Shown here: positions 1 to 64,000 of the stretch, piece after piece | Numbering within the stretch: the stretch's first letter is position 1 | How the letters are laid out: each line of letters begins with the position of its first letter | NCBI GenBank assembly: GCA_905235445.1 | Contig: CAJOLJ010000002.1 | Span: 102,911-166,910, forward strand | Direction: 5' to 3' | DNA length: 64,000 nt | Origin: an uncultured Bacteroidales bacterium | GTDB lineage: Bacteria; Bacteroidota; Bacteroidia; Bacteroidales; UBA932 | Program-made: the position numbers and the translations under genes | Notes under the pieces: generated by a model | Database searches by the model: none | Seen by the model: only the letters and a program-made list of their open reading frames with translations | Told to the model about the DNA's origin: nothing

Positions 1-592
1 TCATGTCGGATATCGTGGTATCGAAGGCCCAGATGATGCGGAAGGACATTTTTCCGCTTTCATCCGGCTCGGAGACGGGGCTTATCTTGACACGGCACCA
101 TTTGAAGGGATAGGTGCAGGAATAGCCGGTCACGTTCTTCTCGAACATCGGCATCGGAAGCCACTGGTCAAGGAGCTTTGAGAAAGCCGTGACCCTGGTC
201 TTGTCCTGGGGGGACTTGAAGACCTTGTAGGAGGCGAGGTTGCTGATGTTGATGATCTGGCCGTCGGGGTCGTCCGGGCGTATTGTCGTATAGAAAGTGA
301 CACTCTCGCCGGGATCCATCCTCTGGAGGCCCGCATCGTTGACCATCACGGTGCCGTTGGGCAGGCGCTCGAACTTGTCGTTCTTGGCTAACTCGCTGTA
401 CGGGATGTAGCACTGCTCGGCGGGATTGTAGCACAGGAGGTCGAAGATGGTTCCTCCCGTGAAAATGTCCGGAATCTCGCAGAAACTGTATTTCAGGGGC
501 TGGCCTCCCGAAACGGCCAAGGGCTCGGATGGGTTGAATTCAATCTTCTGGGTGATGAACTGAATTCCGCTGTTGGCTATCAGGTGTTCCAT
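1..592 (-). CDS. SrfB-like protein, N-terminal part (runs off the window)
   Basis: The ORF track misses this gene because it has no stop inside the window. Reading the minus strand from an ATG at 592 gives about 197 open codons beginning MEHLIANSGIQFITQ. The start LIANSGIQF resembles the N-terminus I remember for the SrfB 'virulence factor' family, large proteins often found with partner genes. The remainder shows no catalytic motif I can name. It lies 32 bp downstream of the coiled-coil lipoprotein gene on the same strand, so the two are probably co-transcribed. The open frame is certain; the family name is tentative and rests on one short motif. Confidence 0.6.
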   Translation of the reverse strand, partial: MEHLIANSGIQFITQKIEFNPSEPLAVSGGQPLKYSFCEIPDIFTGGTIFDLLCYNPAEQCYIPYSELAKNDKFERLPNGTVMVNDAGLQRMDPGESVTFYTTIRPDDPDGQIINISNLASYKVFKSPQDKTRVTAFSKLLDQWLPMPMFEKNVTGYSCTYPFKWCRVKISPVSEPDESGKMSFRIIWAFDTTISDM

Positions 593-624
593 AGTGAATT
601 GTTACGGGTAGGTGTGTATGTTGA

Positions 625-1530
625 CTATAGTTGAATTACCAGATATGAGGATATGCTCCAGAATGACGTCGGGTCCGTGATGTCCAGGGTCGTGGTCCCG
701 TCGGAGTTCTTTGTGAGTGTATAGGATCCTGCGGGAACGGGGGTCAGGATCTTGGGAGAAGTGTTGGCCCTGAAATTGAAATGGGTCTCGGTGAGGATGT
801 TTATCTTGGTGAACACCTCGTTCCTTAAGTCGGAATACTTGACGTTCTTCTTTCCGAGGCCCTTGGAAACGATCCCGAACTGCTGGAGGGTCTTGAGCGG
901 GGCCATGACATAGTACCCGGTGTTCAGGGTCTCGGCCTGGGCGGAGATTATCTCCTCCTGCTCACTGACCCTATCCATGATATCCTTGTTGGCGGCCTCC
1001 AGTTCCCCGATGTTCTTCTCGTAAATCCTGGCCTGGGCGACATGCTTGCTGATGATGGAGTTCTGTTCCTTTATCTGCTGCTGCATCTGCCTAATCTCCT
1101 GGTCCTTCTCGTCAAGCTGGGCATATAGGTAATTTATGAGGGTACGGTACTGTCCCACGGAGTCCCTGGAGGAGGACAGACGGCTCTCAAGCCTTTCAAT
1201 CCTTTCCCTCTGCCTGTCGTAGATGGCCTGGAGAAGCTCCAGGTTCTCTTTCATCTGGCCTGTTGTGAGCCTCCTTCCATCGGAGTCGTAAGGAAGGGTC
1301 AGTATCTGTTCCTGGGTCTTAATGCTGTCGAGGGCTGTGTTGAGGGTATCGAAGTATGCACTCATCCTCACCAACTGTGAATCCCTCTCGGTGGCGACTC
1401 TCTGAAGGGAGTCCCTTTCCCGAAGAAGTTGGGCGGTACCCTTGCCACCGAAAATGTTGCAACCCGTAACTATGAGGGCCAGGGCCAGGGCGAGAGGGGC
1501 GTGCCTTAAAACGCTATTAGATAATCTCAT
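625..1530 (-). CDS. coiled-coil lipoprotein, unknown function
   Basis: 301 residues. The N-terminus has a hydrophobic stretch ending in a lipobox (LALIVTGC), so the protein is predicted to be a lipoprotein in the inner or outer membrane. Residues about 30-200 are rich in E, Q, R, K and L in heptad-like order (for example RIERLESRLSSSRDSVGQY and DEKDQEIRQMQQQIKEQ), indicating a long coiled coil. The last 80 residues look like a small beta domain. I do not recognise the family. It is the first gene of a minus-strand operon with the SrfB-like gene, and a promoter-like element sits about 150 bp upstream of its start. It may be a structural partner of that protein; this is inferred from position only. 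Confidence 0.8.
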   Translation of the reverse strand: MRLSNSVLRHAPLALALALIVTGCNIFGGKGTAQLLRERDSLQRVATERDSQLVRMSAYFDTLNTALDSIKTQEQILTLPYDSDGRRLTTGQMKENLELLQAIYDRQRERIERLESRLSSSRDSVGQYRTLINYLYAQLDEKDQEIRQMQQQIKEQNSIISKHVAQARIYEKNIGELEAANKDIMDRVSEQEEIISAQAETLNTGYYVMAPLKTLQQFGIVSKGLGKKNVKYSDLRNEVFTKINILTETHFNFRANTSPKILTPVPAGSYTLTKNSDGTTTLDITDPTSFWSISSYLVIQL

Positions 1531-1676
1531 GATTTTGATTTAGAAGGAACGCTTGTTCCTGTGTTTTATGTTATCCTTGCTTATGGTTGCGGTCAAAGGA
1601 GTGGTTTCGGGACGGGGCGGTCTTCCCCCCGTCACTGAGCCCATCCACTTACGGACCCGGTATTTTTCACAACTCA

Positions 1677-1708
1677 CAAATATAATAAAATAAATGTGTT
1701 TTACTCAA
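1677..1708 (-). promoter_or_regulatory. Bacteroidetes-type promoter for the lipoprotein operon
   Basis: On the minus strand a TTG at 1708-1706 is followed after 21 bp by TATATTTG (1684-1677), matching the Bacteroidetes -33/-7 pattern. It would give a 5' leader of about 140 nt. The 1531-1676 stretch shows no gene. Confidence 0.5.
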
Positions 1709-1984
1709 AAATGACAGCCCCTTTTTACCTATTTTTCTTTCAAACCCTTCTCTTGGGGACGCCCAAAGTATGAAAATGGCAGTCCCCGGCACTGCCGCCA
1801 GGGAGAATACATAAAGAGTTTTATATTTTCATTCACACTTATGCAATCCATCAAGTCCTTCCCGCCGCCCGGTGTACATTCCCGGCAGCTGCTACCTACA
1901 AACATGGAGAAAAGTATTCTGCCGGGGATGTGTGGGCCCGTCATCCCCCCGCAGCCATCACCTCACCTCGCAATGGCCGGATTC

Positions 1985-2015
1985 TTGTTAATAAGACAAA
2001 TTAATCCTAATTTTG
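1985..2015 (+). promoter_or_regulatory. promoter of the etfBA operon
   Basis: TTG at 1985-1987, then 20 bp, then TAATTTTG at 2008-2015. This fits the Bacteroidetes consensus exactly. The longest ORF offered for etfB starts inside this box at 2013, which argues for the downstream ATG at 2073 as the real start. Confidence 0.65.
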
Positions 2016-2072
2016 CGATTCCTGCCCCACCCACAGGGGGCAGGGCGTTACTATACCAAACCTAATATAGAC

Positions 2073-2942
2073 ATGAGTTTAAAAATCGTTGTTCTGGCAA
2101 AGCAAGTGCCGGACACAAGAAACGTGGGCAAGGATGCCATGACAGCCGAAGGCACAGTCAACAGGGCAGCCCTCCCCGCTATCTTCAACCCTGACGACCT
2201 CAATGCCCTCGAGCAGGCCCTGCGCCTCAAAGAGCAGCATCCCGGTTCCACTGTCGGAGTCCTCACCATGGGGCCTCCCCGTGCCGGGGAAATCATCCGA
2301 CAGGGACTTTTCCGCGGAGCCGACACCGGTTGGCTCCTCACCGACAGACTATTCGCCGGTGCCGATACCCTCGCAACCTCCTACGCCCTCGCTACCGCCA
2401 TCAAGAAGATTGGCTCAGTGGACATCGTCATCGGTGGCCGCCAGGCCATTGACGGTGACACCGCACAGGTGGGTCCCCAGGTTGCCCAGAAACTTGGCCT
2501 CAACCAGGTTACCTACGCAGAGGAAATCCTTTCAGTGAAAGACGGAGTCGCCACGATCCGCCGTCACATTGACGGAGGTGTGGAGACTGTCACCGCTCCC
2601 CTTCCGCTTGTGGTTACCGTGAACGGCAGCGCAGCCCCCTGCCGCCCCGCCAATGCCAAGCTTGTCATGAAATACAAGTATGCGACCTGTCCGATGGAAA
2701 GGCCCGCAGACGACCCCCACTCAGATCTCTACGAACAGAGGCCTTACCTCACGCTGAACCAGTGGAGCGTGGCCGACGTGGACGGAGATCCCGCCCAGTG
2801 CGGTCTCGCAGGTTCCCCCACCAAGGTCAAGACCGTCATGAACATTGTCTTCCAGGCCAAGGAGAGCAAGACCCTCACCTCCGCAGACAAGGATATCGAA
2901 GGCCTTGTGAAAGAATTGTTGGATGAAAAGATAATCGGATAG
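2073..2942 (+). CDS. etfB: electron transfer flavoprotein subunit beta
   Basis: 289 residues from the ATG at 2073 (MSLKIVVLAKQVPDT). The N-terminal KIVVLAKQVPDT and the segment VIGGRQAIDGDTAQVGPQ are characteristic of EtfB, which binds AMP or a second flavin and passes electrons from acyl-CoA dehydrogenases. EtfA follows after 6 bp and an acyl-CoA dehydrogenase after that, so the three form one operon. The longer ORF-track start at 2013 overlaps the -7 promoter box and adds residues unlike the family. In anaerobes EtfAB can also take part in flavin-based electron bifurcation; nothing here decides between simple transfer and bifurcation. Confidence 0.95.
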   Translation: MSLKIVVLAKQVPDTRNVGKDAMTAEGTVNRAALPAIFNPDDLNALEQALRLKEQHPGSTVGVLTMGPPRAGEIIRQGLFRGADTGWLLTDRLFAGADTLATSYALATAIKKIGSVDIVIGGRQAIDGDTAQVGPQVAQKLGLNQVTYAEEILSVKDGVATIRRHIDGGVETVTAPLPLVVTVNGSAAPCRPANAKLVMKYKYATCPMERPADDPHSDLYEQRPYLTLNQWSVADVDGDPAQCGLAGSPTKVKTVMNIVFQAKESKTLTSADKDIEGLVKELLDEKIIG

Positions 2943-2948
2943 TGCCAT

Positions 2949-3971
2949 ATGAATAACGTATTCGTTTACTGTGAAATAGAAGGCACGAAGGTTGCCGAGG
3001 TATCCCAGGAACTCCTGACCAAGGGTCGCAAGCTAGCGAACGAGCTCTCCGTCGAACTCCATGCCCTCGTCATCGGAACCGGAATCAAGGGAAAAGTCGA
3101 GGAGCAGATACTCCCTTACGGAGTGGACAAGCTGTTCGTCTTTGACGCAGACGGTCTGTTCCCATACACATCAGCCCCCCATACGGACATAGTGGTCAAC
3201 CTCTTCAAGGAGGAGAAACCGCAGATCTGCCTCATGGGCGCTACCGTAATAGGCAGGGACCTCGGTCCCCGCGTATCCTCTTCCCTCACCAGCGGTCTCA
3301 CCGCTGACTGCACTTCCCTGGAGATCGGTCCCCACAAGGACCCCAAGACAGGGAAGGAGTACGAGAATCTTCTCTATCAGATCCGTCCCGCCTTCGGAGG
3401 GAACATCGTCGCCACCATCGTCAACCCCGACCATCGTCCCCAGATGGCTACCGTCCGCTCGGGCGTCATGCAGAAGGCCCTGTACGAAGGCAAGGCCAAG
3501 GGTGAGGTCGTATATCCCGAGGTCGGCAAGTACGTATCCCCTGAGGCATTCGTGGTGAAAGTCCTCGACCACCATGTGGAAGAGGCCAAGCACAATCTCA
3601 AGGGCGCGACCATAGTCGTATCCGGCGGATACGGCATGGGGAGCAAGGAAGGGTTCGACATGCTCTTCGACCTTGCGAAAGTGCTCCACGCCGAGGTGGG
3701 AGCCAGCCGTGCGGCAGTGGATGCAGGATTCTGCGACCATGACCGCCAGATCGGCCAGACCGGCGTCACTGTCCATCCCAAGGTTTACATTGCCTGCGGC
3801 ATCTCCGGACAGATCCAGCACATCGCCGGCATGCAGGACAGCGGCATCATCATCAGCATCAATTCCGACCCTGACGCCCCCATCAACAAGATAGCGGACT
3901 ACGTCATCGTCGGAACCGTCGAGGAGGTCATCCCCAAGATCATCAAGTACTACAGGCAGAACAGCAAATAA
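2949..3971 (+). CDS. etfA: electron transfer flavoprotein subunit alpha
   Basis: 340 residues. The C-terminal FAD domain is clear: VVSGGYGMGSKEGFDML, then GASRAAVDAGF, IGQTGVTVHPKVYIACGISGQIQH and SINSDPDAPI, in the family order. The N-terminal half is the usual alpha/beta domain (MNNVFVYCEIEG). It partners EtfB, encoded 6 bp upstream, to form the FAD-containing heterodimer in the cytoplasm. It is followed 16 bp later by an acyl-CoA dehydrogenase gene, the likely electron donor or acceptor. Length is normal for the family. Confidence 0.95.
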   Translation: MNNVFVYCEIEGTKVAEVSQELLTKGRKLANELSVELHALVIGTGIKGKVEEQILPYGVDKLFVFDADGLFPYTSAPHTDIVVNLFKEEKPQICLMGATVIGRDLGPRVSSSLTSGLTADCTSLEIGPHKDPKTGKEYENLLYQIRPAFGGNIVATIVNPDHRPQMATVRSGVMQKALYEGKAKGEVVYPEVGKYVSPEAFVVKVLDHHVEEAKHNLKGATIVVSGGYGMGSKEGFDMLFDLAKVLHAEVGASRAAVDAGFCDHDRQIGQTGVTVHPKVYIACGISGQIQHIAGMQDSGIIISINSDPDAPINKIADYVIVGTVEEVIPKIIKYYRQNSK

Positions 3972-3987
3972 GACACACACAGAGAGT

Positions 3988-5706
3988 ATGGCAAACTATT
4001 ATACAGACCATCCTGAAATAGGATTCCACCTGGGCCATCCCCTTATGCGCCGCATAGCGGAGCTCAAGGAGAAAGGATTCAGCGACAAGGACAAGTTCGA
4101 GGATGCCCCCATTGACTTTGAGGACTGCTTGGAGAACTACAGGCGCATGCTTGAGATTGTGGGAGACGTTTCCGGCAACATCATCGAGCCCAACTCCGAG
4201 AGCGTGGACCTCGAGGGTCCCCACCTGGAGAACGGCAGGATGATATACGCAAGCAAGACATACGAGAACCTCGACGCCACCCGCAAGGCGGGCCTGTGGG
4301 GCATCACGATGCCTCGCCGCTACGGTGGCCTGAATGTCCCCGCAGTGGTATTCAGCATGGCGAACGAGGTTGTGGCCGCGGCTGACGCAGGATTCGAGAA
4401 CGTCTGGAGCCTGCAGAGCTGCGCCGAGACCCTCTATGAGTTCGGCTCCGAGGAGCAGAGGCAGAAGTTCATCCCCCGCGTCTGCGCCGGGGAGACCATG
4501 TCCATGGACCTCACCGAACCCGATGCAGGTTCCGACCTCCAGAGGGTGATGCTCAAAGCCACCTACAGCGAGGAGGAAGGCTGCTGGCTCCTCAACGGAG
4601 TGAAGAGGTTCATAACCAACGGTGACTCCGACATCCACCTTGTCCTCGCCCGTTCCGAGGAAGGGACCAGGGACGGAAGGGGCCTTTCCATGTTCATCTA
4701 TGACAAGAGACAGGGAGGGGTCAATGTCCGTCACATCGAGCACAAGCTCGGCATCCATGGTTCCCCGACCTGCGAGCTGACCTTCAAGAATGCCAGGGCC
4801 GAGCTGTGCGGAAGCCGCAGGCTGGGTCTCATCAAGTACGTCATGTCCCTGATGAACGGGGCAAGGCTGGGTATAGCCGCACAGAGTGTCGGTGTGTGCC
4901 AGGAGGCCTACAACGAGGGTGTGAAGTACGCAGCCGAAAGGGCACAGTTCGGGCAGACAATCAACCACTTCCCCGGCGTGTACGACATGATAAGCCGCAT
5001 GAAGGCAAAACTGGACGCCAGCCGTTCCCTGCTGTACCAGACCGCAAGGTTCGTGGACGTGTACAAGTGCCTTGAGGACATCCAGAGGGACCGCAAGCTT
5101 GAGGCTGACGAGAGGACGGAGATGAAGACTTACAGCCGTCTCGCCGATGCCCTCACTCCCCTTGCCAAGGGTATGGCTTCCGAATACGCAAATCAGAATG
5201 CCTACGATGCTATCTCCATCCACGGAGGTTCCGGGTTCATCATGGAGTACAAGAGCCAGAGGCTGTACCGCGACGCAAGGATATTCTCCATCTATGAGGG
5301 AACGACCCAGCTCCAGGTTGTGGCTGCCGTTCGCTACATCACCAACGGCACCTACTCATCCATCATCGAGGATATGATGAAAGAAGAAGTTGCCGAGCAG
5401 TTTGCACCCCTGAAGAAGAGGATCGAGAAGATGATCGCCCTCTATGAGGAGAGTGTAGCCTTCGTCAAGGAGCAGGGCAACCAGGAGTTCCAGGACTTCC
5501 TCGCAAGGAGGCTCTACGACATGACCGCTGAAATCATCATGTCCATCCTTATCATCCAGGATGCCAGCAAGGCTCCCGAGCTCTTCGGCAAGAGCGCCAA
5601 CGTCTACGTGAGGATGGCAGAAGAGGATGTGATTGGCAAGAGCTCCTATGTAAAGAACTTCACGGTGGAGGACCTCGCATCCTTCAGGGCCGTGGAGGCA
5701 GAGTAG
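3988..5706 (+). CDS. acyl-CoA dehydrogenase with extended C-terminus
   Basis: 572 residues. It oxidises or reduces the alpha-beta bond of an acyl-CoA with FAD, exchanging electrons with the EtfAB encoded just upstream. Visible family motifs are MDLTEPDAGSDLQ (FAD/substrate loop), RFITNGDSDIHLVLAR, and IHGGSGFIMEY followed by RDARIFSIYEGTTQLQ, whose Glu is the usual catalytic base in short-chain family members. About 120 residues after that motif form an additional helical C-terminal domain, as in the long (about 570-600 residue) bacterial acyl-CoA dehydrogenases. It is the last gene of the operon; a terminator follows. The natural chain length of the substrate cannot be read from the sequence. 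Confidence 0.93.
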   Translation: MANYYTDHPEIGFHLGHPLMRRIAELKEKGFSDKDKFEDAPIDFEDCLENYRRMLEIVGDVSGNIIEPNSESVDLEGPHLENGRMIYASKTYENLDATRKAGLWGITMPRRYGGLNVPAVVFSMANEVVAAADAGFENVWSLQSCAETLYEFGSEEQRQKFIPRVCAGETMSMDLTEPDAGSDLQRVMLKATYSEEEGCWLLNGVKRFITNGDSDIHLVLARSEEGTRDGRGLSMFIYDKRQGGVNVRHIEHKLGIHGSPTCELTFKNARAELCGSRRLGLIKYVMSLMNGARLGIAAQSVGVCQEAYNEGVKYAAERAQFGQTINHFPGVYDMISRMKAKLDASRSLLYQTARFVDVYKCLEDIQRDRKLEADERTEMKTYSRLADALTPLAKGMASEYANQNAYDAISIHGGSGFIMEYKSQRLYRDARIFSIYEGTTQLQVVAAVRYITNGTYSSIIEDMMKEEVAEQFAPLKKRIEKMIALYEESVAFVKEQGNQEFQDFLARRLYDMTAEIIMSILIIQDASKAPELFGKSANVYVRMAEEDVIGKSSYVKNFTVEDLASFRAVEAE

Positions 5707-5732
5707 GATCTACTATATTCACATCGGTAAGC

Positions 5733-5773
5733 GACCCCGGGCCCTTCTTCGGTCCGGGGTCTGTTTTTTTTCT
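5733..5773 (+). terminator. rho-independent terminator after the etf operon
   Basis: Stem GACCCCGG / CCGGGGTC (5733-5740 with 5754-5761) with a 13-nt loop, followed by CTGTTTTTTTTC. Confidence 0.88.
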
Positions 5774-5830
5774 TTTACGGAAACAGGCAGACTGAGGGAG
5801 AGTCGCTCCCGCTTTTTGTCAAGAAATATC

Positions 5831-5838
5831 TACCTTTG
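5831..5838 (+). promoter_or_regulatory. -7 box upstream of the GH51 gene
   Basis: TACCTTTG lies about 90 bp before the GH51 start. A TTTTTG run upstream is too close for the normal spacing, so only the -7 element is convincing. Confidence 0.35.
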
Positions 5839-5926
5839 ACCACGTGGTGAGGGAGACGACCGTTTTCTTTTCCCCGTTGCCACTTTTCATTCGTCCACAC
5901 ACAGATAGAACAACACAGAATCGGCC

Positions 5927-8368
5927 ATGACGACACTGAGAAACATTCTTCTCCTGACAGGCTGCGCCTTCTTTTCACTGGCGCTGCACGCACAGGTAAC
6001 CCTCGACATCGACACCAGGGAGCGGGGCCCCATGGTAAGTCCCATGCTCTACGGCATCTTCTATGAAGACATCAACCACGCTGCGGACGGAGGCATCTAT
6101 GCGGAACTGATCCGCAACCGCTCTTTCGAGGACGGCCCGAGCTGGGGCACCCCCGCGGACATGCAGGGATGGAGTACCTACGCCGCCTCCCCTTCGAAGT
6201 TGGAGGCGAAACTCATCCAGCCATCCCCAAAGACACCCCTGCTCAGTAGCGTGCAGCACAATGCCCTTGAACTTTCCGTCAAGGCCTCCCCCGCCTCTCC
6301 CGTATGTCTTGTGAACGAGGGTTTCTGGGGAATGAATGCAGTGCAGGGACGCACCTATCGCCTGTCATTCTGGGCAAAGACCCTGAACTACCGTGGAGCC
6401 CTGAAGGCCACCCTCTGCTCAGAAGATGGCTCAAGAATCTATGGTGAGAGCACGATTGAAGGATTCGGGATCGGCAAAGGGGATAAGTGGATAAAGTACG
6501 AGGCATCCTTCACTTCCGCCGACAACGACCCTCTTGCCCAATTTGCCTTTGTCTTTGACGGAGAGGGTGTGGTGCAGCTGGACATGGTGAGCCTCTTCCC
6601 GCCGACCTTCAAAAACCGGGAGAACGGCATGAGGCCGGACTTGGCCAATATGCTGTGGCAGCTGCACCCCAAGTTCATGCGCTTTCCCGGAGGGTGTTTC
6701 GTGGAGGGCCAGGAAAGCCCGGACAATGCCTTCAGATGGGAGCGGACCATAGGGCCTGTCGAGGAGAGGGAAGGTCACTGGAACGTCAACTGGGGCTACC
6801 GCTCCTCCGACGGACTTGGCTTTCATGAATACCTCCAACTGGCGGAGGACCTGGGCGCAAAGCCCCTATATGTAGTAAACGTTGGACTGTGGCACGGCGG
6901 AATGACTCCCTATGACAGCATCCAGCCCTGGATTGAGGAGTGCCTTGCCGCACTGGAATACGCCAACGGTCCCGTCACCTCCAAATATGGTGCGATGAGG
7001 GCCCGGAACGGCCATCCCGAGCCCTTCGGGATAGAATACCTGGAGGTCGGCAATGAAAACAACCAGCCTGACCCCCTTCAGCAAAGCGACCACTACTATG
7101 AGCGTTACGAGCAGTTCTACAAGGCCATCAGGGAGAAGTATCCCGAGATGAAAATAATAGGCAACGTCGTGGCATGGGGTGACGACAACCCCAAGTGGGG
7201 AAGCAACCTTCCCGTGGACCTGCTTGACGAACACTACTACCGTTCACCCGACTGGTTCGCCTCTGCCTTCCACAAGTATGACACCTACGACCGCAGCGGT
7301 CCGAAAGTCTATGTCGGGGAATATGCCGTCACCAACGGCTTCGGCAACCTGGGCAACATGAACGCAGCCCTGGGGGAGGCCGTCTACATGATGGGGATGG
7401 AGAACAACTCCGATGTGGTGGAACTGGCCTCCTATGCCCCCATCTTCGTAAACGAGAACGATGCCAGGTGGCGTCCCGACATGATACGCTTCAATAGCAG
7501 CCGCGTCATGGGCACCCCCTCCTACTATGTCCAGCAACTGATGCCCAGGTACATCGGCACGCAGGTGGTGAAGGTCGTGCAGGACTCCCCCTACAAGGAC
7601 AAGGCTCCCGCACAGCTTACCCCCAAGCGCAGCCGGGTGGGATTCGGGACATGGAACACCAGGGCCTCTTTCCAGACCGACAAGGACGTAGACTTCATCC
7701 ATGGGGACTGGCTGAAGGAAGGCGGCACCATCCGTCAGACCGGCTCCGGGGAGGCCACCCTCTGCATAGAAAAGGATGTCATCGACAGCGACCGCTACAC
7801 CTGCAAGTTCCGCTCCCGCAAGGAAGAGGGTGCCGAGGGTTTCATCATCATCTTCAACTACGTGGATGAAAACAACTACTGCTGGGTGAACTTCGGCGGA
7901 TGGGGCAACACCCAGCATGCCATTGAACAGATAAGCACCGGAGGGAAACTGCTCACCGCAAGCAAGCGAGGAAAAGTGGAGAGCGGGCGCTGGTACGATG
8001 TAACCCTCCAGGTTGACGGGGACAACGTCAAGGCCTGGCTGGATGGGGAACTGATTTTCGATACTCTACTTAAGCGTGACAAGACCAAGGGCATCTACTC
8101 CAGCGCGACTGTCGACGACAGAAGCGGGGAACTGATAGTCAAGGTCGTAAATACCGGGGACGTGGCAACAACCGCCCTCCTTAGGCTCAGGAACTTCACC
8201 CCCACTTCCGCCTGCGTCACACGCCTGGGGGCAAACGACGGAATGGAGGAGAACACACTTAGCTCTCCCACCGCCATTCATCCAGTGGAGGAAACACTCT
8301 CTCCCGACAGCGGTGGCATCCTTGTGGACATTCCGCCTTACTCGCTGAACATTGTAAGAATGAAGTGA
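5927..8368 (+). CDS. GH51 alpha-L-arabinofuranosidase, secreted
   Basis: 813 residues. A signal peptide ends near LALHAQ, sending the enzyme to the periplasm or beyond. The mature start (LYGIFYEDINHAADGGIYAELIRNRSFE) is typical of GH51 arabinofuranosidases, which release L-arabinose from arabinan or arabinoxylan. A carbohydrate-binding-like beta domain spans about 80-215. The TIM barrel carries the acid/base Glu in EVGNEN (about residue 377) and the nucleophile in VYVGEYAV (about residue 465). Residues about 560-750 look like a LamG-type beta sandwich inserted before the C-terminal domain. The gene stands alone between two intergenic gaps. Family assignment is strong; exact substrate is not visible. 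Confidence 0.92.
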   Translation: MTTLRNILLLTGCAFFSLALHAQVTLDIDTRERGPMVSPMLYGIFYEDINHAADGGIYAELIRNRSFEDGPSWGTPADMQGWSTYAASPSKLEAKLIQPSPKTPLLSSVQHNALELSVKASPASPVCLVNEGFWGMNAVQGRTYRLSFWAKTLNYRGALKATLCSEDGSRIYGESTIEGFGIGKGDKWIKYEASFTSADNDPLAQFAFVFDGEGVVQLDMVSLFPPTFKNRENGMRPDLANMLWQLHPKFMRFPGGCFVEGQESPDNAFRWERTIGPVEEREGHWNVNWGYRSSDGLGFHEYLQLAEDLGAKPLYVVNVGLWHGGMTPYDSIQPWIEECLAALEYANGPVTSKYGAMRARNGHPEPFGIEYLEVGNENNQPDPLQQSDHYYERYEQFYKAIREKYPEMKIIGNVVAWGDDNPKWGSNLPVDLLDEHYYRSPDWFASAFHKYDTYDRSGPKVYVGEYAVTNGFGNLGNMNAALGEAVYMMGMENNSDVVELASYAPIFVNENDARWRPDMIRFNSSRVMGTPSYYVQQLMPRYIGTQVVKVVQDSPYKDKAPAQLTPKRSRVGFGTWNTRASFQTDKDVDFIHGDWLKEGGTIRQTGSGEATLCIEKDVIDSDRYTCKFRSRKEEGAEGFIIIFNYVDENNYCWVNFGGWGNTQHAIEQISTGGKLLTASKRGKVESGRWYDVTLQVDGDNVKAWLDGELIFDTLLKRDKTKGIYSSATVDDRSGELIVKVVNTGDVATTALLRLRNFTPTSACVTRLGANDGMEENTLSSPTAIHPVEETLSPDSGGILVDIPPYSLNIVRMK

Positions 8369-8413
8369 GTGAGTCCCACGGGCGGTGCACCCATAACGCA
8401 CGAAAGGTCATCC

Positions 8414-8444
8414 TTGCATAACACCGTCTCAAGAGTTAACTTTG
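8414..8444 (+). promoter_or_regulatory. promoter of the exonuclease gene
   Basis: TTG at 8414-8416, 20 bp, TAACTTTG at 8437-8444. The gene starts 36 bp further on. Confidence 0.6.
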
Positions 8445-8480
8445 CAAACAATTCAGGACCCTCTTTAAAAACCACCACAC

Positions 8481-9419
8481 ATGCCTGATACCCACACCAC
8501 GGCGAGTTTCGTAGCCATCGACCTTGAGACGGCAACCCAGTACAGAAGCAGCATCTGCCAGATCGGTATAACGATAGTAGAAGACGGACAGATAGTGAAG
8601 ACCATAAGTCACCTCGTCCGTCCCAGGGGCAACTACTACGATTACCTGAACATCTCCATCCACGGAATCAGGCCTTCCGACACCAGGAACTCCCCTTCCT
8701 TCGAGGAAGTGTGGCCCCTCGTGGAGCCATACATGAGGGACAAAATGGTGGTTGCACACAATTCCGCATTCGACATGTATGCCCTCAAGGAGGCATTCGA
8801 CGAGAACAGGATGCAGTATCCCTCCTTCGAGCACATGTGCACACTTCGCCTTTCCAGGAAGGTCTTCCCCAACTTCTACAGTTACACTCTCGACTCCGTC
8901 CTCTCCCGTCTCGGAATCGCCTTCAGCGGACATCACAAGGCGGACAACGATTCGTGGGGATGCGCACAGATCTTTCTGAGGTGCCTCGAGAAAGAAGGGA
9001 GTGATTACCACGACCTGGAAAGGAAATACGGTTTCACGAGGGGTGAATTCTCCCCTGCTGGCTTCGTACCCCAGAAATCCAAGAACTGGAGTGTCTCCGC
9101 CCTCATAAAGGAACTGGAGGACCATCCCGAACTCCACTGCCCGCAGAGCCCACTTTTCGGGAGGTCGATCGCCTTCACGGGCACATTCACCCAGGAGCCC
9201 GTCTGGAAACTGCTCCAGGAGGTGAAGGACACGGGAGGCGTTCCGAGTGCATCCGTCGGCAAGAAGACCTCCTATCTTGTCATCGGGCAGAAGGACTACT
9301 GGAGAGCCTCATCGTTTATGGACGATGCAAAGACCGAGAAGGCGAAGGAACTGATTGCACAGGGGATTCCCTTGAAAATCATATCCGAGAACGATCTCCT
9401 GGATCTTCTCGGAAAATAA
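8481..9419 (+). CDS. DnaQ-like 3'-5' exonuclease with C-terminal BRCT domain
   Basis: 312 residues. The N-terminal 180 residues form a DEDDh exonuclease: FVAIDLETAT gives the first acidic pair, VAHNSAFDMYAL the third, and HKADNDSWG the final His-x-x-x-Asp. The last 85 residues form a BRCT domain (GRSIAFTGTFTQEPVWKLLQEV ... GGVPSASVGKKTSYLVIG). This arrangement occurs in epsilon-like exonucleases of Bacteroidetes and Firmicutes and suggests a role in DNA repair or proofreading in the cytoplasm. It has its own promoter and terminator, so it is monocistronic. Its true DNA substrate is not evident. Confidence 0.9.
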   Translation: MPDTHTTASFVAIDLETATQYRSSICQIGITIVEDGQIVKTISHLVRPRGNYYDYLNISIHGIRPSDTRNSPSFEEVWPLVEPYMRDKMVVAHNSAFDMYALKEAFDENRMQYPSFEHMCTLRLSRKVFPNFYSYTLDSVLSRLGIAFSGHHKADNDSWGCAQIFLRCLEKEGSDYHDLERKYGFTRGEFSPAGFVPQKSKNWSVSALIKELEDHPELHCPQSPLFGRSIAFTGTFTQEPVWKLLQEVKDTGGVPSASVGKKTSYLVIGQKDYWRASSFMDDAKTEKAKELIAQGIPLKIISENDLLDLLGK

Positions 9420-9428
9420 CTGCGGAAT

Positions 9429-9460
9429 GCCACCGAACGGAATCGGTGGCAATTTTATTT
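9429..9460 (+). terminator. terminator after the exonuclease gene
   Basis: Perfect stem GCCACCGA / TCGGTGGC (9429-9436 with 9443-9450), 6-nt loop, then AATTTTATTT. Confidence 0.8.
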
Positions 9461-9477
9461 CTCAGAAAGCGCTCCCT

Positions 9478-10608
9478 CTACACATACGCGTCCCATCTTC
9501 CGTCATCTTCCTCCCCTTCCTCATCCTCATATTCCGGTATGTAATACTCCTCTATCTCATCCGCATATTCCTGCAGAAACCCACAGCGGTATGCCGTGAC
9601 GACATCTTCAAGACACTCCTCGTCCCCTAGTCGCAGGGCCAGCAGTTCAAAGATGGCCTTCTGTTCCTTCCCGTATCCTTGGGGCACTTCACCCCCGTCA
9701 TCAATCATCTCGGCAAGGAAATCGTAAGCCACGCCGCATCCCATCTGTCCGCTTTTCATAAGGAGGTTCCAGGCCTTGGAACGTGACTGTTCGAACCCGC
9801 CCATCCCAAAATAAAGCGCCCTTCCAAGCATGCAATATCCAACCTCGCTTCCAAGTGACATCGCACTCAGAAGGAGTTTCTCTATTCTTGCATGCAAATC
9901 TTCCCTTTCCATCGAGGGGGCATCCTCATACTTTCCAAGAAGTTCCTGTGCCTCAACCACATAAGCCACTCCACAACCCGCCCTCTGGGCCTCGGACAGC
10001 TCCTCCCGGTCCCGGGGATGGAGATAAAGCCTGCCTTCCCATGCCATGAGGCAGCCTTTGCATGTCCCTGTTTTGAAAGCCTCGTAAGCATCCTCTCTGA
10101 GCCCCGCCCCTTCAAGCGCCCAGCCCAGAAGGCAATGCCAGGCGGGATCCGCATCGGGGGAAGATGCTATCTCGTGCCTGATTTCAGCGATAGCCTCAGC
10201 AACATCACCATACCCGTCATAATAGCTGTACTTGTCCTTGCAGCGCTGCATGCGGGCAAGCAGGCTTCCTTTCCTGGCGGCCTCGTCCCTCATCTTGACA
10301 TACTTGAGCCTGTCAACGCAGCCTTCGTCCCCTCTACGGAATACGAGCGACTTGCCGAAGGTAGCCTCGGGACATCCTCCCCTCTCGGAGAAGTCATACA
10401 GTTCCCTGACCTTCGGGAACATCTTCGGATCTCCCATCAGATGGTAATATCTTCCCAGGACGAACGCAGCCATGGGACTGTCGGATGAAAGCTTTTCAAG
10501 ACAGGCTATGTCCTCTGGATAAAGCATCATCACCCTGGCATAGTCAGTGCACAGACGGAGAAGTTCCCCATCACTAAGGGCGGAAATGGAACATTGGGTG
10601 GCAGTCAT
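9478..10608 (-). CDS. Sel1-like/TPR-repeat protein
   Basis: 376 residues from the ATG at 10608 (MTATQCSISALSDGEL). The track's longer start at 10668 lies on top of a -7-like box. The chain contains helix pairs of Sel1 type, such as AAFVLGRYYHLMGDPKMFPKVRELYDFSERGGCPEA and GYCMLGRALYFGMGGFEQSRSKAWNLLMKSGQMGCGVAYDFLAEM. Sel1 repeats act as protein-protein scaffolds. There is no signal peptide. The tail is strongly acidic (EYEDEEGEEDDGRWDAYV). It is transcribed divergently from the SNF2 helicase gene and the two share about 150 bp of upstream DNA. No specific function is visible. Confidence 0.8.
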   Translation of the reverse strand: MTATQCSISALSDGELLRLCTDYARVMMLYPEDIACLEKLSSDSPMAAFVLGRYYHLMGDPKMFPKVRELYDFSERGGCPEATFGKSLVFRRGDEGCVDRLKYVKMRDEAARKGSLLARMQRCKDKYSYYDGYGDVAEAIAEIRHEIASSPDADPAWHCLLGWALEGAGLREDAYEAFKTGTCKGCLMAWEGRLYLHPRDREELSEAQRAGCGVAYVVEAQELLGKYEDAPSMEREDLHARIEKLLLSAMSLGSEVGYCMLGRALYFGMGGFEQSRSKAWNLLMKSGQMGCGVAYDFLAEMIDDGGEVPQGYGKEQKAIFELLALRLGDEECLEDVVTAYRCGFLQEYADEIEEYYIPEYEDEEGEEDDGRWDAYV

Positions 10609-10665
10609 GGATACTGGGATTGGGAATGTTGAACTTTCTTGGCAAGGACGCACTCCTTGCAGCCA

Positions 10666-10704
10666 CAAATTTATGGTTTTTTAGATTGATTCTTGTTACC
10701 TTTG
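10666..10704. promoter_or_regulatory. divergent -7 boxes between the Sel1-like and SNF2 genes
   Basis: On the minus strand TAAATTTG (10673-10666) points toward the Sel1-like gene; on the plus strand TACCTTTG (10697-10704) points toward the SNF2 gene. No clean -33 element is visible for either. Confidence 0.4.
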
Positions 10705-10760
10705 CCCCGCAACAGACCCATTGGATACAACATACTGACAATAACTATCAACCACCCGCC

Positions 10761-13700
10761 ATGCCACTCGCAGACTCACTCATCCCCAGAAGACTGTACG
10801 ACTTCCTGACACCGACCCAGGAAGTGGTCCTGTATATGGTCACGTTCATGGGACGATACAAGGACAACAACCTCATAGATGAGAAGATAATGCAGTACTT
10901 CTCCATATCGAAGGATGAGCTTACCGACTCTTTCAGGGTCCTTTCCGACCGAAAGCTCCTGAGCTTCAGCAGAGACAATATCCGTGGACTGTGCCGCACC
11001 TTCACGGGCCTTTTCTTCAGGCACGCCATCCACATCATCAAGTACAATCCCGCCATCCAGACCGTCCTCGAGAAAGTCCTCTGGACAGAGCAGAGCAGCA
11101 ATGCCACCTTCCTCTGGTCCCTATCCAAGAAACTCGTGAAAGGTGAACTCACATCCGATATCTGGCAGCCTCTTGACGTAACACTGGGCAGCGAGGACTG
11201 GTTTTACGCCCTGAAAGGATACATCTTCGACGAGAGGCTCCATCCCCTTTTCATCCATCTTCCGAAGCGCACCTTCCGTGATGTCATCACCCTGTACCTG
11301 AGCGACTGCTTCATGGCGGGCACCTACAGCGAAAAACTCTTTTTCCGCCTCGGGACCTTGATAGATGACCGCCCTTCCCTTCCCCCGCAGGATGCCTCCG
11401 CCCTCAGGGACCACATAGCATTGTATGGATGGCTATGCCTCGGACATGATTTCCCGGCCCCCCACAATGCTGACGACAACCCCTGGAGGAGAATGGCACA
11501 GAGCATAAGGGGCCTGTACAGGGGCGAGGACGTGAACTTTCTGGAGGAGAGGGACCCGGGTGGAAACAACTACTCCGACCATCAGAAAACGATTCCCCTG
11601 TATGACCCCATCTGCGCATTCTTTATTGCGGTAAGCCAGGAGAAAAAGACCTCCCTCTCAGAAAGGGAGGAACTGCCCCTCCTGATTTCTGGGATGGACC
11701 CCCGAAAAGAGAGGGAAAGGGGACTCATCCAGGACCTCTGGGACATCCTTTCGGAACATGGGATGTCCGATGAGAGAAGAAAGGCCCGGATACGCACCTT
11801 GTACCTCACGCTCGGGTCGAGTGTGGGAGGGCGGCGCTACTGCATGCTGCTGTCAAGGTATTTCGGGTACTCGGACCTCCTTGAACAGTTCAGTCCCCCT
11901 CCCTCCTCGAGGGAACAGCTTCCCCCTTTCCTCGAACTTGAATACACTTCCGTAATCGGCGCGAGGGTCCCTGCCGAGCTCTCCTCCAAGATAGGTCCCG
12001 CCGGCATCCTCGCTTCCATAAAAAGAATGGAAGTCTGGGAAAGTACTCTTTCGGACATATCCTCCATAATAGACGAGAACACCTTCGAGGACAGTGCCGA
12101 CGGCAATGGAGAAGAAGGCTCGGACGGGAGACCGTCTTCCTTCCGGTTCATCTATGTAATCCACGAAAGCGGCTCTTTCGAGGTCCGTTCCCAAAGCAGG
12201 GCTGCAGGGAAAGGTGAGGAGTTCAAGGGCCTCGGAACACACCTTGACACCGGTGACTTCTGTGCCCTCGGGGCGCTGAGCGGCCTTGACCTTGAAATCG
12301 CTTCCCGCCTCAAAGCCTTTCGCCGGGTCAGCGTCGATGCCACGGAGGTGCTGCCGCTGCTGGTCAGAAGTGACAGGGTGTTCACCGAGAAGGAGAGAAA
12401 ACTCATGCCGCTTCAGGTACGGACGGATGTCCCTTACCTTGAGGTGAAAGAGAAGGACGGGGCATTTCTGGCCCTCTCCAACATAGCTCACTCGAACATC
12501 TGGAAGAAGAACGAGAGGAATGTGTTCCTTCTTGACGGAAACCGCATAACGGTAATCGGGGCCACTCCCCTGCAGAGGGAACTTGTCTCCAAGTTCCTCT
12601 CCCGGGGCATATACCCACTTGCTGCCGCCCCTGTCCTCCGGGAGACTCTCCGTAAACTCTCCCGCATCCTGGAAGTCCGAAGCGACCTTCTCAGTGACCT
12701 CACTGATGCCGACATCCCCCAAGGAGACTCCCGCCTTTACTTGCAGCTGACTCCCGGAAAGGACTCCTCTTTCATCCTGGAGGCCATGGTCCGTCCCCTG
12801 GAGGAAGAGGATGAAGCCTTCTCGCCCGCAGAAGGCCCCGCTATCGTGCACATGGGCTCAGCCCAAAGAAGGCTCAAAGTGAGAAGGGACATCCTGAGGG
12901 AAAGGAAGAACCTGTCCCTTCTCGTGGAATTCCTATCCGGGAAAAGCGCTGTTCCCTGTCCAGGGGCGGACGCTTTCCGGCAGGAAGTGACGGGAAGCCC
13001 ACTGTATGAACTTCCGGCCCAGACCGTTCTCGCCCTTCTTGAATGGTGCCCCGCCCATGAGGAGGACATCGTGGTCAGATGGCCAAAGGGAGGGAAGATA
13101 GAACTTCTCGGGAACCTCGACAAAGAGGACGTGAACCTAAGAATCTCTTCCAGGGAGAACTGGTTCGAAGTGGAAGGTGAGGTGAACCTCGGTGATGGCA
13201 ACACCTTGCCACTGTCAATGCTGCTTAACATCCTGGGAGAAGAAAAGGGGCGCGGTTCCAAGTATATCCGCCTTTCATCAAAGCAGTACCTGAACCTCGC
13301 CTCATCGCTCAGACGGCAGCTCAAGGAGCTGGAAGCGATATCCGAGGAAGGACGGGAAGGCGCAAGAATCCCGAAACTGCGCATCGGGGCCCTCTCCAGG
13401 ATAATCCATAGCGGGGAACTCACCGCTCAGGCGGACTCTTCCCTGTCCGATCTTGAAAAGAGAATCCAGGACAGCGAGTCTCTCTGTGCACCCATCCCAT
13501 CGGAACTTAACGCCACCCTCAGGGACTACCAGGTCGACGGGTACCGCTGGATGGTGAAGCTCGACAGCTGGGGAGCGGGAGCCTGCCTGGGGGATGATAT
13601 GGGACTGGGAAAGACCCTCCAGACAATAGCGTTCCTCCTTCACAAGAAAGAGCAGGGAGCCTCCCTTGTCATCGCACCGGCATCAGTCATACTGAACTGG

Positions 13701-14885
13701 AGGAACGAGCTCGGGAAGTTCTCCCCGACACTCGGTGTGAGGGTGCTCAACGCTGCCACCGACAGGGCCGAAGCCATCAGGGGAGCCGGTCCCGGGGACG
13801 TGGTCATAACGACCTACGGGCTTCTCGGTTCAGAAATCGATCTTCTGAGTTCCAGGACCTGGAACGTAACAGTGCTCGATGAAGCCCACATCATAAGGAA
13901 CCGCCGCACAAAAACGAGTGAGGCTGCTATGAGGCTCTCTTCCGCCTCCAGGATCATTCTTACCGGCACCCCGGTTCAGAATTACCTCGGGGAACTGTGG
14001 AATCTCTTCCAGTTCCTGAACCCGGGGCTCCTGGGTTCATACGAGAAGTTCCACGCCAAGTTCATCGTTCCCATACAGCAGCACCAGGACTCCGAGAGGT
14101 CCGAGCAGCTGCGAAAGATAGTCCAGCCATTCATGCTCCGCCGCACCAAGGCTGAAGTCATAGACGAACTTCCCGATAAGACAGAGGTCATAAGATACGT
14201 TTCCTTCACACCCGAGGAAATGCTCCTGTATGAGGACATGAGGGAGAAAGCGAGAACCGCAATAGCGGGAGCGAGGAAAGTCAACATGAGACTTCTTTCC
14301 GATATCACCAAGCTTCGCCAGTGCGCCTGCTCCGCCACCCTGGTCCGGGACGGCTGGATAGGTGCCACATCGAAAGTGGAGGCCTTCTCAGAACTCATCG
14401 GAGAGATACTTGAAGGAGGAAACAAGGTTCTAGTGTTCAGCCAGTTCACTTCCTTCCTGTCCCTTTGCAAGGAAGCCCTTGACAAGAGCGGCATTCCCTA
14501 CTTCTACCTTGACGGGGCCACCCCGATAGGAAAGAGGGAACAGATGGTCCGCTCCTTCCAGGAGGGTGGTCAGGGGAATGCAGGTGTGTTCATGATCTCG
14601 CTGATGGCTGGAGGACTGGGGCTGAACCTCACCGCAGCCAACTACGTCATCCATCTGGACCCGTGGTGGAACCCTGCCGCGGAGCAACAGGCCACCGACC
14701 GGGCCTACCGCATAGGACAGAGACAGAGCGTCACCGTATACCACCTGATTTCCCAGAACACAATTGAGGAGAAGATACTGCGTCTTCACAAGACGAAGCA
14801 GGACATTGCGGACAGCATCCTCTCCGGGACGGACAAGTCCCACGCCCTTACCATCGAAGACCTCCAGGGGCTTGTGGAGAAATAA
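10761..14885 (+). CDS. large SNF2-family helicase-like ATPase
   Basis: 1374 residues from the ATG at 10761 (MPLADSLIPRRLYDF); the track's start at 10620 precedes the -7 box. The last 450 residues hold a complete SNF2 motor: ACLGDDMGLGKTLQT (Walker A), VLDEAHIIRN (DEAH box), LTGTPVQNYLGELWNLF, then the helicase C half with KVLVFSQFTS, FYLDGATP, NLTAANYVIHLDPWWNPA and QATDRAYRIGQ. Such enzymes move along or remodel double-stranded DNA and protein complexes. The first 900 residues have no motif I recognise; the first 80 look like a winged helix. I see no SWIM zinc finger. The 5-fold-repeat protein gene starts 50 bp downstream but has a separate function. Confidence 0.92.
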   Translation: MPLADSLIPRRLYDFLTPTQEVVLYMVTFMGRYKDNNLIDEKIMQYFSISKDELTDSFRVLSDRKLLSFSRDNIRGLCRTFTGLFFRHAIHIIKYNPAIQTVLEKVLWTEQSSNATFLWSLSKKLVKGELTSDIWQPLDVTLGSEDWFYALKGYIFDERLHPLFIHLPKRTFRDVITLYLSDCFMAGTYSEKLFFRLGTLIDDRPSLPPQDASALRDHIALYGWLCLGHDFPAPHNADDNPWRRMAQSIRGLYRGEDVNFLEERDPGGNNYSDHQKTIPLYDPICAFFIAVSQEKKTSLSEREELPLLISGMDPRKERERGLIQDLWDILSEHGMSDERRKARIRTLYLTLGSSVGGRRYCMLLSRYFGYSDLLEQFSPPPSSREQLPPFLELEYTSVIGARVPAELSSKIGPAGILASIKRMEVWESTLSDISSIIDENTFEDSADGNGEEGSDGRPSSFRFIYVIHESGSFEVRSQSRAAGKGEEFKGLGTHLDTGDFCALGALSGLDLEIASRLKAFRRVSVDATEVLPLLVRSDRVFTEKERKLMPLQVRTDVPYLEVKEKDGAFLALSNIAHSNIWKKNERNVFLLDGNRITVIGATPLQRELVSKFLSRGIYPLAAAPVLRETLRKLSRILEVRSDLLSDLTDADIPQGDSRLYLQLTPGKDSSFILEAMVRPLEEEDEAFSPAEGPAIVHMGSAQRRLKVRRDILRERKNLSLLVEFLSGKSAVPCPGADAFRQEVTGSPLYELPAQTVLALLEWCPAHEEDIVVRWPKGGKIELLGNLDKEDVNLRISSRENWFEVEGEVNLGDGNTLPLSMLLNILGEEKGRGSKYIRLSSKQYLNLASSLRRQLKELEAISEEGREGARIPKLRIGALSRIIHSGELTAQADSSLSDLEKRIQDSESLCAPIPSELNATLRDYQVDGYRWMVKLDSWGAGACLGDDMGLGKTLQTIAFLLHKKEQGASLVIAPASVILNWRNELGKFSPTLGVRVLNAATDRAEAIRGAGPGDVVITTYGLLGSEIDLLSSRTWNVTVLDEAHIIRNRRTKTSEAAMRLSSASRIILTGTPVQNYLGELWNLFQFLNPGLLGSYEKFHAKFIVPIQQHQDSERSEQLRKIVQPFMLRRTKAEVIDELPDKTEVIRYVSFTPEEMLLYEDMREKARTAIAGARKVNMRLLSDITKLRQCACSATLVRDGWIGATSKVEAFSELIGEILEGGNKVLVFSQFTSFLSLCKEALDKSGIPYFYLDGATPIGKREQMVRSFQEGGQGNAGVFMISLMAGGLGLNLTAANYVIHLDPWWNPAAEQQATDRAYRIGQRQSVTVYHLISQNTIEEKILRLHKTKQDIADSILSGTDKSHALTIEDLQGLVEK

Positions 14886-14935
14886 GACAGGGCATGGATT
14901 TTGTTCCTGATATCCATGACCGAAAATCTTACGCC

Positions 14936-15412
14936 ATGAAAAGAAACACACTTATTTCACCGGGTGCCATCAAGTCCATTCTCCGAAGGGCGCTTCCCGC
15001 CTTGGGGCTGTGCCTCATTGCTTTCCTTGCCTTCGACTTCCCGGCCGCAGCGCAGGCAATTCGCAATTCCTCATACCAGACCGTAGGTTACGTCAAATCC
15101 GACGGCACTATCCAGGACTCCTCATACAGGACCATCGGTTACTTCAAAGATGACGGGAGGGTACAGGACTCCTCCTACAGGACCGTCGGCTACATCAAGA
15201 ATGACGGTACCATCCAGGACTCCTCCTACAGGACCGTCGGCTACATCAAGGATGACGGGAGGGTACAGGACTCCTCCTACAGGACCATCGGCTACATCAA
15301 GAATGACGGTACCATCCAGGACTCCAGCTACAGGACCATAGGTCATGCATCTGGGACACCGGCGAGATGCGCTGCGGCATTCTTTTTCTTCTTCGAGATG
15401 TGGGGGAAGTAA
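14936..15412 (+). CDS. secreted 17-residue repeat protein (5-fold beta-flower-like)
   Basis: 158 residues from the ATG at 14936, with a signal peptide ending near FPAAAQA. The mature protein is almost entirely tandem copies of a 17-residue unit, (D/N)SSY(R/Q)T(V/I)GY(V/I)K(x)DG(T/R)(I/V)Q: five full copies and a sixth partial. This matches the kind of repeat in the secreted '5-fold beta-flower' proteins known from gut Bacteroidetes, which form a small closed beta structure. The tail PARCAAAFFFFFEMWGK is hydrophobic. Function is unknown. The short distance from the SNF2 gene gives no functional clue. Confidence 0.78.
   Translation: MKRNTLISPGAIKSILRRALPALGLCLIAFLAFDFPAAAQAIRNSSYQTVGYVKSDGTIQDSSYRTIGYFKDDGRVQDSSYRTVGYIKNDGTIQDSSYRTVGYIKDDGRVQDSSYRTIGYIKNDGTIQDSSYRTIGHASGTPARCAAAFFFFFEMWGK
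15065..15352 (+). repeat. 51-bp tandem repeats inside the secreted repeat gene
   Basis: Five full copies and one partial copy of a 51-bp unit encoding 17 residues. Copies alternate between GTIQ and GRVQ endings, so the better period is 102 bp (34 residues). The DNA identity of copies 2-5 is high, indicating recent duplication or gene conversion. Confidence 0.9.
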
Positions 15413-15435
15413 AGTTCCCCCTATACGGCAAAAGC

Positions 15436-15479
15436 CATCCTCCGCTTCCCGAATACCGGAAACGGAGGATGCTTTATTT
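15436..15479. terminator. terminator between convergent genes
   Basis: CATCCTCCG (15436-15444) pairs with CGGAGGATG (15463-15471) and is followed by CTTTATTT on the plus strand; on the minus strand it is followed by GCTTTTGCC, so it may serve both the repeat-protein gene and the acetyltransferase gene. Confidence 0.7.
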
Positions 15480-15530
15480 GGTGTAGCCCCTCACCTCCAT
15501 GGGGAGAGGTTTTTCGAAACATGGAAGGTC

Positions 15531-16112
15531 CTAGAAAATCTGGCAGACCATCCTTATGAAGTCCTTGCCGAAACAGAACTTCTTTCCTGCCGGAGTGAAA
15601 CCGCATTTGGCGTACATCTCCTGGAGTCCCTTGGCCTCGCTTTCCACTATCAGTGCAGCGAGAGGAAAACCAAGCCCTTCGGCGGTTTCCAGAGCCTGGG
15701 ATACCAGCAGACTTCCGATGTGGTGTCCCCTGAACGAAGGGAGCACGCACAGGGAGTCAAGATAATACTCCCCTGCCCCGGTCTCATCATCCCACTGTGC
15801 CTTGTACTCGAACCCCGTCTTCTCCTTCACCATAGCGAAAGTCTTCTCCTTCATCTGGGGATACATGGCGCCGCTATAGGCCGTCAGGGCTCCAACCGGG
15901 ATATCTCCCACGGTAGCTACGATAGTGTTGCGATATGAGTAGAGTGTATCGGGCTGGGCACAGACCTCGCTGAGCACTTCCAGCATCTCAAAATTCTCTT
16001 TCGAAAATTCTTTCGAGAAGACAGGCATGCCAATGGCGCTCATGACGCAGCGGGCAATGAATCTTCCTTCGGTGGGGCGAGCCTTCCGAACTTCTATTTT
16101 CAACTGGTCCAT
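15531..16112 (-). CDS. GNAT-family N-acetyltransferase
   Basis: 193 residues from the ATG at 16112 (MDQLKIEVRKARPTEG). The acetyl-CoA binding region is clear: EYYLDSLCVLPSFRGHHIGSLLVSQALETAEGLGFPLAALIVESEAKGLQEMYAKCGFTPAGK. The motif R-G-x-x-I-G-S binds the pyrophosphate of acetyl-CoA. The enzyme is cytoplasmic; its acceptor cannot be deduced. A second ATG-type start at 16148 would add 12 residues, but the family pattern begins after MDQL. The gene converges on the repeat-protein gene. Confidence 0.85.
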   Translation of the reverse strand: MDQLKIEVRKARPTEGRFIARCVMSAIGMPVFSKEFSKENFEMLEVLSEVCAQPDTLYSYRNTIVATVGDIPVGALTAYSGAMYPQMKEKTFAMVKEKTGFEYKAQWDDETGAGEYYLDSLCVLPSFRGHHIGSLLVSQALETAEGLGFPLAALIVESEAKGLQEMYAKCGFTPAGKKFCFGKDFIRMVCQIF

Positions 16113-16176
16113 AATTAAATTGGTTATTAAGTGGAGATTCTCCTGCAAACTATTGAGGGCAACCTCTAATTTGCCT

Positions 16177-16206
16177 TAAAGATAAGGATAATTTTTACAA
16201 ATACAA
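16177..16206 (-). promoter_or_regulatory. promoter-like element of the acetyltransferase gene
   Basis: Minus-strand TTG at 16206-16204, 19 bp, then TATCTTTA at 16184-16177, one base away from the TAnnTTTG box. Confidence 0.42.
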
Positions 16207-16386
16207 GTTTTTCATCTTGGCTTTGCATTTCGCATTTCTTGCATTGTTCCTCCCAAAAATGGCCCCCGTAAGCCTCACTTGGCGTTTTAGGTCTTTTCCC
16301 GTTCCGAAATCCGAGGATGGCAAAAGGAAACTGCCGGGAGATTCCCGGCGGCTTGATACCCGGCCCCCGAGATTCCGACTTATCCA

Positions 16387-16683
16387 TCATAAAGGACTGT
16401 TTCCTTTTATCAGAATGAAATCCGATACCTGAAACTCGGCATGATTGGAAGAAGAGATATCTGCTGCCACATAAACTTTAGCCTCCGTTATCGGAATATA
16501 TTCCTTTTGCGACTTGCCCTTTACAAACTGTAAATATAGAGTCTGCACTTTCAAGTCAGTATTCATTATGCAGTTTACCATAACCGGTAAGTCCTCTTCT
16601 CCGGAATCCATGACAATAGTCTCGACACATGCCGTCATAAACAACACCGGCAACAAGACATATATGAGTCCAATACTTTTCAT
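16387..16683 (-). pseudogene. truncated lipoprotein, DUF4249-like N-terminus
   Basis: 98 residues. A lipoprotein signal (LLPVLFMTAC) is followed by VETIVMDSGEEDLPVMVNCIMN and an extended beta-like stretch. This resembles only the first quarter of the DUF4249 lipoproteins of Bacteroidetes, which are usually about 300-400 residues and often sit near transport or PUL genes. The frame ends at ILIKGNSPL and no continuation was found downstream, so it appears truncated. It starts 16 bp after the peptidase pseudogene on the same strand and shares its AT-rich composition. It could instead be a genuine short lipoprotein. Confidence 0.5.
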
Positions 16684-16699
16684 CTTTCAAGAAGCCAAA

Positions 16700-18479
16700 T
16701 CAATGCACACGGTCCTGTACAATGATCACATCTCCCATAGGATCAAAAAAAGAGACTATCAAGTTAACCGGATTGTTTGTATAGCCTTCTATGATAGACA
16801 CCGAACTATCATTGCTTCCAATAATCTGCCATGCAGAATTATCTACACCCCACATATATCCATATTCTCCCCCAGTGTGTTTAACTTGATAATTTCCGTT
16901 GCTTCCCCAAATATTGTTCCCATTAATAAAAGTACCAGGTTTCCAAACAGATTCAATGTTTTTTGTGAGTTTATGCGTAATATTATCTATCTCAAATTGT
17001 GCAGTAACTGTTGTAGGTGATTCAAAAAAATGTCCCGGACTAGTAATATTACCTTTGACAATGGCCGTGGAATCAGTATGAGACACAATAGAAACGCTAT
17101 GCCCTACTAACCATGTAATAGAACTGGGATTCGGATAGTTTACTATATTGTACTGTGTATTTCTTGTTGTGGACAAGTAATTACTGCCTATAATATAAGG
17201 AATCAACTCTCCCTTTATGCTATGAGTATCACCAAAATTGTTTGGAGTAGAGCTATATTGAGGATGTTGAGATACAAGATGCATTATACTAACTGTCGAA
17301 CTTAGATACAACTCATAGGGCGACACATAGCTATCATCGTTCACACATGATGGCGGAATAGCTTCTGTCCAATAATGCAAAAAGAAATTATATCCATACT
17401 CTGTTACCCAAGCGTTTTCTGTTGATAAACATGATGTTGATATAGTCCTATTAGATGCAGACAAGGGACCTACAAATGCTCCACTGTAACACTGCCCCAT
17501 TACAACGTCTATCATTACCGAAGAGCCGAGCTTATTGAGCTCAGTATTAAGTTGATAAGGAGACAAAGTTTCATAATTCCAAAGATAAAAGAGTCCATAA
17601 GGGGAACCGTGATCCGTCATGAAAACCAACACTTCATCACCAGAGCTAACCAATTCACTCAAATTATCAAAAACAGTTGAAATACTAGTTCTGCTGGCAT
17701 TATACTGGACATCAATCGTAAGATCTCCATCTAAATCCGGATCCGAGCTAACATAAGTATTTGCGCTTGTCCGCTGATCCAATGCGGGGTCGGTTCCATC
17801 TGATATCAAACAAAAAATATTACCTTTTGGGTAGCCTAAGTCTTGGGTCAACTTAGTATAAACATTTACACAGTCATTATAGAAACGAGATTTATTATTT
17901 AAGCTATCGCAGCCGCCACTAATTATGACAGCCCACCGCGTAGTTCCACCTACTCGTTCCGGAATTCTTTGCATATTATCGATAACGGCTCCGCTTGTCC
18001 TATCTGACGGAATACAAATATTGCGAGAAGTATCCCATTTAATAACTGCACGTCCTTCTATTTCAACGACTGAGTACTCTCCTGATTTTACATCAACGAA
18101 AATGTGAGTCCAATAGTTGCGTCCAGATATAGAAGGGTCATTATCAATAACGAGAATCCATGAATCAAATTCAGGAGATTGGATATAAGAACAATCATTG
18201 ACATCCACAAAGTGCCCCACTCTATTGTAGGCAATTTTCGTTCCTGACGAAACAACTGTATCACTAATATCCACCCAACGACTGGAATATTGAGCAGTAA
18301 TAGGTTCAGCTATTCTAAATGCCTCCTCTTTACTAATCAGAACAAGTTTATCTTTTGAATCCGATTCTTCACTTCTTGTGGTAGGCTCAGATAAGAAAAG
18401 AACTTAATGATCCAAACTGTTTTGACAAGAGAGAGTTATCCAAAGACCGAATGTCACTAAATAAAGAACTCTTCGCATA
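16700..18479 (-). pseudogene. clan-CD (C13/caspase-like) cysteine peptidase lipoprotein with a frameshift
   Basis: The main frame (to 18274 in the track, really open to a stop at 18404) has the elements of a clan-CD peptidase: WAVIISGGCDSLNNKSRFYNDCVNVYTKL (first strand), VLVFMTDHGSP (catalytic His) and VVMGQCYSGAFV (catalytic Cys). The signal peptide MRRVLYLVTFGLWITLSC, with a lipobox, lies in another frame starting at the ATG 18479. Removing one base near 18390-18400 joins it to SEPTTRSEESDSKDKLVLISKEEAFRIAEPI, giving about 592 residues. The track start at 18274 is a GTG inside this continuous frame. Base composition is clearly more AT-rich than neighbours, suggesting transfer. A sequencing error remains possible. 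Confidence 0.75.
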
Positions 18480-18881
18480 ACACTAACAATGATTGTCTAT
18501 TAATAATTATATGATTTGTAATTGATTATGCGGAAAACAAGTTAACCTGAACGTATTTATTATGTGTGCATCCTGTAAAGAAGCAACGCCGTGTGGAAAA
18601 TTATAGATTATTCAATTCAAAAATGGACTTACAATTATATCTCTGTTACAGTTATTTATGATTTATATTCACTAAAAAACATGTCTAGGTAAAGAGACTT
18701 CGATAAATGTGAAGCTTCCGCCGGTAAATGTACTCAATTATCCAACATACTGCGATAGTCTGTTTTAATAATGCGAATCTATGCGCTTCCTTGCATGCGG
18801 AGTGGTGGAATTTCCCTTTTTCCATCAAGGCATGAGTCAAAAAACCAATTGGATGGTCATTTCAGAAAAACCCAGATTGTT
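18480..18881. other. AT-rich intergenic region, no gene seen
   Basis: About 400 bp between the peptidase pseudogene and the phosphodiesterase gene. I see no ORF, hairpin terminator or repeat worth naming. It continues the low-GC composition of the peptidase patch. Confidence 0.6.
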
Positions 18882-18889
18882 TATCTTTG
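18882..18889 (+). promoter_or_regulatory. -7 box of the phosphodiesterase gene
   Basis: TATCTTTG about 80 bp before the chosen start at 18971; the track's start at 18887 overlaps it, so the downstream start is preferred. No -33 TTG is seen at the expected distance. Confidence 0.4.
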
Positions 18890-18970
18890 TATCCGCAACG
18901 GGACAAATTCTCTCTTATGGAATGTCTCCAAAATACAACGAACCATTTTCGCAATAAAAACACCTCCCTT

Positions 18971-20203
18971 ATGATTATGAGAACAAGGACACCGGGCGCC
19001 GCCCTTCTTTTCGTCACCCTTCTGTTTCTTCTTCCATCCCAAGGCATGGACGCCAGGAAAAAGGGCAAGGCTGAGTATGTAATACTTGTTTCCATGGACG
19101 GATTCAGGCACGACTATGTCATCAAGTACTCAACCCCCACACTGAACGAGATGGCGAAAACCGGCGTGAGCACAGCCATGCTGCCTTCATTCCCGGCATC
19201 CACTTTCCCCAATCACTATGCCCTGGCGACCGGACTGGTTCCCGACCATAACGGGCTTGTGAACAACTCCTTCTGGAACCCGGATGCCAACGACTTTTAC
19301 TCCATGGGAGGGCCGAACCGGGACAACCCCGCATTCTATCTCGGGGAGCCCATCTGGAATACAGCCTCCCGGCAGGGCATCCTGACAGGAGTCCACTACT
19401 GGGTCGGATCGGAGTATGCCATAAACGGCAAACGGCCCGCCTACTACAGGCCCTATGACAATAACCTCCTCAGCTACGAGGCACGCACGGACTCGACCTT
19501 GGCACTGCTCAAAAAGCCCAAGGCACTAAGGCCCCGCCTCCTTATGCTCTACTTCGATGAGCCCGACCACACAGGGCACAGTTTCGGACCCGACAGCGAC
19601 GAGACGGGGGCACAGGTCGCGAGAGTTGACAGCATGATCTGCCGCCTCCGCAAGGGAATCAAGGAAATGGGCCTCCAAAAGAAAGTGGACCTCATCGTCC
19701 TTTCGGACCACGGCATGGCTGAAATCAGCCCGGACAGGGTTGTGAAGCCCTCCGACTACCTCAAAGAGGAGTGGTATGACCGTATGGTCGTGGGGACCCC
19801 GACTTCCATATTCAGCAAGAATGAGCAGTGCAGGGACTCCATCATGGCGGCCCTCAAAGGTGTCGAGCACATCCATGTCTGGAAGAAAGAGGACATTCCC
19901 GCCGAACTGGACTACGGCACGAGCAACAGGATAGGTGACATCCTGGTAGCCCCCGATGCCGGTTGGCAGTTCAGGGACCGTCCATCCCCTGGCAAGGGAG
20001 CACATGGATACTTCCCTTCCGACTCCCAGATGCAGACCGTATTCAGGGCGGAAGGACCGGATTTCAGGAAAGGATTCGAGGCCGCCCAGTTCCGTAACGT
20101 CTCCATCTATCCCCTCATCTGCTGGATCCTCGGGATTGAGCCCTCACCCAATGACGGGGACCTCGGAGAGATCAAGGATATGCTTCGCTACAAAACGGAC
20201 TAG
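18971..20203 (+). CDS. nucleotide pyrophosphatase/phosphodiesterase (ENPP family), secreted
   Basis: 410 residues from the ATG at 18971 (or 402-408 from nearby Mets), with a signal peptide ending near LLPSQGMDA. The alkaline phosphatase-superfamily metal site is visible: VSMDGFRHDY (Asp), PSFPASTFPNHYALATG (Thr nucleophile, about residue 78), LYFDEPDHTGHSFGP (Asp and His), LSDHGM (Asp-His), and HGYFPSDSQM (His). These match ENPP-type enzymes that hydrolyse nucleotide pyrophosphate or phosphodiester bonds with two zinc ions outside the cytoplasm. It is monocistronic, with a terminator 27 bp after its stop. The substrate is not clear from sequence. Confidence 0.92.
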   Translation: MIMRTRTPGAALLFVTLLFLLPSQGMDARKKGKAEYVILVSMDGFRHDYVIKYSTPTLNEMAKTGVSTAMLPSFPASTFPNHYALATGLVPDHNGLVNNSFWNPDANDFYSMGGPNRDNPAFYLGEPIWNTASRQGILTGVHYWVGSEYAINGKRPAYYRPYDNNLLSYEARTDSTLALLKKPKALRPRLLMLYFDEPDHTGHSFGPDSDETGAQVARVDSMICRLRKGIKEMGLQKKVDLIVLSDHGMAEISPDRVVKPSDYLKEEWYDRMVVGTPTSIFSKNEQCRDSIMAALKGVEHIHVWKKEDIPAELDYGTSNRIGDILVAPDAGWQFRDRPSPGKGAHGYFPSDSQMQTVFRAEGPDFRKGFEAAQFRNVSIYPLICWILGIEPSPNDGDLGEIKDMLRYKTD

Positions 20204-20229
20204 GCGTCATCTTGCCACTGACAGTTCTT

Positions 20230-20265
20230 AGGCGGGCCGAAACGGACGACCCGCCTATTTTTGTT
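20230..20265 (+). terminator. terminator after the phosphodiesterase gene
   Basis: AGGCGGG (20230-20236) pairs with CCCGCCT (20250-20256), followed by ATTTTTGTTT. Confidence 0.82.
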
Positions 20266-20300
20266 TGTTCGAAACGTTCCTTATCATCTGGCGTGCATTG

Positions 20301-20327
20301 AAAAAGGCAGGTCCCAAAGAGCCTGCC
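20301..20327 (-). terminator. terminator of the minus-strand pair at 20.4-21.9 kb
   Basis: On the minus strand GGCAGG / CCTGCC (20327-20322 with 20311-20306) is followed by TTTTTC. Confidence 0.72.
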
Positions 20328-20397
20328 CGGTAATCTGCTTTCATACCCCGCACGGGGAATGTGTCAGGAAAACGTCCTTTTCACGCCGGACCCTCCG

Positions 20398-21378
20398 TCA
20401 AAGGATGGCCACTGTCTGGAGGGCATTGTACAGTTCGGAGATTGCGCCCCCGAATACTGCGCTTCCAACGGGGATGGTCACGGGACCGCTGACGGTCTGT
20501 ATGCTCACCTTGGTGACACCGTGGGACATCTGCTTGATCTGGTCGGTGGTGGGATAGCAAATGACCCTTCCGGCCAGCATATCCTTTTCCTGCTGCAGCT
20601 CAATTGTGGAACCGGATGCGGTTGTAATCAGCACCTGGCTTCCGATGGGAGCCGTCTTGCCTGGTATGAAGAGGTTGAGGTCGTAGTTCTCGAGATTGGA
20701 ATCAGCATAGTACAGATACACGATGGATATGGCCATCTGCCCGCCTACCGATATCTGTTCCGTCTCCACGAGGCGGTTCCCGCCCTGGTCGGAGAGGCTT
20801 TTGAGCTGATTGGTAACTTTCACTTTAGCTGCGGGAGCGGAGGAGATGGCATCGTACTGTTTCTTGAGGGCGGAAGAAAACTCGTTGTCCTTGTACGTAA
20901 TCTTTATGCTTCCGTCCGTCGACCATCTCTTTGTGACGTCGATGGAAGTGACACCGGAGAGCATTTTCTTGAGATCCGCTTCCTCGAGATAGTAGAGCCC
21001 GTAATTCCAGTACATTTTCCTGCCGCCCTTGGTGTAGCCCTCGGGGGCCACCATCGTGGGATCCTTGCCCTCATTCTTGAGGATGACAGTCTTGCCTTCG
21101 GACGTGAGGACCGTCATCGGGGCATTGGCCGGCATCTTCCAGGGGGAGACGTCCTCGAAGTCCAGGCGCAGGATGTACATGTTGAATCCGTCCGAGAAAA
21201 TGACTCGGCTCAGTTTCATGCTAATCGGGGTGGAACCGGGGACCTGTGCCCTCTCGGCACCGGTGAAAGTGTTTCCGTTCTTGATGTAATTATAACGGAG
21301 ATATTGCTCTTGGGCTCCCGCCAGGAAGGTTGTCACCAGCAGGAGAATCACTGACAGTATTGTGATTTGCTTTTTCAT
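20398..21378 (-). CDS. secreted protein of unknown function
   Basis: 326 residues with a clear Sec signal peptide (MKKQITILSVILLLVTTFLAGAQ). The rest is rich in beta-forming segments (for example QISVGGQMAISIVYLYYADS and QVLITTASGSTIELQQEKD) with a repeated theme of short strands ending in a threonine- and valine-rich C-terminus. I recognise no catalytic motif and no lipobox. It is the second gene of a minus-strand pair, starting 23 bp after the stop of the membrane-protein gene at 21402-21938, and is followed by a terminator. Function unknown. Confidence 0.82.
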   Translation of the reverse strand: MKKQITILSVILLLVTTFLAGAQEQYLRYNYIKNGNTFTGAERAQVPGSTPISMKLSRVIFSDGFNMYILRLDFEDVSPWKMPANAPMTVLTSEGKTVILKNEGKDPTMVAPEGYTKGGRKMYWNYGLYYLEEADLKKMLSGVTSIDVTKRWSTDGSIKITYKDNEFSSALKKQYDAISSAPAAKVKVTNQLKSLSDQGGNRLVETEQISVGGQMAISIVYLYYADSNLENYDLNLFIPGKTAPIGSQVLITTASGSTIELQQEKDMLAGRVICYPTTDQIKQMSHGVTKVSIQTVSGPVTIPVGSAVFGGAISELYNALQTVAIL

Positions 21379-21401
21379 TGGTATGATGCAAGTCTTTGTC
21401 G

Positions 21402-21938
21402 TTAATTGCTCTCCGGGAGCGATTGAGTGGGCGCTCCCGCAGTCTGCGTTACCTGGGCTCCTTCCCCCTGGAAAGCCTTTTCAATCTGCAGGCGGAGTAC
21501 CCGACACTGTTCTTCTCCAAAAGGCTTGCCAAATTTGGAAATCAGGAACCCGTCCACTGCAAAACATACTACCATAAGTATGGCGTAGAAGACGGGTGGG
21601 GCTGGAACGAGCATTTTGCTCAGGCCCCAAAGACCTCCTATGGCAAACACCGCCATAAGGACGTCACCCAGATATGAGGGGCGTCTCCCTGCGGAGAGCT
21701 TAACCATGAACAGGCCTTCTGTCCCGTCGGGATCCGGGACAATGTCACATACGATGTGACGAGTCTGGAATTTATCTGAATAATCCGCCCAGATCTGTCC
21801 CTCGGCTCCGTCACCCATTTTCCGGTCACCGCCCTGGAGGATAGAATATATCTTTTTATGGACTTCCCCGAAGGGAAGGGATGAGTGTATCTCGAAATCC
21901 TGCTTCTTTCGCAGGGGAATACTAGTATCGAATTCCAT
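21402..21938 (-). CDS. membrane protein of unknown function
   Basis: 178 residues from the ATG at 21938 (MEFDTSIPLRKKQDFEIHS); the track's start at 21965 is upstream of a -7-like box at 21954-21947. The first 100 residues are soluble and mixed alpha/beta, followed by two hydrophobic helices (GDVLMAVFAIGGLWGLSKMLV and PPVFYAILMVVCFAVDGFLI) and a polar tail. It probably presents its N-terminal domain to the cytoplasm. It leads an operon with the secreted protein encoded 23 bp downstream. No family recognised. Confidence 0.75.
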   Translation of the reverse strand: MEFDTSIPLRKKQDFEIHSSLPFGEVHKKIYSILQGGDRKMGDGAEGQIWADYSDKFQTRHIVCDIVPDPDGTEGLFMVKLSAGRRPSYLGDVLMAVFAIGGLWGLSKMLVPAPPVFYAILMVVCFAVDGFLISKFGKPFGEEQCRVLRLQIEKAFQGEGAQVTQTAGAPTQSLPESN

Positions 21939-21946
21939 CGTTCCGC

Positions 21947-21981
21947 CAAAACTAAATAACAGCATCCCGTATTGACTGCAA
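21947..21981 (-). promoter_or_regulatory. promoter-like element of the membrane-protein gene
   Basis: Minus-strand TAGTTTTG at 21954-21947, with TTTG about 24 bp upstream at 21981; the spacing is longer than ideal. Confidence 0.35.
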
Positions 21982-22005
21982 ATATCAAGCCTACACTTCC
22001 TGTGC

Positions 22006-22036
22006 TTGCAAAATGGAATGTTTTTTTATACTTTTG
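22006..22036 (+). promoter_or_regulatory. promoter of the PPC-domain gene
   Basis: TTG at 22006-22008, 20 bp, TACTTTTG at 22029-22036; an excellent fit to the Bacteroidetes consensus. Confidence 0.62.
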
Positions 22037-22109
22037 GAACTCAAAGTCCCCGAACGGGACTTTCAATGCCCCATAGTCACACACAAAACACCAACACACA
22101 CCATCACAC

Positions 22110-22538
22110 ATGTACAAATACAGGCAATATGGCTCCCGTTATGTCCTTTCCATTGATAATCACGAGGAACTTGTCGCCGCAGTGGCGTCATTCTGCCGTG
22201 AGCGGGGAATAACTGTCGGAACCGTGAGCGGGATAGGTGCCGTCAACTCCGCGACACTCCGGTTCCTGAACCCCGCCACCAAGAAATACGTAGACGGAGT
22301 ATTCGAGGAGCAGATGGAAATCGCCTCCCTGGTGGGGAACATCTCCATGAAAGGGGATGAAGTCTACCTACACCTGCATGCCACCTTCGGAAGAAGGGAC
22401 TACACCTGCGTGGGAGGGCACCTTCTTTGCGCAAGGATAAACGGCGCATGCGAGCTTGTCGTGGAAAAGTTCGAAGGAGTGGCTCCCGGAAGGGTCTTCG
22501 ACCCTGAGACAGGGCTGAACATCTACTCCTTCGATTAA
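22110..22538 (+). CDS. PPC (DUF296) domain DNA-binding protein
   Basis: 142 residues, the size of a single PPC/DUF296 domain. The segments FCRERGITVGTVSGIGAVNSATL, YLHLHATFGRRDYTCVGGHLL and CELVVEKFEGVAPGR follow the family order, with the conserved His residues around HLHATF and GGHL that form a metal site in bacterial structures. Bacterial members are trimeric; in plants the domain is coupled to AT-hook DNA binding. The actual role in bacteria is poorly known. It has its own promoter; the Dcu transporter gene begins 52 bp later on the same strand and may be co-transcribed. Confidence 0.9.
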   Translation: MYKYRQYGSRYVLSIDNHEELVAAVASFCRERGITVGTVSGIGAVNSATLRFLNPATKKYVDGVFEEQMEIASLVGNISMKGDEVYLHLHATFGRRDYTCVGGHLLCARINGACELVVEKFEGVAPGRVFDPETGLNIYSFD

Positions 22539-22590
22539 TCCGCCACCCCCACCAATAACACGATCGACGCAACACACAGATTCATTTCCC

Positions 22591-23958
22591 ATGTTCTCAA
22601 TGATCATTCAGCTGCTCATTGTCCTTGCAGCACTGTACGTAGGCTCACGCTACGGGTCCCTGGCCCTCGGTGCCATATCTGGCATAGGCCTGGCCATTCT
22701 CATCTTCGGCTTCGGACTGAAGAGCGGAACTCCTCCCACCGATGTCATCTACATCATAATCGCAGCCGTGACCTGTGCCGGTGTACTCCAGGCATCTGGC
22801 GGAATGGACTGGATGATACAGGTTGCGGAGAAGATTCTTCGCAAACATCCCGAGCACATCACCTTCCTCGCTCCCCTCACCACTTTCTTCCTCACCGTTC
22901 TCGTGGGAACGGGACACGTGGTGTACACCCTCATGCCAATTATCTGTGACATATCCCTCAAGAAGGGAATACGTCCGGAAAGGCCCTGCGCCGTTGCATC
23001 CGTGGCCTCCCAGGTGGGCATCACCTGTTCACCAATCGCCGCGGCCGTGGTGGCATTCATGACGATTTCCAACGCCAACGGGTTCCACATTGCCATCCCC
23101 CAGGTTCTGATGGTGACCATTCCCGCCTGCCTGTGCGGCCTGATGGCTGCGGCTGCGGTATCGTACAAAAGGGGCAAGGACCTGGACAAGGACCCGGCGT
23201 TCCAGAAGAGAAAGGCGGATCCCGAGACCTACAAGTACATGTACGGCAACACTGCCACCGCACTTGACAAGAAGATTGACAAGAATGCCAAGGGTTCAGT
23301 GTACGTGTTCCTGTCCGCCCTGATTGTGATAGTCTGCTTCGCTTTCGTGCAGTTCTTCGTTGACGGGGAGACCCTCAAGACCATCACCCGCATCCCGAAG
23401 ATGAACATTGTGATCCAGATAATAATGCTCACCGCAGCGGCCTGCATGATCATCTTCTTCAAGGCCAAGCCCAAGGACGCCGTATCGGGTGCAGTCTGGC
23501 AGTCCGGGATGGTCGCGGTCATCGCAATCTACGGTATCGCATGGCTTGCCGATACCTACTTCTCCAACTACATGGACGTAATCCAGGGAGGGCTCAGCGG
23601 AATAGTTGCCAAATACCCCTGGGCAATGGCATTCGCTTTCTTCCTCGTAAGTATCCTCATCAACTCCCAGGGAGCCGTCGTAGTGTCCATGCTTCCCCTG
23701 GCATATTCCCTTGGCATCCCGGGCCCCGTCCTCCTCGGCATCCTGCCCAGCGTCTACGGATACTTCTTCATCCCCAACTATCCTTCCGATATCGCCACGG
23801 TGAACTTCGACCGAAGCGGGACTACGGTTATCGGCAAGTACCTGCTGAACCACAGTTTCATGCTCCCGGGACTTGTTTCAGTAATCGTCTCCACCATCGT
23901 GGGATACCTCATCACCTGCGTCATATTCCCGGGATACTTCGCCCAGTTCATGGCATAA
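22591..23958 (+). CDS. dcuB: anaerobic C4-dicarboxylate transporter (Dcu family)
   Basis: 455 residues with about ten hydrophobic helices. The N-terminal half (GVLQASGGMDWMIQVAEKILRKHPEHITFLAPLTTFFLTVLVGTGHVVYTLMPII) and the segment ACAVASVASQVGITCSPIAAA-type region are characteristic of DcuA/DcuB, which exchange external fumarate, malate or aspartate for internal succinate during anaerobic respiration in the inner membrane. The C-terminal INSQGAVVVSMLPLAYSLGIPGPVLLGILPSVYGYFFIPNYPSDIATVNFDRSGTT is also typical. DcuA and DcuB cannot be separated by eye, so the symbol is approximate. A strong terminator follows. Confidence 0.9.
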   Translation: MFSMIIQLLIVLAALYVGSRYGSLALGAISGIGLAILIFGFGLKSGTPPTDVIYIIIAAVTCAGVLQASGGMDWMIQVAEKILRKHPEHITFLAPLTTFFLTVLVGTGHVVYTLMPIICDISLKKGIRPERPCAVASVASQVGITCSPIAAAVVAFMTISNANGFHIAIPQVLMVTIPACLCGLMAAAAVSYKRGKDLDKDPAFQKRKADPETYKYMYGNTATALDKKIDKNAKGSVYVFLSALIVIVCFAFVQFFVDGETLKTITRIPKMNIVIQIIMLTAAACMIIFFKAKPKDAVSGAVWQSGMVAVIAIYGIAWLADTYFSNYMDVIQGGLSGIVAKYPWAMAFAFFLVSILINSQGAVVVSMLPLAYSLGIPGPVLLGILPSVYGYFFIPNYPSDIATVNFDRSGTTVIGKYLLNHSFMLPGLVSVIVSTIVGYLITCVIFPGYFAQFMA

Positions 23959-24007
23959 GTTTCTCCGCATGCAGGAGCATTCTTCCCGCAACACATTGAA
24001 ATCAATG

Positions 24008-24046
24008 GACATCATCCTCACGAAAAATGGGGATGATGTCTTTTTT
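24008..24046 (+). terminator. terminator after the dicarboxylate transporter gene
   Basis: Perfect 10-bp stem GACATCATCC / GGATGATGTC (24008-24017 with 24031-24040) followed by TTTTTT. Confidence 0.9.
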
Positions 24047-24137
24047 CATGTAATTGTGCTATATTGCAGCGTATTTCAGAGGGCGCAGCAAGGGAAGCCG
24101 CCCCGAGGGCACAACCACCACCATACCCGGGATACCT

Positions 24138-24896
24138 ATGAGAGAAATAATCCTTTATGGGGTACAGATGAAAGTCCCGTCCCGCGCAGGGAAGGGGGAC
24201 TATGTCATCAGCGCCGGCGGAAGGGATTTTGCCCTTAGCGGCTCCGAGGAGAGGCTCCTGTCCTACTCCCTCTTCGAGGAGGGGGAACAAAGTTTCCTGG
24301 AAACGGTGTCCTACCTTCTGATGGAAGACCCCTCCCCATCCTTCGGTGCGGAAATCCTTGATTCCTTTGTCCGGGACCATCCGTGCGAAAAGTTTTCCCT
24401 GATAGATTTCGGAGACCTTGTCACCATAACCGAAAACGGGGAGAGGCTGTCCATCCCGCTCGGCGGCGGAAGAAGTTTCTTCCTCTCACACAGCGACGAG
24501 ACCGTCATTCTTTCCTTCATCATAAAGAACCCCTTCACCGCCAGGCAGAAAACTGCCGAGTACATCCGGCTGCGGCACTCCTCTTCCCTCAGGGAACCAA
24601 GCGCCGCCCTTAAGCTGTGCAACCTGTTTTTCAGGGTGGAAGGGATAAGTGAGGCTGGACTTGAAAGGCTGAAGGAAGTGAGTCGCCGCCTCCAGCTATC
24701 GAGAAGCTTCAGGATACTCGGGATATTCCTTCTGATACTTGGAGGACTTGCAATTTACTTCATCCACAGAGGTGACGTCTTGCAAGGCAAAGTGGCCATC
24801 GGAACTATCATATCCATAATCATTATGGGCGGAGTTGTCATCCCCCTTCTGTGGAACAGGTCCCGACGGAGGGAACTGGACAATAACTTGAGATAA
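24138..24896 (+). CDS. membrane protein of unknown function, operon partner of the next gene
   Basis: 252 residues from the ATG at 24138 (MREIILYGVQMKVPS); the longer track start has no support. The first 190 residues look soluble and alpha/beta to beta-rich; the C-terminus has two hydrophobic helices (SFRILGIFLLILGGLAIYFIH and VAIGTIISIIIMGGVVIPLLW) separated by HRGDVLQGK, and a basic tail (NRSRRRELDNNLR). I recognise no motif. The next gene starts 9 bp after its stop, so the two almost certainly work together. Confidence 0.75.
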   Translation: MREIILYGVQMKVPSRAGKGDYVISAGGRDFALSGSEERLLSYSLFEEGEQSFLETVSYLLMEDPSPSFGAEILDSFVRDHPCEKFSLIDFGDLVTITENGERLSIPLGGGRSFFLSHSDETVILSFIIKNPFTARQKTAEYIRLRHSSSLREPSAALKLCNLFFRVEGISEAGLERLKEVSRRLQLSRSFRILGIFLLILGGLAIYFIHRGDVLQGKVAIGTIISIIIMGGVVIPLLWNRSRRRELDNNLR

Positions 24897-24905
24897 CTTT
24901 CCGTC

Positions 24906-25916
24906 ATGACGCAGAACCCTTTTCTACTTATCTGCAACCATTCCACCTCCTCTGAATCGGGGGACCTTTCCGTATTCTCCACTCTTCTCACCCACAACTC
25001 CAGGGAGGGCTTTTCCGTGATGATTGCGAAGGGTGACGGAGCCAGGAAAGCGACGGAATTCTTCAAAGCGGAAGTTGAGGGGATAGCCAGGAAACAGCCC
25101 GCCGTTTTCAACCCGACCGAGGTGGCATGGAAAGCGGTCGGGAGCAAGTGCTCCGCCACCCCGGGGCTCACTCTCTTCGAGGCTGACATGATGGGAGGGT
25201 GGTTCATGGAAAGGACAACCGATAAGGCTGCCTGGGGAAAAGGCAAATCCTGCCCCATGACAAGCTGCCGTCTTTCTTTCCTCTCCGGGGGAAGCGAGGC
25301 CCGGATGTCCACCCCGTTTGGCTACCCGGGGGTATCGGTCCATGACATGGAAATGTTCCTCTTCAGTTCATCCCCCATGTCCGGCAAGAAAGAATCGCTC
25401 CTTGACCTCCAGAGGAATTGCCAGGATTTCTACAGGACCGCTTTGGGCCTGCCGCTTAACGCTGAAAATGTCCGGGGTGCCGTCTCTTCACAGTTCGGGC
25501 AGGACGACAGCACAGTCATTGCGCTTGACCTCAGGGCCGTTCTCAGGGACCTGGACCTGCAGGAGGCAACACCTTCCTTCAGTGAGAGGATGCCCCTACT
25601 GATCAAAGAGGAAGGGAACAGGGAGGACATAAACGGAAGGACAACTTCCCTAAGAGGCGGGGAACACCGCCTCCCGGAAGGGGCTTACTTCTCCCGGCTG
25701 AGGCTTTTCGATGTCAGGTACTGCCCTATTGGAGAAGAGGAAATCTCGGTCCTTATCCATCCCCGTGAGGCGGAAGGCCCCCAGAACGACAGGACTCTTC
25801 GGCTCAGGAAAGGGGAAAGCGCTTCCATCCGATTGGGAGTCAAAGGGGAAAGTGACAGGGAAGGAATCAGCTGGTGGAGTGACCTGTACTCCGCCAATAT
25901 AGAGTGGAAGGCCTAG
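24906..25916 (+). CDS. cytoplasmic protein of unknown function
   Basis: 336 residues with no signal peptide or membrane helix. The N-terminus FLLICNHSTSSESGDLSVFSTLLTHNSREGFSVMIAKGDGARKA has the feel of a PP2C-type opening (an early strand with conserved acidic residues, then a Gly-Asp-Gly-Ala-Arg turn), but the expected downstream PP2C Asp motifs are not clear, so I do not claim it. The C-terminus is charged and ends in WWSDLYSANIEWKA. It follows the membrane-protein gene by 9 bp. Unknown function. Confidence 0.75.
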   Translation: MTQNPFLLICNHSTSSESGDLSVFSTLLTHNSREGFSVMIAKGDGARKATEFFKAEVEGIARKQPAVFNPTEVAWKAVGSKCSATPGLTLFEADMMGGWFMERTTDKAAWGKGKSCPMTSCRLSFLSGGSEARMSTPFGYPGVSVHDMEMFLFSSSPMSGKKESLLDLQRNCQDFYRTALGLPLNAENVRGAVSSQFGQDDSTVIALDLRAVLRDLDLQEATPSFSERMPLLIKEEGNREDINGRTTSLRGGEHRLPEGAYFSRLRLFDVRYCPIGEEEISVLIHPREAEGPQNDRTLRLRKGESASIRLGVKGESDREGISWWSDLYSANIEWKA

Positions 25917-25947
25917 GCACCCTTCCCTCCCGGAGGAAAGAGAGGCG

Positions 25948-26397
25948 CTACTTATCCAGGATGAGGGTCATTTTGATGTGGGGTATCCCGTCCTCGTCGA
26001 ACTCTTCCGAACTCTGTACGAAGCCGAACTTTTCGTAGAAGCCTTTTGCATAGACCTGGGCCTCTAGGGATATGACTGCTGCCGAGTATTGTTTTCGTGC
26101 AACTTCTATTGCGGCAAGCATGATCCTCTTTCCGTAATGTTCCCCCCTGCGGATGGAAATGACCCTCCCAATCGCCACTTCATCGAAAGACACTCCCCTC
26201 TCAAGGACTCTGCTGTATGCAAGTATCCCGTCCCTGTCATCCTCTATCCACAGGTGATAGGCCCGGCTGTCCTTGGCGTCAAGGTCCTGGTAAGGACAGT
26301 TCTGTTCAACGACAAAAACCTGTGCCCTCGCCCTCAGGATGGAGTAGAGTTCATCCCGGGACAGTTCATAGTAGTGTTTAACGTAAAGAGTTTCCAT
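25948..26397 (-). CDS. elaA: ElaA-like GNAT acetyltransferase
   Basis: 149 residues from the ATG at 26397; the track start at 26403 is a TTG. The sequence follows the ElaA family: LYSILRARAQVFVVEQNCPYQDLDAKDSRAYHLWIED, then ILAYSRVLERGVSFDEVAIGRVISIRRGEHYGKRIMLAAIE and AQVYAKGFYEKFGFVQSSEEFDEDGIPHIKM. It is a cytoplasmic acetyltransferase of unknown substrate. It converges on the unknown gene at 24906-25916. Family assignment is strong from the VVEQNCPYQDLDxxD signature. Confidence 0.92.
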   Translation of the reverse strand: METLYVKHYYELSRDELYSILRARAQVFVVEQNCPYQDLDAKDSRAYHLWIEDDRDGILAYSRVLERGVSFDEVAIGRVISIRRGEHYGKRIMLAAIEVARKQYSAAVISLEAQVYAKGFYEKFGFVQSSEEFDEDGIPHIKMTLILDK

Positions 26398-26443
26398 AGA
26401 CAAGAATGTGGGGGAGAGTGTGGTGATGTAGGCCCGCCCTCAG

Positions 26444-26451
26444 CAAAGATA
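26444..26451 (-). promoter_or_regulatory. -7 box of elaA
   Basis: Minus-strand TATCTTTG about 47 bp before the ATG. No matching -33 at the normal distance. The remaining 26452-26633 stretch shows nothing else recognisable. Confidence 0.4.
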
Positions 26452-26633
26452 CACTTTTTTGACAAGTTGCTTCAGGAATACCTCGCTTCAGGGGCATGGC
26501 GGGACAAAAAAGACTCCCCCCGGATTCGGCCCCTCACCGAAGGCGCACTCCTGCTGGCAAAAAACCTATAACGTTTTAGGAGACATTTCGCTTCAAATGA
26601 TCGGTGTTCAGTCACAAAAAATTCATCCCAATG

Positions 26634-26665
26634 TTTGCATTATTCAAAACTAATATTCATTTTTG
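26634..26665 (+). promoter_or_regulatory. promoter of the trpB leader
   Basis: TTTG at 26634-26637, 20 bp, CATTTTTG at 26658-26665 (one base off TAnnTTTG). It would start RNA near 26672, just before the leader peptide. Confidence 0.5.
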
Positions 26666-26689
26666 CACTCGGACAAAGCACCCATCGAC

Positions 26690-26746
26690 ATGACAAGGAC
26701 ATCTGCATACTTCTTCTGGTGGCGCACTTACAAATATACTTTGTAA
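26690..26746 (+). CDS. putative trp leader peptide (MTRTSAYFFWWRTYKYTL)
   Basis: An 18-codon ORF too short for the track: ATG at 26690, stop TAA at 26744-26746. It contains two adjacent Trp codons (TGG TGG, 26717-26722) preceded by two Phe and followed by aromatic residues. Trp is rare, so a tandem pair in a short ORF located just upstream of an intrinsic terminator and a tryptophan synthase gene is the classical design of a tryptophan attenuator, where ribosome stalling at the Trp codons under starvation prevents termination. The stop codon lies inside the first hairpin of the leader. The reading frame is certain; translation and function are inferred. Confidence 0.7.
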   Translation: MTRTSAYFFWWRTYKYTL

Positions 26747-26820
26747 GTCGGTTCAACGTGGAAGATACAGATTCAAGATATTGGTGACACGCCCGGCTTT
26801 CGGGTGTGTCACTTTTGTTT
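26728..26820 (+). promoter_or_regulatory. attenuator: pause hairpin, antiterminator and terminator before trpB
   Basis: Three mutually exclusive pairings can be drawn. First hairpin: CTTACAAA/TTTGTAAG (26728-26735 with 26741-26748), overlapping the leader stop. Terminator: GTGACACGCCCG/CGGGTGTGTCAC (26784-26795 with 26801-26812), 12 bp with one G-U pair, followed by TTTTGTTT. Antiterminator: AAGTCGG and CGTG (26745-26751, 26757-26760) with CACG and CCGGCTT (26788-26791, 26793-26799). A ribosome stalled at the Trp codons would mask the first hairpin and free the antiterminator strand. The geometry is as in enterobacterial trp leaders. Confidence 0.7.
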
Positions 26821-26871
26821 ACAAGACTCTCAACATCAAAAAAGCATTATTAACACTTAACAAACATAAAC

Positions 26872-28239
26872 ATGAGACAGAAAAAGTTCTTGCTTCCGGA
26901 GTCCGAGATTCCGACCCATTTCTTCAATATCCAGGCGGTGATGCCCAACAAGCCTCTCCCTTTCCTGAACCCCGCAACCAGGCAGCCCCTCAAATCCGAA
27001 GACCTCTATCCCGTCTTCTGCAAGGCTTGCGCAGACCAGGAACTGAACCAGACCGATGAATGGATCCCGATCCCCGAACCCGTGAGGGAGGCATATTCCG
27101 CCTACAGGTGCACCCCCCTCGTAAGGGCATACGGACTCGAGGAGGCACTCGGAACACCCGCACACATCTACTTCAAGAATGAGTCTGTGAGCCCCGCCGG
27201 CTCCCATAAGCTCAATTCCGCACTGGCACAGGCTTACTACGCAAAAGAGCAGGGAATCACCAACATCACCACCGAGACCGGTGCAGGACAGTGGGGCGGA
27301 GCCCTTTCCTACGCCGCCAAGAAGTTCGGCCTGGAGTGCGCAGTGTACATGGTGAAGGTGAGCTATGAGCAGAAGCCCTACAGGCGCAGCATCATGGAAA
27401 CCTTCGGTGCGGCGATCACCCCTTCACCTTCCATGTCCACCAGGGCCGGAAAGGACATCCTTACCGTGAACCCCAACGACCGCGGTTCGCTGGGTTGCGC
27501 AATCTCCGAGGCAATGGAACTTGCACTGACCACCCCCAACTGCCGTTACCTCCTCGGTTCCGTGCTCAACCATGTCTGCCTGCACCAGACCGTCATCGGT
27601 CTCGAGGCCGAGAAGCAGATGGCTCTCGCAGGTGAGGACCCCGACATCGTCATCGCCTGCTTCGGCGGCGGTTCCAACTTCTCAGGCATCGCATTCCCCT
27701 TCATGAGGCACAAGATCCAGGAAGGCAAGAACATCCGCTTCATCGCAGCAGAGCCTTATTCCTGCCCGAAACTCACCCGCGGAGAGTTCGAGTATGACTT
27801 CGGTGACGAGGCTGGTATGACTCCCCTTCTCCCGATGTACACCCTTGGCCACACCTTCAAGCCCGCAGCCATCCATGCAGGAGGCCTCAGGTATCACGGT
27901 GCAGGCGTCATCCTCTCCCAGCTCATGAAGGACGGACTGATGGAGGCCGTTGACATCGAGCAGCTGGATTCCTTCAAGGCCGGTGTCCTCTTCGCTCAGT
28001 CCGAAGGCATCATCCCCGCACCCGAGTCCTGTCATGCCATCGCAGCAACCATCACCGAGGCCCTCAAGTGCAAGGAGAGCGGTGAGAAGAAGACCATCCT
28101 CTTCAACCTCTCAGGCCACGGCTTCGTTGACATGGGTGCCTACGACAGCTATTTCTCCGGGGAAATGCAGAACTACCATCTCTCCGACGAGGATCTCGAG
28201 CGCTTCCGCAAGAGTGCCGATGTCCTGAACGAAAAGTAG
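26872..28239 (+). CDS. trpB: tryptophan synthase beta chain, TrpB2 type
   Basis: 455 residues, longer than classical TrpB (about 400) and starting KKFLLPESEIPTHFFNIQAVMP, as in the TrpB2 (TrpB-like PLP enzyme) subfamily. The PLP lysine is in PAGSHKLNSA (about residue 113); ETGAGQWGGALSY and CFGGGSNFSG are the phosphate- and substrate-binding loops. TrpB2 enzymes condense indole with serine to give tryptophan, often without a TrpA partner; no trpA is in the window. The gene stands alone, preceded by an attenuator with a Trp-codon leader peptide, which supports tryptophan as the regulated product. A terminator follows. Confidence 0.93.
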   Translation: MRQKKFLLPESEIPTHFFNIQAVMPNKPLPFLNPATRQPLKSEDLYPVFCKACADQELNQTDEWIPIPEPVREAYSAYRCTPLVRAYGLEEALGTPAHIYFKNESVSPAGSHKLNSALAQAYYAKEQGITNITTETGAGQWGGALSYAAKKFGLECAVYMVKVSYEQKPYRRSIMETFGAAITPSPSMSTRAGKDILTVNPNDRGSLGCAISEAMELALTTPNCRYLLGSVLNHVCLHQTVIGLEAEKQMALAGEDPDIVIACFGGGSNFSGIAFPFMRHKIQEGKNIRFIAAEPYSCPKLTRGEFEYDFGDEAGMTPLLPMYTLGHTFKPAAIHAGGLRYHGAGVILSQLMKDGLMEAVDIEQLDSFKAGVLFAQSEGIIPAPESCHAIAATITEALKCKESGEKKTILFNLSGHGFVDMGAYDSYFSGEMQNYHLSDEDLERFRKSADVLNEK

Positions 28240-28270
28240 ACGATTCCGCCCAGGGCGAATCACAGAAAGA

Positions 28271-28314
28271 AATCGCCAAGTTGCTCACACCGGGCACTTG
28301 GCGATTCTCTTTTT
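28271..28314 (+). terminator. terminator after trpB (repeated element copy 1)
   Basis: AATCGCCAAG / CTTGGCGATT (28271-28280 with 28297-28306), then CTCTTTTT. A near-identical hairpin recurs at 37862-37906. Confidence 0.88.
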
Positions 28315-28448
28315 ACGGGGGATGAGTCCGGGATTTGAAAACGCACCCCAATCCCTCCCCCGCCCCTTACCACATTTCATTACCCCTTTGACAACATTGC
28401 AGTATCGTTTTCTTCCCGGGGAGGAGCCAAACGCTTTCACATTTGTCT

Positions 28449-28456
28449 TACCTTTG
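28449..28456 (+). promoter_or_regulatory. -7 box of the HTCS gene
   Basis: TACCTTTG 20 bp before the chosen ATG at 28477; the track start at 28456 overlaps it, which supports the downstream start. Confidence 0.45.
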
Positions 28457-28476
28457 TGGAAAGCAAAGTGAAGCCC

Positions 28477-31400
28477 ATGAAAAGGTGTTTATCAATCCTG
28501 TTCCCCATCCTTTTATTCTTCCCTTCCCTACTTGCCGGACAAGAGTATCGGTGGTTTCACCATATCCATGCGGCACAGGACGATGTGCGTGCCATTTTCC
28601 CGGACAATGAGGGACGCGTATGGTTCGGGACAAACAGGGGCTTGTTCCGCCATGGTGATTTCCAGCAGGAAATACACTACGAACTCTACCCGGAGGAGTT
28701 CCAGCGTGGAGTGATAGACATAGGCGCTTTCGACAGGTCCCGCCTCCTGGTCCAAACCCGCGGCGGGAATTACTTCGTCTATGACTCCGACGCCAATCGG
28801 GCCCGGGACGTAGAAACCTTTTTGGCCCGATGGGGCATCGAGACCTCGTCCGAGACTCAGATGCGCATTCATGTGGACCCCAAGGACGGCATTTGGATTT
28901 CCAGGGGGAACCGTCTGTACCGCAAAGATCCCTCCCAGGATAAAGCTCAACTTCAGTGCGAGCTTCAATCCAGGATTCTCCGGTACGATTCGGACGGGGA
29001 CCGTTTCTGTGCGATTACCGATTCACTTATCGTGGTATCCTCCGTGGACAATCCCCATGAGGCACACTTCGTCCCCCACGGCCTGCTCATAAGCGGGACC
29101 TTTATCTGGCTCGCCCTTGATGACGAAGGGAACGTGTGGGTGGGAAGTGACGGACTGTACCGCTTCCCCTCGGAGTCCTACCGGAAGGAGTGTGTGATGG
29201 AGGCAGTGTCGGTTATGGACATCCTCAGGAGCCGTTCATCCAATATCCTGGTCGCCACGGGTCATGACGGCATTTATTCTTTTCGTCCGGACGGAACCCT
29301 GTCCCAACACATCGAGCATTCCGCTTTTGTGTCCGGATCGATATTCAGCAATAACATAAGGTCCATCCGGGAAGGAACAGACGGGGCACTGTGGGTCTGC
29401 TATGTGAACCCCTCAGTCTCAGTATGCCAGCCCGGAGGGATGGACCCTCCATACAGGCATATTCTGCCTCTGTATGAATCCGGCCGGGAAGAGAATGTCA
29501 GCGCCATCGCCCAGGCTCCTGACGGGACCATATGGTTCGGGACCGACGGACAGGGGCTATTCTGCCAGGACCCCCGGACAGGGGCTTTCACCATTCCGGA
29601 CATATCCCTTTCCCAATCATCCGTGACCACCCTGTTTTTCGATTCCAAGGGAAGATGCTGGATCGGAACCTATATGGGAGGCCTGTACTGTCATGAGGGG
29701 AACAAGACAATCCACATGCTGGACAACACATCTTGCATGGACGTTGTCGAGGACCGAAGCGGGAATATCTGGGCCGGAATGTCCGGCCAGGGCGTGTATT
29801 GGATCCCGGGAGACCTGAAAGGGGAACCAATCCAAGTGGACGTGGGCTCGAACCGTTGGATCAACCAGCTGGCGGAAGGTCCCTCTGAAGTATATGCCGC
29901 CACCACCGACGGCATCCTGTCCATCTCCCTGGACAAGAAGGCGGCAACAGCCCTTTCCGGGACCAAGTCCCCGGGCCAATCTTTCGCCAACCGCTATTTC
30001 TCCTCCATCGTCCAGGATAGCCGTTCCCTGCTGTGGGCGGTGGGTACGAGAAGCGACTTCCCATTGGAAATCTACGATCCGGTACGGGATACCATCATGC
30101 ACATCCCCGGACTGGAAAATGAGAATATCCGGAGCATAGTCGAGGACGAGGACAGGAACATCTGGCTGGGGACGGAGCAGCACATGATTGAAGCCATTGT
30201 CAATTTTGACACCCAGAACCAACGTTACACTTTCCACACCTTCGTGTATCAAATCAGCAGCATGGAATACCGGTCCGGGTCCCTGAACCCGCGTTCTGCC
30301 GTGCGCCTGAGTGACGGGACTCTTCTTTTCGGCGGATCCTCAGGTTATTCAATGCTGTCTCCTTCGGACTTTCCGCCTCGCAGCCCCCTTCGGCAGCCCC
30401 CTCTTCTGTCGGTGGCCGCATATCAAATCTACAATGATTATTATAGGGTGAATCAGACGATTCTTCAGCAAGGGCTGAAGCTCCGTCATGACCGAAACGA
30501 CCTATCCCTGATCATCTCAGCGCAGAATTACACCTCCCCATTCGCCACCAATATCCTCTATAGGTTCAAGAACAAGGATTCGGTGTGGAGGCCGGTGAGA
30601 GGTAACATTATAGAGCTGAATCATCTCCCGCCCGGCCATTACGAACTGGAAGTGAGCAATGGCAATCCGGACGGAGGGCTGGCAGGGGCCGTCATTCCCT
30701 TCGTCATCGATATCCTCAGCCCGTGGTATCAGAGGGGTTGGGCCAAAGGGCTGGCGGCATTGTTGATAGTGTCGCTCATTAGCCTGATCGCCTATTATTT
30801 CTGGGACCAGCAAAAGAAAAAGAATCAGCTGGCCCTTGTACAGCAGGAAGCTCAGCGGGAGCACCAGCTCAATGATATGAAACTGCGCTTCTTCACAAAC
30901 ATCAGCCATGATATCCGTACCCCGCTTTCGCTGATAATCACCCCTCTGGAGACCTATCTAAACGATGAAAAGCACAAGGAGGAATCCTCATTCCTGCGCC
31001 CCGTGTACAGGAATGCCATCCGGCTCCTCAACCTCGTGAACCAGATCCTGGATTTCCAGAAGCTGGAGGCCGACAGCATGGGACTCAATCTTTCATACGG
31101 CAATATAGTACCGTTCACCGCTGACATTTGCTCCTCATTCTCCCAGTTCGGGACCGATACCGGGAAACGAATTGAATTCAGCGCCCTCTCACAGGACATA
31201 TCCACCTCTTTCGACAAGGATAAGTTGTCGAAAATACTTATGAACCTTCTGTCCAATGCCTTTAAGTTCTCCCCCAAGGACGGCACAGTCAAGGTGGAAG
31301 TTTCCTCCACCGAAGAGGCATTCACGATAACGGTCGCGGACAACGGCCCGGGAATCCCGGACGCCCAGAAGAAAGAGATTTTTGAACGCTTCTACCAGTA

Positions 31401-32391
31401 CCACAGCGAAAACTCTACGTATATAGGTTCCGGAATAGGACTTCACATAGTGAGGGAATTCGTGAGGCTGCATGACGGAACCATTAGCGTCTCGGACAAC
31501 ACCCCCACGGGAGCCATTTTCACGGTCACCATCCCCCTTCGCGGGAAGGAGGCCCGAAGTGTGGAGGAAGCCGATGACGCCCAAGTCCAGGAGTCCGTCC
31601 CCAGGCCTGCCCCGGAGGGGAAGAGGCTGCTCCTAGTTGAGGACAACATTGATTTCCTGGATTTCCTCAAGGATCAACTATCGGATGAATTCCAGGTATT
31701 TACCGCAAAAGATGGACGTGAAGGCCTCGAAATACTCCAACAGGAGGAAGACATCGATATCATCATATCCGATATCATGATGGCGGGGATGGATGGTCTG
31801 GCATTCTGCTCTTCCGTCAAATCCAATTTGGAAACTTCCCATATCCCATTCATACTGCTTACGGCCAAGGCAATGGCAGAGGATGAGATACAGGGCCTGA
31901 AGCTGGGGGCCGACGATTATGTGACGAAGCCCTTCCACATGCAGATCCTGAGGTTGCGAATCCGCAAGTTGCTCGAAGCCAGGGTTCAGTCAAAGCGCCA
32001 GTTCAGTGAAAAACTGGAAGTGAATCCATCGGAGATCACCATTACTCCGCTGGACGAACAGTTCCTGTCAAAGGCCATAGCACTGACCGAGGAGAATATG
32101 GCCGACCCTTCCTTCTCCGTCGAGAAACTCGCCTCGATGCTCGGCATGCACCGGGCTCATCTGTACAAGAAACTGCTCTCGATAACAGGAAAGACCCCTT
32201 TGGAGTTCATCCGCATAATCCGACTCAAGAGGGCAGCCCAGTATCTACTGAAGAGTCAGCTGTATGTCTCGGAGATAGCCTATCAAGTCGGATACAACTC
32301 CCCGAAACTTTTCGCAAAGCAGTTCCGGGATGAATTCGGCATGCTGCCAAGTGAATATCAAAAGAAAAACGCCACAACTGCGCAACAGTAA
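28477..32391 (+). CDS. hybrid two-component system (HTCS) sensor-regulator of a PUL
   Basis: 1304 residues from the ATG at 28477. In order: signal peptide (MKRCLSILFPILLFFPSLLAG); two seven-bladed propeller regions of Reg_prop repeats (for example GTIWFGTDGQGLF, NIWLGTEQ) to about 690; a Y_Y_Y beta domain (about 690-745); one membrane helix (about 751-773, GLAALLIVSLISLIAYYF); histidine kinase with NISHDIRTPLS (His about 811) and NLLSNAFKFSPKDG plus DNGPGIP; receiver LLLVEDNIDFLDFLK with phosphoacceptor in IIISDIMMAGMDG (about 1098); and an AraC HTH (VSEIAYQVGYNSPKLFAKQFRDEFG). It senses a glycan fragment in the periplasm and activates the adjacent SusC/SusD genes. All catalytic residues appear present. 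Confidence 0.96.
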   Translation: MKRCLSILFPILLFFPSLLAGQEYRWFHHIHAAQDDVRAIFPDNEGRVWFGTNRGLFRHGDFQQEIHYELYPEEFQRGVIDIGAFDRSRLLVQTRGGNYFVYDSDANRARDVETFLARWGIETSSETQMRIHVDPKDGIWISRGNRLYRKDPSQDKAQLQCELQSRILRYDSDGDRFCAITDSLIVVSSVDNPHEAHFVPHGLLISGTFIWLALDDEGNVWVGSDGLYRFPSESYRKECVMEAVSVMDILRSRSSNILVATGHDGIYSFRPDGTLSQHIEHSAFVSGSIFSNNIRSIREGTDGALWVCYVNPSVSVCQPGGMDPPYRHILPLYESGREENVSAIAQAPDGTIWFGTDGQGLFCQDPRTGAFTIPDISLSQSSVTTLFFDSKGRCWIGTYMGGLYCHEGNKTIHMLDNTSCMDVVEDRSGNIWAGMSGQGVYWIPGDLKGEPIQVDVGSNRWINQLAEGPSEVYAATTDGILSISLDKKAATALSGTKSPGQSFANRYFSSIVQDSRSLLWAVGTRSDFPLEIYDPVRDTIMHIPGLENENIRSIVEDEDRNIWLGTEQHMIEAIVNFDTQNQRYTFHTFVYQISSMEYRSGSLNPRSAVRLSDGTLLFGGSSGYSMLSPSDFPPRSPLRQPPLLSVAAYQIYNDYYRVNQTILQQGLKLRHDRNDLSLIISAQNYTSPFATNILYRFKNKDSVWRPVRGNIIELNHLPPGHYELEVSNGNPDGGLAGAVIPFVIDILSPWYQRGWAKGLAALLIVSLISLIAYYFWDQQKKKNQLALVQQEAQREHQLNDMKLRFFTNISHDIRTPLSLIITPLETYLNDEKHKEESSFLRPVYRNAIRLLNLVNQILDFQKLEADSMGLNLSYGNIVPFTADICSSFSQFGTDTGKRIEFSALSQDISTSFDKDKLSKILMNLLSNAFKFSPKDGTVKVEVSSTEEAFTITVADNGPGIPDAQKKEIFERFYQYHSENSTYIGSGIGLHIVREFVRLHDGTISVSDNTPTGAIFTVTIPLRGKEARSVEEADDAQVQESVPRPAPEGKRLLLVEDNIDFLDFLKDQLSDEFQVFTAKDGREGLEILQQEEDIDIIISDIMMAGMDGLAFCSSVKSNLETSHIPFILLTAKAMAEDEIQGLKLGADDYVTKPFHMQILRLRIRKLLEARVQSKRQFSEKLEVNPSEITITPLDEQFLSKAIALTEENMADPSFSVEKLASMLGMHRAHLYKKLLSITGKTPLEFIRIIRLKRAAQYLLKSQLYVSEIAYQVGYNSPKLFAKQFRDEFGMLPSEYQKKNATTAQQ

Positions 32392-32500
32392 TATGCTAGC
32401 CCGCCACGAATGGGGCCCTTCTTCCCCCAAAAATGAGGGATACCCCCATCCGAGAGGAAATGATTTTCCCTCACCCTCATTCCTACACAATGGAAAACAA

Positions 32501-32532
32501 GCCGCCAGTCCCTCCGACAGGCGGCCTTTTTC
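32501..32532 (+). terminator. terminator after the HTCS gene
   Basis: GCCGCC / GGCGGC (32501-32506 with 32520-32525) followed by CTTTTTC. Confidence 0.65.
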
Positions 32533-32674
32533 ATACCCAAGAAGAAATGACCGAGGTCACATTTCCGCACTCACCACTGACTTATTTGTTGCGTTTTGGG
32601 AAAATAATTGTTGTCCATTACAATTGAAACACTTCGAGACAACAATCGACACGACCAAAAGGAGGGCAGCATAG

Positions 32675-32682
32675 TAATTTTG
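32675..32682 (+). promoter_or_regulatory. -7 box upstream of susC
   Basis: TAATTTTG about 50 bp before the SusC start. The missing -33 box would fit an activator-dependent promoter controlled by the HTCS; this is inference. Confidence 0.42.
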
Positions 32683-32726
32683 CCACCAACGATAACCCCA
32701 AAAACAACTTCATTTGTAATATGTTT

Positions 32727-35700
32727 ATGAAGAAACTCTTGCTCTTTGCGCTGGCTCTCGGAGCCTGCGTGGCAGTGACAGCCCAGAACATAGGGATTTC
32801 CGGGACAGTCACAGATTCATCGGGACAGCCCCTCGTTGCGGCCGGGGTCACCCTCCAGGGGACGACAACCGGTACCGTCACCGACTATGACGGCAAATTT
32901 GCTCTCTCCGTCCCGGAAGGTTCGACCATCCAGGTTGAAGCCCTTGGCTACAATAGCCAGAGATTCCAGGTGATACCAGGCAAGACCGTCTACGACGTTA
33001 TCCTCCAGGAATCGTCCCTTGAACTGGACGAGACCGTTGTCATCGGTTATGGCACCCAGAGGAAGCGCCTGCTCACCGGCTCTACCATCAATGTTTCCGG
33101 AGACCTCATCCAGAAGCAGAACACGACCAATGCTGTCGGGGCCTTGTACAGTTCGGTCCCGGGCGTGAACATCGTGCAAGCAAACGGTCAGCCATGGTCC
33201 GGATATTCCATCAACATCCGCGGTATCGGAACCACCGGCAACTCTTCTCCCCTATACATTATAGACGGTGTCGCCGGAGGATCGCTGAGTTCCTTGAACC
33301 CGGCCGACATCGAGAGCATTGACATCCTGAAGGACGCGGCATCCGCAGCCATCTATGGTGCCCGTGCCGCAAACGGAGTCATTCTCATAACCACACGCCA
33401 GGGAAAGAAAGACAGCAAGGTCAACATCACCTTCGATGCCAGCTGGGGCCTGCAGGAAGCCAACCTGAACGGAGTGCACTCGGTCGGTGCGAGCAAATAC
33501 ATCGAACTGGTGAACCAAAGCTACATTGAGAAGGGAGCCATACAACCCGGCGAGAACTACTACGACTACGCCACGCTAATGCCCGTACAATATGCTAAAA
33601 TCAAGAACGGGACCTGGGATGGCACTGACTGGATGGCGGAATCCATCAACCACCACGCACCCCAGAATAACTACGTGGTTGGAATGAACGGCGGCAATGA
33701 TCTCGTCCGCTATTCCGTCAGTTACTCAAAATCCTACACGGAAGGCACATTGGGATATCCGAAGGAAACCTACTATGACCGCTCCACCGTCAGGGCCAAC
33801 ACGGACTTCTCCATCCTTCGCAAGGAGGGGCGCGACATCCTCAAAGTCGGGGAGAACGCAGTCCTGTCCATCTACGATTCCAATGAGGTCGGAACCGGCA
33901 ACATCTACGGCAGTACCGTACATACCGCCCTTGCCTACACACCGCTTCTTCCCGTATATAACGAGGATGGTTCCCTCTACACCGCCGAGGACCAGGTCCG
34001 CGACAACTGGAGAATCTCCGAGAATGCCTACAACCTTCTCGAGGAGAACGCCCTCGGTCAGCGTGAAGGCAAGACCTACAGGCTTCAGGCCAACGTCTAT
34101 CTGGAGTTCATGCCCACCCAGGACTGGAAATTCCGCAGCGCATACGGACAGCATTTCTATGCCAAGTTCACCCGTTCCTACACACCTTCATATTTCCTGA
34201 CGGGGACAAAGCAGGAGGAATACGACAAGGTTTCCCAGAGCTCTTCCCTGTCCAACAACTGGACATGGGAGAACACCCTTTCCTGGAAGAGGGCATTCGG
34301 CGAGCATAATGTCGACGCCCTCGTCGGTACTTCAATTGAAGGCACGGCATGGGGCATGGGCTTAAACGGTTCCCGCAAACAGACCAATTTCGGGACCTGG
34401 GAATCCGCCAACCTTTCCTCCAGCAACTCCGATATCGACGGTGAGATGGTGAGCATCGGCGGATCGAATGTCATCCCCTACAACAACATCCTCTCATTCT
34501 TCGCACGTGCAAACTACAATTACAGGGACACCTATCTGCTGACCCTCATCGCCCGTGAGGACGGATCGAGCAACTTCGCCTCCGGACATCGCTGGGGTTT
34601 CTTCCCATCCGTATCCGCCGGTTGGATCATGACCAACGAGGATTGGCTGGATTGGAAGCAATTCGGCATGGACTACTTCAAGATAAGAGCCAGTTGGGGA
34701 CGCAACGGAAACTGTTCCATCGAGAACTTCCAGTATGCCGCCACAGTTTCTCTTGACGCTCCTTACGACTTCTCCCACACTGCCACCTCCAGTACCACAG
34801 GAGCCTTCCCCGATATCATCCCCAATGAGGACCTGACATGGGAGACCACTGAGCAGACCGACTTCGGCTTCGACTCGCGCTTCCTCCGCAGCCGCCTCGG
34901 GGTTTCCTTCGACTGGTATCGCAAGGACACCAAGGACTGGCTGGTTGACGCCCCCGTCCTCTCGACCTACGGGACAGGAGCCCCGACAATCAACGGAGGA
35001 TCGGTCCGCAACCAGGGTGTAGAACTCTCGGTGAGCTGGAATGACCGCATCGGGGATTTATACTACAGCATCGGCGTGAACGGTTCCCACAACCGCAATG
35101 AGGTTCTCTCCATCAACAATGCGGACGGTATCATCCACGGCGGGACGAGCGTAATCTCGGAGAGCCTCGCCAAGTACAATGCCTTCGAAGCCCGCGTCGG
35201 AAAGCCTATCGGATACTTCAGCGGCATCGCCAGCGAAGGAATCTTCCAGAACCAGGCCCAGATCGACGCATACAATGCCAAGGGTTATCCGTTCATGGAG
35301 GGATACGAGGGCACAAAACCTGGTGATGTCATCTGGGTAGACCAGAATGGCGACGGTCAGTTCGACAATGACGATGTCGTGGAAATCGGAAATCCCCATC
35401 CGGACTACAACCTGGGCGTGAACCTCAGCCTGCAGTGGAAAGGGTTGGACCTCTCCATCAGCGGATCCGGGGCCTTCGGACAGCAAGTCCTCCAGAGCTA
35501 CCGTTCTTTCGTGAACCATGAGGACGACAACTTCACGAACAACTTCGTGAACCGCCTCTGGACATCGGAGGGCTCGACGAACAGTTTCCCGCGCTACACC
35601 TTCGGTACCCACAGCAATTTCTACTGCAAGGCCTACGTCGGTGATATCTGGGTCCAGGATGCCGATTACTTCAAGATCCGCAACATCACCATCGGATACG

Positions 35701-35903
35701 ATTTCAAGAAGCTCTTCACCCGTCTTCCCATGACGACCTGCAGGCTTTATGTGTCCGGCCAGAACCTGTTCTGCTTCACCAAGTACGACGGAATGGACCC
35801 GGAAGTGGGCTACGGTTACGGCTATGACTGGGCTTCCGGTATCGACATCGGTTACTATCCTTCCCCGAAGGTCTATCTCTTCGGATTGAGCATCGGATTC
35901 TAA
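32727..35903 (+). CDS. SusC/RagA-family TonB-dependent outer membrane transporter
   Basis: 1058 residues from MKKLLLFALALGACVAVTAQ (a start two codons earlier is possible). After the signal peptide comes a carboxypeptidase-regulatory-like domain (ISGTVTDSSGQPLVAAGVTLQGTTTGTVTDYDGKFAL), the SusC signature around LDETVVIGYGTQRKRLLTGS, the plug (GVNIVQANGQPWSGYSINIRGIGTTGNSSPLYIIDGV) and a long beta barrel ending in a phenylalanine (LFGLSIGF). It imports oligosaccharides across the outer membrane with TonB energy, paired with SusD encoded 17 bp downstream. No CAZyme gene follows directly. The transported glycan cannot be read from the sequence. Confidence 0.95.
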   Translation: MKKLLLFALALGACVAVTAQNIGISGTVTDSSGQPLVAAGVTLQGTTTGTVTDYDGKFALSVPEGSTIQVEALGYNSQRFQVIPGKTVYDVILQESSLELDETVVIGYGTQRKRLLTGSTINVSGDLIQKQNTTNAVGALYSSVPGVNIVQANGQPWSGYSINIRGIGTTGNSSPLYIIDGVAGGSLSSLNPADIESIDILKDAASAAIYGARAANGVILITTRQGKKDSKVNITFDASWGLQEANLNGVHSVGASKYIELVNQSYIEKGAIQPGENYYDYATLMPVQYAKIKNGTWDGTDWMAESINHHAPQNNYVVGMNGGNDLVRYSVSYSKSYTEGTLGYPKETYYDRSTVRANTDFSILRKEGRDILKVGENAVLSIYDSNEVGTGNIYGSTVHTALAYTPLLPVYNEDGSLYTAEDQVRDNWRISENAYNLLEENALGQREGKTYRLQANVYLEFMPTQDWKFRSAYGQHFYAKFTRSYTPSYFLTGTKQEEYDKVSQSSSLSNNWTWENTLSWKRAFGEHNVDALVGTSIEGTAWGMGLNGSRKQTNFGTWESANLSSSNSDIDGEMVSIGGSNVIPYNNILSFFARANYNYRDTYLLTLIAREDGSSNFASGHRWGFFPSVSAGWIMTNEDWLDWKQFGMDYFKIRASWGRNGNCSIENFQYAATVSLDAPYDFSHTATSSTTGAFPDIIPNEDLTWETTEQTDFGFDSRFLRSRLGVSFDWYRKDTKDWLVDAPVLSTYGTGAPTINGGSVRNQGVELSVSWNDRIGDLYYSIGVNGSHNRNEVLSINNADGIIHGGTSVISESLAKYNAFEARVGKPIGYFSGIASEGIFQNQAQIDAYNAKGYPFMEGYEGTKPGDVIWVDQNGDGQFDNDDVVEIGNPHPDYNLGVNLSLQWKGLDLSISGSGAFGQQVLQSYRSFVNHEDDNFTNNFVNRLWTSEGSTNSFPRYTFGTHSNFYCKAYVGDIWVQDADYFKIRNITIGYDFKKLFTRLPMTTCRLYVSGQNLFCFTKYDGMDPEVGYGYGYDWASGIDIGYYPSPKVYLFGLSIGF

Positions 35904-35920
35904 TAATAGGAGGAACCATC

Positions 35921-37741
35921 ATGAAAAAGATTATCTACGGCATATTTGCAATCCTTGTGCTGGCAACTGTAGGTTGCAGCAAGATCGATTCCCTTCTGGA
36001 TACCGAAAACTACCAGAAGAATGACACGTCCAATTTCCCCGTAACGCAGACGGATGCCGAGGAGATCATAACCTCCATCTATTCCGTCATGCCGACCTTC
36101 TACTACGATGTGAAGGAGTCCAATATCTACCGGAACATCGTCGCAAGCGACGACATGTTCGGCGGGTCCAACAACGGCGGTATGGCTACCGACCGCTTCC
36201 TGGAAGACGGTGCGGAGAAATCTTCAACCAACTGGAAGCATTCCTATGAGATGATCTTCCGCTCAAACTACGCCCTTGAGGCCATTCCCGAAATGGATGA
36301 AAGCCTATTCAGCAGCAAAGAGGAGAAGGACTACCTCATAGGTCAGGCCCATTTCCTGCGTGCCTGGGCGGACTGGGAGCTGGCGGAGAAATTCGAGACC
36401 TTCCCGCTGCTCAGTTCCACAGCACCCGTGAACATTCCCCGCTCAAGCGTGGATGAAATCTACGAGAGCATCACGACCGACCTTCTCGAAGCCATCAACT
36501 TGATGCCTTCCAAGTATGGATACAGCCAGGAAGCCGGTCATAGCGGAAGGGCCACAAAATACGCTGCCGAGGCCGCTCTTGCCCGCATATGGATGTTCTA
36601 CACCGGATTCTATGGCAAGGATTCCATGTTCGGTGTAAGCAAGGCGGACATCGTCTCATACCTGAAGGATGTACGCGACAACTCCAAGTTCGGCCTGGAG
36701 AAGGATCCCAGGGAGATCTGGCCATGCACCAACGAATACTCCAGCGGCTTCGCCTACGGTACCGACTTCGATACTTACGCCAGCAACAACAATCTCCACT
36801 GGGTCGGGAACCGCAGCAAGGAGACCGTTTGGGGATGCCATTTCTCAATGATATTCTATCGCAACAACGCCAAGAACGCGACCGCCTACAACCGTCTTGG
36901 GGAATACCTTAACTTCGTAATCCTCCCGGACAAGAAGCCTACGGTGAACACCTACCCCTACGGACGAGGCTACGGCAATGGGACCGTGAATTCCAACATG
37001 GTGAAAGAATGGCTGGAAGACCCGGACTACGGTGTTACGGATGTCCGTCTTTGGGGCTCGGTAATGGCAGTATACGATGCCGATGAGTGCATCCCCTGGA
37101 TGAAAGGGCAGTATGTGGAAGTCCCGAACCACAAAGTGGATGCAAGCGAGCGTGAAAAGACCATGTTCCATAACAAGAAGTATGCTGTCATGGGCTGCTA
37201 TAGCGATGCCTCGAAATCGAAGATGTACAATAACTTCTTCTATGCATACGACGGATTCGTGGGAACCAATTCGAATGCATACGACAACAGGAACGATGTC
37301 ATCTTCATCCGCTATGCGGACGTTCTGCTGATGCTGGACGAACTGGAGGAGACGACTACCGGGATGAACCAGATACGTCAACGTGCAGGTCTCAAACCCT
37401 ATTCAAGCTACTCTCTGGAGAGGCTGCAGAAAGAGCGTCGCTACGAGTTCTGCTTCGAGGGGACCCGCTGGACCGACCTGCGCAGGTGGTATCCTTCCAC
37501 CGCCGGCAAAGTCATTTCCGACAATCAGACCGGTGCATTCCTCAGGGACCGCAGCAAGGATATAGCCTCCGGCTGGGCGAACATCCCCGGCAACACTCTC
37601 GAACAGCGCTATGCCAAGACACGTGGCTTCTGGAAGCTCGCCGACAGTGAAATCACCCTTTCGGAGGGCGTACTTACCCAGACTCCCGGTTTCGAGGATG
37701 GGGACAACTGGATGTTCAATGATGGCGCACTTCCCTATTAG
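35921..37741 (+). CDS. SusD/RagB-family glycan-binding lipoprotein
   Basis: 606 residues with a lipoprotein signal (IFAILVLATVGC). The helical SusD fold is indicated by QAHFLRAWADWELAEKFETFPLLS, TKYAAEAALARIWMFYTGF and the C-terminal family signature RLQKERRYEFCFEGTRWTDLRRW. It sits on the cell surface as the lid of the SusC channel and binds the glycan. It is the second and last gene of the PUL operon. Length is slightly above average for the family. Confidence 0.95.
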   Translation: MKKIIYGIFAILVLATVGCSKIDSLLDTENYQKNDTSNFPVTQTDAEEIITSIYSVMPTFYYDVKESNIYRNIVASDDMFGGSNNGGMATDRFLEDGAEKSSTNWKHSYEMIFRSNYALEAIPEMDESLFSSKEEKDYLIGQAHFLRAWADWELAEKFETFPLLSSTAPVNIPRSSVDEIYESITTDLLEAINLMPSKYGYSQEAGHSGRATKYAAEAALARIWMFYTGFYGKDSMFGVSKADIVSYLKDVRDNSKFGLEKDPREIWPCTNEYSSGFAYGTDFDTYASNNNLHWVGNRSKETVWGCHFSMIFYRNNAKNATAYNRLGEYLNFVILPDKKPTVNTYPYGRGYGNGTVNSNMVKEWLEDPDYGVTDVRLWGSVMAVYDADECIPWMKGQYVEVPNHKVDASEREKTMFHNKKYAVMGCYSDASKSKMYNNFFYAYDGFVGTNSNAYDNRNDVIFIRYADVLLMLDELEETTTGMNQIRQRAGLKPYSSYSLERLQKERRYEFCFEGTRWTDLRRWYPSTAGKVISDNQTGAFLRDRSKDIASGWANIPGNTLEQRYAKTRGFWKLADSEITLSEGVLTQTPGFEDGDNWMFNDGALPY

Positions 37742-37861
37742 TTGATTGGTTTTCCTGTGAAAATACACAGGTTTCAGTAGTTTGGTTAGTTATTTGGGAG
37801 ACCGGACATTGTCCAAGTGACAGTGTCCGGCAACTCGTTGTACGGGCGGGTCACAACAGGA

Positions 37862-37906
37862 AAATCGCCAAGCTACTCTCCACGGGCACCTGGCGATTCT
37901 CTTTTT
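37862..37906 (+). terminator. terminator after susD (repeated element copy 2)
   Basis: AATCGCCA / TGGCGATT with a flanking conserved loop, then CTCTTTTT; nearly the same sequence as the terminator at 28271-28314. A second hairpin without T-tract, CCGGACATTG/CAGTGTCCGG, lies just upstream at 37802-37830. Confidence 0.8.
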
Positions 37907-37960
37907 GTCGGGAGAGGGAATTCAGATTCATTCCCCACCTGGTGGCAGCATGGCTCTACG

Positions 37961-38272
37961 CTACCTCTTGTCAGAAATCCCGAACCGGGTCCACTGTTCG
38001 GGTGCATATCTGCCCTTCACCCTCTTCTTCAGTTCCTGGGTTCTGTCCTTGACCGATGCCAGCTCTCCGTTGGCCACCTTAAGCTTGGAGCTGACCTCTT
38101 CCCTGATGGCGTCGACTTCCTGGATTTTGACCACCGCGCTGCGGGCATCCTTTTCAAGGAGGTCCAGTTCGGCGGGAGTGATCCCCATTTTCTGTGCCTC
38201 TGACATATTGCGCCTCAGTCCTTCCACCAAATCAAGGGTCTTCTGGGCCTGGCTCTCAAACACCTTTGACAT
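37961..38272 (-). CDS. small coiled-coil protein
   Basis: 103 residues, no signal peptide, highly charged (DLLEKDARSAVVKIQEVDAIREEVSSKLKVANGELASVKDRTQELKKRVKGRYAP) and predicted to be almost entirely helical. The first 30 residues (SKVFESQAQKTLDLVEGLRRNMSEAQKMGITPAELDLLEKD) form a second helical segment. A -7 box lies about 70 bp upstream. It is convergent with the SusD gene. No function can be named; similar short helical cytoplasmic proteins are common in Bacteroidales. Confidence 0.75.
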   Translation of the reverse strand: MSKVFESQAQKTLDLVEGLRRNMSEAQKMGITPAELDLLEKDARSAVVKIQEVDAIREEVSSKLKVANGELASVKDRTQELKKRVKGRYAPEQWTRFGISDKR

Positions 38273-38342
38273 AATTATAAGTATTAAATCAAATAAAGAA
38301 CCTCCGTATGGCGCTGTTCATTGTGCCATATCGGGTTCAAGG

Positions 38343-38350
38343 CAAAGATA
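38343..38350 (-). promoter_or_regulatory. -7 box of the small coiled-coil gene
   Basis: Minus-strand TATCTTTG. Further out (38433-38459) a small hairpin TTTGAGG/CCTCAAA followed by TTCTTTT lies in otherwise empty DNA reaching to 38650. Confidence 0.4.
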
Positions 38351-38650
38351 ATAATTTTATTTGATAAAAGGAACCTTTTCTTACACTGAAACAATTGTTC
38401 TATAGTATATAAGATACATTTTCAAATGGATATTTGAGGTAAATACTTTGGGCCTCAAAGTTCTTTTCCGTCGATTTAAGGGCGTTTTGGGAATGGACAG
38501 GATTCGTTCACTTTCCGACACTCAGAAAAACCCTCCGTACACCCCCAGATAAGACCATGCGGGTATAATTCTTGCATAGTGACGAAAGGTGGAAGGAGGC
38601 AGGACTTCTTCCTTCTCACATACAGCAATCAACACCAATCTCACAGAAAT

Positions 38651-38863
38651 ATGGTAAGTAAGACTTTTGAAGTATCCGGCATGGCCTGCGGCCATTGCAA
38701 GGCCAGGGTCGAGAAGGCGCTTCTCTCACTTGAGGGGGTAATCGCAGCCGAGGCAAATCCCGCTGAAAGAAATGTAAAGGTACAGTATGACGAAAATAAG
38801 GTAAGCCCCCTCGCCATGAAAACAGCGGTCGAAAACGCCGGTTATCGTTTTCATGACGAGTAA
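38651..38863 (+). CDS. heavy-metal-associated (HMA) domain protein, CopZ-like
   Basis: 70 residues from the ATG at 38651, exactly one HMA domain. The metal-binding loop GMACGHCKARVEKAL carries the CxxC pair; the rest (LEGVIAAEANPAERNVKVQYDENKVSPLAMKTAVENAGY) follows the ferredoxin-like beta-alpha-beta pattern. Such proteins carry Cu(I) or similar soft metals in the cytoplasm. No copper ATPase is nearby in this window. The creatininase-family gene begins 15 bp later, so they are likely co-transcribed. Confidence 0.9.
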   Translation: MVSKTFEVSGMACGHCKARVEKALLSLEGVIAAEANPAERNVKVQYDENKVSPLAMKTAVENAGYRFHDE

Positions 38864-38878
38864 TTCCCCCGACTTGAA

Positions 38879-39640
38879 ATGTACTCCAAAACAGACATAA
38901 CGACAGCCACCTGGGGTGAAGTCAAGGCGATGCCCCGCTATGACATGGCGATAATCCCCTGGGGTGCCACCGAACCCCACAACTACCATCTCCCCTACTG
39001 CACCGATGTCCTCCTCTCCCAGGCCATAGCCTTCGAGGTAGCCGAGAAGGCACAGGAAAAAGGCATCGGCGCGGTGGTTCTCCCCGGGGTTCCCTTCGGG
39101 TCCCAGAATCCCGGCCAGGGCATCCTTCCTTTCTGTATCCACACTACCCAGGCAACCCAGACAGCGATTCTTACGGACATCACAGAGTCCCTTCGCCGCC
39201 AGGGAATAAAGAAGATTCTCATAATAAACGGCCACGGCGGCAACTCCTTCAAGGGAATGATCCGGGACCTTGCTGTGAAGTATCCTGACGTCACCATCTG
39301 CCAGAGCGACTGGTACGCATTCATCCCCAGGAGCGTTGCTTTCGAGGAAAGTGTCGATGACCATGCCGGGGAACAGGAAACATCCGTGATGATGCATTAC
39401 TATCCCTCACTCGTCAGAATGGACCTTGCCGGGGAAGGCAAGGCAAAGTCTTTCTCGGTCGAGGGCCTGAACCGGAAGGTCGGATGGATACCGAGGGACT
39501 GGTCCAAGGTATCCGAGGACACGGGTGTCGGAAATCCCCTTAAGTCCACTCCCGAGAAAGGGAAGAAGTACATGGAGAGCGTCATTCCCGCCCTTGTGGA
39601 CCTAGTGTGCGACCTTGTAACAAAAGAGGACCTCTACTAG
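38879..39640 (+). CDS. creatininase-family amidohydrolase
   Basis: 253 residues. The family metal-binding motifs are present: IIPWGATEPHNYHLPYCTDVL (Glu, His and Asp ligands), INGHGGNSF and HAGEQETSVMM (His and Glu). Members hydrolyse cyclic amides such as creatinine or act on formamide intermediates in cofactor synthesis. This one has no signal peptide and is cytoplasmic. It overlaps no neighbour and is followed by a terminator; the small HMA gene sits 15 bp upstream. Substrate is unknown. Confidence 0.9.
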   Translation: MYSKTDITTATWGEVKAMPRYDMAIIPWGATEPHNYHLPYCTDVLLSQAIAFEVAEKAQEKGIGAVVLPGVPFGSQNPGQGILPFCIHTTQATQTAILTDITESLRRQGIKKILIINGHGGNSFKGMIRDLAVKYPDVTICQSDWYAFIPRSVAFEESVDDHAGEQETSVMMHYYPSLVRMDLAGEGKAKSFSVEGLNRKVGWIPRDWSKVSEDTGVGNPLKSTPEKGKKYMESVIPALVDLVCDLVTKEDLY

Positions 39641-39661
39641 AGACTCTCTCTTCCGTCATAC

Positions 39662-39690
39662 GGGAGACTCCTCCGGGGGTCTCCCTTTTC
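39662..39690 (+). terminator. terminator after the creatininase gene
   Basis: GGGAGAC / GTCTCCC (39662-39668 with 39679-39685) followed by TTTTC and more T-rich DNA. Confidence 0.82.
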
Positions 39691-39770
39691 ATTTTTTACT
39701 TGTAGGAAGCCTTATTCTGCGCTGATTATGCGCGCCGTCATACACCTTAGGCATGTGATTCAACAAAGTA

Positions 39771-39826
39771 TCCCCTCAAAAAATGCAAACAGGTATTGCT
39801 TGAGGGGAATCTTATTTTTAAATTTG
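39771..39826 (+). promoter_or_regulatory. promoter with overlapping inverted repeat, 3-keto-glycoside operon
   Basis: TTG at 39796-39798, 20 bp, TAAATTTG at 39819-39826. A perfect 9-bp inverted repeat TCCCCTCAA/TTGAGGGGA (39771-39779 with 39800-39808) overlaps the spacer just behind the -33 element, a position suited to a repressor or activator. Confidence 0.58.
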
Positions 39827-39896
39827 ACCTCGGTTCCCCTCCAACCAGGACCCCCCCCACACACTCCCGCTTCGTACACAACACTAAACTATACAT

Positions 39897-41387
39897 ATGG
39901 GAAAAGATTTATCAAGACGCACGTTCCTTAAGACGGGAACTGCTGCAGCCCTTGGGCTGGCAATGGGTTCGGAAGCCCTTTTCGCCAATGACTCTTCCGA
40001 CAAGGCAACACCTCCTCCCGCACCGCTTGACCGCAAACTTAAGATCCTCGGAGTTGGAATCGGAGGAAGAGGCGCAAGCGTTCTGCGTGAACTGGAGACC
40101 GAGGAAATCATCGGTCTGTGCGACGTGGACTGGAAATACGCAGACCATGTCTTCAAACGCTATCCCCAGGCCAAGAAGTACAATGACTACAGGGTCATGT
40201 TCAGCGAGATGCTCGACCAGTGCGATGCAGTGGTGGTGGCAACAGCCGACCATACCCATGCCATCATAGCAGCCGAGGCCATCAAGGCCGGGAAGCATGT
40301 CTATGTTGAGAAACCCCTCACCAGGACCGTTTATGAGTCCCGCCTGCTGACCCAGCTCGCAGCCAAGTACAAGGTAGCCACCCAGATGGGCAACCAGGGT
40401 GCATCCGGCGAGGGTGTCAGGCAGATCTGCGACTGGATCTGGAACGGGGAAATCGGAGAAGTGACCAGGGTCGACGCATTCACTGACCGCCCCATCTGGC
40501 CCCAGGGACTGGAAAGGCCCGCAAAGGAGGAGAAGGTCCCCAAGACCCTGAACTGGGATGGCTTCCTTGGCCCCGCCCCCTACCGTCCGTACAACTCCAT
40601 CTATACCCCTTGGAACTTCAGGGGATGGTGGGACTTCGGGACCGGTGCCCTCGGCGACATGGCCTGCCACATCCTCCATCCCGCCTTCAAGGCCCTCAAG
40701 CTCACCTATCCCACCAAGATCCAGGGCAGCAGCACCGCACTTCTCACCGAGTCCTGCCCCAATGCCCAGAAGATCCGTTATGTCTTCCCCGCCAGGGACA
40801 ACATGCCAAAGGTCGCAATGCCGGAACTGGTGGTGAACTGGTACGACGGCGGCATCCTTCCCGACCGTCCCGAGGGACTGGCTATCGGCAAGAGCCTCAA
40901 TGACTCCGGCGGAGCCCTCGTATTCTATGGGACCAAGGACATCCTCATCTGCGGATGCTACGGCGTCAACCCGTACCTGCTCTCCGGCAGGAAACCCGTT
41001 GTCCCTTCCATCCACCGCAAGATCACCCTCAACCACCAGCAGGACTGGGTCCGTGCCTGCAAGGAGGATCCTTCCGTGAGGGTCCCCGCCGCATCCGACT
41101 TCGCCGAGGCAGGTCCTTTCAACGAGATGGTTGCCATGGGGGTGGTCGCAGTGCGTCTGCAGGGCCTCAACCAGGAACTTGAGTGGGACGGAAAGAACAT
41201 GAAGTTCACCAACATCCCCGCAGGTGCCACCATCCGCACCATGATCCATGACGGATTCTCAATCACGGACGGTCACCCCACATTCGAGAACGTCTACACA
41301 GATCCCGTCGATGCCAATGAGTTCGCCAGGAATCTCATCAAGCCGGTGTTCCGCGATGGCTGGGTTCTTCCTGAACTCCCTTATTAA
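39897..41387 (+). CDS. Gfo/Idh/MocA oxidoreductase with Tat signal
   Basis: 496 residues. A twin-arginine signal (SRRTFLKTGTAAALGLAMG) directs the folded, cofactor-bound enzyme to the periplasm. The Rossmann motif is GVGIGGRGAS, and the catalytic-region EKP occurs in VYVEKPLTRTVYE; IHRKITLNHQQDW and WWDFGTGALGDMACHILHP fit the family's C-terminal domain. In Bacteroidetes such enzymes oxidise the C3 hydroxyl of glycosides to 3-keto sugars. The next two genes (DUF1080 and a sugar isomerase-like protein) are the usual partners, which supports this role. Confidence 0.93.
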   Translation: MGKDLSRRTFLKTGTAAALGLAMGSEALFANDSSDKATPPPAPLDRKLKILGVGIGGRGASVLRELETEEIIGLCDVDWKYADHVFKRYPQAKKYNDYRVMFSEMLDQCDAVVVATADHTHAIIAAEAIKAGKHVYVEKPLTRTVYESRLLTQLAAKYKVATQMGNQGASGEGVRQICDWIWNGEIGEVTRVDAFTDRPIWPQGLERPAKEEKVPKTLNWDGFLGPAPYRPYNSIYTPWNFRGWWDFGTGALGDMACHILHPAFKALKLTYPTKIQGSSTALLTESCPNAQKIRYVFPARDNMPKVAMPELVVNWYDGGILPDRPEGLAIGKSLNDSGGALVFYGTKDILICGCYGVNPYLLSGRKPVVPSIHRKITLNHQQDWVRACKEDPSVRVPAASDFAEAGPFNEMVAMGVVAVRLQGLNQELEWDGKNMKFTNIPAGATIRTMIHDGFSITDGHPTFENVYTDPVDANEFARNLIKPVFRDGWVLPELPY

Positions 41388-41416
41388 AATGAACATAAGT
41401 TAATTTGCAAAGGAAA

Positions 41417-42274
41417 ATGAAAAGAATCATTTACGTACTGGCCATCACTCTGGCCGCAGCCATGGTATGCGTTTCCTGCGGAAACAATGGCAATAAGAAA
41501 AAAGCCGAGGGCGGCGGTGTGCCCGAGTACACGGTTGTGAAGAAGGCCGTCACCGACATAAGCAAGCTTCCCGTTGACAAGGACGGATACATCGTGCTCT
41601 TCGACGGAAAGACCTTCAACGGCTGGAGAGGATACGGCAAGGATGCCGTAGGTTCAAGGTGGATCATCGAGGACGGTTGCATCAAGTTCAACGGCAGCGG
41701 CGGAGGAGAAGCCCAGACAGGAGAAGGCGGGGATATCATCTTCACCGCCCCCTTCAAGAACTTCGAGCTTCAGTTCGAGTGGAAGGTTTCCAAGGGCGGC
41801 AACTCCGGCGTGTTCTACCTCGCACAGGAAGTCACGACCAAGAACGACAAAGGCGAGGAGCAGTATGAGCCCATCTACATCTCCTGCCCCGAGTACCAGG
41901 TCCTCGACAACGCCAACCATCCCGACGCCAAGCTCGGCAAGGACGGCAACCGTCAGTCCGCATCCCTCTATGACATGATTCCCGCAGTTCCCCAGAACCA
42001 GAAACCTTTCGGTGAGTGGAACCAGGGTTCCATCATGGTCTACAAGGGAACCGTCGTTCATGGCCAGAATGGCGAGAACGTCCTCGAATATCACCTGTGG
42101 ACCCCTCAGTGGACCCAGATGCTGCAGAACTCCAAGTTCAGCGAGGAGAAGTGGCCCCTGGCTTTCGCACTGCTGAACAACTGCGGTGGCGAGAACCACG
42201 AGGGTTACATCGGGTTCCAGGACCATGGCGACGATGTCTGGTACCGTAACATAAGGATCAAGATCCTTGACTGA
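41417..42274 (+). CDS. DUF1080 lipoprotein (3-keto-glycoside hydrolase/lyase family)
   Basis: 285 residues from the ATG at 41417 (the track start is a TTG four codons earlier). Lipoprotein signal AAAMVCVSC. The DUF1080 beta sandwich starts at DGYIVLFDGKTFNGWRGYG and continues with FELQFEWKVSKGGNSGVFYL, YEPIYISCPEYQVLDNANHPD and HGQNGENVLEYHLW. Members cleave 3-keto-glycosides produced by a Gfo/Idh/MocA oxidoreductase, here encoded 29 bp upstream. It acts in the periplasm or on the outer membrane. Confidence 0.92.
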   Translation: MKRIIYVLAITLAAAMVCVSCGNNGNKKKAEGGGVPEYTVVKKAVTDISKLPVDKDGYIVLFDGKTFNGWRGYGKDAVGSRWIIEDGCIKFNGSGGGEAQTGEGGDIIFTAPFKNFELQFEWKVSKGGNSGVFYLAQEVTTKNDKGEEQYEPIYISCPEYQVLDNANHPDAKLGKDGNRQSASLYDMIPAVPQNQKPFGEWNQGSIMVYKGTVVHGQNGENVLEYHLWTPQWTQMLQNSKFSEEKWPLAFALLNNCGGENHEGYIGFQDHGDDVWYRNIRIKILD

Positions 42275-42288
42275 GAGCGAGCCCAACT

Positions 42289-43173
42289 ATGAAAAAATTC
42301 ATACTCATCGCCCTTTCGGCACTCGCTCTCGTGGGGGTATCCTGCGAGCGCAAGCCAAGTGAGAAAATGGAACCCAAGGACATTTCTGTGCAGCTGTATT
42401 CCCTGAGGTCGATTATCGGGGAGCAGTATCCCGCCATCCTGACGGAGCTCTCCCAGATGGGTTTCACCTCCGTGGAGGCCGCAGGCTATGACAACGGCAA
42501 ATTCTACGGAAGGGACCCCGAGGCTTTCCGCTCCGACGTGGAGGCCGCAGGAATGAGGGTCCTTTCGTCCCATGTGACAAATGCGCTGGGTGATGCCGAG
42601 TTTGCCAGCGGGGACTTCTCCGCCAAACTGCAGTGGTGGGACAAAGCCATAGCGGACCACAAGGCTGCCGGCATGAAGTACATTGTCACCCCTTGGATGG
42701 GACCCCAGAAGAGCCTGAAGGACCTGCAGCTATACTGCGATTACCTCAATGCGGTCGGCAAGAAATGCGCTGACGCGGGCATACTTTACGGTTACCACAA
42801 CCATGCCTATGAGTTCGAGAAGGTGGACGAGCAGGTGATGTACGATTACCTCCTTGAGCACACGGATCCCCAGTATGTATTCTTCCAGATGGACGTCTAC
42901 TGGACCGTCATCGGCAAGGCAAGCCCGGTGGAATACTTCAAGAAGTATCCCGGACGCTTCCGCCTGCTTCACATCAAGGACGAGAAGGAGATCGGACAAA
43001 GCGGAATGGTCGGATTCGACGCCATCTTCCGCAACTCAGACATCGCCGGGGTGGAGAACATAGTCGTGGAAGTGGAACGCTACAGCTATCCTGACGTGAA
43101 AAAGAGCGTCCGCGAGAGTATCGATTACCTGAAGGAAGCCCCCTTCGTGAAGGCATCCTACGAGAAGAAGTAA
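42289..43173 (+). CDS. sugar phosphate isomerase/epimerase-like TIM-barrel lipoprotein
   Basis: 294 residues with a lipoprotein signal (LSALALVGVSC). The xylose-isomerase-like barrel shows QLYSLRSIIGEQYPAILTELSQMGFTSVEAAGY at the start, ILYGYHNHAYEFEK and FFQMDVYWTVIGKASPVEYFKKYPGRFRLLHIKDEKE in the middle, and NIVVEVERYSYPDVKKSVRESIDYLKE at the end, with His, Asp and Glu metal ligands. Family members of this secreted type can act as 3-keto-glycoside lyases or isomerases. It completes the three-gene operon and a terminator follows 27 bp later. Confidence 0.9.
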   Translation: MKKFILIALSALALVGVSCERKPSEKMEPKDISVQLYSLRSIIGEQYPAILTELSQMGFTSVEAAGYDNGKFYGRDPEAFRSDVEAAGMRVLSSHVTNALGDAEFASGDFSAKLQWWDKAIADHKAAGMKYIVTPWMGPQKSLKDLQLYCDYLNAVGKKCADAGILYGYHNHAYEFEKVDEQVMYDYLLEHTDPQYVFFQMDVYWTVIGKASPVEYFKKYPGRFRLLHIKDEKEIGQSGMVGFDAIFRNSDIAGVENIVVEVERYSYPDVKKSVRESIDYLKEAPFVKASYEKK

Positions 43174-43200
43174 CTTCCTTTTACACACACAAATAACAAT

Positions 43201-43240
43201 GTGGCACCTTCCCCCGTCCGGGAGGGTGTCACTCTTTTGT
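43201..43240 (+). terminator. terminator of the 3-keto-glycoside operon
   Basis: GTGGCACC / GGTGTCAC (43201-43208 with 43225-43232, one G-U pair) enclosing a second GC stem, then TCTTTTGTTG. Confidence 0.8.
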
Positions 43241-43306
43241 TGTTCTTCCCCCTTTTCCTGTCGCTGCGGGGGAGCAGTGGCGGGGCAAATTCCCGAAAAA
43301 GCCGTT

Positions 43307-44462
43307 TCAGTCCTCTTCCTCCTGGACGATTACACCTTCTTCCTCATCCATGTGAGAGGTCCTTGCCTCATACTCATCCAGGGCATTCGACATCAAATCC
43401 CGTCCTATCTCAGATATCTCCCTAGCCCTGGCGTAAGCCATCTTGACGTTAGGTTCATCCATCACCATCCTCACGAGGACATCCGGCGGACATTTCTCGA
43501 TCATCTTGTTTGCAATGACATGGTTGGTAATGGAAATGGACCTCTTGAGGATGGAGTAGAAGTTGTCGTCGGCATTTACGGGGACCCGTAGTTCCTTTCC
43601 GTGGGACTGAAGTTCGCTCCGCCTTGCGGAAGCCTCCTTCCTTGCCTGGCGGTACACCTTGTTGGAACTGCCGACCTCGGCAATCTTGTCAATGAGAGTC
43701 ATTGTCGTATCGGTGACGATGCTGTCCCTGGCCATCTTATTGTCCCTGCTGTACAGAGACATGTCCTCATTGATTTCATGAAGCTCCGAAAGGTAGGCAT
43801 TGATGGACTCGGCATCTATGTCATTCACGTCGAAGCCCACCAGGATGTCATGCCCACTGCGGATGGCAAGGTCCAGGGGGAAAGTGTTGGTGAGGCCCCC
43901 GTCAATGAGCGTCCTGTGACCTATCTTGTACGGCTTGAACAGGGACGGCACCGAGATGGAGGCCCTGATTGCGTCCAGCAGGCTACCTTCCCGGAAAACG
44001 ACTTCCTCCCCGGTATACAGGTCCGTGGCAACGGCGGCAAAAGGGATGGGCAGGTCCTCGATATTGACATCCGGGACTATCCTTGCCAGGGCTTCCATAA
44101 TCTTCTCTCCCTTGACCAGGTAGCTGGCGCTTATGGAAAGGTCCATCATGGAAATGATCTGCATGTTGTCTATGGAATAGAGGAACTGCTTGAACTCCTC
44201 CAGTTTCCCCGCGGCATACATGCCGCCCACAAGGGAGCCCATTGAGCAACCGCTCACCGAGGTTATGTTGTAACCCCTTCTCTCCAGTTCCTCTATGGCA
44301 CCGAGCACCGATGTAGGCAAGTCCCCTTGCTCCTCCGCTGGCAAGAACCAGAGCGACGTCCTTCGTCGGGACATCGGGGGAATCACCTCTTTCCTTGTTT
44401 GCTGATAATCCGATACCCATTGACAGCATCCCCATTATGATTATTAGAGCCAACTGTTTCAT
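43307..44462 (-). pseudogene. patatin-like phospholipase disrupted by a 7-bp tandem duplication
   Basis: The signal peptide and oxyanion motif are in one frame (MKQLALIIIMGMLSMGIGLSA ... VALVLASGGARGLAYIGA, ATG at 44462), while the rest is in another (AIEELERRGYNITSVSGCSMGSLVGGMYAAG ... TLIDGGLTNTFPLDLA). The catalytic Ser (GCSMG) and Asp (DGG) are present. The frames join perfectly if one copy of a 7-bp direct repeat (GCACCGA twice at 44298-44311) is removed, giving 382 residues. The protein would be a secreted lipid acyl hydrolase; related Bacteroidetes proteins are often longer, with an outer-membrane barrel, which is absent here. It may be a pseudogene, a reversible slippage variant, or an assembly error. 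Confidence 0.85.
44298..44311 (-). repeat. 7-bp tandem duplication causing the patatin frameshift
   Basis: GCACCGA GCACCGA on the plus strand. One copy keeps AYIGAIEEL in a single frame; two copies shift it by one base. Confidence 0.88.
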
Positions 44463-44579
44463 TTCTGTTTCCTTGATCTTATCCGTCCCCTCATTTTGCG
44501 GGAAATGGTCCTTGGCATAATTGCCTTCCTCACTTATGCAATAAAAATGCCGAGGCACTATGGCCCCGGCAGTAAAGGA

Positions 44580-44608
44580 AGCGGAAAGGGAGGGTTCCCG
44601 ACCCTCCC
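44580..44608 (-). terminator. terminator after metY
   Basis: Minus-strand stem GGGAGGGT / ACCCTCCC with a 5-nt loop, followed by TTTCC; the U-tract is weak. Confidence 0.5.
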
Positions 44609-44654
44609 CCTGATTATTGTGCCTATACCTGGTTGTGACGTCCAGGCTTTTTTT

Positions 44655-45938
44655 CTACACCTTGTCCAAAGCCTGTCCCAGGTCATAGATGAGGTCATCT
44701 ATGTGCTCGGTACCGATGGAAAGGCGGATCGTATTCTGCTTGATGCCCTGGTCGAGGAGTTCCTCCTCTGTGAGTTGGGAATGGGTCGTGGAGGCGGGAT
44801 GGATGACAAGGCTCTTTACGTCTGCGACGTTCGCCAGAAGCGAGAAGATCTCCAGAGAGTCTATGAAGCGGAAAGCCTCCTCCTTTCCTCCCTTGATCTC
44901 GAAAGTGAAGATGGAGCCACCTCCATTCGGGAAGTACTTCGTATAGATATCATGGTCCGGGTGGGAAGGAAGGGAAGGATGGTTGACCTTTTCCACCTTG
45001 GGATGGGAAGAAAGGAACTGGACCACCTTGAGGGCATTCTCGACATGACGCTCAACCCTCAGGGACAGGGACTCGAGGCCCTGCAGGAAAATGAATGCGC
45101 TGATGGGGCTGATCGAAGCACCTGTGTCACGAAGGAGGATGGCCCTCACCCTTGTAACGTAGGCGGCAGGCCCTGCCGCATCCGCGAACACGATACCGTG
45201 ATAGCTGGCCTCCGGGGTTGTCAGGCGAGGGAACTTCCCGCTTGCCTTCCAGTCGAACTTGCCCCCGTCCACGATGACACCTCCGATGGTGGTCCCGTGT
45301 CCTCCGATGAACTTCGTCGCGGAATGCACCACAATGTCCGCTCCATGCTCAAGCGGCCTGAACAGGTATGGGGTGGCGAAAGTATTGTCAACGATCAGCG
45401 GAATGCCATGCTTGTGAGCGATGGCGGCCACCGCATCCACGTCAATGACGTTGCCGTTGGGATTTCCGAAAGTCTCTATGAAAAGGAGCTTTGTCTCAGG
45501 GCGGATCGCCTTCTCGAAATTGGACAAGTCGGAAGGGTCCACGAAGGTTGTGGTTACCCCGTAAGGGACTAGCGTATGCTGCAGCAGGTCGAAAGTCCCG
45601 CCGTAGATGGTCTTGGCAGCCACGACATGGTCCCCGCTTCCCGTGATATTGAGGATAGCGTAAGTCACTGCCGCCGCACCCGATGCCAGGGCAAGGGCTC
45701 CGACTCCACCTTCCAGGGCGGCTATCCTCTTCTCGAATACTTCCTGGGTCGTATTGGTAAGTCTTCCGTAGATGTTTCCGGCATCGGTCAGTCCGAAACG
45801 TGCAGCCGCATGCTCACAGTTATGGAAGACATAAGATGATGTCTGATAAATAGGCACGGCCCTGGAATCTGTCACGGGGTCTGCATTTTCCTGTCCAACG
45901 TGAAGTTGGAGGGTCTCGAAGTGAAGTTTTCTGCTCAT
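44655..45938 (-). CDS. metY: O-acetylhomoserine sulfhydrylase (MetY-type)
   Basis: 427 residues, the length of MetY rather than MetB/MetC (about 380). It opens [33 protein letters not shown], then [22 protein letters not shown], and carries the PLP lysine in [16 protein letters not shown] (about residue 209). The enzyme makes homocysteine from O-acetylhomoserine and sulfide in the cytoplasm. An Lrp/AsnC regulator is encoded divergently 159 bp away and may control it. The [10 protein letters not shown] start is followed by normal family sequence. I see no SAM riboswitch in the short upstream gap. Confidence 0.93.
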
Positions 45939-46027
45939 AACTCGTAAGATTTGCTTGCAAAGTTCACTTCTGCAGATATATCTTCCAAGAGAAAGTGCAA
46001 ACTTTAGTAAAAATCACAAGTTTTGCC

Positions 46028-46035
46028 TATTTTTG
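46028..46035 (+). promoter_or_regulatory. -7 box of the lrp-family gene
   Basis: TATTTTTG 63 bp before the start. On the opposite strand GAACTTTG (45962-45955) preceded by TTGG at about 20 bp could serve metY. Confidence 0.42.
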
Positions 46036-46097
46036 CAGAAGATTATTCTGTTTAACACTGTAAAATCCTCTGCCAGCAGGAACACTTTTATTACATC

Positions 46098-46571
46098 ATG
46101 GAAACTTCCCGCTCCTCAATCGATGCCATAGACCTGCAGATACTGCGCATCCTTCAGGCCAATGCCCGCATAACCAATAAGGAACTTGCCGCCAAGGTCC
46201 ACCTTTCCCCCTCCCCCGTGTACGAGAGGCTCCGGCGTCTGGAGAGCGAGGGCTACATCAGGCGATATTCTGCCGTCCTCGATGCGGAGAAACTCGGCCA
46301 GGGGTTCGTGGTCCTTTGCAGCGTGAAACTGAGCCGCATGAATACCGACATAGCGAAGGACTTCACTTCCAGGATACAGGACATCCCGGAAGTCACGGAG
46401 TGCTACAACATTTCCGGGGAATGGGACTACCTCCTTAAAATACACGCCCCCGACATGAAATACTACAATCACTTCCTCATTAACGTCCTCGGGAAGATTG
46501 ACAGCCTCGGGGCTGTACAGAGTTCCTTCGTAATGAGCGAAGTGAAAAACAACCACGGGCTATGCCTGTAG
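46098..46571 (+). CDS. Lrp/AsnC-family transcriptional regulator
   Basis: 157 residues. N-terminal HTH (IDLQILRILQANARITNKELAAKVHLSPSPVYERLRRLESEGYI) followed by the RAM ligand-binding domain (GFVVLCSVKLSRMNTDIAKDFTSRIQDIPEVTECYNISGEWDYLLKI). Lrp-family proteins form octamers and respond to amino acids. It is divergent from metY, so sulfur amino acid control is a reasonable guess. Confidence 0.94.
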   Translation: METSRSSIDAIDLQILRILQANARITNKELAAKVHLSPSPVYERLRRLESEGYIRRYSAVLDAEKLGQGFVVLCSVKLSRMNTDIAKDFTSRIQDIPEVTECYNISGEWDYLLKIHAPDMKYYNHFLINVLGKIDSLGAVQSSFVMSEVKNNHGLCL

Positions 46572-46898
46572 ATGCGGAAGGGAAGGCTATTCTCCTTTCA
46601 GAAACGACGGATTCTCCCTATTAGGGGGGGATGGAGACGAGCGGGATTGTACTGGTTCCACGCATCCGCATCCGGTTTTTTGATTTGCTAGGCTTCCTTT
46701 GTACTGAAGTTCACCGATAATTCAACAAAGTTGACGAGTCGTTCGGCAGAGCCAACTGTGGGTGTTATTTTTATCCGACAAGTAGGATCGTATACCGTCC
46801 AGTGAAACCTTCGTCGTCCTTCATTTTCCGGCGCTGCTTTTCCTGCCACAGAAAATCGTTCCCGGATTCTTTTTTGTGGGAGAGTCCTTTATGTATCA
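46572..46898. other. intergenic/degenerate DNA before the ATPase fragment
   Basis: No convincing ORF or Walker A motif on either strand. It lies where the 5' half of the ATPase gene would have been and is probably the scar of a deletion. Confidence 0.5.
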
Positions 46899-47321
46899 TT
46901 GCTCCCAACAAAAGCCCGGCTACAATATGTGTCTCGGGACTTGATTCCGTCTCCGGCTTTTGATTCCCGAATACCTGACTTGGTTCTGAAGGCTGCACAT
47001 CACTCCCCGATTATTCTTTCTCTGTTAAATTGTCCTGCCGGTGGTTTTTTGTTCGTTGATGAGATTGATACAGGGCTTCATTACAGTGTACAAAAGAAGC
47101 TCTGGGAAATGATCTTCTCTCTTGTCAAAGACTTGGAAATCCAAGTCTTTGCTGCCACCCATAGCATGGACTGTCTGAGGAGCTTCGCTGCAGTAAACAA
47201 CTCCGAAAAGGGGCTTCTTGTTAGATTGGACACACGTTCAGATGGAGATATTGTCCCTCAGTACTACTCAGACCCGGAATATATACGCTTTGCCATAGAA
47301 AAGCAGATTGACTTGAGATAA
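46899..47321 (+). pseudogene. C-terminal fragment of an OLD-like/ABC-type AAA ATPase
   Basis: 140 codons remain. GGFLFVDEIDTGLHYSVQKKLWEMIFSLVKDLEIQVFAATHSMDCLRSFAAV contains the Walker B and the switch (ATHS) of the AAA_15/AAA_21 ATPases related to OLD nucleases. Walker A and the N-terminal half are missing; the apparent start is a TTG in the middle of the fold. Such ATPases are usually encoded with a TOPRIM-domain partner, and a decayed one begins 4 bp downstream. The pair is the remnant of a two-gene defence-like or DNA-processing cassette. Confidence 0.75.
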
Positions 47322-47325
47322 TACT

Positions 47326-47634
47326 ATGGAGCTAGACAACAGTAAAGTCCTCTTCGTAGAAGGAGAAATGGACAAGGCTGCGATTACAGCTATAATGAAA
47401 GAGCGAGATTTACCCTGACCTTCTATTTTCGCACAAGGAAGCGTGGATGAGGTTTTTTAATCCCTTGCATTTTACATCTCCAACCCGGCCAAATACAAGA
47501 CTGTCGGAGTAATTGTTGATGCTGATTCTCGTCCTGAAGGCAGACTTCAAAGGTTTATGCAAATCATCAACGGGAGCGGACGTTATCCCATTAATCCGAA
47601 AGCTAAACTTTCTCCGGATGGATTGGAGAGGTAG
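47326..47634 (+). pseudogene. TOPRIM/DUF3226-like partner with two in-frame stops
   Basis: From ATG 47326 the frame reads MELDNSKVLFVEGEMDKAAITAIMKERDLP, stop (TGA 47416), PSIFAQGSVDEVF, stop (TAA 47458), SLAFYISNPAKYKTVGVIVDADSRPEGRLQRFMQIINGSGRYP, then ends with TAG. All parts are in one frame. VEGEMD and VIVDADSRPEG are the acidic motifs of TOPRIM-type folds in DUF3226 proteins, which commonly accompany the ATPase family just upstream. Two nonsense mutations show it is dead. The C-terminus is also truncated. Confidence 0.75.
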
Positions 47635-47900
47635 TGAGCGAAAGCGAGAATTCCGCAGAGCAGGAAGGAGGTGCGCAGCCTAAGGCCGTTTCCCCACAGG
47701 GGGAACTGCTCACCCTCACGGACCGGTAGAAGGAATTTCTCCCCCTTATGGCGAAGGGTCTTACCAACAAGGAAATCGCTGGGCGTCTGTTCCTTTGCGA
47801 ACAGAATGTCAAATGGTACAAGATGCGGCCTAATTTCCAACTCGGCACCAGTAGCCCCACCGAAGCGGTGGCCAGGGCAAAAGACTTGGGAATCATCTGA
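47634..47900 (+). pseudogene. LuxR-type HTH remnant with an in-frame stop
   Basis: A GTG at 47634 opens a frame reading ...GELLTLTDR, stop (TAG 47727), KEFLPLMAKGLTNKEIAGRLFLCEQNVKWYKMRPNFQLGTSSPTEAVARAKDLGII. This matches the HTH domains of the regulators at 49585 and 50915 (for example VKWYRKRILDKFQASTSAEVVRKAIEQKIL). Besides the stop, the R-x-L-x-K helix end is altered. It is a broken paralogue. Confidence 0.72.
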
Positions 47901-47907
47901 ATGAGAG

Positions 47908-47939
47908 TTTGTCCAATTCCCCGCAATTCATTATCTTTG
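47908..47939 (+). promoter_or_regulatory. promoter of the gene at 47994
   Basis: TTTG at 47908-47911, 20 bp, TATCTTTG at 47932-47939. Confidence 0.62.
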
Positions 47940-47993
47940 CCTAAAGCAGGGACATCCCTTCCTGACAACGCACCTCATCACGTTTAAAACTGA

Positions 47994-48359
47994 ATGGCCA
48001 TCATGCCCAGAGAACTCACCAAATCCCAGAAAAAGGCAGCCCACGCCCTACTTGACCTTGCCCTTGACAGGGAATGCGCCGCTTTCATCTCCAAAGTATC
48101 CCGACTGGTCGATAAGCCTCTTTCGGATGATGACAAACCCAATCATACCCGCTATCTCGAACTGTACAAGGCGATTAACGGTTTTGACAAGCATCTTGGG
48201 AAAACTTACGATTCCCTCTCTGGCAACATGCTCCTCTCCAAAGTAACTTCCCTTCTAATGGAGGGTGTGCTCAACCTGAAGGACCTGGATATTTGCGATG
48301 ACCAGTTAAGAGGGGACATCCTCGGCCTCTTGAACCTCTATATGGAAATGAACAAGTAA
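47994..48359 (+). CDS. small helical protein of unknown function
   Basis: 121 residues (118 if the ATG at 48003 is used). No signal peptide; charged and probably all-alpha (LTKSQKKAAHALLDLALDRECAAFISKVSRLVDKPLSDDDKPNHTRYLELYKAINGFDKHLGKTYDSLSG). The middle and end (LLSKVTSLLMEGVLNLKDLDICDDQLRGDILGLLNLYMEMNK) form further helices. A good promoter precedes it. It is not similar to the decayed genes upstream. Unknown. Confidence 0.78.
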   Translation: MAIMPRELTKSQKKAAHALLDLALDRECAAFISKVSRLVDKPLSDDDKPNHTRYLELYKAINGFDKHLGKTYDSLSGNMLLSKVTSLLMEGVLNLKDLDICDDQLRGDILGLLNLYMEMNK

Positions 48360-48401
48360 AAATTCCCCTTTCCCCCTTATCAAATTCAATCACCAAACAC
48401 T

Positions 48402-49409
48402 ATGAAAAGAATCCTGCATTTCATTATCGCCGGGGCCCTACTATGTTTCCTGCTGTCTTCCTGCACCAAGGGAGAAGCGTGGGTCAAAGTTGAAGGTAAC
48501 AAGTTCATCGGTCCTGACGGGAAAGAACTTATTTTCAGAGGACTGTGTTTTTCGGATCCTGTCAAGCTGGTCCGGGAGGGACAGTGGAACGAACGCTATT
48601 TCGAAGAGGCTGCAGCCTGGGGTGCCAATGTGGTGCGCTTCGCCGTGCACCCTTCCAACATAAACTCCTATGGTTGGGACGAAACTTTCCTGGCCATGGA
48701 CCAGGGCATAGAATGGGCCAAGAAGCACGGTCTGTACGTCATCATGGACTGGCACTCCATCGGTAACCTGAAGGACGGACGTTACACTTCCCCCATGTAC
48801 GATACCACTCTGGAGGAGACCCTCAAGTTCTGGAGCACCGTGGCTGAGCGTTACCGGGGCGAACCTACGGTTGCCCTGTATGAGCTTTTCAACGAGCCCA
48901 CCGTCTCGGGTCCCGAACTGGGTTCCTGCACATGGAGTGAATGGAAGGAACTGCTGGAAAGCATTATCGATGTCATCAGGGAGCATAACCCCAAAGCCAT
49001 ATGCCTGTGCGCAGGTTTCAACTGGGCCTATGACCTGACCCCCGTTGCCGCAGAGCCCATCGACCGTCCCAACGTGGCCTACGTCTCGCATCCCTATCCC
49101 ATGAAGAGGGAGCAGCCTTGGGAAGGACAGTGGGAGAAGGATTTCGGCTATGTCGCAGACACCTATCCCGTCATCTGCACCGAGATAGGGTTCTGCCTGG
49201 AGGATGAGCCAGGGGCTCACATCCCCGTAATGTCCACCGACATCTACGGGGAGCACATCACGAAGTACTTCGAGAAGAAAGGCATTTCCTTCACTGTTTG
49301 GTGCTTCGATACGGCCTGGGCCCCCATGCTCATAAGCGACTGGGACTTCACCCCGACTACGCAGGGACGTTTCTTCAAGTCCTATCTTCAGTCAAAGGTA
49401 TCCCGCTAG
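48402..49409 (+). CDS. GH5-family glycoside hydrolase, lipoprotein
   Basis: 335 residues with a lipoprotein signal (GALLCFLLSSC). The GH5 barrel shows the substrate-side HP in RFAVHPSNIN, the acid/base in YELFNEPTV (Glu about 165), AYVSHPYP, and the nucleophile in VICTEIGFC (Glu about 261); WCFDTAWAPMLI closes the barrel. GH5 enzymes cleave beta-1,4 glucans, mannans or related chains. It is exported and lipid-anchored. It follows the small helical gene by 42 bp. The subfamily cannot be set by eye. Confidence 0.92.
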   Translation: MKRILHFIIAGALLCFLLSSCTKGEAWVKVEGNKFIGPDGKELIFRGLCFSDPVKLVREGQWNERYFEEAAAWGANVVRFAVHPSNINSYGWDETFLAMDQGIEWAKKHGLYVIMDWHSIGNLKDGRYTSPMYDTTLEETLKFWSTVAERYRGEPTVALYELFNEPTVSGPELGSCTWSEWKELLESIIDVIREHNPKAICLCAGFNWAYDLTPVAAEPIDRPNVAYVSHPYPMKREQPWEGQWEKDFGYVADTYPVICTEIGFCLEDEPGAHIPVMSTDIYGEHITKYFEKKGISFTVWCFDTAWAPMLISDWDFTPTTQGRFFKSYLQSKVSR

Positions 49410-49509
49410 GTCGGGAGGGGCTTTGACACAAGCAGGCCCCACAGCGTGAAATAATCCTTTCGTTCCATATGCCAAGGGGATTATTCACGGATTAAGCTTA
49501 AATGGAATC

Positions 49510-49550
49510 GCCCGCAGAGGAAGTGCTCCCCTGCGGGCTTTCTTATTTCT
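49510..49550 (+). terminator. terminator downstream of GH5
   Basis: GCCCGCAG / CTGCGGGC (49510-49517 with 49531-49538) then TTTCTTATTTCT. A further imperfect hairpin GTGAAATAATCC/GGATTATTCAC lies at 49446-49488 without a T-tract. Confidence 0.8.
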
Positions 49551-49584
49551 GGTGTGGAATGGTGAATGTCGTGGAATTCAATGG

Positions 49585-50799
49585 CTACAGCAGTCCCATG
49601 TCTTTTGCCATAGAGATGAGTTCGGCCGTATTGGACACGTCGAATTTTGCAATTATCTTCTTCCGGTACCACCTGATGGTCTCGTTGCTAAGCCCTAGGG
49701 CCCGGGCTATGTCAGGGGCGGTATAGCCCTTGGACAGGAGGTCCAGAATCTCTCTCTCCCGTGAGGAAAGTTGTATGTCGCAAGGAGTGGTGGGCTTTAT
49801 CTCCCGGATAGTCTCTTCCATAACGGCAGCCGTTTCGGCTTGTTCCTTGCGGGTTCGCCTTAGCATGCGGGACAGGATCAGCACCGCCACTGACATTAGG
49901 AGCAGCACAGTGAGGGTGGCTATCATCCAGGACAGCATCCTACGCTGCTGTCCCAGTACGATGGACATGTATTCATAGTTCTCCTTCGTGAATTCAAGTT
50001 CCTCCTTGCCGTGGGCGGAATAGTACTCGTCGGCGGCTTGTAGATATCTGAGTGCCCTGCTGGTTTTCCCCTGTTCCATGTACATGCGTCCCAGACCCTT
50101 TCGGGCATTCGCCGTAAGGAGGGAATCTCCTGCGGCAAGGGCATAATCCTCGGACTTGCGGTACGCTTCCCTGGCCTTCTTCATGTCTCCCTCTGAAACG
50201 TACGTCTCACCGATGTTATAGAACAGGATGGAATTGCTCTCGTTCCAACCGTACTTGTCGAAAATCGCACTAGCCTTGGAATAATAGTCCATCGCCCTGG
50301 GAATGGAGTCCATCAGGTTGTAGACATTCCCGATGGATCCGTACAGGACTGAGAGTTGGTCATCTATCTGCAGTTGGGAGTAACCCTGCGGACTGGTTGG
50401 GGAAACCGCTCCACCGGCCATCTGCTCCACGCACTCCATCGACAGACGATAATAGACCAGGGCACTGTCAAAACTCTCCCTGGCATAGAAATGCTGGCCA
50501 ATGTAACGGTATGCATCCGCATTTGCGAAAACCCAATTCTTCCTTCTGCTTATCTCCAGTGCCTGCCTGGCGTAGAACATGCTCTTTTCCGGATTGAGAA
50601 CGCTGTAACCCAGCATAAGGTCACGATAGGCCAAGTTCAGTCCCATCAATTCCTCATCGGAAGCATTGTCTATTGCGTCTGGAGTCCACTTGGCCACTGC
50701 CCTCTCGAGGGAATCAACGTTATGACCCCTATGGTCATTGTATCCAAGGGCAGCGACCTCGACACCGAGTATGAAAATAAGTAGAAGTGTTTTTCTCAT
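49585..50799 (-). CDS. membrane-anchored TPR/LuxR-type regulator
   Basis: 404 residues. A signal peptide (MRKTLLLIFILGVEVAAL) precedes a periplasmic region of TPR-like helix pairs (AYRYIGQHFYARESFDSALVYYRLSMECVEQM; FYNIGETYVSEGDMKKAREAYRKSEDYALAAG). A membrane helix follows (SWMIATLTVLLLMSVAVLILSRML), then a coiled linker and a cytoplasmic LuxR HTH (LSSREREILDLLSKGYTAPDIARALGLSNETIRWYRKKIIAKFDVSNTAELISMAKDMGLL). The layout is of a one-component membrane sensor whose periplasmic TPR part senses a protein or peptide. It is divergent from the solo HTH gene at 50915. Confidence 0.9.
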   Translation of the reverse strand: MRKTLLLIFILGVEVAALGYNDHRGHNVDSLERAVAKWTPDAIDNASDEELMGLNLAYRDLMLGYSVLNPEKSMFYARQALEISRRKNWVFANADAYRYIGQHFYARESFDSALVYYRLSMECVEQMAGGAVSPTSPQGYSQLQIDDQLSVLYGSIGNVYNLMDSIPRAMDYYSKASAIFDKYGWNESNSILFYNIGETYVSEGDMKKAREAYRKSEDYALAAGDSLLTANARKGLGRMYMEQGKTSRALRYLQAADEYYSAHGKEELEFTKENYEYMSIVLGQQRRMLSWMIATLTVLLLMSVAVLILSRMLRRTRKEQAETAAVMEETIREIKPTTPCDIQLSSREREILDLLSKGYTAPDIARALGLSNETIRWYRKKIIAKFDVSNTAELISMAKDMGLL

Positions 50800-50860
50800 G
50801 ACACAAAAATAACAACAATCTCATTGTGCACATCATTTGCCTATTAAATTTTAAGTATTT

Positions 50861-50905
50861 ACCACCCTTAAGGGGTGTTTCACCACCCTTTTGCGTGGTG
50901 TTTTT
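50861..50905 (+). promoter_or_regulatory. direct repeats and hairpin upstream of the solo HTH gene
   Basis: ACCACCCTT occurs at 50861-50869 and 50882-50890, 21 bp (two DNA turns) apart. The second copy is part of CACCAC/GTGGTG (50881-50886 with 50895-50900) followed by TTTTT, which could be a terminator/attenuator just before the start codon. It could also be an operator for the neighbouring LuxR-type proteins. Confidence 0.4.
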
Positions 50906-50914
50906 CAGTTCGGA

Positions 50915-51142
50915 ATGAGCGAAATTTGCAAAACCAATGATTATGAAATGACCACTTTGACACCGCAGGAATTAAGCATCGTCCGTCTCATTGCCCAGGG
51001 GGCGAAGACTCCCGATATCGCAAAAGAGATGGACCTGAAGCCGGAGACCGTAAAATGGTATAGGAAAAGGATACTGGATAAATTCCAGGCATCCACTTCC
51101 GCTGAAGTGGTACGCAAGGCTATCGAACAAAAAATTCTTTAA
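50915..51142 (+). CDS. solo LuxR-type HTH protein
   Basis: 75 residues from the ATG at 50915, or 64 from 50948. It is little more than an HTH domain (LTPQELSIVRLIAQGAKTPDIAKEMDLKPETVKWYRKRILDKFQASTSAEVVRKAIEQKIL), closely similar to the C-terminus of the divergent membrane regulator and to the broken HTH at 47.7 kb. With no sensor domain it may compete for the same operators or heterodimerise with the larger protein. The OmpA-domain gene begins 12 bp later on the same strand and may be its target or operon partner. Confidence 0.85.
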   Translation: MSEICKTNDYEMTTLTPQELSIVRLIAQGAKTPDIAKEMDLKPETVKWYRKRILDKFQASTSAEVVRKAIEQKIL

Positions 51143-51154
51143 AAAACGACAATG

Positions 51155-52540
51155 ATGAAAAGGACCTGTTATTTAGTAGTTGCTTTGCTGCTGCTAGGCG
51201 GCAGTGCCGCAAGTGCGCAGAGCATCCTTGGAAGGCTCGCAGAAAGGGCAAAGAATGCCGCCGAAAACAATGTCGGAAATAAGATAGAGAAAGGGATGAA
51301 CGATATCCTGGACGGCAAGCTGGGAAAGAAAAACGGCAAGGACAAAAAGACGGATAACAAGACGGAAGTAAAGGGGAGCGCCGAGGGGTGGACCTGTCCC
51401 GAGTGCGGAAAGGAAGGGAACACCGGTAAATTCTGCGAAGACTGCGGTGCCAAGAATCCTCTATCCGAGCCTTCGGCCAAGCCCGCTCCCAAGAAGGAAG
51501 TGCCAACCGCCTATGCCAAGAGCGATTTTGTCCCGGGGGACGAGATTTTCTTCGAGGATGATTTCGCCAATGAAAAGTTGGGAGAGTTCCCCTCGAGGTG
51601 GGACCTCATAGAGGGTTATGCGGAAATCGTGTCCCTCGCCTCACGCAAGGCGCTCGGCTTCACCGACGACGGGCATGGAATTGTCATCCCCTTAATGAAA
51701 GAGCAGCGTGCATTCCTGCCCGATGTCTTCACGCTGGAATATGACCTGTTCCTGGAAGAGCCTCTCGAGGGAGGGGAAAGTGACGACGTCTTGAATCTCG
51801 TTTTCGCAAACGATGAACTCATTGGCTGGAATTCCCACGAATGCGGCGAGATAACCTTCTATTACCGGGAGGATGGGTCTTCCACGATTAAGTGGTATTT
51901 TCAGAAGCCGGATGCTTCAGCAACTGTTGATGGTGGGAAGGACTTGGGGCTGAACCCGGGACTCTCAGACTACAATGACAAGGACAATCCGCTCATCCCC
52001 GGAGAGTGGAACCACTTTGCCTTTTCATTCAACAAACGAGCCTTCAAGGGTTACATTAACGGCATGCGCATAATCAACATTCCCATCGCCATGGCTCCGA
52101 AGTCTTTGTGGTTCGCCCACGATGGGGCCAGCAAGTACGGTACGGTCTCCAACGTCCGTTTGGCAAAAGGAGCGGTTCCGCTCTATGACCGCCTGACATC
52201 CGAAGGGAAGATTGTAACCTACGCCATCACCTTCGAGACTGGCAAGGCTGACCTCAAGCCGGAATCAAAGGTTGAAATTGCCCGCATTGCCAAACTCATG
52301 CAGGAGAACCCCTCGCTGGAATTCGAGGTGCAGGGACACTGCGATGCCACGGGGTCAGACTCCGTGAACGACCCCCTCTCGCAAAAACGTGCCGAGGCCA
52401 TAGTGGCGGCTCTGGTTGAAGAGGGCATCGCCTCAGCCCGCCTAACCCCCGTTGGCAAGGGCTCCCACCAGCCAATCGAGACCAACAGCACGGAGGAGGG
52501 CCGGGCAAAGAACCGCAGGGTCGAATTCCATAAGAAATAG
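51155..52540 (+). CDS. secreted OmpA-domain protein with zinc ribbon
   Basis: 461 residues after a signal peptide (LVVALLLLGGSAASAQ). In order: a basic helical stretch; a double-CxxC zinc ribbon (WTCPECGKEGNTGKFCEDCG, about 77-97); a LamG-like beta sandwich (about 125-345); and an OmpA-like peptidoglycan-binding domain (ITFETGKADLKPESKVEIARIAKLMQENPSLEFEVQGHCDATGSDSVNDPLSQKRAEAIVAAL ... GKGSHQPIETNSTEEGRAKNRRVEF). It should sit in the periplasm bound to the wall. A zinc ribbon in an exported protein is unusual and may bind metal or form disulfides. Confidence 0.88.
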   Translation: MKRTCYLVVALLLLGGSAASAQSILGRLAERAKNAAENNVGNKIEKGMNDILDGKLGKKNGKDKKTDNKTEVKGSAEGWTCPECGKEGNTGKFCEDCGAKNPLSEPSAKPAPKKEVPTAYAKSDFVPGDEIFFEDDFANEKLGEFPSRWDLIEGYAEIVSLASRKALGFTDDGHGIVIPLMKEQRAFLPDVFTLEYDLFLEEPLEGGESDDVLNLVFANDELIGWNSHECGEITFYYREDGSSTIKWYFQKPDASATVDGGKDLGLNPGLSDYNDKDNPLIPGEWNHFAFSFNKRAFKGYINGMRIINIPIAMAPKSLWFAHDGASKYGTVSNVRLAKGAVPLYDRLTSEGKIVTYAITFETGKADLKPESKVEIARIAKLMQENPSLEFEVQGHCDATGSDSVNDPLSQKRAEAIVAALVEEGIASARLTPVGKGSHQPIETNSTEEGRAKNRRVEFHKK

Positions 52541-52623
52541 TCCTCGCCAGCATTTAAGAGGGCCTCTCTCCGGAACATTGCTGCTAGAATGGCGGGAGGC
52601 ATCCAGCCACAAGGGGCAAGTCC

Positions 52624-52670
52624 CGAAATCCGGGACGGGAAGGTTGAACCTTTTCCCGTCCCGGATTTCG
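52624..52670. repeat. long perfect intergenic hairpin
   Basis: A 17-bp perfect inverted repeat CGAAATCCGGGACGGGA / TCCCGTCCCGGATTTCG (52624-52640 with 52654-52670). The loop itself pairs further (AGGTT/AACCT). Only TTCC follows, so it is a weak terminator at best for the OmpA-domain gene. Confidence 0.85.
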
Positions 52671-52790
52671 TTCCTGTCCCACCGGTGAGTGTGAACAGAA
52701 ATGGGCATTACGGAAGCTGCCCCAAAACACTGGGGTGGAAAAATGCTGCATGGTCTTTGCAGTAACTTGAACGGAACAAATCACTTTGCA

Positions 52791-53717
52791 ATGAAAAACA
52801 TCCTGACTACCCTGCTTATTCCTATCCTTGTCCTTTGCGGGCTCCTTGGTTCACCCCTCTCCTTTGCTTCTGAAAGGCCCGACCAAGTCATCGCCAAGTC
52901 CTATGACTGCCGCGGCTTCAAGGGACTCGACATCTCATATGCCTATGACGTCGCCCTCTCCAAGGGAAGCTACAAAGTGGAGCTCGAGGTTCCTTCTTTC
53001 CTTGAGCCCTATGTGATAGTCAACGTCCACAACGGTGTCCTGTACATCGGGATGGAGAGTCTTCCCAAGTCCGTCCAGAGGCTTCTCCGAAAAGGGGACA
53101 CCTGGGTCAAGGCCTATGTCAGGATGCCGTCAATCTCCAATCTCACCCTCTCGGGAGCCACTTCGCTAAAGGGCCTGGATGATTTCAAGACGTCGGGGAC
53201 ATTCCGCATGGAACTGGGCGGAGCCTCCAAGATCAAGGACCTGCGCATCACCGGGGAAGAACTGGACCTCAGGATGTCCGGGGCCAGCGAGATGCCATCC
53301 TTTGTGGGCGTTTTCGATTTTGCCCACATCCGTAGTTCAGGATCAAGCAAGGCATCCCTCAGCCTTGACTCCCTTGAGGCGGACATGAACCTGAGCGGTT
53401 CCTCCGACATATCCCTTGTGACCGAGCTTGACTATCTCGGCATAGATGCCTCAGGAGCTGCCAAGGCCAGGCTAAGCGGAAAATACAAGAAAGTGAAGTT
53501 CAACGGTTCCGGGGCCGTGTACCTATACGCAGAGGATGCCCCGACAAGGGACTATGCAATAAAATTATCGGGAGCCTCGAACGCCAGGATACAGGTAACC
53601 AAGTCCATGAAGGTGGAACTGTCCGGTGCCTCCACCTGCAGGTACAAAGCCCCCGAGAACGTAAAAGTCCTATCCGAGCACATAAGCAAAGGTTCCGAAC
53701 TGCGTAAACTCCAGTAG
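52791..53717 (+). CDS. DUF2807 (GIN domain) secreted protein
   Basis: 308 residues from the ATG at 52791, with a signal peptide (LLIPILVLCGLLGSPLSFA). The rest is a right-handed beta-helix-like DUF2807 domain with the repeating pattern of short strands and the words SGA/SGS (LTLSGATSLKGL, LRMSGASEMPSF, MNLSGSSDISLV, AKARLSGKYKKVKFNGSGAVYL, IKLSGASNARIQV). These are called putative autotransporter adhesins, but no function is proven. The track's longer start adds an unrelated 30 residues. It is monocistronic. Confidence 0.9.
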   Translation: MKNILTTLLIPILVLCGLLGSPLSFASERPDQVIAKSYDCRGFKGLDISYAYDVALSKGSYKVELEVPSFLEPYVIVNVHNGVLYIGMESLPKSVQRLLRKGDTWVKAYVRMPSISNLTLSGATSLKGLDDFKTSGTFRMELGGASKIKDLRITGEELDLRMSGASEMPSFVGVFDFAHIRSSGSSKASLSLDSLEADMNLSGSSDISLVTELDYLGIDASGAAKARLSGKYKKVKFNGSGAVYLYAEDAPTRDYAIKLSGASNARIQVTKSMKVELSGASTCRYKAPENVKVLSEHISKGSELRKLQ

Positions 53718-53821
53718 GAGAACCAATAGACCTACTGCCCAAAAGAAAAGGAACAGACAGGAAACGCCCCCTCCTCTCCCCTTTTTTTTGAACGGAAAAC
53801 CGTATGTATCCCGCACGGCAG

Positions 53822-54241
53822 CTAGAAGAGTTTCAGATCCCCCGTCACCTTGTCTATCTCGGCACTGTTCCAAGGTCCGATTCCAAGGCATGTCACCGTC
53901 CTGTGTCCATGGAACTCAGTGAGGCCGGAGTCAACTATGAGAGCGCAGGGTATACCCGCTTCCTGGCACTTGGCCTCCAAAGAGAGAAGTTCCTCCTCAG
54001 AGTCGACACGTAGGCAGATCTTCGTGAAGACACCCCCCAGCCACTGTCCAAGGACACTGTCCTCCTGGAAAGATACGCTGTAGGACGTAATGCCCCCACC
54101 CTCCTCTACGGAGGGAGTTTTCGTTATGTCGAAGAAACGAAGCAAGGCCCCCATCGAGGCATGGGCACCCTGGGCTATCATCTTTCCCTTTCTCATGCCC
54201 AGGTCGCTTCGCATGACTATCACCTGTTTTACCTGTTCCAT
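53822..54241 (-). CDS. pth2: peptidyl-tRNA hydrolase, Pth2 (archaeal/eukaryotic type)
   Basis: 139 residues. KQVIVMRSDLGMRKGKMIAQGAHASMGALL at the N-terminus and FTKICLRVDSEEELLSLEAKCQEAGIPCALIVDSGLTEFHG, then TVTCLGIGPWNSAEIDKVTGDLKL, are the Pth2 signature, with the catalytic Lys/His residues of the QAAHA-like loop. Pth2 frees tRNA from peptidyl-tRNA. Bacteria normally use the unrelated Pth1; whether this genome also has it is unknown. It is the third gene of a minus-strand operon after two metallophosphoesterases. Confidence 0.93.
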   Translation of the reverse strand: MEQVKQVIVMRSDLGMRKGKMIAQGAHASMGALLRFFDITKTPSVEEGGGITSYSVSFQEDSVLGQWLGGVFTKICLRVDSEEELLSLEAKCQEAGIPCALIVDSGLTEFHGHRTVTCLGIGPWNSAEIDKVTGDLKLF

Positions 54242-54274
54242 GATTGATTGTTGAGAGTCTATAGAATGTGGTGA

Positions 54275-55333
54275 TTACTTGAGAAGTGATATGGCCTTTT
54301 CGATGTCCTCCTTCCTCAGTCCCACCCCGGAATCAGTCTTGACGGCCCTGAAGTCATCCACATCGAAAGGAGTGAACGTGACGTAGCGATGGCTTCCTCC
54401 CCCGCTGGAAGAGAGGAAAGTCCCTATGGCCTCCTTGACCCCCATGGACGGAAGAGTGCAACCAATGACGGGAAGTCCCGACAGGATGGGCATGGCCCTG
54501 GCTTCCTCCAAGGACAGGGGGCAGCCAAGAAGGACTATGCGGGCCCCGGTCCTTTCGCAGAAGGACCCCAGCATCTCTTTAGCCCCGACAAACCTCTCTC
54601 CTCCATAATGACAGAGCACCCCCTCAATACTTAGGAACGCAAGCGCTCCCTCTCCGATGCCTTCCCCGGAAGAGGAGTCACCCCGGGCCCCTCTGACCTG
54701 TTCTTCTATCTTTGCCTTCAGTTCATAAAAAGAAATCGGGGCATAGTCATTATTGTCCACTCCCACGTCATACTGCAGGGGGAAAAGCATCTTGAGCCTT
54801 GGGTGGTCCAGCCCCGTCTTTGACAGGGGACCGCTGTGGACATGGCCGTAAAGCTGCCAGGTATCCCTGTACGCCCCTCCGTAGCAGAGGAAGGGATAGT
54901 GATTGAGGTATATTGCCTGAGAGCCTATCTTTATTGACATCTGCTGAGCCACACCCCCGAACCTGGCCATTACGCTTTGACGAAGGAACTTGAGGTCATG
55001 GTTGCCCACTATGAGGATAATCTTTCCGGTGAGGCGGTCCAGTATGCTTGTCCACTGGGCGCCCCCTCCGCTACCGAAATCCCCCAGATGGAAAACCACC
55101 CCGCCGGAGGGGACCTTCTCCCTCCAGCGGCGGATAAGTTCCTCGTTCATGTCCTCGGCATCCCTGAAAGGGCGGCCACAGAACTTTATTATGTTTTGGT
55201 GGTGGAAATGAGTGTCCGACGTGAAGAACACTTTCCCGGGGTCGAAGCCTGACGCCAGGGAATATGTTTCATACCTGGAAGTCAGAGTAAATTCTTCCAT
55301 ATCATCAATATCTTGGTCTTTAGTTGTTTTCAT
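54275..55333 (-). CDS. metallophosphoesterase fused to a degenerate HAD-like domain
   Basis: 352 residues. The first 200 residues form a calcineurin-like phosphoesterase: VFFTSDTHFHHQNIIKF, VVFHLGDFG, IILIVGNHD, NHYPFL and YGHVHSG give the two-metal site. The C-terminus (about 230-352) has the order of a HAD-superfamily domain as in Swiss-Army-Knife RNA repair proteins (LAFLSIEGVL, TGARIVLLG, LPVIGCTLP, DFRAVKTDSGVGLRKEDIEKAISLL), but the expected DxD nucleophile is missing (LSIEG). Its start overlaps the end of the upstream phosphoesterase gene by 14 bp; pth2 follows after 33 bp. Confidence 0.82.
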   Translation of the reverse strand: MKTTKDQDIDDMEEFTLTSRYETYSLASGFDPGKVFFTSDTHFHHQNIIKFCGRPFRDAEDMNEELIRRWREKVPSGGVVFHLGDFGSGGGAQWTSILDRLTGKIILIVGNHDLKFLRQSVMARFGGVAQQMSIKIGSQAIYLNHYPFLCYGGAYRDTWQLYGHVHSGPLSKTGLDHPRLKMLFPLQYDVGVDNNDYAPISFYELKAKIEEQVRGARGDSSSGEGIGEGALAFLSIEGVLCHYGGERFVGAKEMLGSFCERTGARIVLLGCPLSLEEARAMPILSGLPVIGCTLPSMGVKEAIGTFLSSSGGGSHRYVTFTPFDVDDFRAVKTDSGVGLRKEDIEKAISLLK

Positions 55334-56114
55334 GACAATCATCGTCCCACATGACCTTCAGTTCCATTATGTCCAACATGCTGAATGCGGTGTCCTGGAT
55401 GACAGAGTACCAGCTGCTGTGGAAATGTCCGTAGAACCATTTGCCCAGCGGGTGCCCGTCATCCTTCAGGGTACGGAACAGACGGTCCATCACTTCCCTT
55501 TCCCTCCTGCAGTCCTCAATCAAAGTGCTGTCATACATCGCCCACTCCTGAAGTCCCACGTGGGAATCCTTCTCGCAGAAGGACGGGGCCGTGTGAGTCA
55601 CCACCGAATCCACTTCGTACTTATCCTTGATGGCGGCAAGTGCATCGGCATCGTAGCAGGGGGCCTCGTCCGGCCAGTACAGGGGCCGGTGGGACTTCTT
55701 CATCTCATTCTTGCGGTAGTTCCTGTCTATGCTGGTAGCTCCTCCCACGAGCAGTATGGTATGGCCGCATGAGCGCACTATGGTGTAGTCCGGCACTGTC
55801 CTGAACCTCCCGTGGGACATCTTACTTTCCCTGAAATAACTCGGGTCATCATGGTTGCCCCTCAACATGACAATCCAGTTGTTCGCCGCAGACAGGCGCC
55901 TGGCCACTTTCCTATAAATGATATCCTCATAATAGGCCTGCTTTCCGAAACCGAAGCCGCAGTCACCTGCCACTATGACCAGGGTGTCCTTCATCCCGTA
56001 CTGGATGCAGACCTTGTGCACCAGGGAGATAAAGGAGCCGTGTATGTCTCCGCAAACGACCACCTGGCGGGCCGAAGGGTAAGTGAGTGCCTCCATCATA
56101 TCAGTGTGTTTCAA
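55320..56114 (-). CDS. calcineurin-like metallophosphoesterase
   Basis: 264 residues with no signal peptide. The metal motifs are VVVCGDIHGSF, VIVAGDCGFGFG, MLRGNHDDP, THTAP and YGHFHSS, in canonical order. The enzyme is a cytoplasmic phosphodi- or monoesterase of unknown substrate. It is the first gene of a three-gene operon, overlapping the next phosphoesterase gene, with Pth2 last. A well-formed promoter precedes it. Confidence 0.92.
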   Translation of the reverse strand: MKHTDMMEALTYPSARQVVVCGDIHGSFISLVHKVCIQYGMKDTLVIVAGDCGFGFGKQAYYEDIIYRKVARRLSAANNWIVMLRGNHDDPSYFRESKMSHGRFRTVPDYTIVRSCGHTILLVGGATSIDRNYRKNEMKKSHRPLYWPDEAPCYDADALAAIKDKYEVDSVVTHTAPSFCEKDSHVGLQEWAMYDSTLIEDCRREREVMDRLFRTLKDDGHPLGKWFYGHFHSSWYSVIQDTAFSMLDIMELKVMWDDDCHENN

Positions 56115-56158
56115 TGGTTCAATAATATCTTAAGTATAAGTCCATTTCATGGTACTTG

Positions 56159-56189
56159 CAAAGTTACGCAGTGCCAAACCATCCTGCAA
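56159..56189 (-). promoter_or_regulatory. promoter of the phosphoesterase-pth2 operon
   Basis: Minus-strand TTTG at 56190-56187, 20 bp, TAACTTTG at 56166-56159. Confidence 0.62.
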
Positions 56190-56277
56190 ACAATTGCAAG
56201 TCTCAAAAAAAGATGGATTCAGAAGGCTGCAATGCGTTTTATCTCACTGAGGGATGGCCTAAGAAAAAAAGAAATGG

Positions 56278-56285
56278 TATATTTG
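56278..56285 (+). promoter_or_regulatory. -7 box of preA
   Basis: TATATTTG about 74 bp before the preA start. It lies upstream of the track's longer start. No clear -33. Confidence 0.4.
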
Positions 56286-56358
56286 TGGGGGCATGTATTT
56301 CAAGCCCCTTACCCACACATTATCACACCGTAAAACAAGAATAACCTTTTTACCCGTC

Positions 56359-57831
56359 ATGATCAGAATAGAAGAGGAAGCCCTGCGTTGCCTGCTTTGC
56401 GAGGATGCCCCTTGCTCAAAGGCCTGTACCGGTGCCGATCCAGCGAGAGCGGTTCGCGCCCTTAGGTTCCAGAACCCGTCCCTGGCCGGAAAGCTTTTCC
56501 GGGAGTGTTCCGAGCAGGACCTTGAGAAGGCCGAGAAGGCCTGCATCCACTATGACCTTCCCTTGCGTCTTCGGGAAATCGCCGCTGCCACCACGGCTCA
56601 GACGACCGGGGATTATATTGACCCCTCGGAGGGGCCTTCCCTGGAAATTGATTTCTGCGGAATGCACTGCGAGAATCCTTTCTTCCTCGCTTCCTCTGCC
56701 ATATGCACCGGCTATGACATGATAGCTAGAGCCTTCAAGGCGGGATGGGCCGGCGTGTTCTATAAGACCATTACCACCCAGGACATCCGGGAGGTGTCTC
56801 CCCGTTTTGACACCGTGAACAACGGGACAAGGCCCGGGGAGTTCATCGGGTTCCGCAACATGGAGCAACTGAGCGAAAATCCCGCCGATGAGGATTTCGA
56901 GATACTTAAGCGCCTCAAAAAGGAGTTCCCGACAAAGATTGTGATAGCCTCCATCATGGGAAGCACCGAGGAGGAATGGGGAATCCTTGCCAAGAAAGCC
57001 CAGGACGCCGGACTCGATGCAGTCGAACTCAACTTCTCCTGCCCCCAGATGAGGGTGAGCGGTCTTGGAAGCGACATCGGACAGAATCCGGAACTCGTCG
57101 CCCTGTATACCGCCTATGTCAAAACCCATGTATCCATCCCGGTCATCCCGAAGATGACGCCCAACATCATGCACATGGACCAGCCCGCCATGGCGGCATT
57201 CATAGGCGGGGCGACTGCCATATCCGCAATCAACACCATCAAATCCGTCACCATGAATCCCGAGGCGGAGGTCTCAGGGAAGAGGATAGTGTCCGGTTAC
57301 TCGGGACGGGCCGTGAAGCCAATTGCCCTTCGCCACATCCTCGAGATGGCGACAAGTCCCCTTCTTGGGGGCTTCCCGCTGAGCGGAATCGGCGGAATCG
57401 AGACCTGGAGGGATGCCCTGGATTACATCCAGCTCGGCTGCAGCAATGTCCAGGTATGTACCGCCGTCATGGAATATGGATACAGGATTATCGATGACCT
57501 TAAGGGCGGCCTGCAGAACTATATGAAGGAAAGGGGTATAACATCCCTGAAGGATCTGGTCGGGGAGGAACTGCCCAACTTCACCCTCGCAGGCGGCCTC
57601 GACCGGGACACCGTGGTATTCCCTGTTATCAACAAGGACCGCTGCATCGGTTGCGGAAGGTGCCATGTCTCTTGCCAGGACGGAGGGCACCAGGCCATCA
57701 TCTTCGGGGAGGACAGGATGCCCAAGATAAACGGTAGCCGCTGCGTAGGCTGTCACCTCTGCCGCCTTGTCTGCCCCACCAAGGCAATATCCTCCTCCAA
57801 GAGGGTGAAAAAAAGAGAAAGGACGCTGTAG
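56359..57831 (+). CDS. preA: NAD-dependent dihydropyrimidine dehydrogenase subunit PreA-like
   Basis: 490 residues from the ATG at 56359. It has an N-terminal cysteine cluster (CLLCEDAPCSKAC) like that of dihydropyrimidine dehydrogenase, an FMN barrel (FFLASSAICTGYDMIARAFKAGWAGVFYKTI, AVELNFSCPQMRV, IPVIPKMTPNI, GYSGRAVKPIALRHI, GGIETWRDALDYIQLGCSNVQVCTAVM) and two C-terminal [4Fe-4S] motifs (CIGCGRCHVSC and CVGCHLCRLVC). It reduces uracil/thymine with a PreT partner in the cytoplasm. No preT is adjacent; the extra N-terminal Fe-S domain, usually on PreT, suggests a fused or variant form. Confidence 0.92.
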   Translation: MIRIEEEALRCLLCEDAPCSKACTGADPARAVRALRFQNPSLAGKLFRECSEQDLEKAEKACIHYDLPLRLREIAAATTAQTTGDYIDPSEGPSLEIDFCGMHCENPFFLASSAICTGYDMIARAFKAGWAGVFYKTITTQDIREVSPRFDTVNNGTRPGEFIGFRNMEQLSENPADEDFEILKRLKKEFPTKIVIASIMGSTEEEWGILAKKAQDAGLDAVELNFSCPQMRVSGLGSDIGQNPELVALYTAYVKTHVSIPVIPKMTPNIMHMDQPAMAAFIGGATAISAINTIKSVTMNPEAEVSGKRIVSGYSGRAVKPIALRHILEMATSPLLGGFPLSGIGGIETWRDALDYIQLGCSNVQVCTAVMEYGYRIIDDLKGGLQNYMKERGITSLKDLVGEELPNFTLAGGLDRDTVVFPVINKDRCIGCGRCHVSCQDGGHQAIIFGEDRMPKINGSRCVGCHLCRLVCPTKAISSSKRVKKRERTL

Positions 57832-57849
57832 TCACTCCCCCCTCGGTCC

Positions 57850-58122
57850 TTACCACCATCCCAGGAAATGGAAAGAAGGGGTTATCGTGAAGAGCAGTGA
57901 CCGGGATCCCCTGTTCCTGTTTATGAGGATGTTGATGACAAAAAAAACAAGAAATATAACAAGACAGACGAGGAATCGTTTCCAAGTCCTCCTCCGCCCC
58001 TCAGTCATGTCTTCATAATCGCCACCAACCTTCACCGCCTCGTAAAGGTCCAATAGCATCGAGGTCAGGAAAGCTGCGATTAGCAGGAAAGTCAGTACTT
58101 GCAGAAGTGTTCTCGTGGGCAT
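57850..58122 (-). CDS. small two-helix membrane protein
   Basis: 90 residues from the ATG at 58122 (the track start is upstream of the promoter). Two hydrophobic helices (LLQVLTFLLIAAFLTSMLLDLY and WKRFLVCLVIFLVFFVINILI) flank a charged loop (GGDYEDMTEGRRRTWKR). The promoter, with a matching TTTG-N20-TAGCTTTG, is 20 bp upstream. It is convergent with preA. Unknown function. Confidence 0.72.
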   Translation of the reverse strand: MPTRTLLQVLTFLLIAAFLTSMLLDLYEAVKVGGDYEDMTEGRRRTWKRFLVCLVIFLVFFVINILINRNRGSRSLLFTITPSFHFLGWW

Positions 58123-58142
58123 GGCATCTCGCTTTTTGATGA

Positions 58143-58173
58143 CAAAGCTAGATAACTGGAAGAGGAGCGACAA
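58143..58173 (-). promoter_or_regulatory. promoter of the small membrane protein gene
   Basis: Minus-strand TTTG (58174-58171), 20 bp, TAGCTTTG (58150-58143). The 58175-58379 stretch has no gene. Confidence 0.62.
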
Positions 58174-58379
58174 ACAATTGCAATGAGACACAAATCTCCC
58201 CCTCCACATGGCCTCCACGCCCAAGGAGGGGGATTCGTATTACGGTACCACGGAGCACTCAGTCCGGACCCTATGCCCGGATGGCCCACGTGAAATCATT
58301 CCTCGCTCCATCCTGATACTCCCCATGTCCAGCCTTGTCCGGGCACGAAGGGACGGGAGGATTCGGTGAATAAAGACTG

Positions 58380-60482
58380 CTACTTGAAGTAATCGGTAGT
58401 GACTACGACCTTGCCGCAGTCCTTGCCCCTGACCACTTTCATGCGAAGCATACCCGTGACAGCGGTCCCGACACCGAGTTCCGTAAGGTCCGCCGTTATG
58501 GATACGCCCTCTCCTATGAGGTCCGCATCCTTGAGCTCCCCGGCCCAGAGGACAGGGCCATAGGAGTGGCGAAGGACCCAGTTACCGCACTCAATCCCCG
58601 TGAACTCGTACTCCCGGGTTCCCTCCTTTATCATGAACCGCCTGGTGGTGGCGTCCCCGCCGTAGGCCATCCTCTGGCCGGGAACGACTTTGCTAATCTC
58701 AATCTCCACCCCCGTACCGTTCACGACCTCGGTAGGGTCCATATTGCTCTCCAGGCCACAGTCGAAAGACGTGACTTCGAAGAAGTACTCGGGCCCGGTA
58801 TTGAGGCTGCGGATTGTGAAGGTATTGGTATCGTACACAATGTAGCTGTTGTAGAGCTTGTCCTTCTGTATTCCGTAACGGATGATGTAACCGTCCGCAT
58901 TCTCCACCGGGGTCCACAGGAGCGTGGCCTCCCTGCGGTCCTTGGGGTTGCGCACAGCCATAAGGTCGGTTACCTCGACATCCTTTGCGACACCGGGGTT
59001 GCCGAAAATGCGCAGATCCTTTATCGAGAAGTTGGCCTCGTCATGAGTGAACACATTGGTCACCTTGACATAGCGGGCATCAACGGGAGAGGAAAGCTCA
59101 TTGTAGTCGTGATGCAGGTCGAGTTTGTTGTCACTCTTGTCAATTATGGTCTTCCACTTCTTGCCGTCCTTGGACACCTCCACCTTATAGCACTGATAGC
59201 GGTCCGGATGCCGTACAGGTTCACCGAAACGCTGCTGGGGCTGCGCCTTGGAGCCGATGTGGTCGAAGTTCAGCTGGATGGCGTAAATGGAAGCTTTAGC
59301 ACCCAGGTCAACCTGGAAGAACTCTCCGGGACTGCCCGAAGCGGCACTCCAGCAAGTCTTGAAGTTCTCGTCCAGGGCATAGGATGCCGGGTGTGCGTCC
59401 ATGCTGGAAGACACTGTGGTCTTCTTGTCCTTGGAGAGAAGGCGCCACGGTGTGTAGTTCTCCTCGACAGGGTTCTTCTTAATGCCGGGATAGTACTGGG
59501 GATAGTCGCCGAAGGCAGTGTTGGAATGCATGACTCCGTCGGAATCGACTGCCGTAGGGTAGATGGCCAGTTCCGATCCACGGCCTGCCCCGCCATAGCT
59601 GGCGGGAATCATGCAGATGGTCCATAGGTTGCCGTCCTTGTCATGGAAGGTGCTGCCGTGCCCCGCCCCCACCTGGAATCCCGTTGTCTTGAAAGTAAGG
59701 GGATTATGCTGGGAGTAAGTGAAGGGGCCCATGGGACTGTCGGAGACGTACACTCCGTGGGAATACGAGAGGAGCTCAAGCCCGATTGCGGCATACTGCA
59801 GGTAATACTTCCCGTTGTGCTTGGTCATCCAAGGGCCTTCAATCCAAGGGAACTCCTCCGGATAGTACTCTCTCCTTCCGCCGAAGATGGAATAGATGAC
59901 ATCTGTATTGTGACGGGCTTCGAAGCCATGGTTCTTGCTGTCACCGAAGAAGCAGATGTTGGGACCTGCGATTTCCTTGAAAGTCACGGGATCCAGTTCA
60001 ACCACCTTGAACGGCATAATCTGGGACCATCCGTAGTACAGATAGACCCTGCCGTCATCATCCACGAACAGGTTGGCATCACCGTAACGGTCACTGTCGA
60101 GCTGCGCGACCCGTTCCCACTTCCCGCTCTTTGGATCCTCCGACTTGTAGACATTCTTGTTGTTCATCGAGCAGCCGTACAGGATACCGTCCTTCACTAC
60201 CACGGAAACCACCCCGCCCGGATAACCTGGGGCATCGACATAAGTCCAGTTCCTGAAATCGGGAGAATACCAGTAACCCTTGCGGTGGGATACGAAAAGG
60301 TAATAGTCATCCTCGTAGATAAGGACAACCGGCTCCCCGCCCCTGTAGGAACGTTCGTTTCCGATAAGGACATCGAGGGGGTTGCAGAAAGTCTTGGGTC
60401 CATCTTTCGGTGCAGCGCTCATGAAGAGGGGTGAGGCAAGGGAAGAGACCACTGTAACAAGAAGTGTTTTCCAAAGTTTCAT
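58380..60482 (-). CDS. GH43-like glycosidase with F5/8 C and FN3 domains
   Basis: 700 residues from the ATG at 60482, with a signal peptide (MKLWKTLLVTVVSSLASPLFMSA). The five-bladed propeller of GH43 is seen in RGGEPVVLIYEDDYYLFVSHRKGYWYSPDFRNW (catalytic base region), YGDANLFVDDDGRVYLYYG and WIEGPWMTKHNGKYYLQYAA (Glu acid). A discoidin/F5-8C domain follows (SYALDENFKTCWSAASGSPGEFFQVDLGAKASIYAIQLNF ... DARYVKVTNVF), then an FN3-like segment (ATLLWTPVENADGYIIRYGI). Such enzymes remove arabinose or xylose side groups. It is not beside a PUL in this window. Confidence 0.9.
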   Translation of the reverse strand: MKLWKTLLVTVVSSLASPLFMSAAPKDGPKTFCNPLDVLIGNERSYRGGEPVVLIYEDDYYLFVSHRKGYWYSPDFRNWTYVDAPGYPGGVVSVVVKDGILYGCSMNNKNVYKSEDPKSGKWERVAQLDSDRYGDANLFVDDDGRVYLYYGWSQIMPFKVVELDPVTFKEIAGPNICFFGDSKNHGFEARHNTDVIYSIFGGRREYYPEEFPWIEGPWMTKHNGKYYLQYAAIGLELLSYSHGVYVSDSPMGPFTYSQHNPLTFKTTGFQVGAGHGSTFHDKDGNLWTICMIPASYGGAGRGSELAIYPTAVDSDGVMHSNTAFGDYPQYYPGIKKNPVEENYTPWRLLSKDKKTTVSSSMDAHPASYALDENFKTCWSAASGSPGEFFQVDLGAKASIYAIQLNFDHIGSKAQPQQRFGEPVRHPDRYQCYKVEVSKDGKKWKTIIDKSDNKLDLHHDYNELSSPVDARYVKVTNVFTHDEANFSIKDLRIFGNPGVAKDVEVTDLMAVRNPKDRREATLLWTPVENADGYIIRYGIQKDKLYNSYIVYDTNTFTIRSLNTGPEYFFEVTSFDCGLESNMDPTEVVNGTGVEIEISKVVPGQRMAYGGDATTRRFMIKEGTREYEFTGIECGNWVLRHSYGPVLWAGELKDADLIGEGVSITADLTELGVGTAVTGMLRMKVVRGKDCGKVVVTTDYFK

Positions 60483-60541
60483 GACTGAAATCTCAATGAT
60501 GTTTGTCTGTTCAGGGGTCCGGTGCGTAGATCGGACATATA

Positions 60542-60573
60542 CAAATTTAACTTTCGATAAATGTTTCTCCAAA
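60542..60573 (-). promoter_or_regulatory. promoter of the GH43 gene
   Basis: Minus-strand TTTG (60573-60570), 20 bp, TAAATTTG (60549-60542). Confidence 0.62.
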
Positions 60574-60930
60574 GGCTTCACAGCCGATACGAAGTCTTTG
60601 ATGAAATAGTGAAAGAGTATTGCTGAATTTTAAAAGAATCCGACCTGGGTGGTTTCCGTAGCGCTACAGGTGACAGCCAGTCCTCTTCCCTGGGTCATCA
60701 CCTGCCACCATGGTGGGGAGGGCATGGGACGGGAGCCTTTGAGGCGGAGGGGTGTCACGACCGGGAGGCTTACGGGAGGGCGGGGACGCAGACGTAACAG
60801 TTCACCTGGGCCACATGCACTCCGAATACAGCTGGCCCGGAGAAGATTCCGGCTGCGGAAAACGAAAAAAGTTCCCACTTGTGTGAGAACTGAATGTGAA
60901 TTACTTAAGCAAGGACCGCTGTTTACTCTC
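60574..60930. other. intergenic region with no gene seen
   Basis: About 350 bp between the GH43 promoter and the transposase remnant. ORFs here (for example 60649-61119) lack any family pattern. It marks the start of the accessory stretch. Confidence 0.5.
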
Positions 60931-61221
60931 CTAGCATCCCGGAGGCGGGCAGGGGGTCGTGTCCACAAAGCAGCAGTGGCCGAACGATTTGTCACGCCTG
61001 CGCATCTCCCGCACAAAAGCCCTGAAGAACTTGGTGCGGACCCCCTCGTCCCCCATCATCATGAAGAATGCCGTGTCGCTGTCCAGTCTTTTGATGGGCA
61101 CCCCGCACAGGACGCTTGAAGCCACGGACTTGCCAATGAAGTCGCCGCAGCTGATCCGACCCCCATCCTTAAGAATGCCGTGGAGGATGTGCGACAGGAG
61201 CCTCTCCCTCTTTTGTGTCAT
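60931..61221 (-). pseudogene. N-terminal remnant of an IS4-type transposase
   Basis: 96 codons. SDTAFFMMMGDEGVRTKFFRAFVREMRRRDKSFGHCCFVDTTP matches the N-terminal region up to the first catalytic Asp (usually VDSTPLPND) of DDE transposases I recall from Bacteroidetes. After VDTTP the frame breaks into CPPPGC and stops, so the catalytic core is lost. It differs from the IS1634-like remnant at 63.3-64 kb, so two different elements have left traces. Confidence 0.6.
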
Positions 61222-61277
61222 CTTCTAAAGCGGGGTCTGGATATGTGTCTGAAATTTCTTTCACCCATGTAGCAATG

Positions 61278-62717
61278 CTATTCAAAGAGTTCGTCCATCG
61301 TTACGACTTTCTGGAACTTTCCAGCATACTCATTATGGTGAATGCCGTAGGTAGTAATCAATACCGAGATGACAGGCTTTTTGTGCTTGGTGATTTCCAT
61401 CGTACGGTTTATCCGATCCTGAATCTTGATGGCATAATTGTGGTCGACAGCAAAAGGGCCCTGCCGGAATTTTATCTCGCAAAGGCATACTTTGCGGTCG
61501 TCACGGTCGATAACGAGGTCGATCTGCATCCCCCTTACGTTTTCTGTACCGGGAACAATCCAGGATGATTCACGTGTAGTGACATCTCCTATACCCAAAG
61601 CTCTTTTGATTTGTCGGATGTGCGCAAAACATACGTCTTCAAAGGCGTGCCCAGCCCAGGAAGATGCTGCCGGAGAGTTGTAAAATGACTGCCAGTAGGT
61701 TGTTGCATTCTGATTGTCTTTTACGTGCTTAAGGAAAAACACGCAGAAAGGATCAGTGAGTCTGTATTTTGTCAGTTCTTCTCCAAACGGGACATAGGGT
61801 GTAATCAAAGCACTGTTGGTCAGTGCCTTCAGTAGTCTTGTGAGACCACCGCCAGAGGTAAAGCCTCCCTTGGATGCGATTTCTTCCCGTGTATAACCTG
61901 TTCTTTTCCCTGCGAGAATTGTCACAATCTTCTGCAATTCATCCGGATTGGCAAACTGAGAAGAAAAGAGTTTGTCAAACTCGTCGCGTAGCGGCGCTTT
62001 CCTGCCGTAGAGGATGGCATCGAAATTCTGAGGAACGCTTAGCCCCCTGCTGAAAAGGTCCAGATAATAAGGAATGCCGCCGAATGCCATATATGCCTGG
62101 ACGATGTCGTATTCATCCATCGCATATCCGCCTTCACGGAAAAACTCCCGGCACTCTTTCAGTGTGAACGGCTCAATATACATGGGAAGAGTTACCCTTC
62201 CGTACAGGCCGCCTCGATTGTTCAAGAGTTTGTCAAGAATCCACGACGTGGCGCTGCCGCACACGACCAGCCTTGCATTCTTTCGGGCCAATACCCAGTC
62301 ATTGGCAAAATGCTCAAATGCCGACAGGAAATTTGAGCGGGGTGTATCCAACCACGGCAACTCATCTATGAAAATGACCTGACTGTTGCCATTATCCTTA
62401 CTCTCCAGCAGACTCTGTAGAAGATGAAAGGCAGCAGACCAGTTTGTGGGAACTGGTTCTTCGGGTGAAAGCCCATAGTTTCGAAGCGAAAAATGAAACT
62501 CTTGGAGTTGAAGCCTCATTATATTCCGCTTATACTTCTTTTTCTTGTCGTCAAAAGGAGACACTGCTGTATGCTTGAAGGTATATTGGTTCTGAAAAAA
62601 CTCATTCACAAGAAAAGTCTTTCCTACGCGCCGCCGGCCATAAATCGTAATAAACTGTGCCCGGGGTTTCTCAGTAGCCTCTTGGAGGAGTTCAAATTCT
62701 CTTTTACGTCCAATCAT
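61278..62717 (-). CDS. AAA+ ATPase with DUF234 domain
   Basis: 479 residues from the ATG at 62717 (MIGRKREFELL); the track's TTG start overlaps the promoter. ITIYGRRRVGKTFLV is Walker A, QVIFIDELPWLD Walker B and ARLVVCGSATSWI the sensor. A winged-helix segment follows (GYTREEIASKGGFTSGGGLTRLLKALTNSALI), then a DUF234 nuclease-like domain with a PD-(D/E)xK-type pattern (MQIDLVIDRDDRKVCLCEIKFRQGPF). Such proteins are common, mobile and of unknown role. Flanked by transposase remnants, this is an accessory gene. The winged helix could bind the inverted repeat at its own promoter. Confidence 0.92.
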   Translation of the reverse strand: MIGRKREFELLQEATEKPRAQFITIYGRRRVGKTFLVNEFFQNQYTFKHTAVSPFDDKKKKYKRNIMRLQLQEFHFSLRNYGLSPEEPVPTNWSAAFHLLQSLLESKDNGNSQVIFIDELPWLDTPRSNFLSAFEHFANDWVLARKNARLVVCGSATSWILDKLLNNRGGLYGRVTLPMYIEPFTLKECREFFREGGYAMDEYDIVQAYMAFGGIPYYLDLFSRGLSVPQNFDAILYGRKAPLRDEFDKLFSSQFANPDELQKIVTILAGKRTGYTREEIASKGGFTSGGGLTRLLKALTNSALITPYVPFGEELTKYRLTDPFCVFFLKHVKDNQNATTYWQSFYNSPAASSWAGHAFEDVCFAHIRQIKRALGIGDVTTRESSWIVPGTENVRGMQIDLVIDRDDRKVCLCEIKFRQGPFAVDHNYAIKIQDRINRTMEITKHKKPVISVLITTYGIHHNEYAGKFQKVVTMDELFE

Positions 62718-62735
62718 AATATCGTTGTTTGGCCA

Positions 62736-62767
62736 CAAAAGTATAAAATACGTTTGTTTTGGCCAAA
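62736..62767 (-). promoter_or_regulatory. promoter of the AAA+ ATPase gene
   Basis: Minus-strand TTTGG (62767-62763), 20 bp from its TTG to TACTTTTG at 62743-62736. It places the transcript start just before the ATG at 62717. Confidence 0.65.
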
Positions 62768-62788
62768 TATAATATCGTTATTTGGCCA
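62760..62788. promoter_or_regulatory. operator-like inverted repeat over the -33 element
   Basis: TGGCCAAATA - 9 bp - TATTTGGCCA, a perfect 10-bp inverted repeat covering the -33 region. Additional half sites occur at 62727-62735 (TTTGGCCAC) and 62812-62819 (TTGGCCAA), and the sequence ATAATATCGTTRTTTGGCCAC is directly repeated at 62717-62735 and 62769-62789. Confidence 0.65.
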
Positions 62789-63290
62789 CCGCCATGGAAA
62801 TTGTCATACTCTTGGCCAATTAGTAAACTGTATCTATGATTGACTATGTGGTCCAAACCGAACTTGTCAGCTACAAGGAAATCAATTATTAGCCCAAATT
62901 GTCGGGTCGTTTGTAGCTAGGTCCCGCATTTGGAGGCAGGACCGGTAGTATCGACCTTTTCTGGTGCCTTATCTTGCCTGTGTTGACGACATTGTCGTGG
63001 CTGCATCCTTCTTGTCGTTACAGCATCTTCCCCTTATAATTGTATGAGTCTGTTCTAAAAACTTATTTTACGTGATGCCCTCCTGTGTAAGATGGAGGGC
63101 TGTTGAGGCCGTATTCATCTAACGGAGGACGAAAGTTGTTATAGTATACGATTCAATGGCATCGGAAGATACCTTTGAGCCCAGTTCTCCCAGCATTGTA
63201 AGCGAGGAGGACATGACAAACCATAGAGGAACAGTTTTTCCTCTACCAATACCCAAGTTGATGCTTGAATATCAAACTTATGTTAGTCAG
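62789..63290. other. non-coding stretch between ATPase and transposase remnant
   Basis: No ORF of note. One hairpin, GCCCTCC/GGAGGGC (63077-63083 with 63094-63100), is seen. It probably includes the end of the insertion element but I could not define its terminal repeat. Confidence 0.5.
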
Positions 63291-64000
63291 CTATGCTGCG
63301 ATCACTCGGAGAGAATCCTTGAAGTTCTCCTCGCTGTAGAAGCCCGCGTCTATTATGACCACCCTCTTCTTCATGGTGAGGGGGTCAAGGCCATTGAACA
63401 CGCACCCATCCTCCGCCTTGAACACATCACCGTCCAACGTGCCGATTATGTCCTGCAGCGTGCTCACGTCCTGCACGTTGCCCTCGAACACTTTCATCTT
63501 CTAGATCATCCCGTGGTGGTTGACCACCAGGCAGATGCATATCTGCTTGCAGTCGTTGCGCTTCTGCTTGTTCCGCCCGTGCTTCAATTTCTTGGATTTC
63601 CGGTAGCGGCCCTCGAAATGGATGTTCGTGCAGTCCAGGATGTATATCCGTTCCCGCTGGTCCTCCTCGAAGATGTTGCGGCTGATCTCAGTGAGGTGAC
63701 TGTCCAGGCCATCTCTCACCTCTTCCAGCCTCAATGCGCTATCGTAGAGCTTGTCCTTCGTGAGGTCCCCGGCCTCGAGATGGAACATCTCCAGCAGGGA
63801 GGAGTTCTCCAGAAGCCAATTCACCGTCCCAAGCTCCGAGGCGGGGTGGACCGCCCTTGCGATTACCTGGACAAGGGCGAGGCGTACGGATTTGATGTCC
63901 CAGCCGGGGAGGCTGCCAAGGAACTCTTCCAGCTTGAGTTCCTTCACGACGGTCTTGCAGATGTTCTCCGCCCCGAAGCTGCGGGCCCTCTCGAACTTCA
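63291..64000 (-). pseudogene. IS1634-like transposase, broken and cut by the window edge
   Basis: The frame enters from the right edge (KFERARSFGAENICKTVVKELKLEEFLGSLPGWD) and runs through DSHLTEISRNIFEEDQRERIYILDCTNIHFEGRYRKSKKLKHGRNKQKRNDCKQICICLVVNHHGMI, typical of IS1634-family DDE transposases with the first Asp in ILDCTNIHFEGR. An in-frame TAG at 63503-63501 interrupts it, then KMKVFEGNVQDVSTLQDIIGTLDG and VVIIDAGFYSEENFKD (second Asp) follow before a stop at 63291 well short of the normal end. It is a decaying insertion sequence. Confidence 0.8.

Follow-up and report, generated by a model that had tools for sequence, protein, structure and literature searches.

The minus strand of the window, by which we mean the whole 64,000-nucleotide stretch of Bacteroidales DNA analysed here, carries a unit of three genes running head to tail from position 56114 to position 53822. 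The first encodes a metallophosphoesterase of ~259-264 residues (MPE-A; 55320..56114), the second a further metallophosphoesterase to which a HAD-like tail is joined (MPE-B; 54275..55342; 355 residues, or 352 if translation begins at the ATG at 55333), and the third Pth2, a peptidyl-tRNA hydrolase of the archaeal/phage type with 139 residues (53822..54241). The place, strand and close packing of the genes are as a first-pass annotation of this DNA had described them, including the 33-bp gap that separates MPE-B from Pth2. The 14-bp overlap of MPE-A and MPE-B that it reported holds for the ATG at 55333, evidently the start it had used, and grows to 23 bp from the first ATG of MPE-B. MPE-A is listed from a TTG at 56114; its homologues begin at an in-frame ATG at about 56099 (alignment A3), which by this comparison is likely to be the true start. 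The promoter consensus of Bacteroidales differs from that of sigma70. One good promoter had been placed ahead of the operon, and for this there is a slight indication in seven sigma70-like sites where 1.8 were expected, the consensus searched not being the one that Bacteroidales use.

The operon is set among ordinary bacterial genes, with an OmpA-like gene and a DUF2807 gene on one side and a gene for a dihydroorotate-dehydrogenase/ferredoxin protein on the other. In GC content it matches its surroundings and gives no compositional signal of an island, so that a recent transfer is not visible. As to island markers, the locus holds no tRNA gene and no Rfam match, and a nucleotide search returned no plasmid relatives. 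Comparison within the genus yielded no clean empty site because the flanking dihydroorotate dehydrogenase gene (65-71% identical) has different neighbours in the relatives. Elsewhere in the window, a small stand-alone LuxR-type HTH ORF (50891-51142) lies divergent to a TPR-LuxR regulator (49585-50799) and resembles the C-terminal HTH of that regulator, perhaps as a duplicated DNA-binding domain.

Pth2 is supernumerary, and its closest relative found is a phage protein

Pth2 is a clear member of PF01981 and a predicted peptidyl-tRNA hydrolase. It matches the full domain (1-115/115) at 117.5 bits, over the curated cut-off, and passes TIGR00283 (105 bits, cut-off 82), while scoring 110 bits for NF003314, below the cut-off of 126. 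The core residues K20, Q24, H27, D104, G106 and T108 are invariant across six Pth2 proteins, so that the window protein retains what phage Pth2 conserves. The presence of Pth1, a point on which the first-pass annotation had asked for a check, is confirmed: the normal bacterial type is encoded in the same genome, and Pth2 is therefore an extra rather than a housekeeping enzyme.

The closest Pth2 that we found is encoded on a 177-kb phage contig (L094) and is 63-64% identical. The Pth2 tree was poorly resolved, having too few columns, and gave the window sequence no settled place; the case for a phage origin thus rests on this best identity and on distribution. Pth2 is common in large phages, and was found in one of 200 genomes of the same family (MPE-B relatives in 12, MPE-A in 5), in 2/393 genomes of the order, one of them a weak match, and in 1/297 Bacteroidota genomes, this one being the window's own. 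The MPE-A, MPE-B and Pth2 families each occur in phages. From this distribution we infer that transfer ran from phage to bacterium.

Two intact phosphoesterases and a degenerate HAD domain

Both phosphoesterases exceed the Pfam cut-off for PF00149 Metallophos, MPE-A with 41.2 bits and MPE-B with 29.4 bits. In MPE-A, assigned to PHROG 1649 (metallo-phosphoesterase), the catalytic residues of the DxH, GD, GNH, H and GHxH motifs are all invariant in alignment A3. The catalytic domain of MPE-B (residues 1-222; 54677..55342) belongs to PHROG 547 (phosphoesterase, 160 bits), and its metal-binding motifs D43xH45, GD88, GNH115, H148 and GH167xH169 are invariant across 15 diverse homologues (alignment A4). 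Its nearest solved relative, 1xm7, is a protein of unknown function. Judged by their motifs, which are complete, MPE-A and MPE-B are calcineurin-like phosphoesterases of a predicted active type.

The remainder of MPE-B (residues 223-355; 54275..54676) had been noted as a HAD-like tail resembling the HAD domain of Swiss-Army-Knife RNA repair proteins, and the profile check bears this out. The window tail itself gave no Pfam match, even at E-values up to 5, and PF18143 had no match in the window's own genome. Three full-length homologues of MPE-B with its tail, at 45-49% identity, were found, one in a Bacteroidia MAG (L015) and two within the family (L004, L005); the tail of the L015 protein, which is 48% identical over its full length, passes PF18143 HAD_SAK_2 with 35.1 bits against a cut-off of 27.5. 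When aligned by hhalign with nine canonical HAD_SAK_2 proteins, the tail family scored 99.1% and the single window tail 93.3%. An AlphaFold model of the tail (pLDDT 89.6, pTM 0.85) recovered phage HAD phosphatases in Foldseek with probability 1.00, the best of them at TM scores of 0.70-0.76, as well as solved HAD phosphatases at TM ~0.55-0.62. A match of the tail in L013, an aspartyl-protease protein, was rejected as chance.

The tail is also, as had been proposed, without its DxD nucleophile: the canonical FLDxDGVL reads FLSIEGVL in the window, SIE replacing DxD, and the SS of motif II and the DD of motif IV are likewise gone. With all of these residues absent, it is predicted not to be an active HAD_SAK phosphatase. 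The DxD position reads DVS in L004 and L005, and since even the tail of L015, which retains DVD, has lost the residues of motifs II and IV, the entire fused clade seems, on these sequences, to be catalytically dead in its HAD domain. Homologue, profile comparison and structural model together identify the tail as a real HAD_SAK_2 domain minus its catalytic motifs; it is homologous to PF18143 proteins by profile and fold but differs from them in having lost those motifs and in sitting behind a phosphoesterase of predicted active type.

The L015 locus holds a restriction endonuclease domain, a NERD nuclease, CpsB/CapC and two MPE-B genes. The second MPE-B is followed by a separate, 5'-truncated HAD_SAK_2 ORF (32.9 bits), and a canonical HAD_SAK_2 gene (84.9 bits) is also present, giving three such domains at this locus: one fused, one truncated and one canonical.

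A degenerate tail, a sporadic distribution and the occurrence of broken MPE-B homologues (L014, L030) would all suit decaying phage cargo, kept by chance and without present function. Set against this, the catalytic sites of both phosphoesterases and the core of Pth2 are intact, and none of the three closely spaced reading frames is interrupted; we regard such decay as highly improbable.

MPE-B recurs beside Pth2 and HAD_SAK_2 in phages

The arrangement of the operon was found elsewhere in parts. The exact trio of MPE-A, MPE-B and Pth2 was searched for in other genomes and not found, so that the conservation of the neighbourhood outside this genome, on which the earlier proposal had been made to depend, holds for pairs, several large phages combining MPE-B with Pth2 and two loci combining MPE-A with MPE-B. 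In one of the latter (L029) the MPE-A relative directly precedes MPE-B with a 4-bp overlap and a further phosphoesterase, MPE-D, follows; in the other, a 373-kb phage (L044), the two lie 3.7 kb apart with HD-PNK between them. We also observed that MPE-B is often paired with, or upstream of, a third family, MPE-C ('MKIQYxSDLHLEF'; L016, L012, L017, L003), and MPE-MPE pairs are thus recurrent.

The phage contig that encodes the closest Pth2 has the gene order HAD_SAK_2 (111.5 bits), deoxyribosyltransferase, ORF, NUDIX, MPE-B, Pth2, in which Pth2 overlaps the 3' end of the MPE-B gene and the canonical HAD_SAK_2 lies 2.3 kb away. A second record (L203) has the order Pth2, small ORF, MPE-B, HAD_SAK_2, the last two genes overlapping, and is in effect an unfused version of the MPE-B-HAD protein of the window. 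MPE-B is also found beside Pth2 in L136 and L181. Eighteen of the 50 phage records that hold Pth2 also hold MPE-B. The two genes are separated by at most 400 bp in four of these 18, independent of one another, where uniform placement predicts 0.20 (p ~6e-5), and by at most 16 kb in 11, where it predicts 3.6; uniform placement is a generous null, since phages tend to group genes of similar function anyway. The four exclude L289, in which Pth2 is very divergent and on the opposite strand, and two of them (L094 and L203) have a canonical HAD_SAK_2 close by. The pairing of MPE-B with Pth2 in phages is beyond chance.

RNA-repair genes around MPE-B

RNA-end enzymes recur beside MPE-B. A T4 Rnl2-type RNA ligase gene adjoins it in two bacterial genomes, at 66 bp in L024 and at ~1 kb in L080/G151, and these are the strong cases of the ligase association. 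PNK-HAD lies 3 bp from MPE-B in L051 and within 5 kb in six clusters in all, and other neighbours are PNK3P (L050), HD-PNK (L044) and KptA (L022). The KptA case, from a Bacteroidales MAG (L022:4980-8406), is a single run of genes for MPE-B, a PP2C phosphatase, an unknown protein and KptA, an RNA 2'-phosphotransferase. An RNA-repair or Pth2 gene was found within 5 kb in 24/109 MPE-B clusters, or in 20/105 once the window and the clusters fetched through Pth2 were left out, and most MPE-B genes are accordingly without such a link. Across phage records the closeness of RNA ligase to MPE-B was not significant (Fisher p 0.18), and we therefore make use only of individual adjacencies.

The window's own genome encodes, on another contig and outside the operon (G000:C19, ~25.4-27.3 kb; L079:7393-9315), a 640-residue protein in which a metallophosphoesterase is fused to a T4 Rnl2-type RNA ligase (PF00149 + PF09414 + PF18043). 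MPE-D, a frequent neighbour of MPE-B (13/109 clusters), is homologous to the phosphoesterase half of this fusion (29% over 263 residues, E 5e-33). In Pnkp, a phosphatase of the metallophosphoesterase type acts on RNA ends together with an Rnl ligase. The RNA ligase, PNK-HAD, PNK3P and KptA neighbours, together with the MPE-Rnl2 fusion, strengthen the suggestion made at first pass that the operon could process or repair RNA ends or stalled tRNAs.

Alternatively, the phosphoesterases may serve nucleotide house-cleaning or signal degradation, hydrolysing free nucleotides or second messengers such as NAD derivatives, cyclic oligonucleotides or modified dNTPs, with Pth2 linked to them only because enzymes of this sort accumulate together in the variable regions of phage genomes. 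The nucleoside 2-deoxyribosyltransferase and NUDIX genes between HAD_SAK_2 and MPE-B in L094, the CpsB/CapC-like and deoxyribosyltransferase-like genes of L015 and the PP2C gene that adjoins MPE-B in L022 are consistent with this, as is the prediction, in the excerpted text of PMC7824862, that calcineurin-like phosphodiesterases are counter-nucleotide enzymes of jumbo phages. Such a role leaves unexplained, however, both the tight pairing of MPE-B with Pth2 and the fusion or adjacency of MPE-B to HAD_SAK_2, Rnl2, PNK-HAD and KptA, all of them RNA-end enzymes, and we consider it rather unlikely.

MPE-A relatives in type IV toxin-antitoxin loci

Genes for an AbiEi-like protein, an AbiEii toxin and MPE-A form a tight three-gene unit in two genomes from this family (L032:1-2256 and L033:1492-3744), where the phosphoesterase thus joins a type IV toxin-antitoxin system as its third gene. 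These MPE-A homologues are 53-54% identical to that of the window, and their genes overlap the toxin gene. The likeness to the window is confined to this family member, the window being without AbiE genes. MenT is a nucleotidyltransferase toxin family related to AbiEii, and its members extend tRNA acceptor ends, according to the excerpted texts of PMC10435456 and PMC11541572; because MenT acts there, MPE-A may work at the tRNA 3' end.

These relatives raise the prospect of a resident defence or counter-toxin module whose three proteins would undo what AbiEii/MenT-type nucleotidyltransferases, or tRNA-acetylating or tRNA-pyrophosphorylating toxins, do to the tRNA acceptor end, Pth2 removing blocked aminoacyl groups and the two phosphoesterases removing added nucleotides or phosphates. 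Besides the AbiEii overlap and the activity of MenT, a toxin that acetylates tRNA is on record together with its detoxifying enzyme (PMC9241777). Nevertheless, the association with AbiE is limited to MPE-A, no toxin gene lies within or near the operon, and PADLOC gave no meaningful match for MPE-A, MPE-B or Pth2, and one weak match, of MPE-B to PDC-S10 (14.7 bits, E 0.0033). A counter-toxin module of this kind is, in our view, distinctly unlikely.

It is possible to go further and to envisage a bacterial operon dedicated to detoxification of the tRNA acceptor end, which would make it an antidote module of phage origin and of a hitherto undescribed kind, although we hold this, too, to be unlikely. 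Pth2 would strip peptidyl or acetyl-aminoacyl groups, and the two phosphoesterases, with the inactive HAD domain as their guide, would remove nucleotides or phosphates added to the tRNA 3' end by abortive-infection toxins (AbiE/MenT, toxSAS).

Discussion

We favor, as the somewhat more probable reading, that the operon is a phage-derived cassette for RNA-end processing and tRNA or ribosome rescue that now resides in a Bacteroidales chromosome. MPE-B, as an active metallophosphoesterase, would most likely act on RNA, probably tRNA, that toxins or abortive-infection nucleases have cut or modified, and trim 2',3'-cyclic or 3'-phosphates from its ends. The HAD_SAK tail of MPE-B, no longer catalytic, probably serves RNA binding or assembly. 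Pth2 would clear dead-ended peptidyl-tRNA of its peptide or of an acetylated amino acid, after which the tRNA could pass to repair or recycling, and MPE-A would be a second phosphoesterase with a related purpose. Sealing could be performed in trans by the MPE-Rnl2 fusion on contig C19. We infer these substrates, and likewise the cooperation of the three proteins with one another and with the ligase.

The statement at first pass that no such system was known goes too far: roles in RNA repair and ribosome rescue have already been predicted in jumbo phages for PTH2, SAK-HAD and calcineurin-like phosphatases (Iyer et al. 2021, PMC7824862). In the excerpted text of that work, PTH2 is proposed to free cleaved, ribosome-bound tRNAs of their peptides, while the removal of terminal phosphates is assigned to SAK-HAD and the calcineurin-like phosphatase. 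The parts (PTH2, Swiss-army-knife HAD, calcineurin-like phosphatase, RNA ligase, PNK and KptA) and the proposed purpose of counteracting tRNA cleavage are the same as those considered here; of this set, we find MPE-B and Pth2 co-located above chance in phages, and an RNA ligase in the genome, outside the operon. The excerpted text gives the parts by presence and domain architecture, and does not describe an MPE-PTH2 operon, an MPE-HAD_SAK fusion or a bacterial chromosomal copy. Measured against it, the functional theme is an existing prediction, and the fusion of MPE with HAD, the conserved pairing of MPE with Pth2 and residence in a chromosome are new.

A proven analogue of the coupling of repair to rescue is provided by RtcB2-PrfH, a sporadic two-gene operon that likewise combines an RNA-repair enzyme, the RtcB2 ligase, with a translation-rescue factor, a release-factor homologue, and that acts against rRNA cleavage by colicin E3 (PMC9223846). 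The two operons are unrelated in sequence, that of the window consisting of phosphoesterases and Pth2 with the ligase absent. The window differs also from the bacterial Pnkp-Rnl-Hen1 repair complexes (PMC4411300) in having neither kinase nor Hen1 and in the placement of its ligase-MPE fusion on another contig.

Our findings give testable form to a prediction drawn from a list of parts, that phage Pth2 and RNA-end phosphatases undo tRNA cleavage, by supplying a unit with a conserved gene pair at its core. The pseudo-HAD domain of the fused protein should reveal how RNA is held, and the chromosomal copy could be deleted and challenged. The operon may also provide a functional address for PHROG 547, a very widespread and uncharacterised family of phage phosphoesterases: relatives of MPE-B are present in 1,384 of 50,697 GenBank phage records. 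An interruption of ~1.0-1.1 kb splits MPE-B in several phages (L056:4974-6596, L058:4974-6595 and L059:4983-6571), and because it holds a homing-endonuclease-like ORF, it suggests a mobile intron within the gene.
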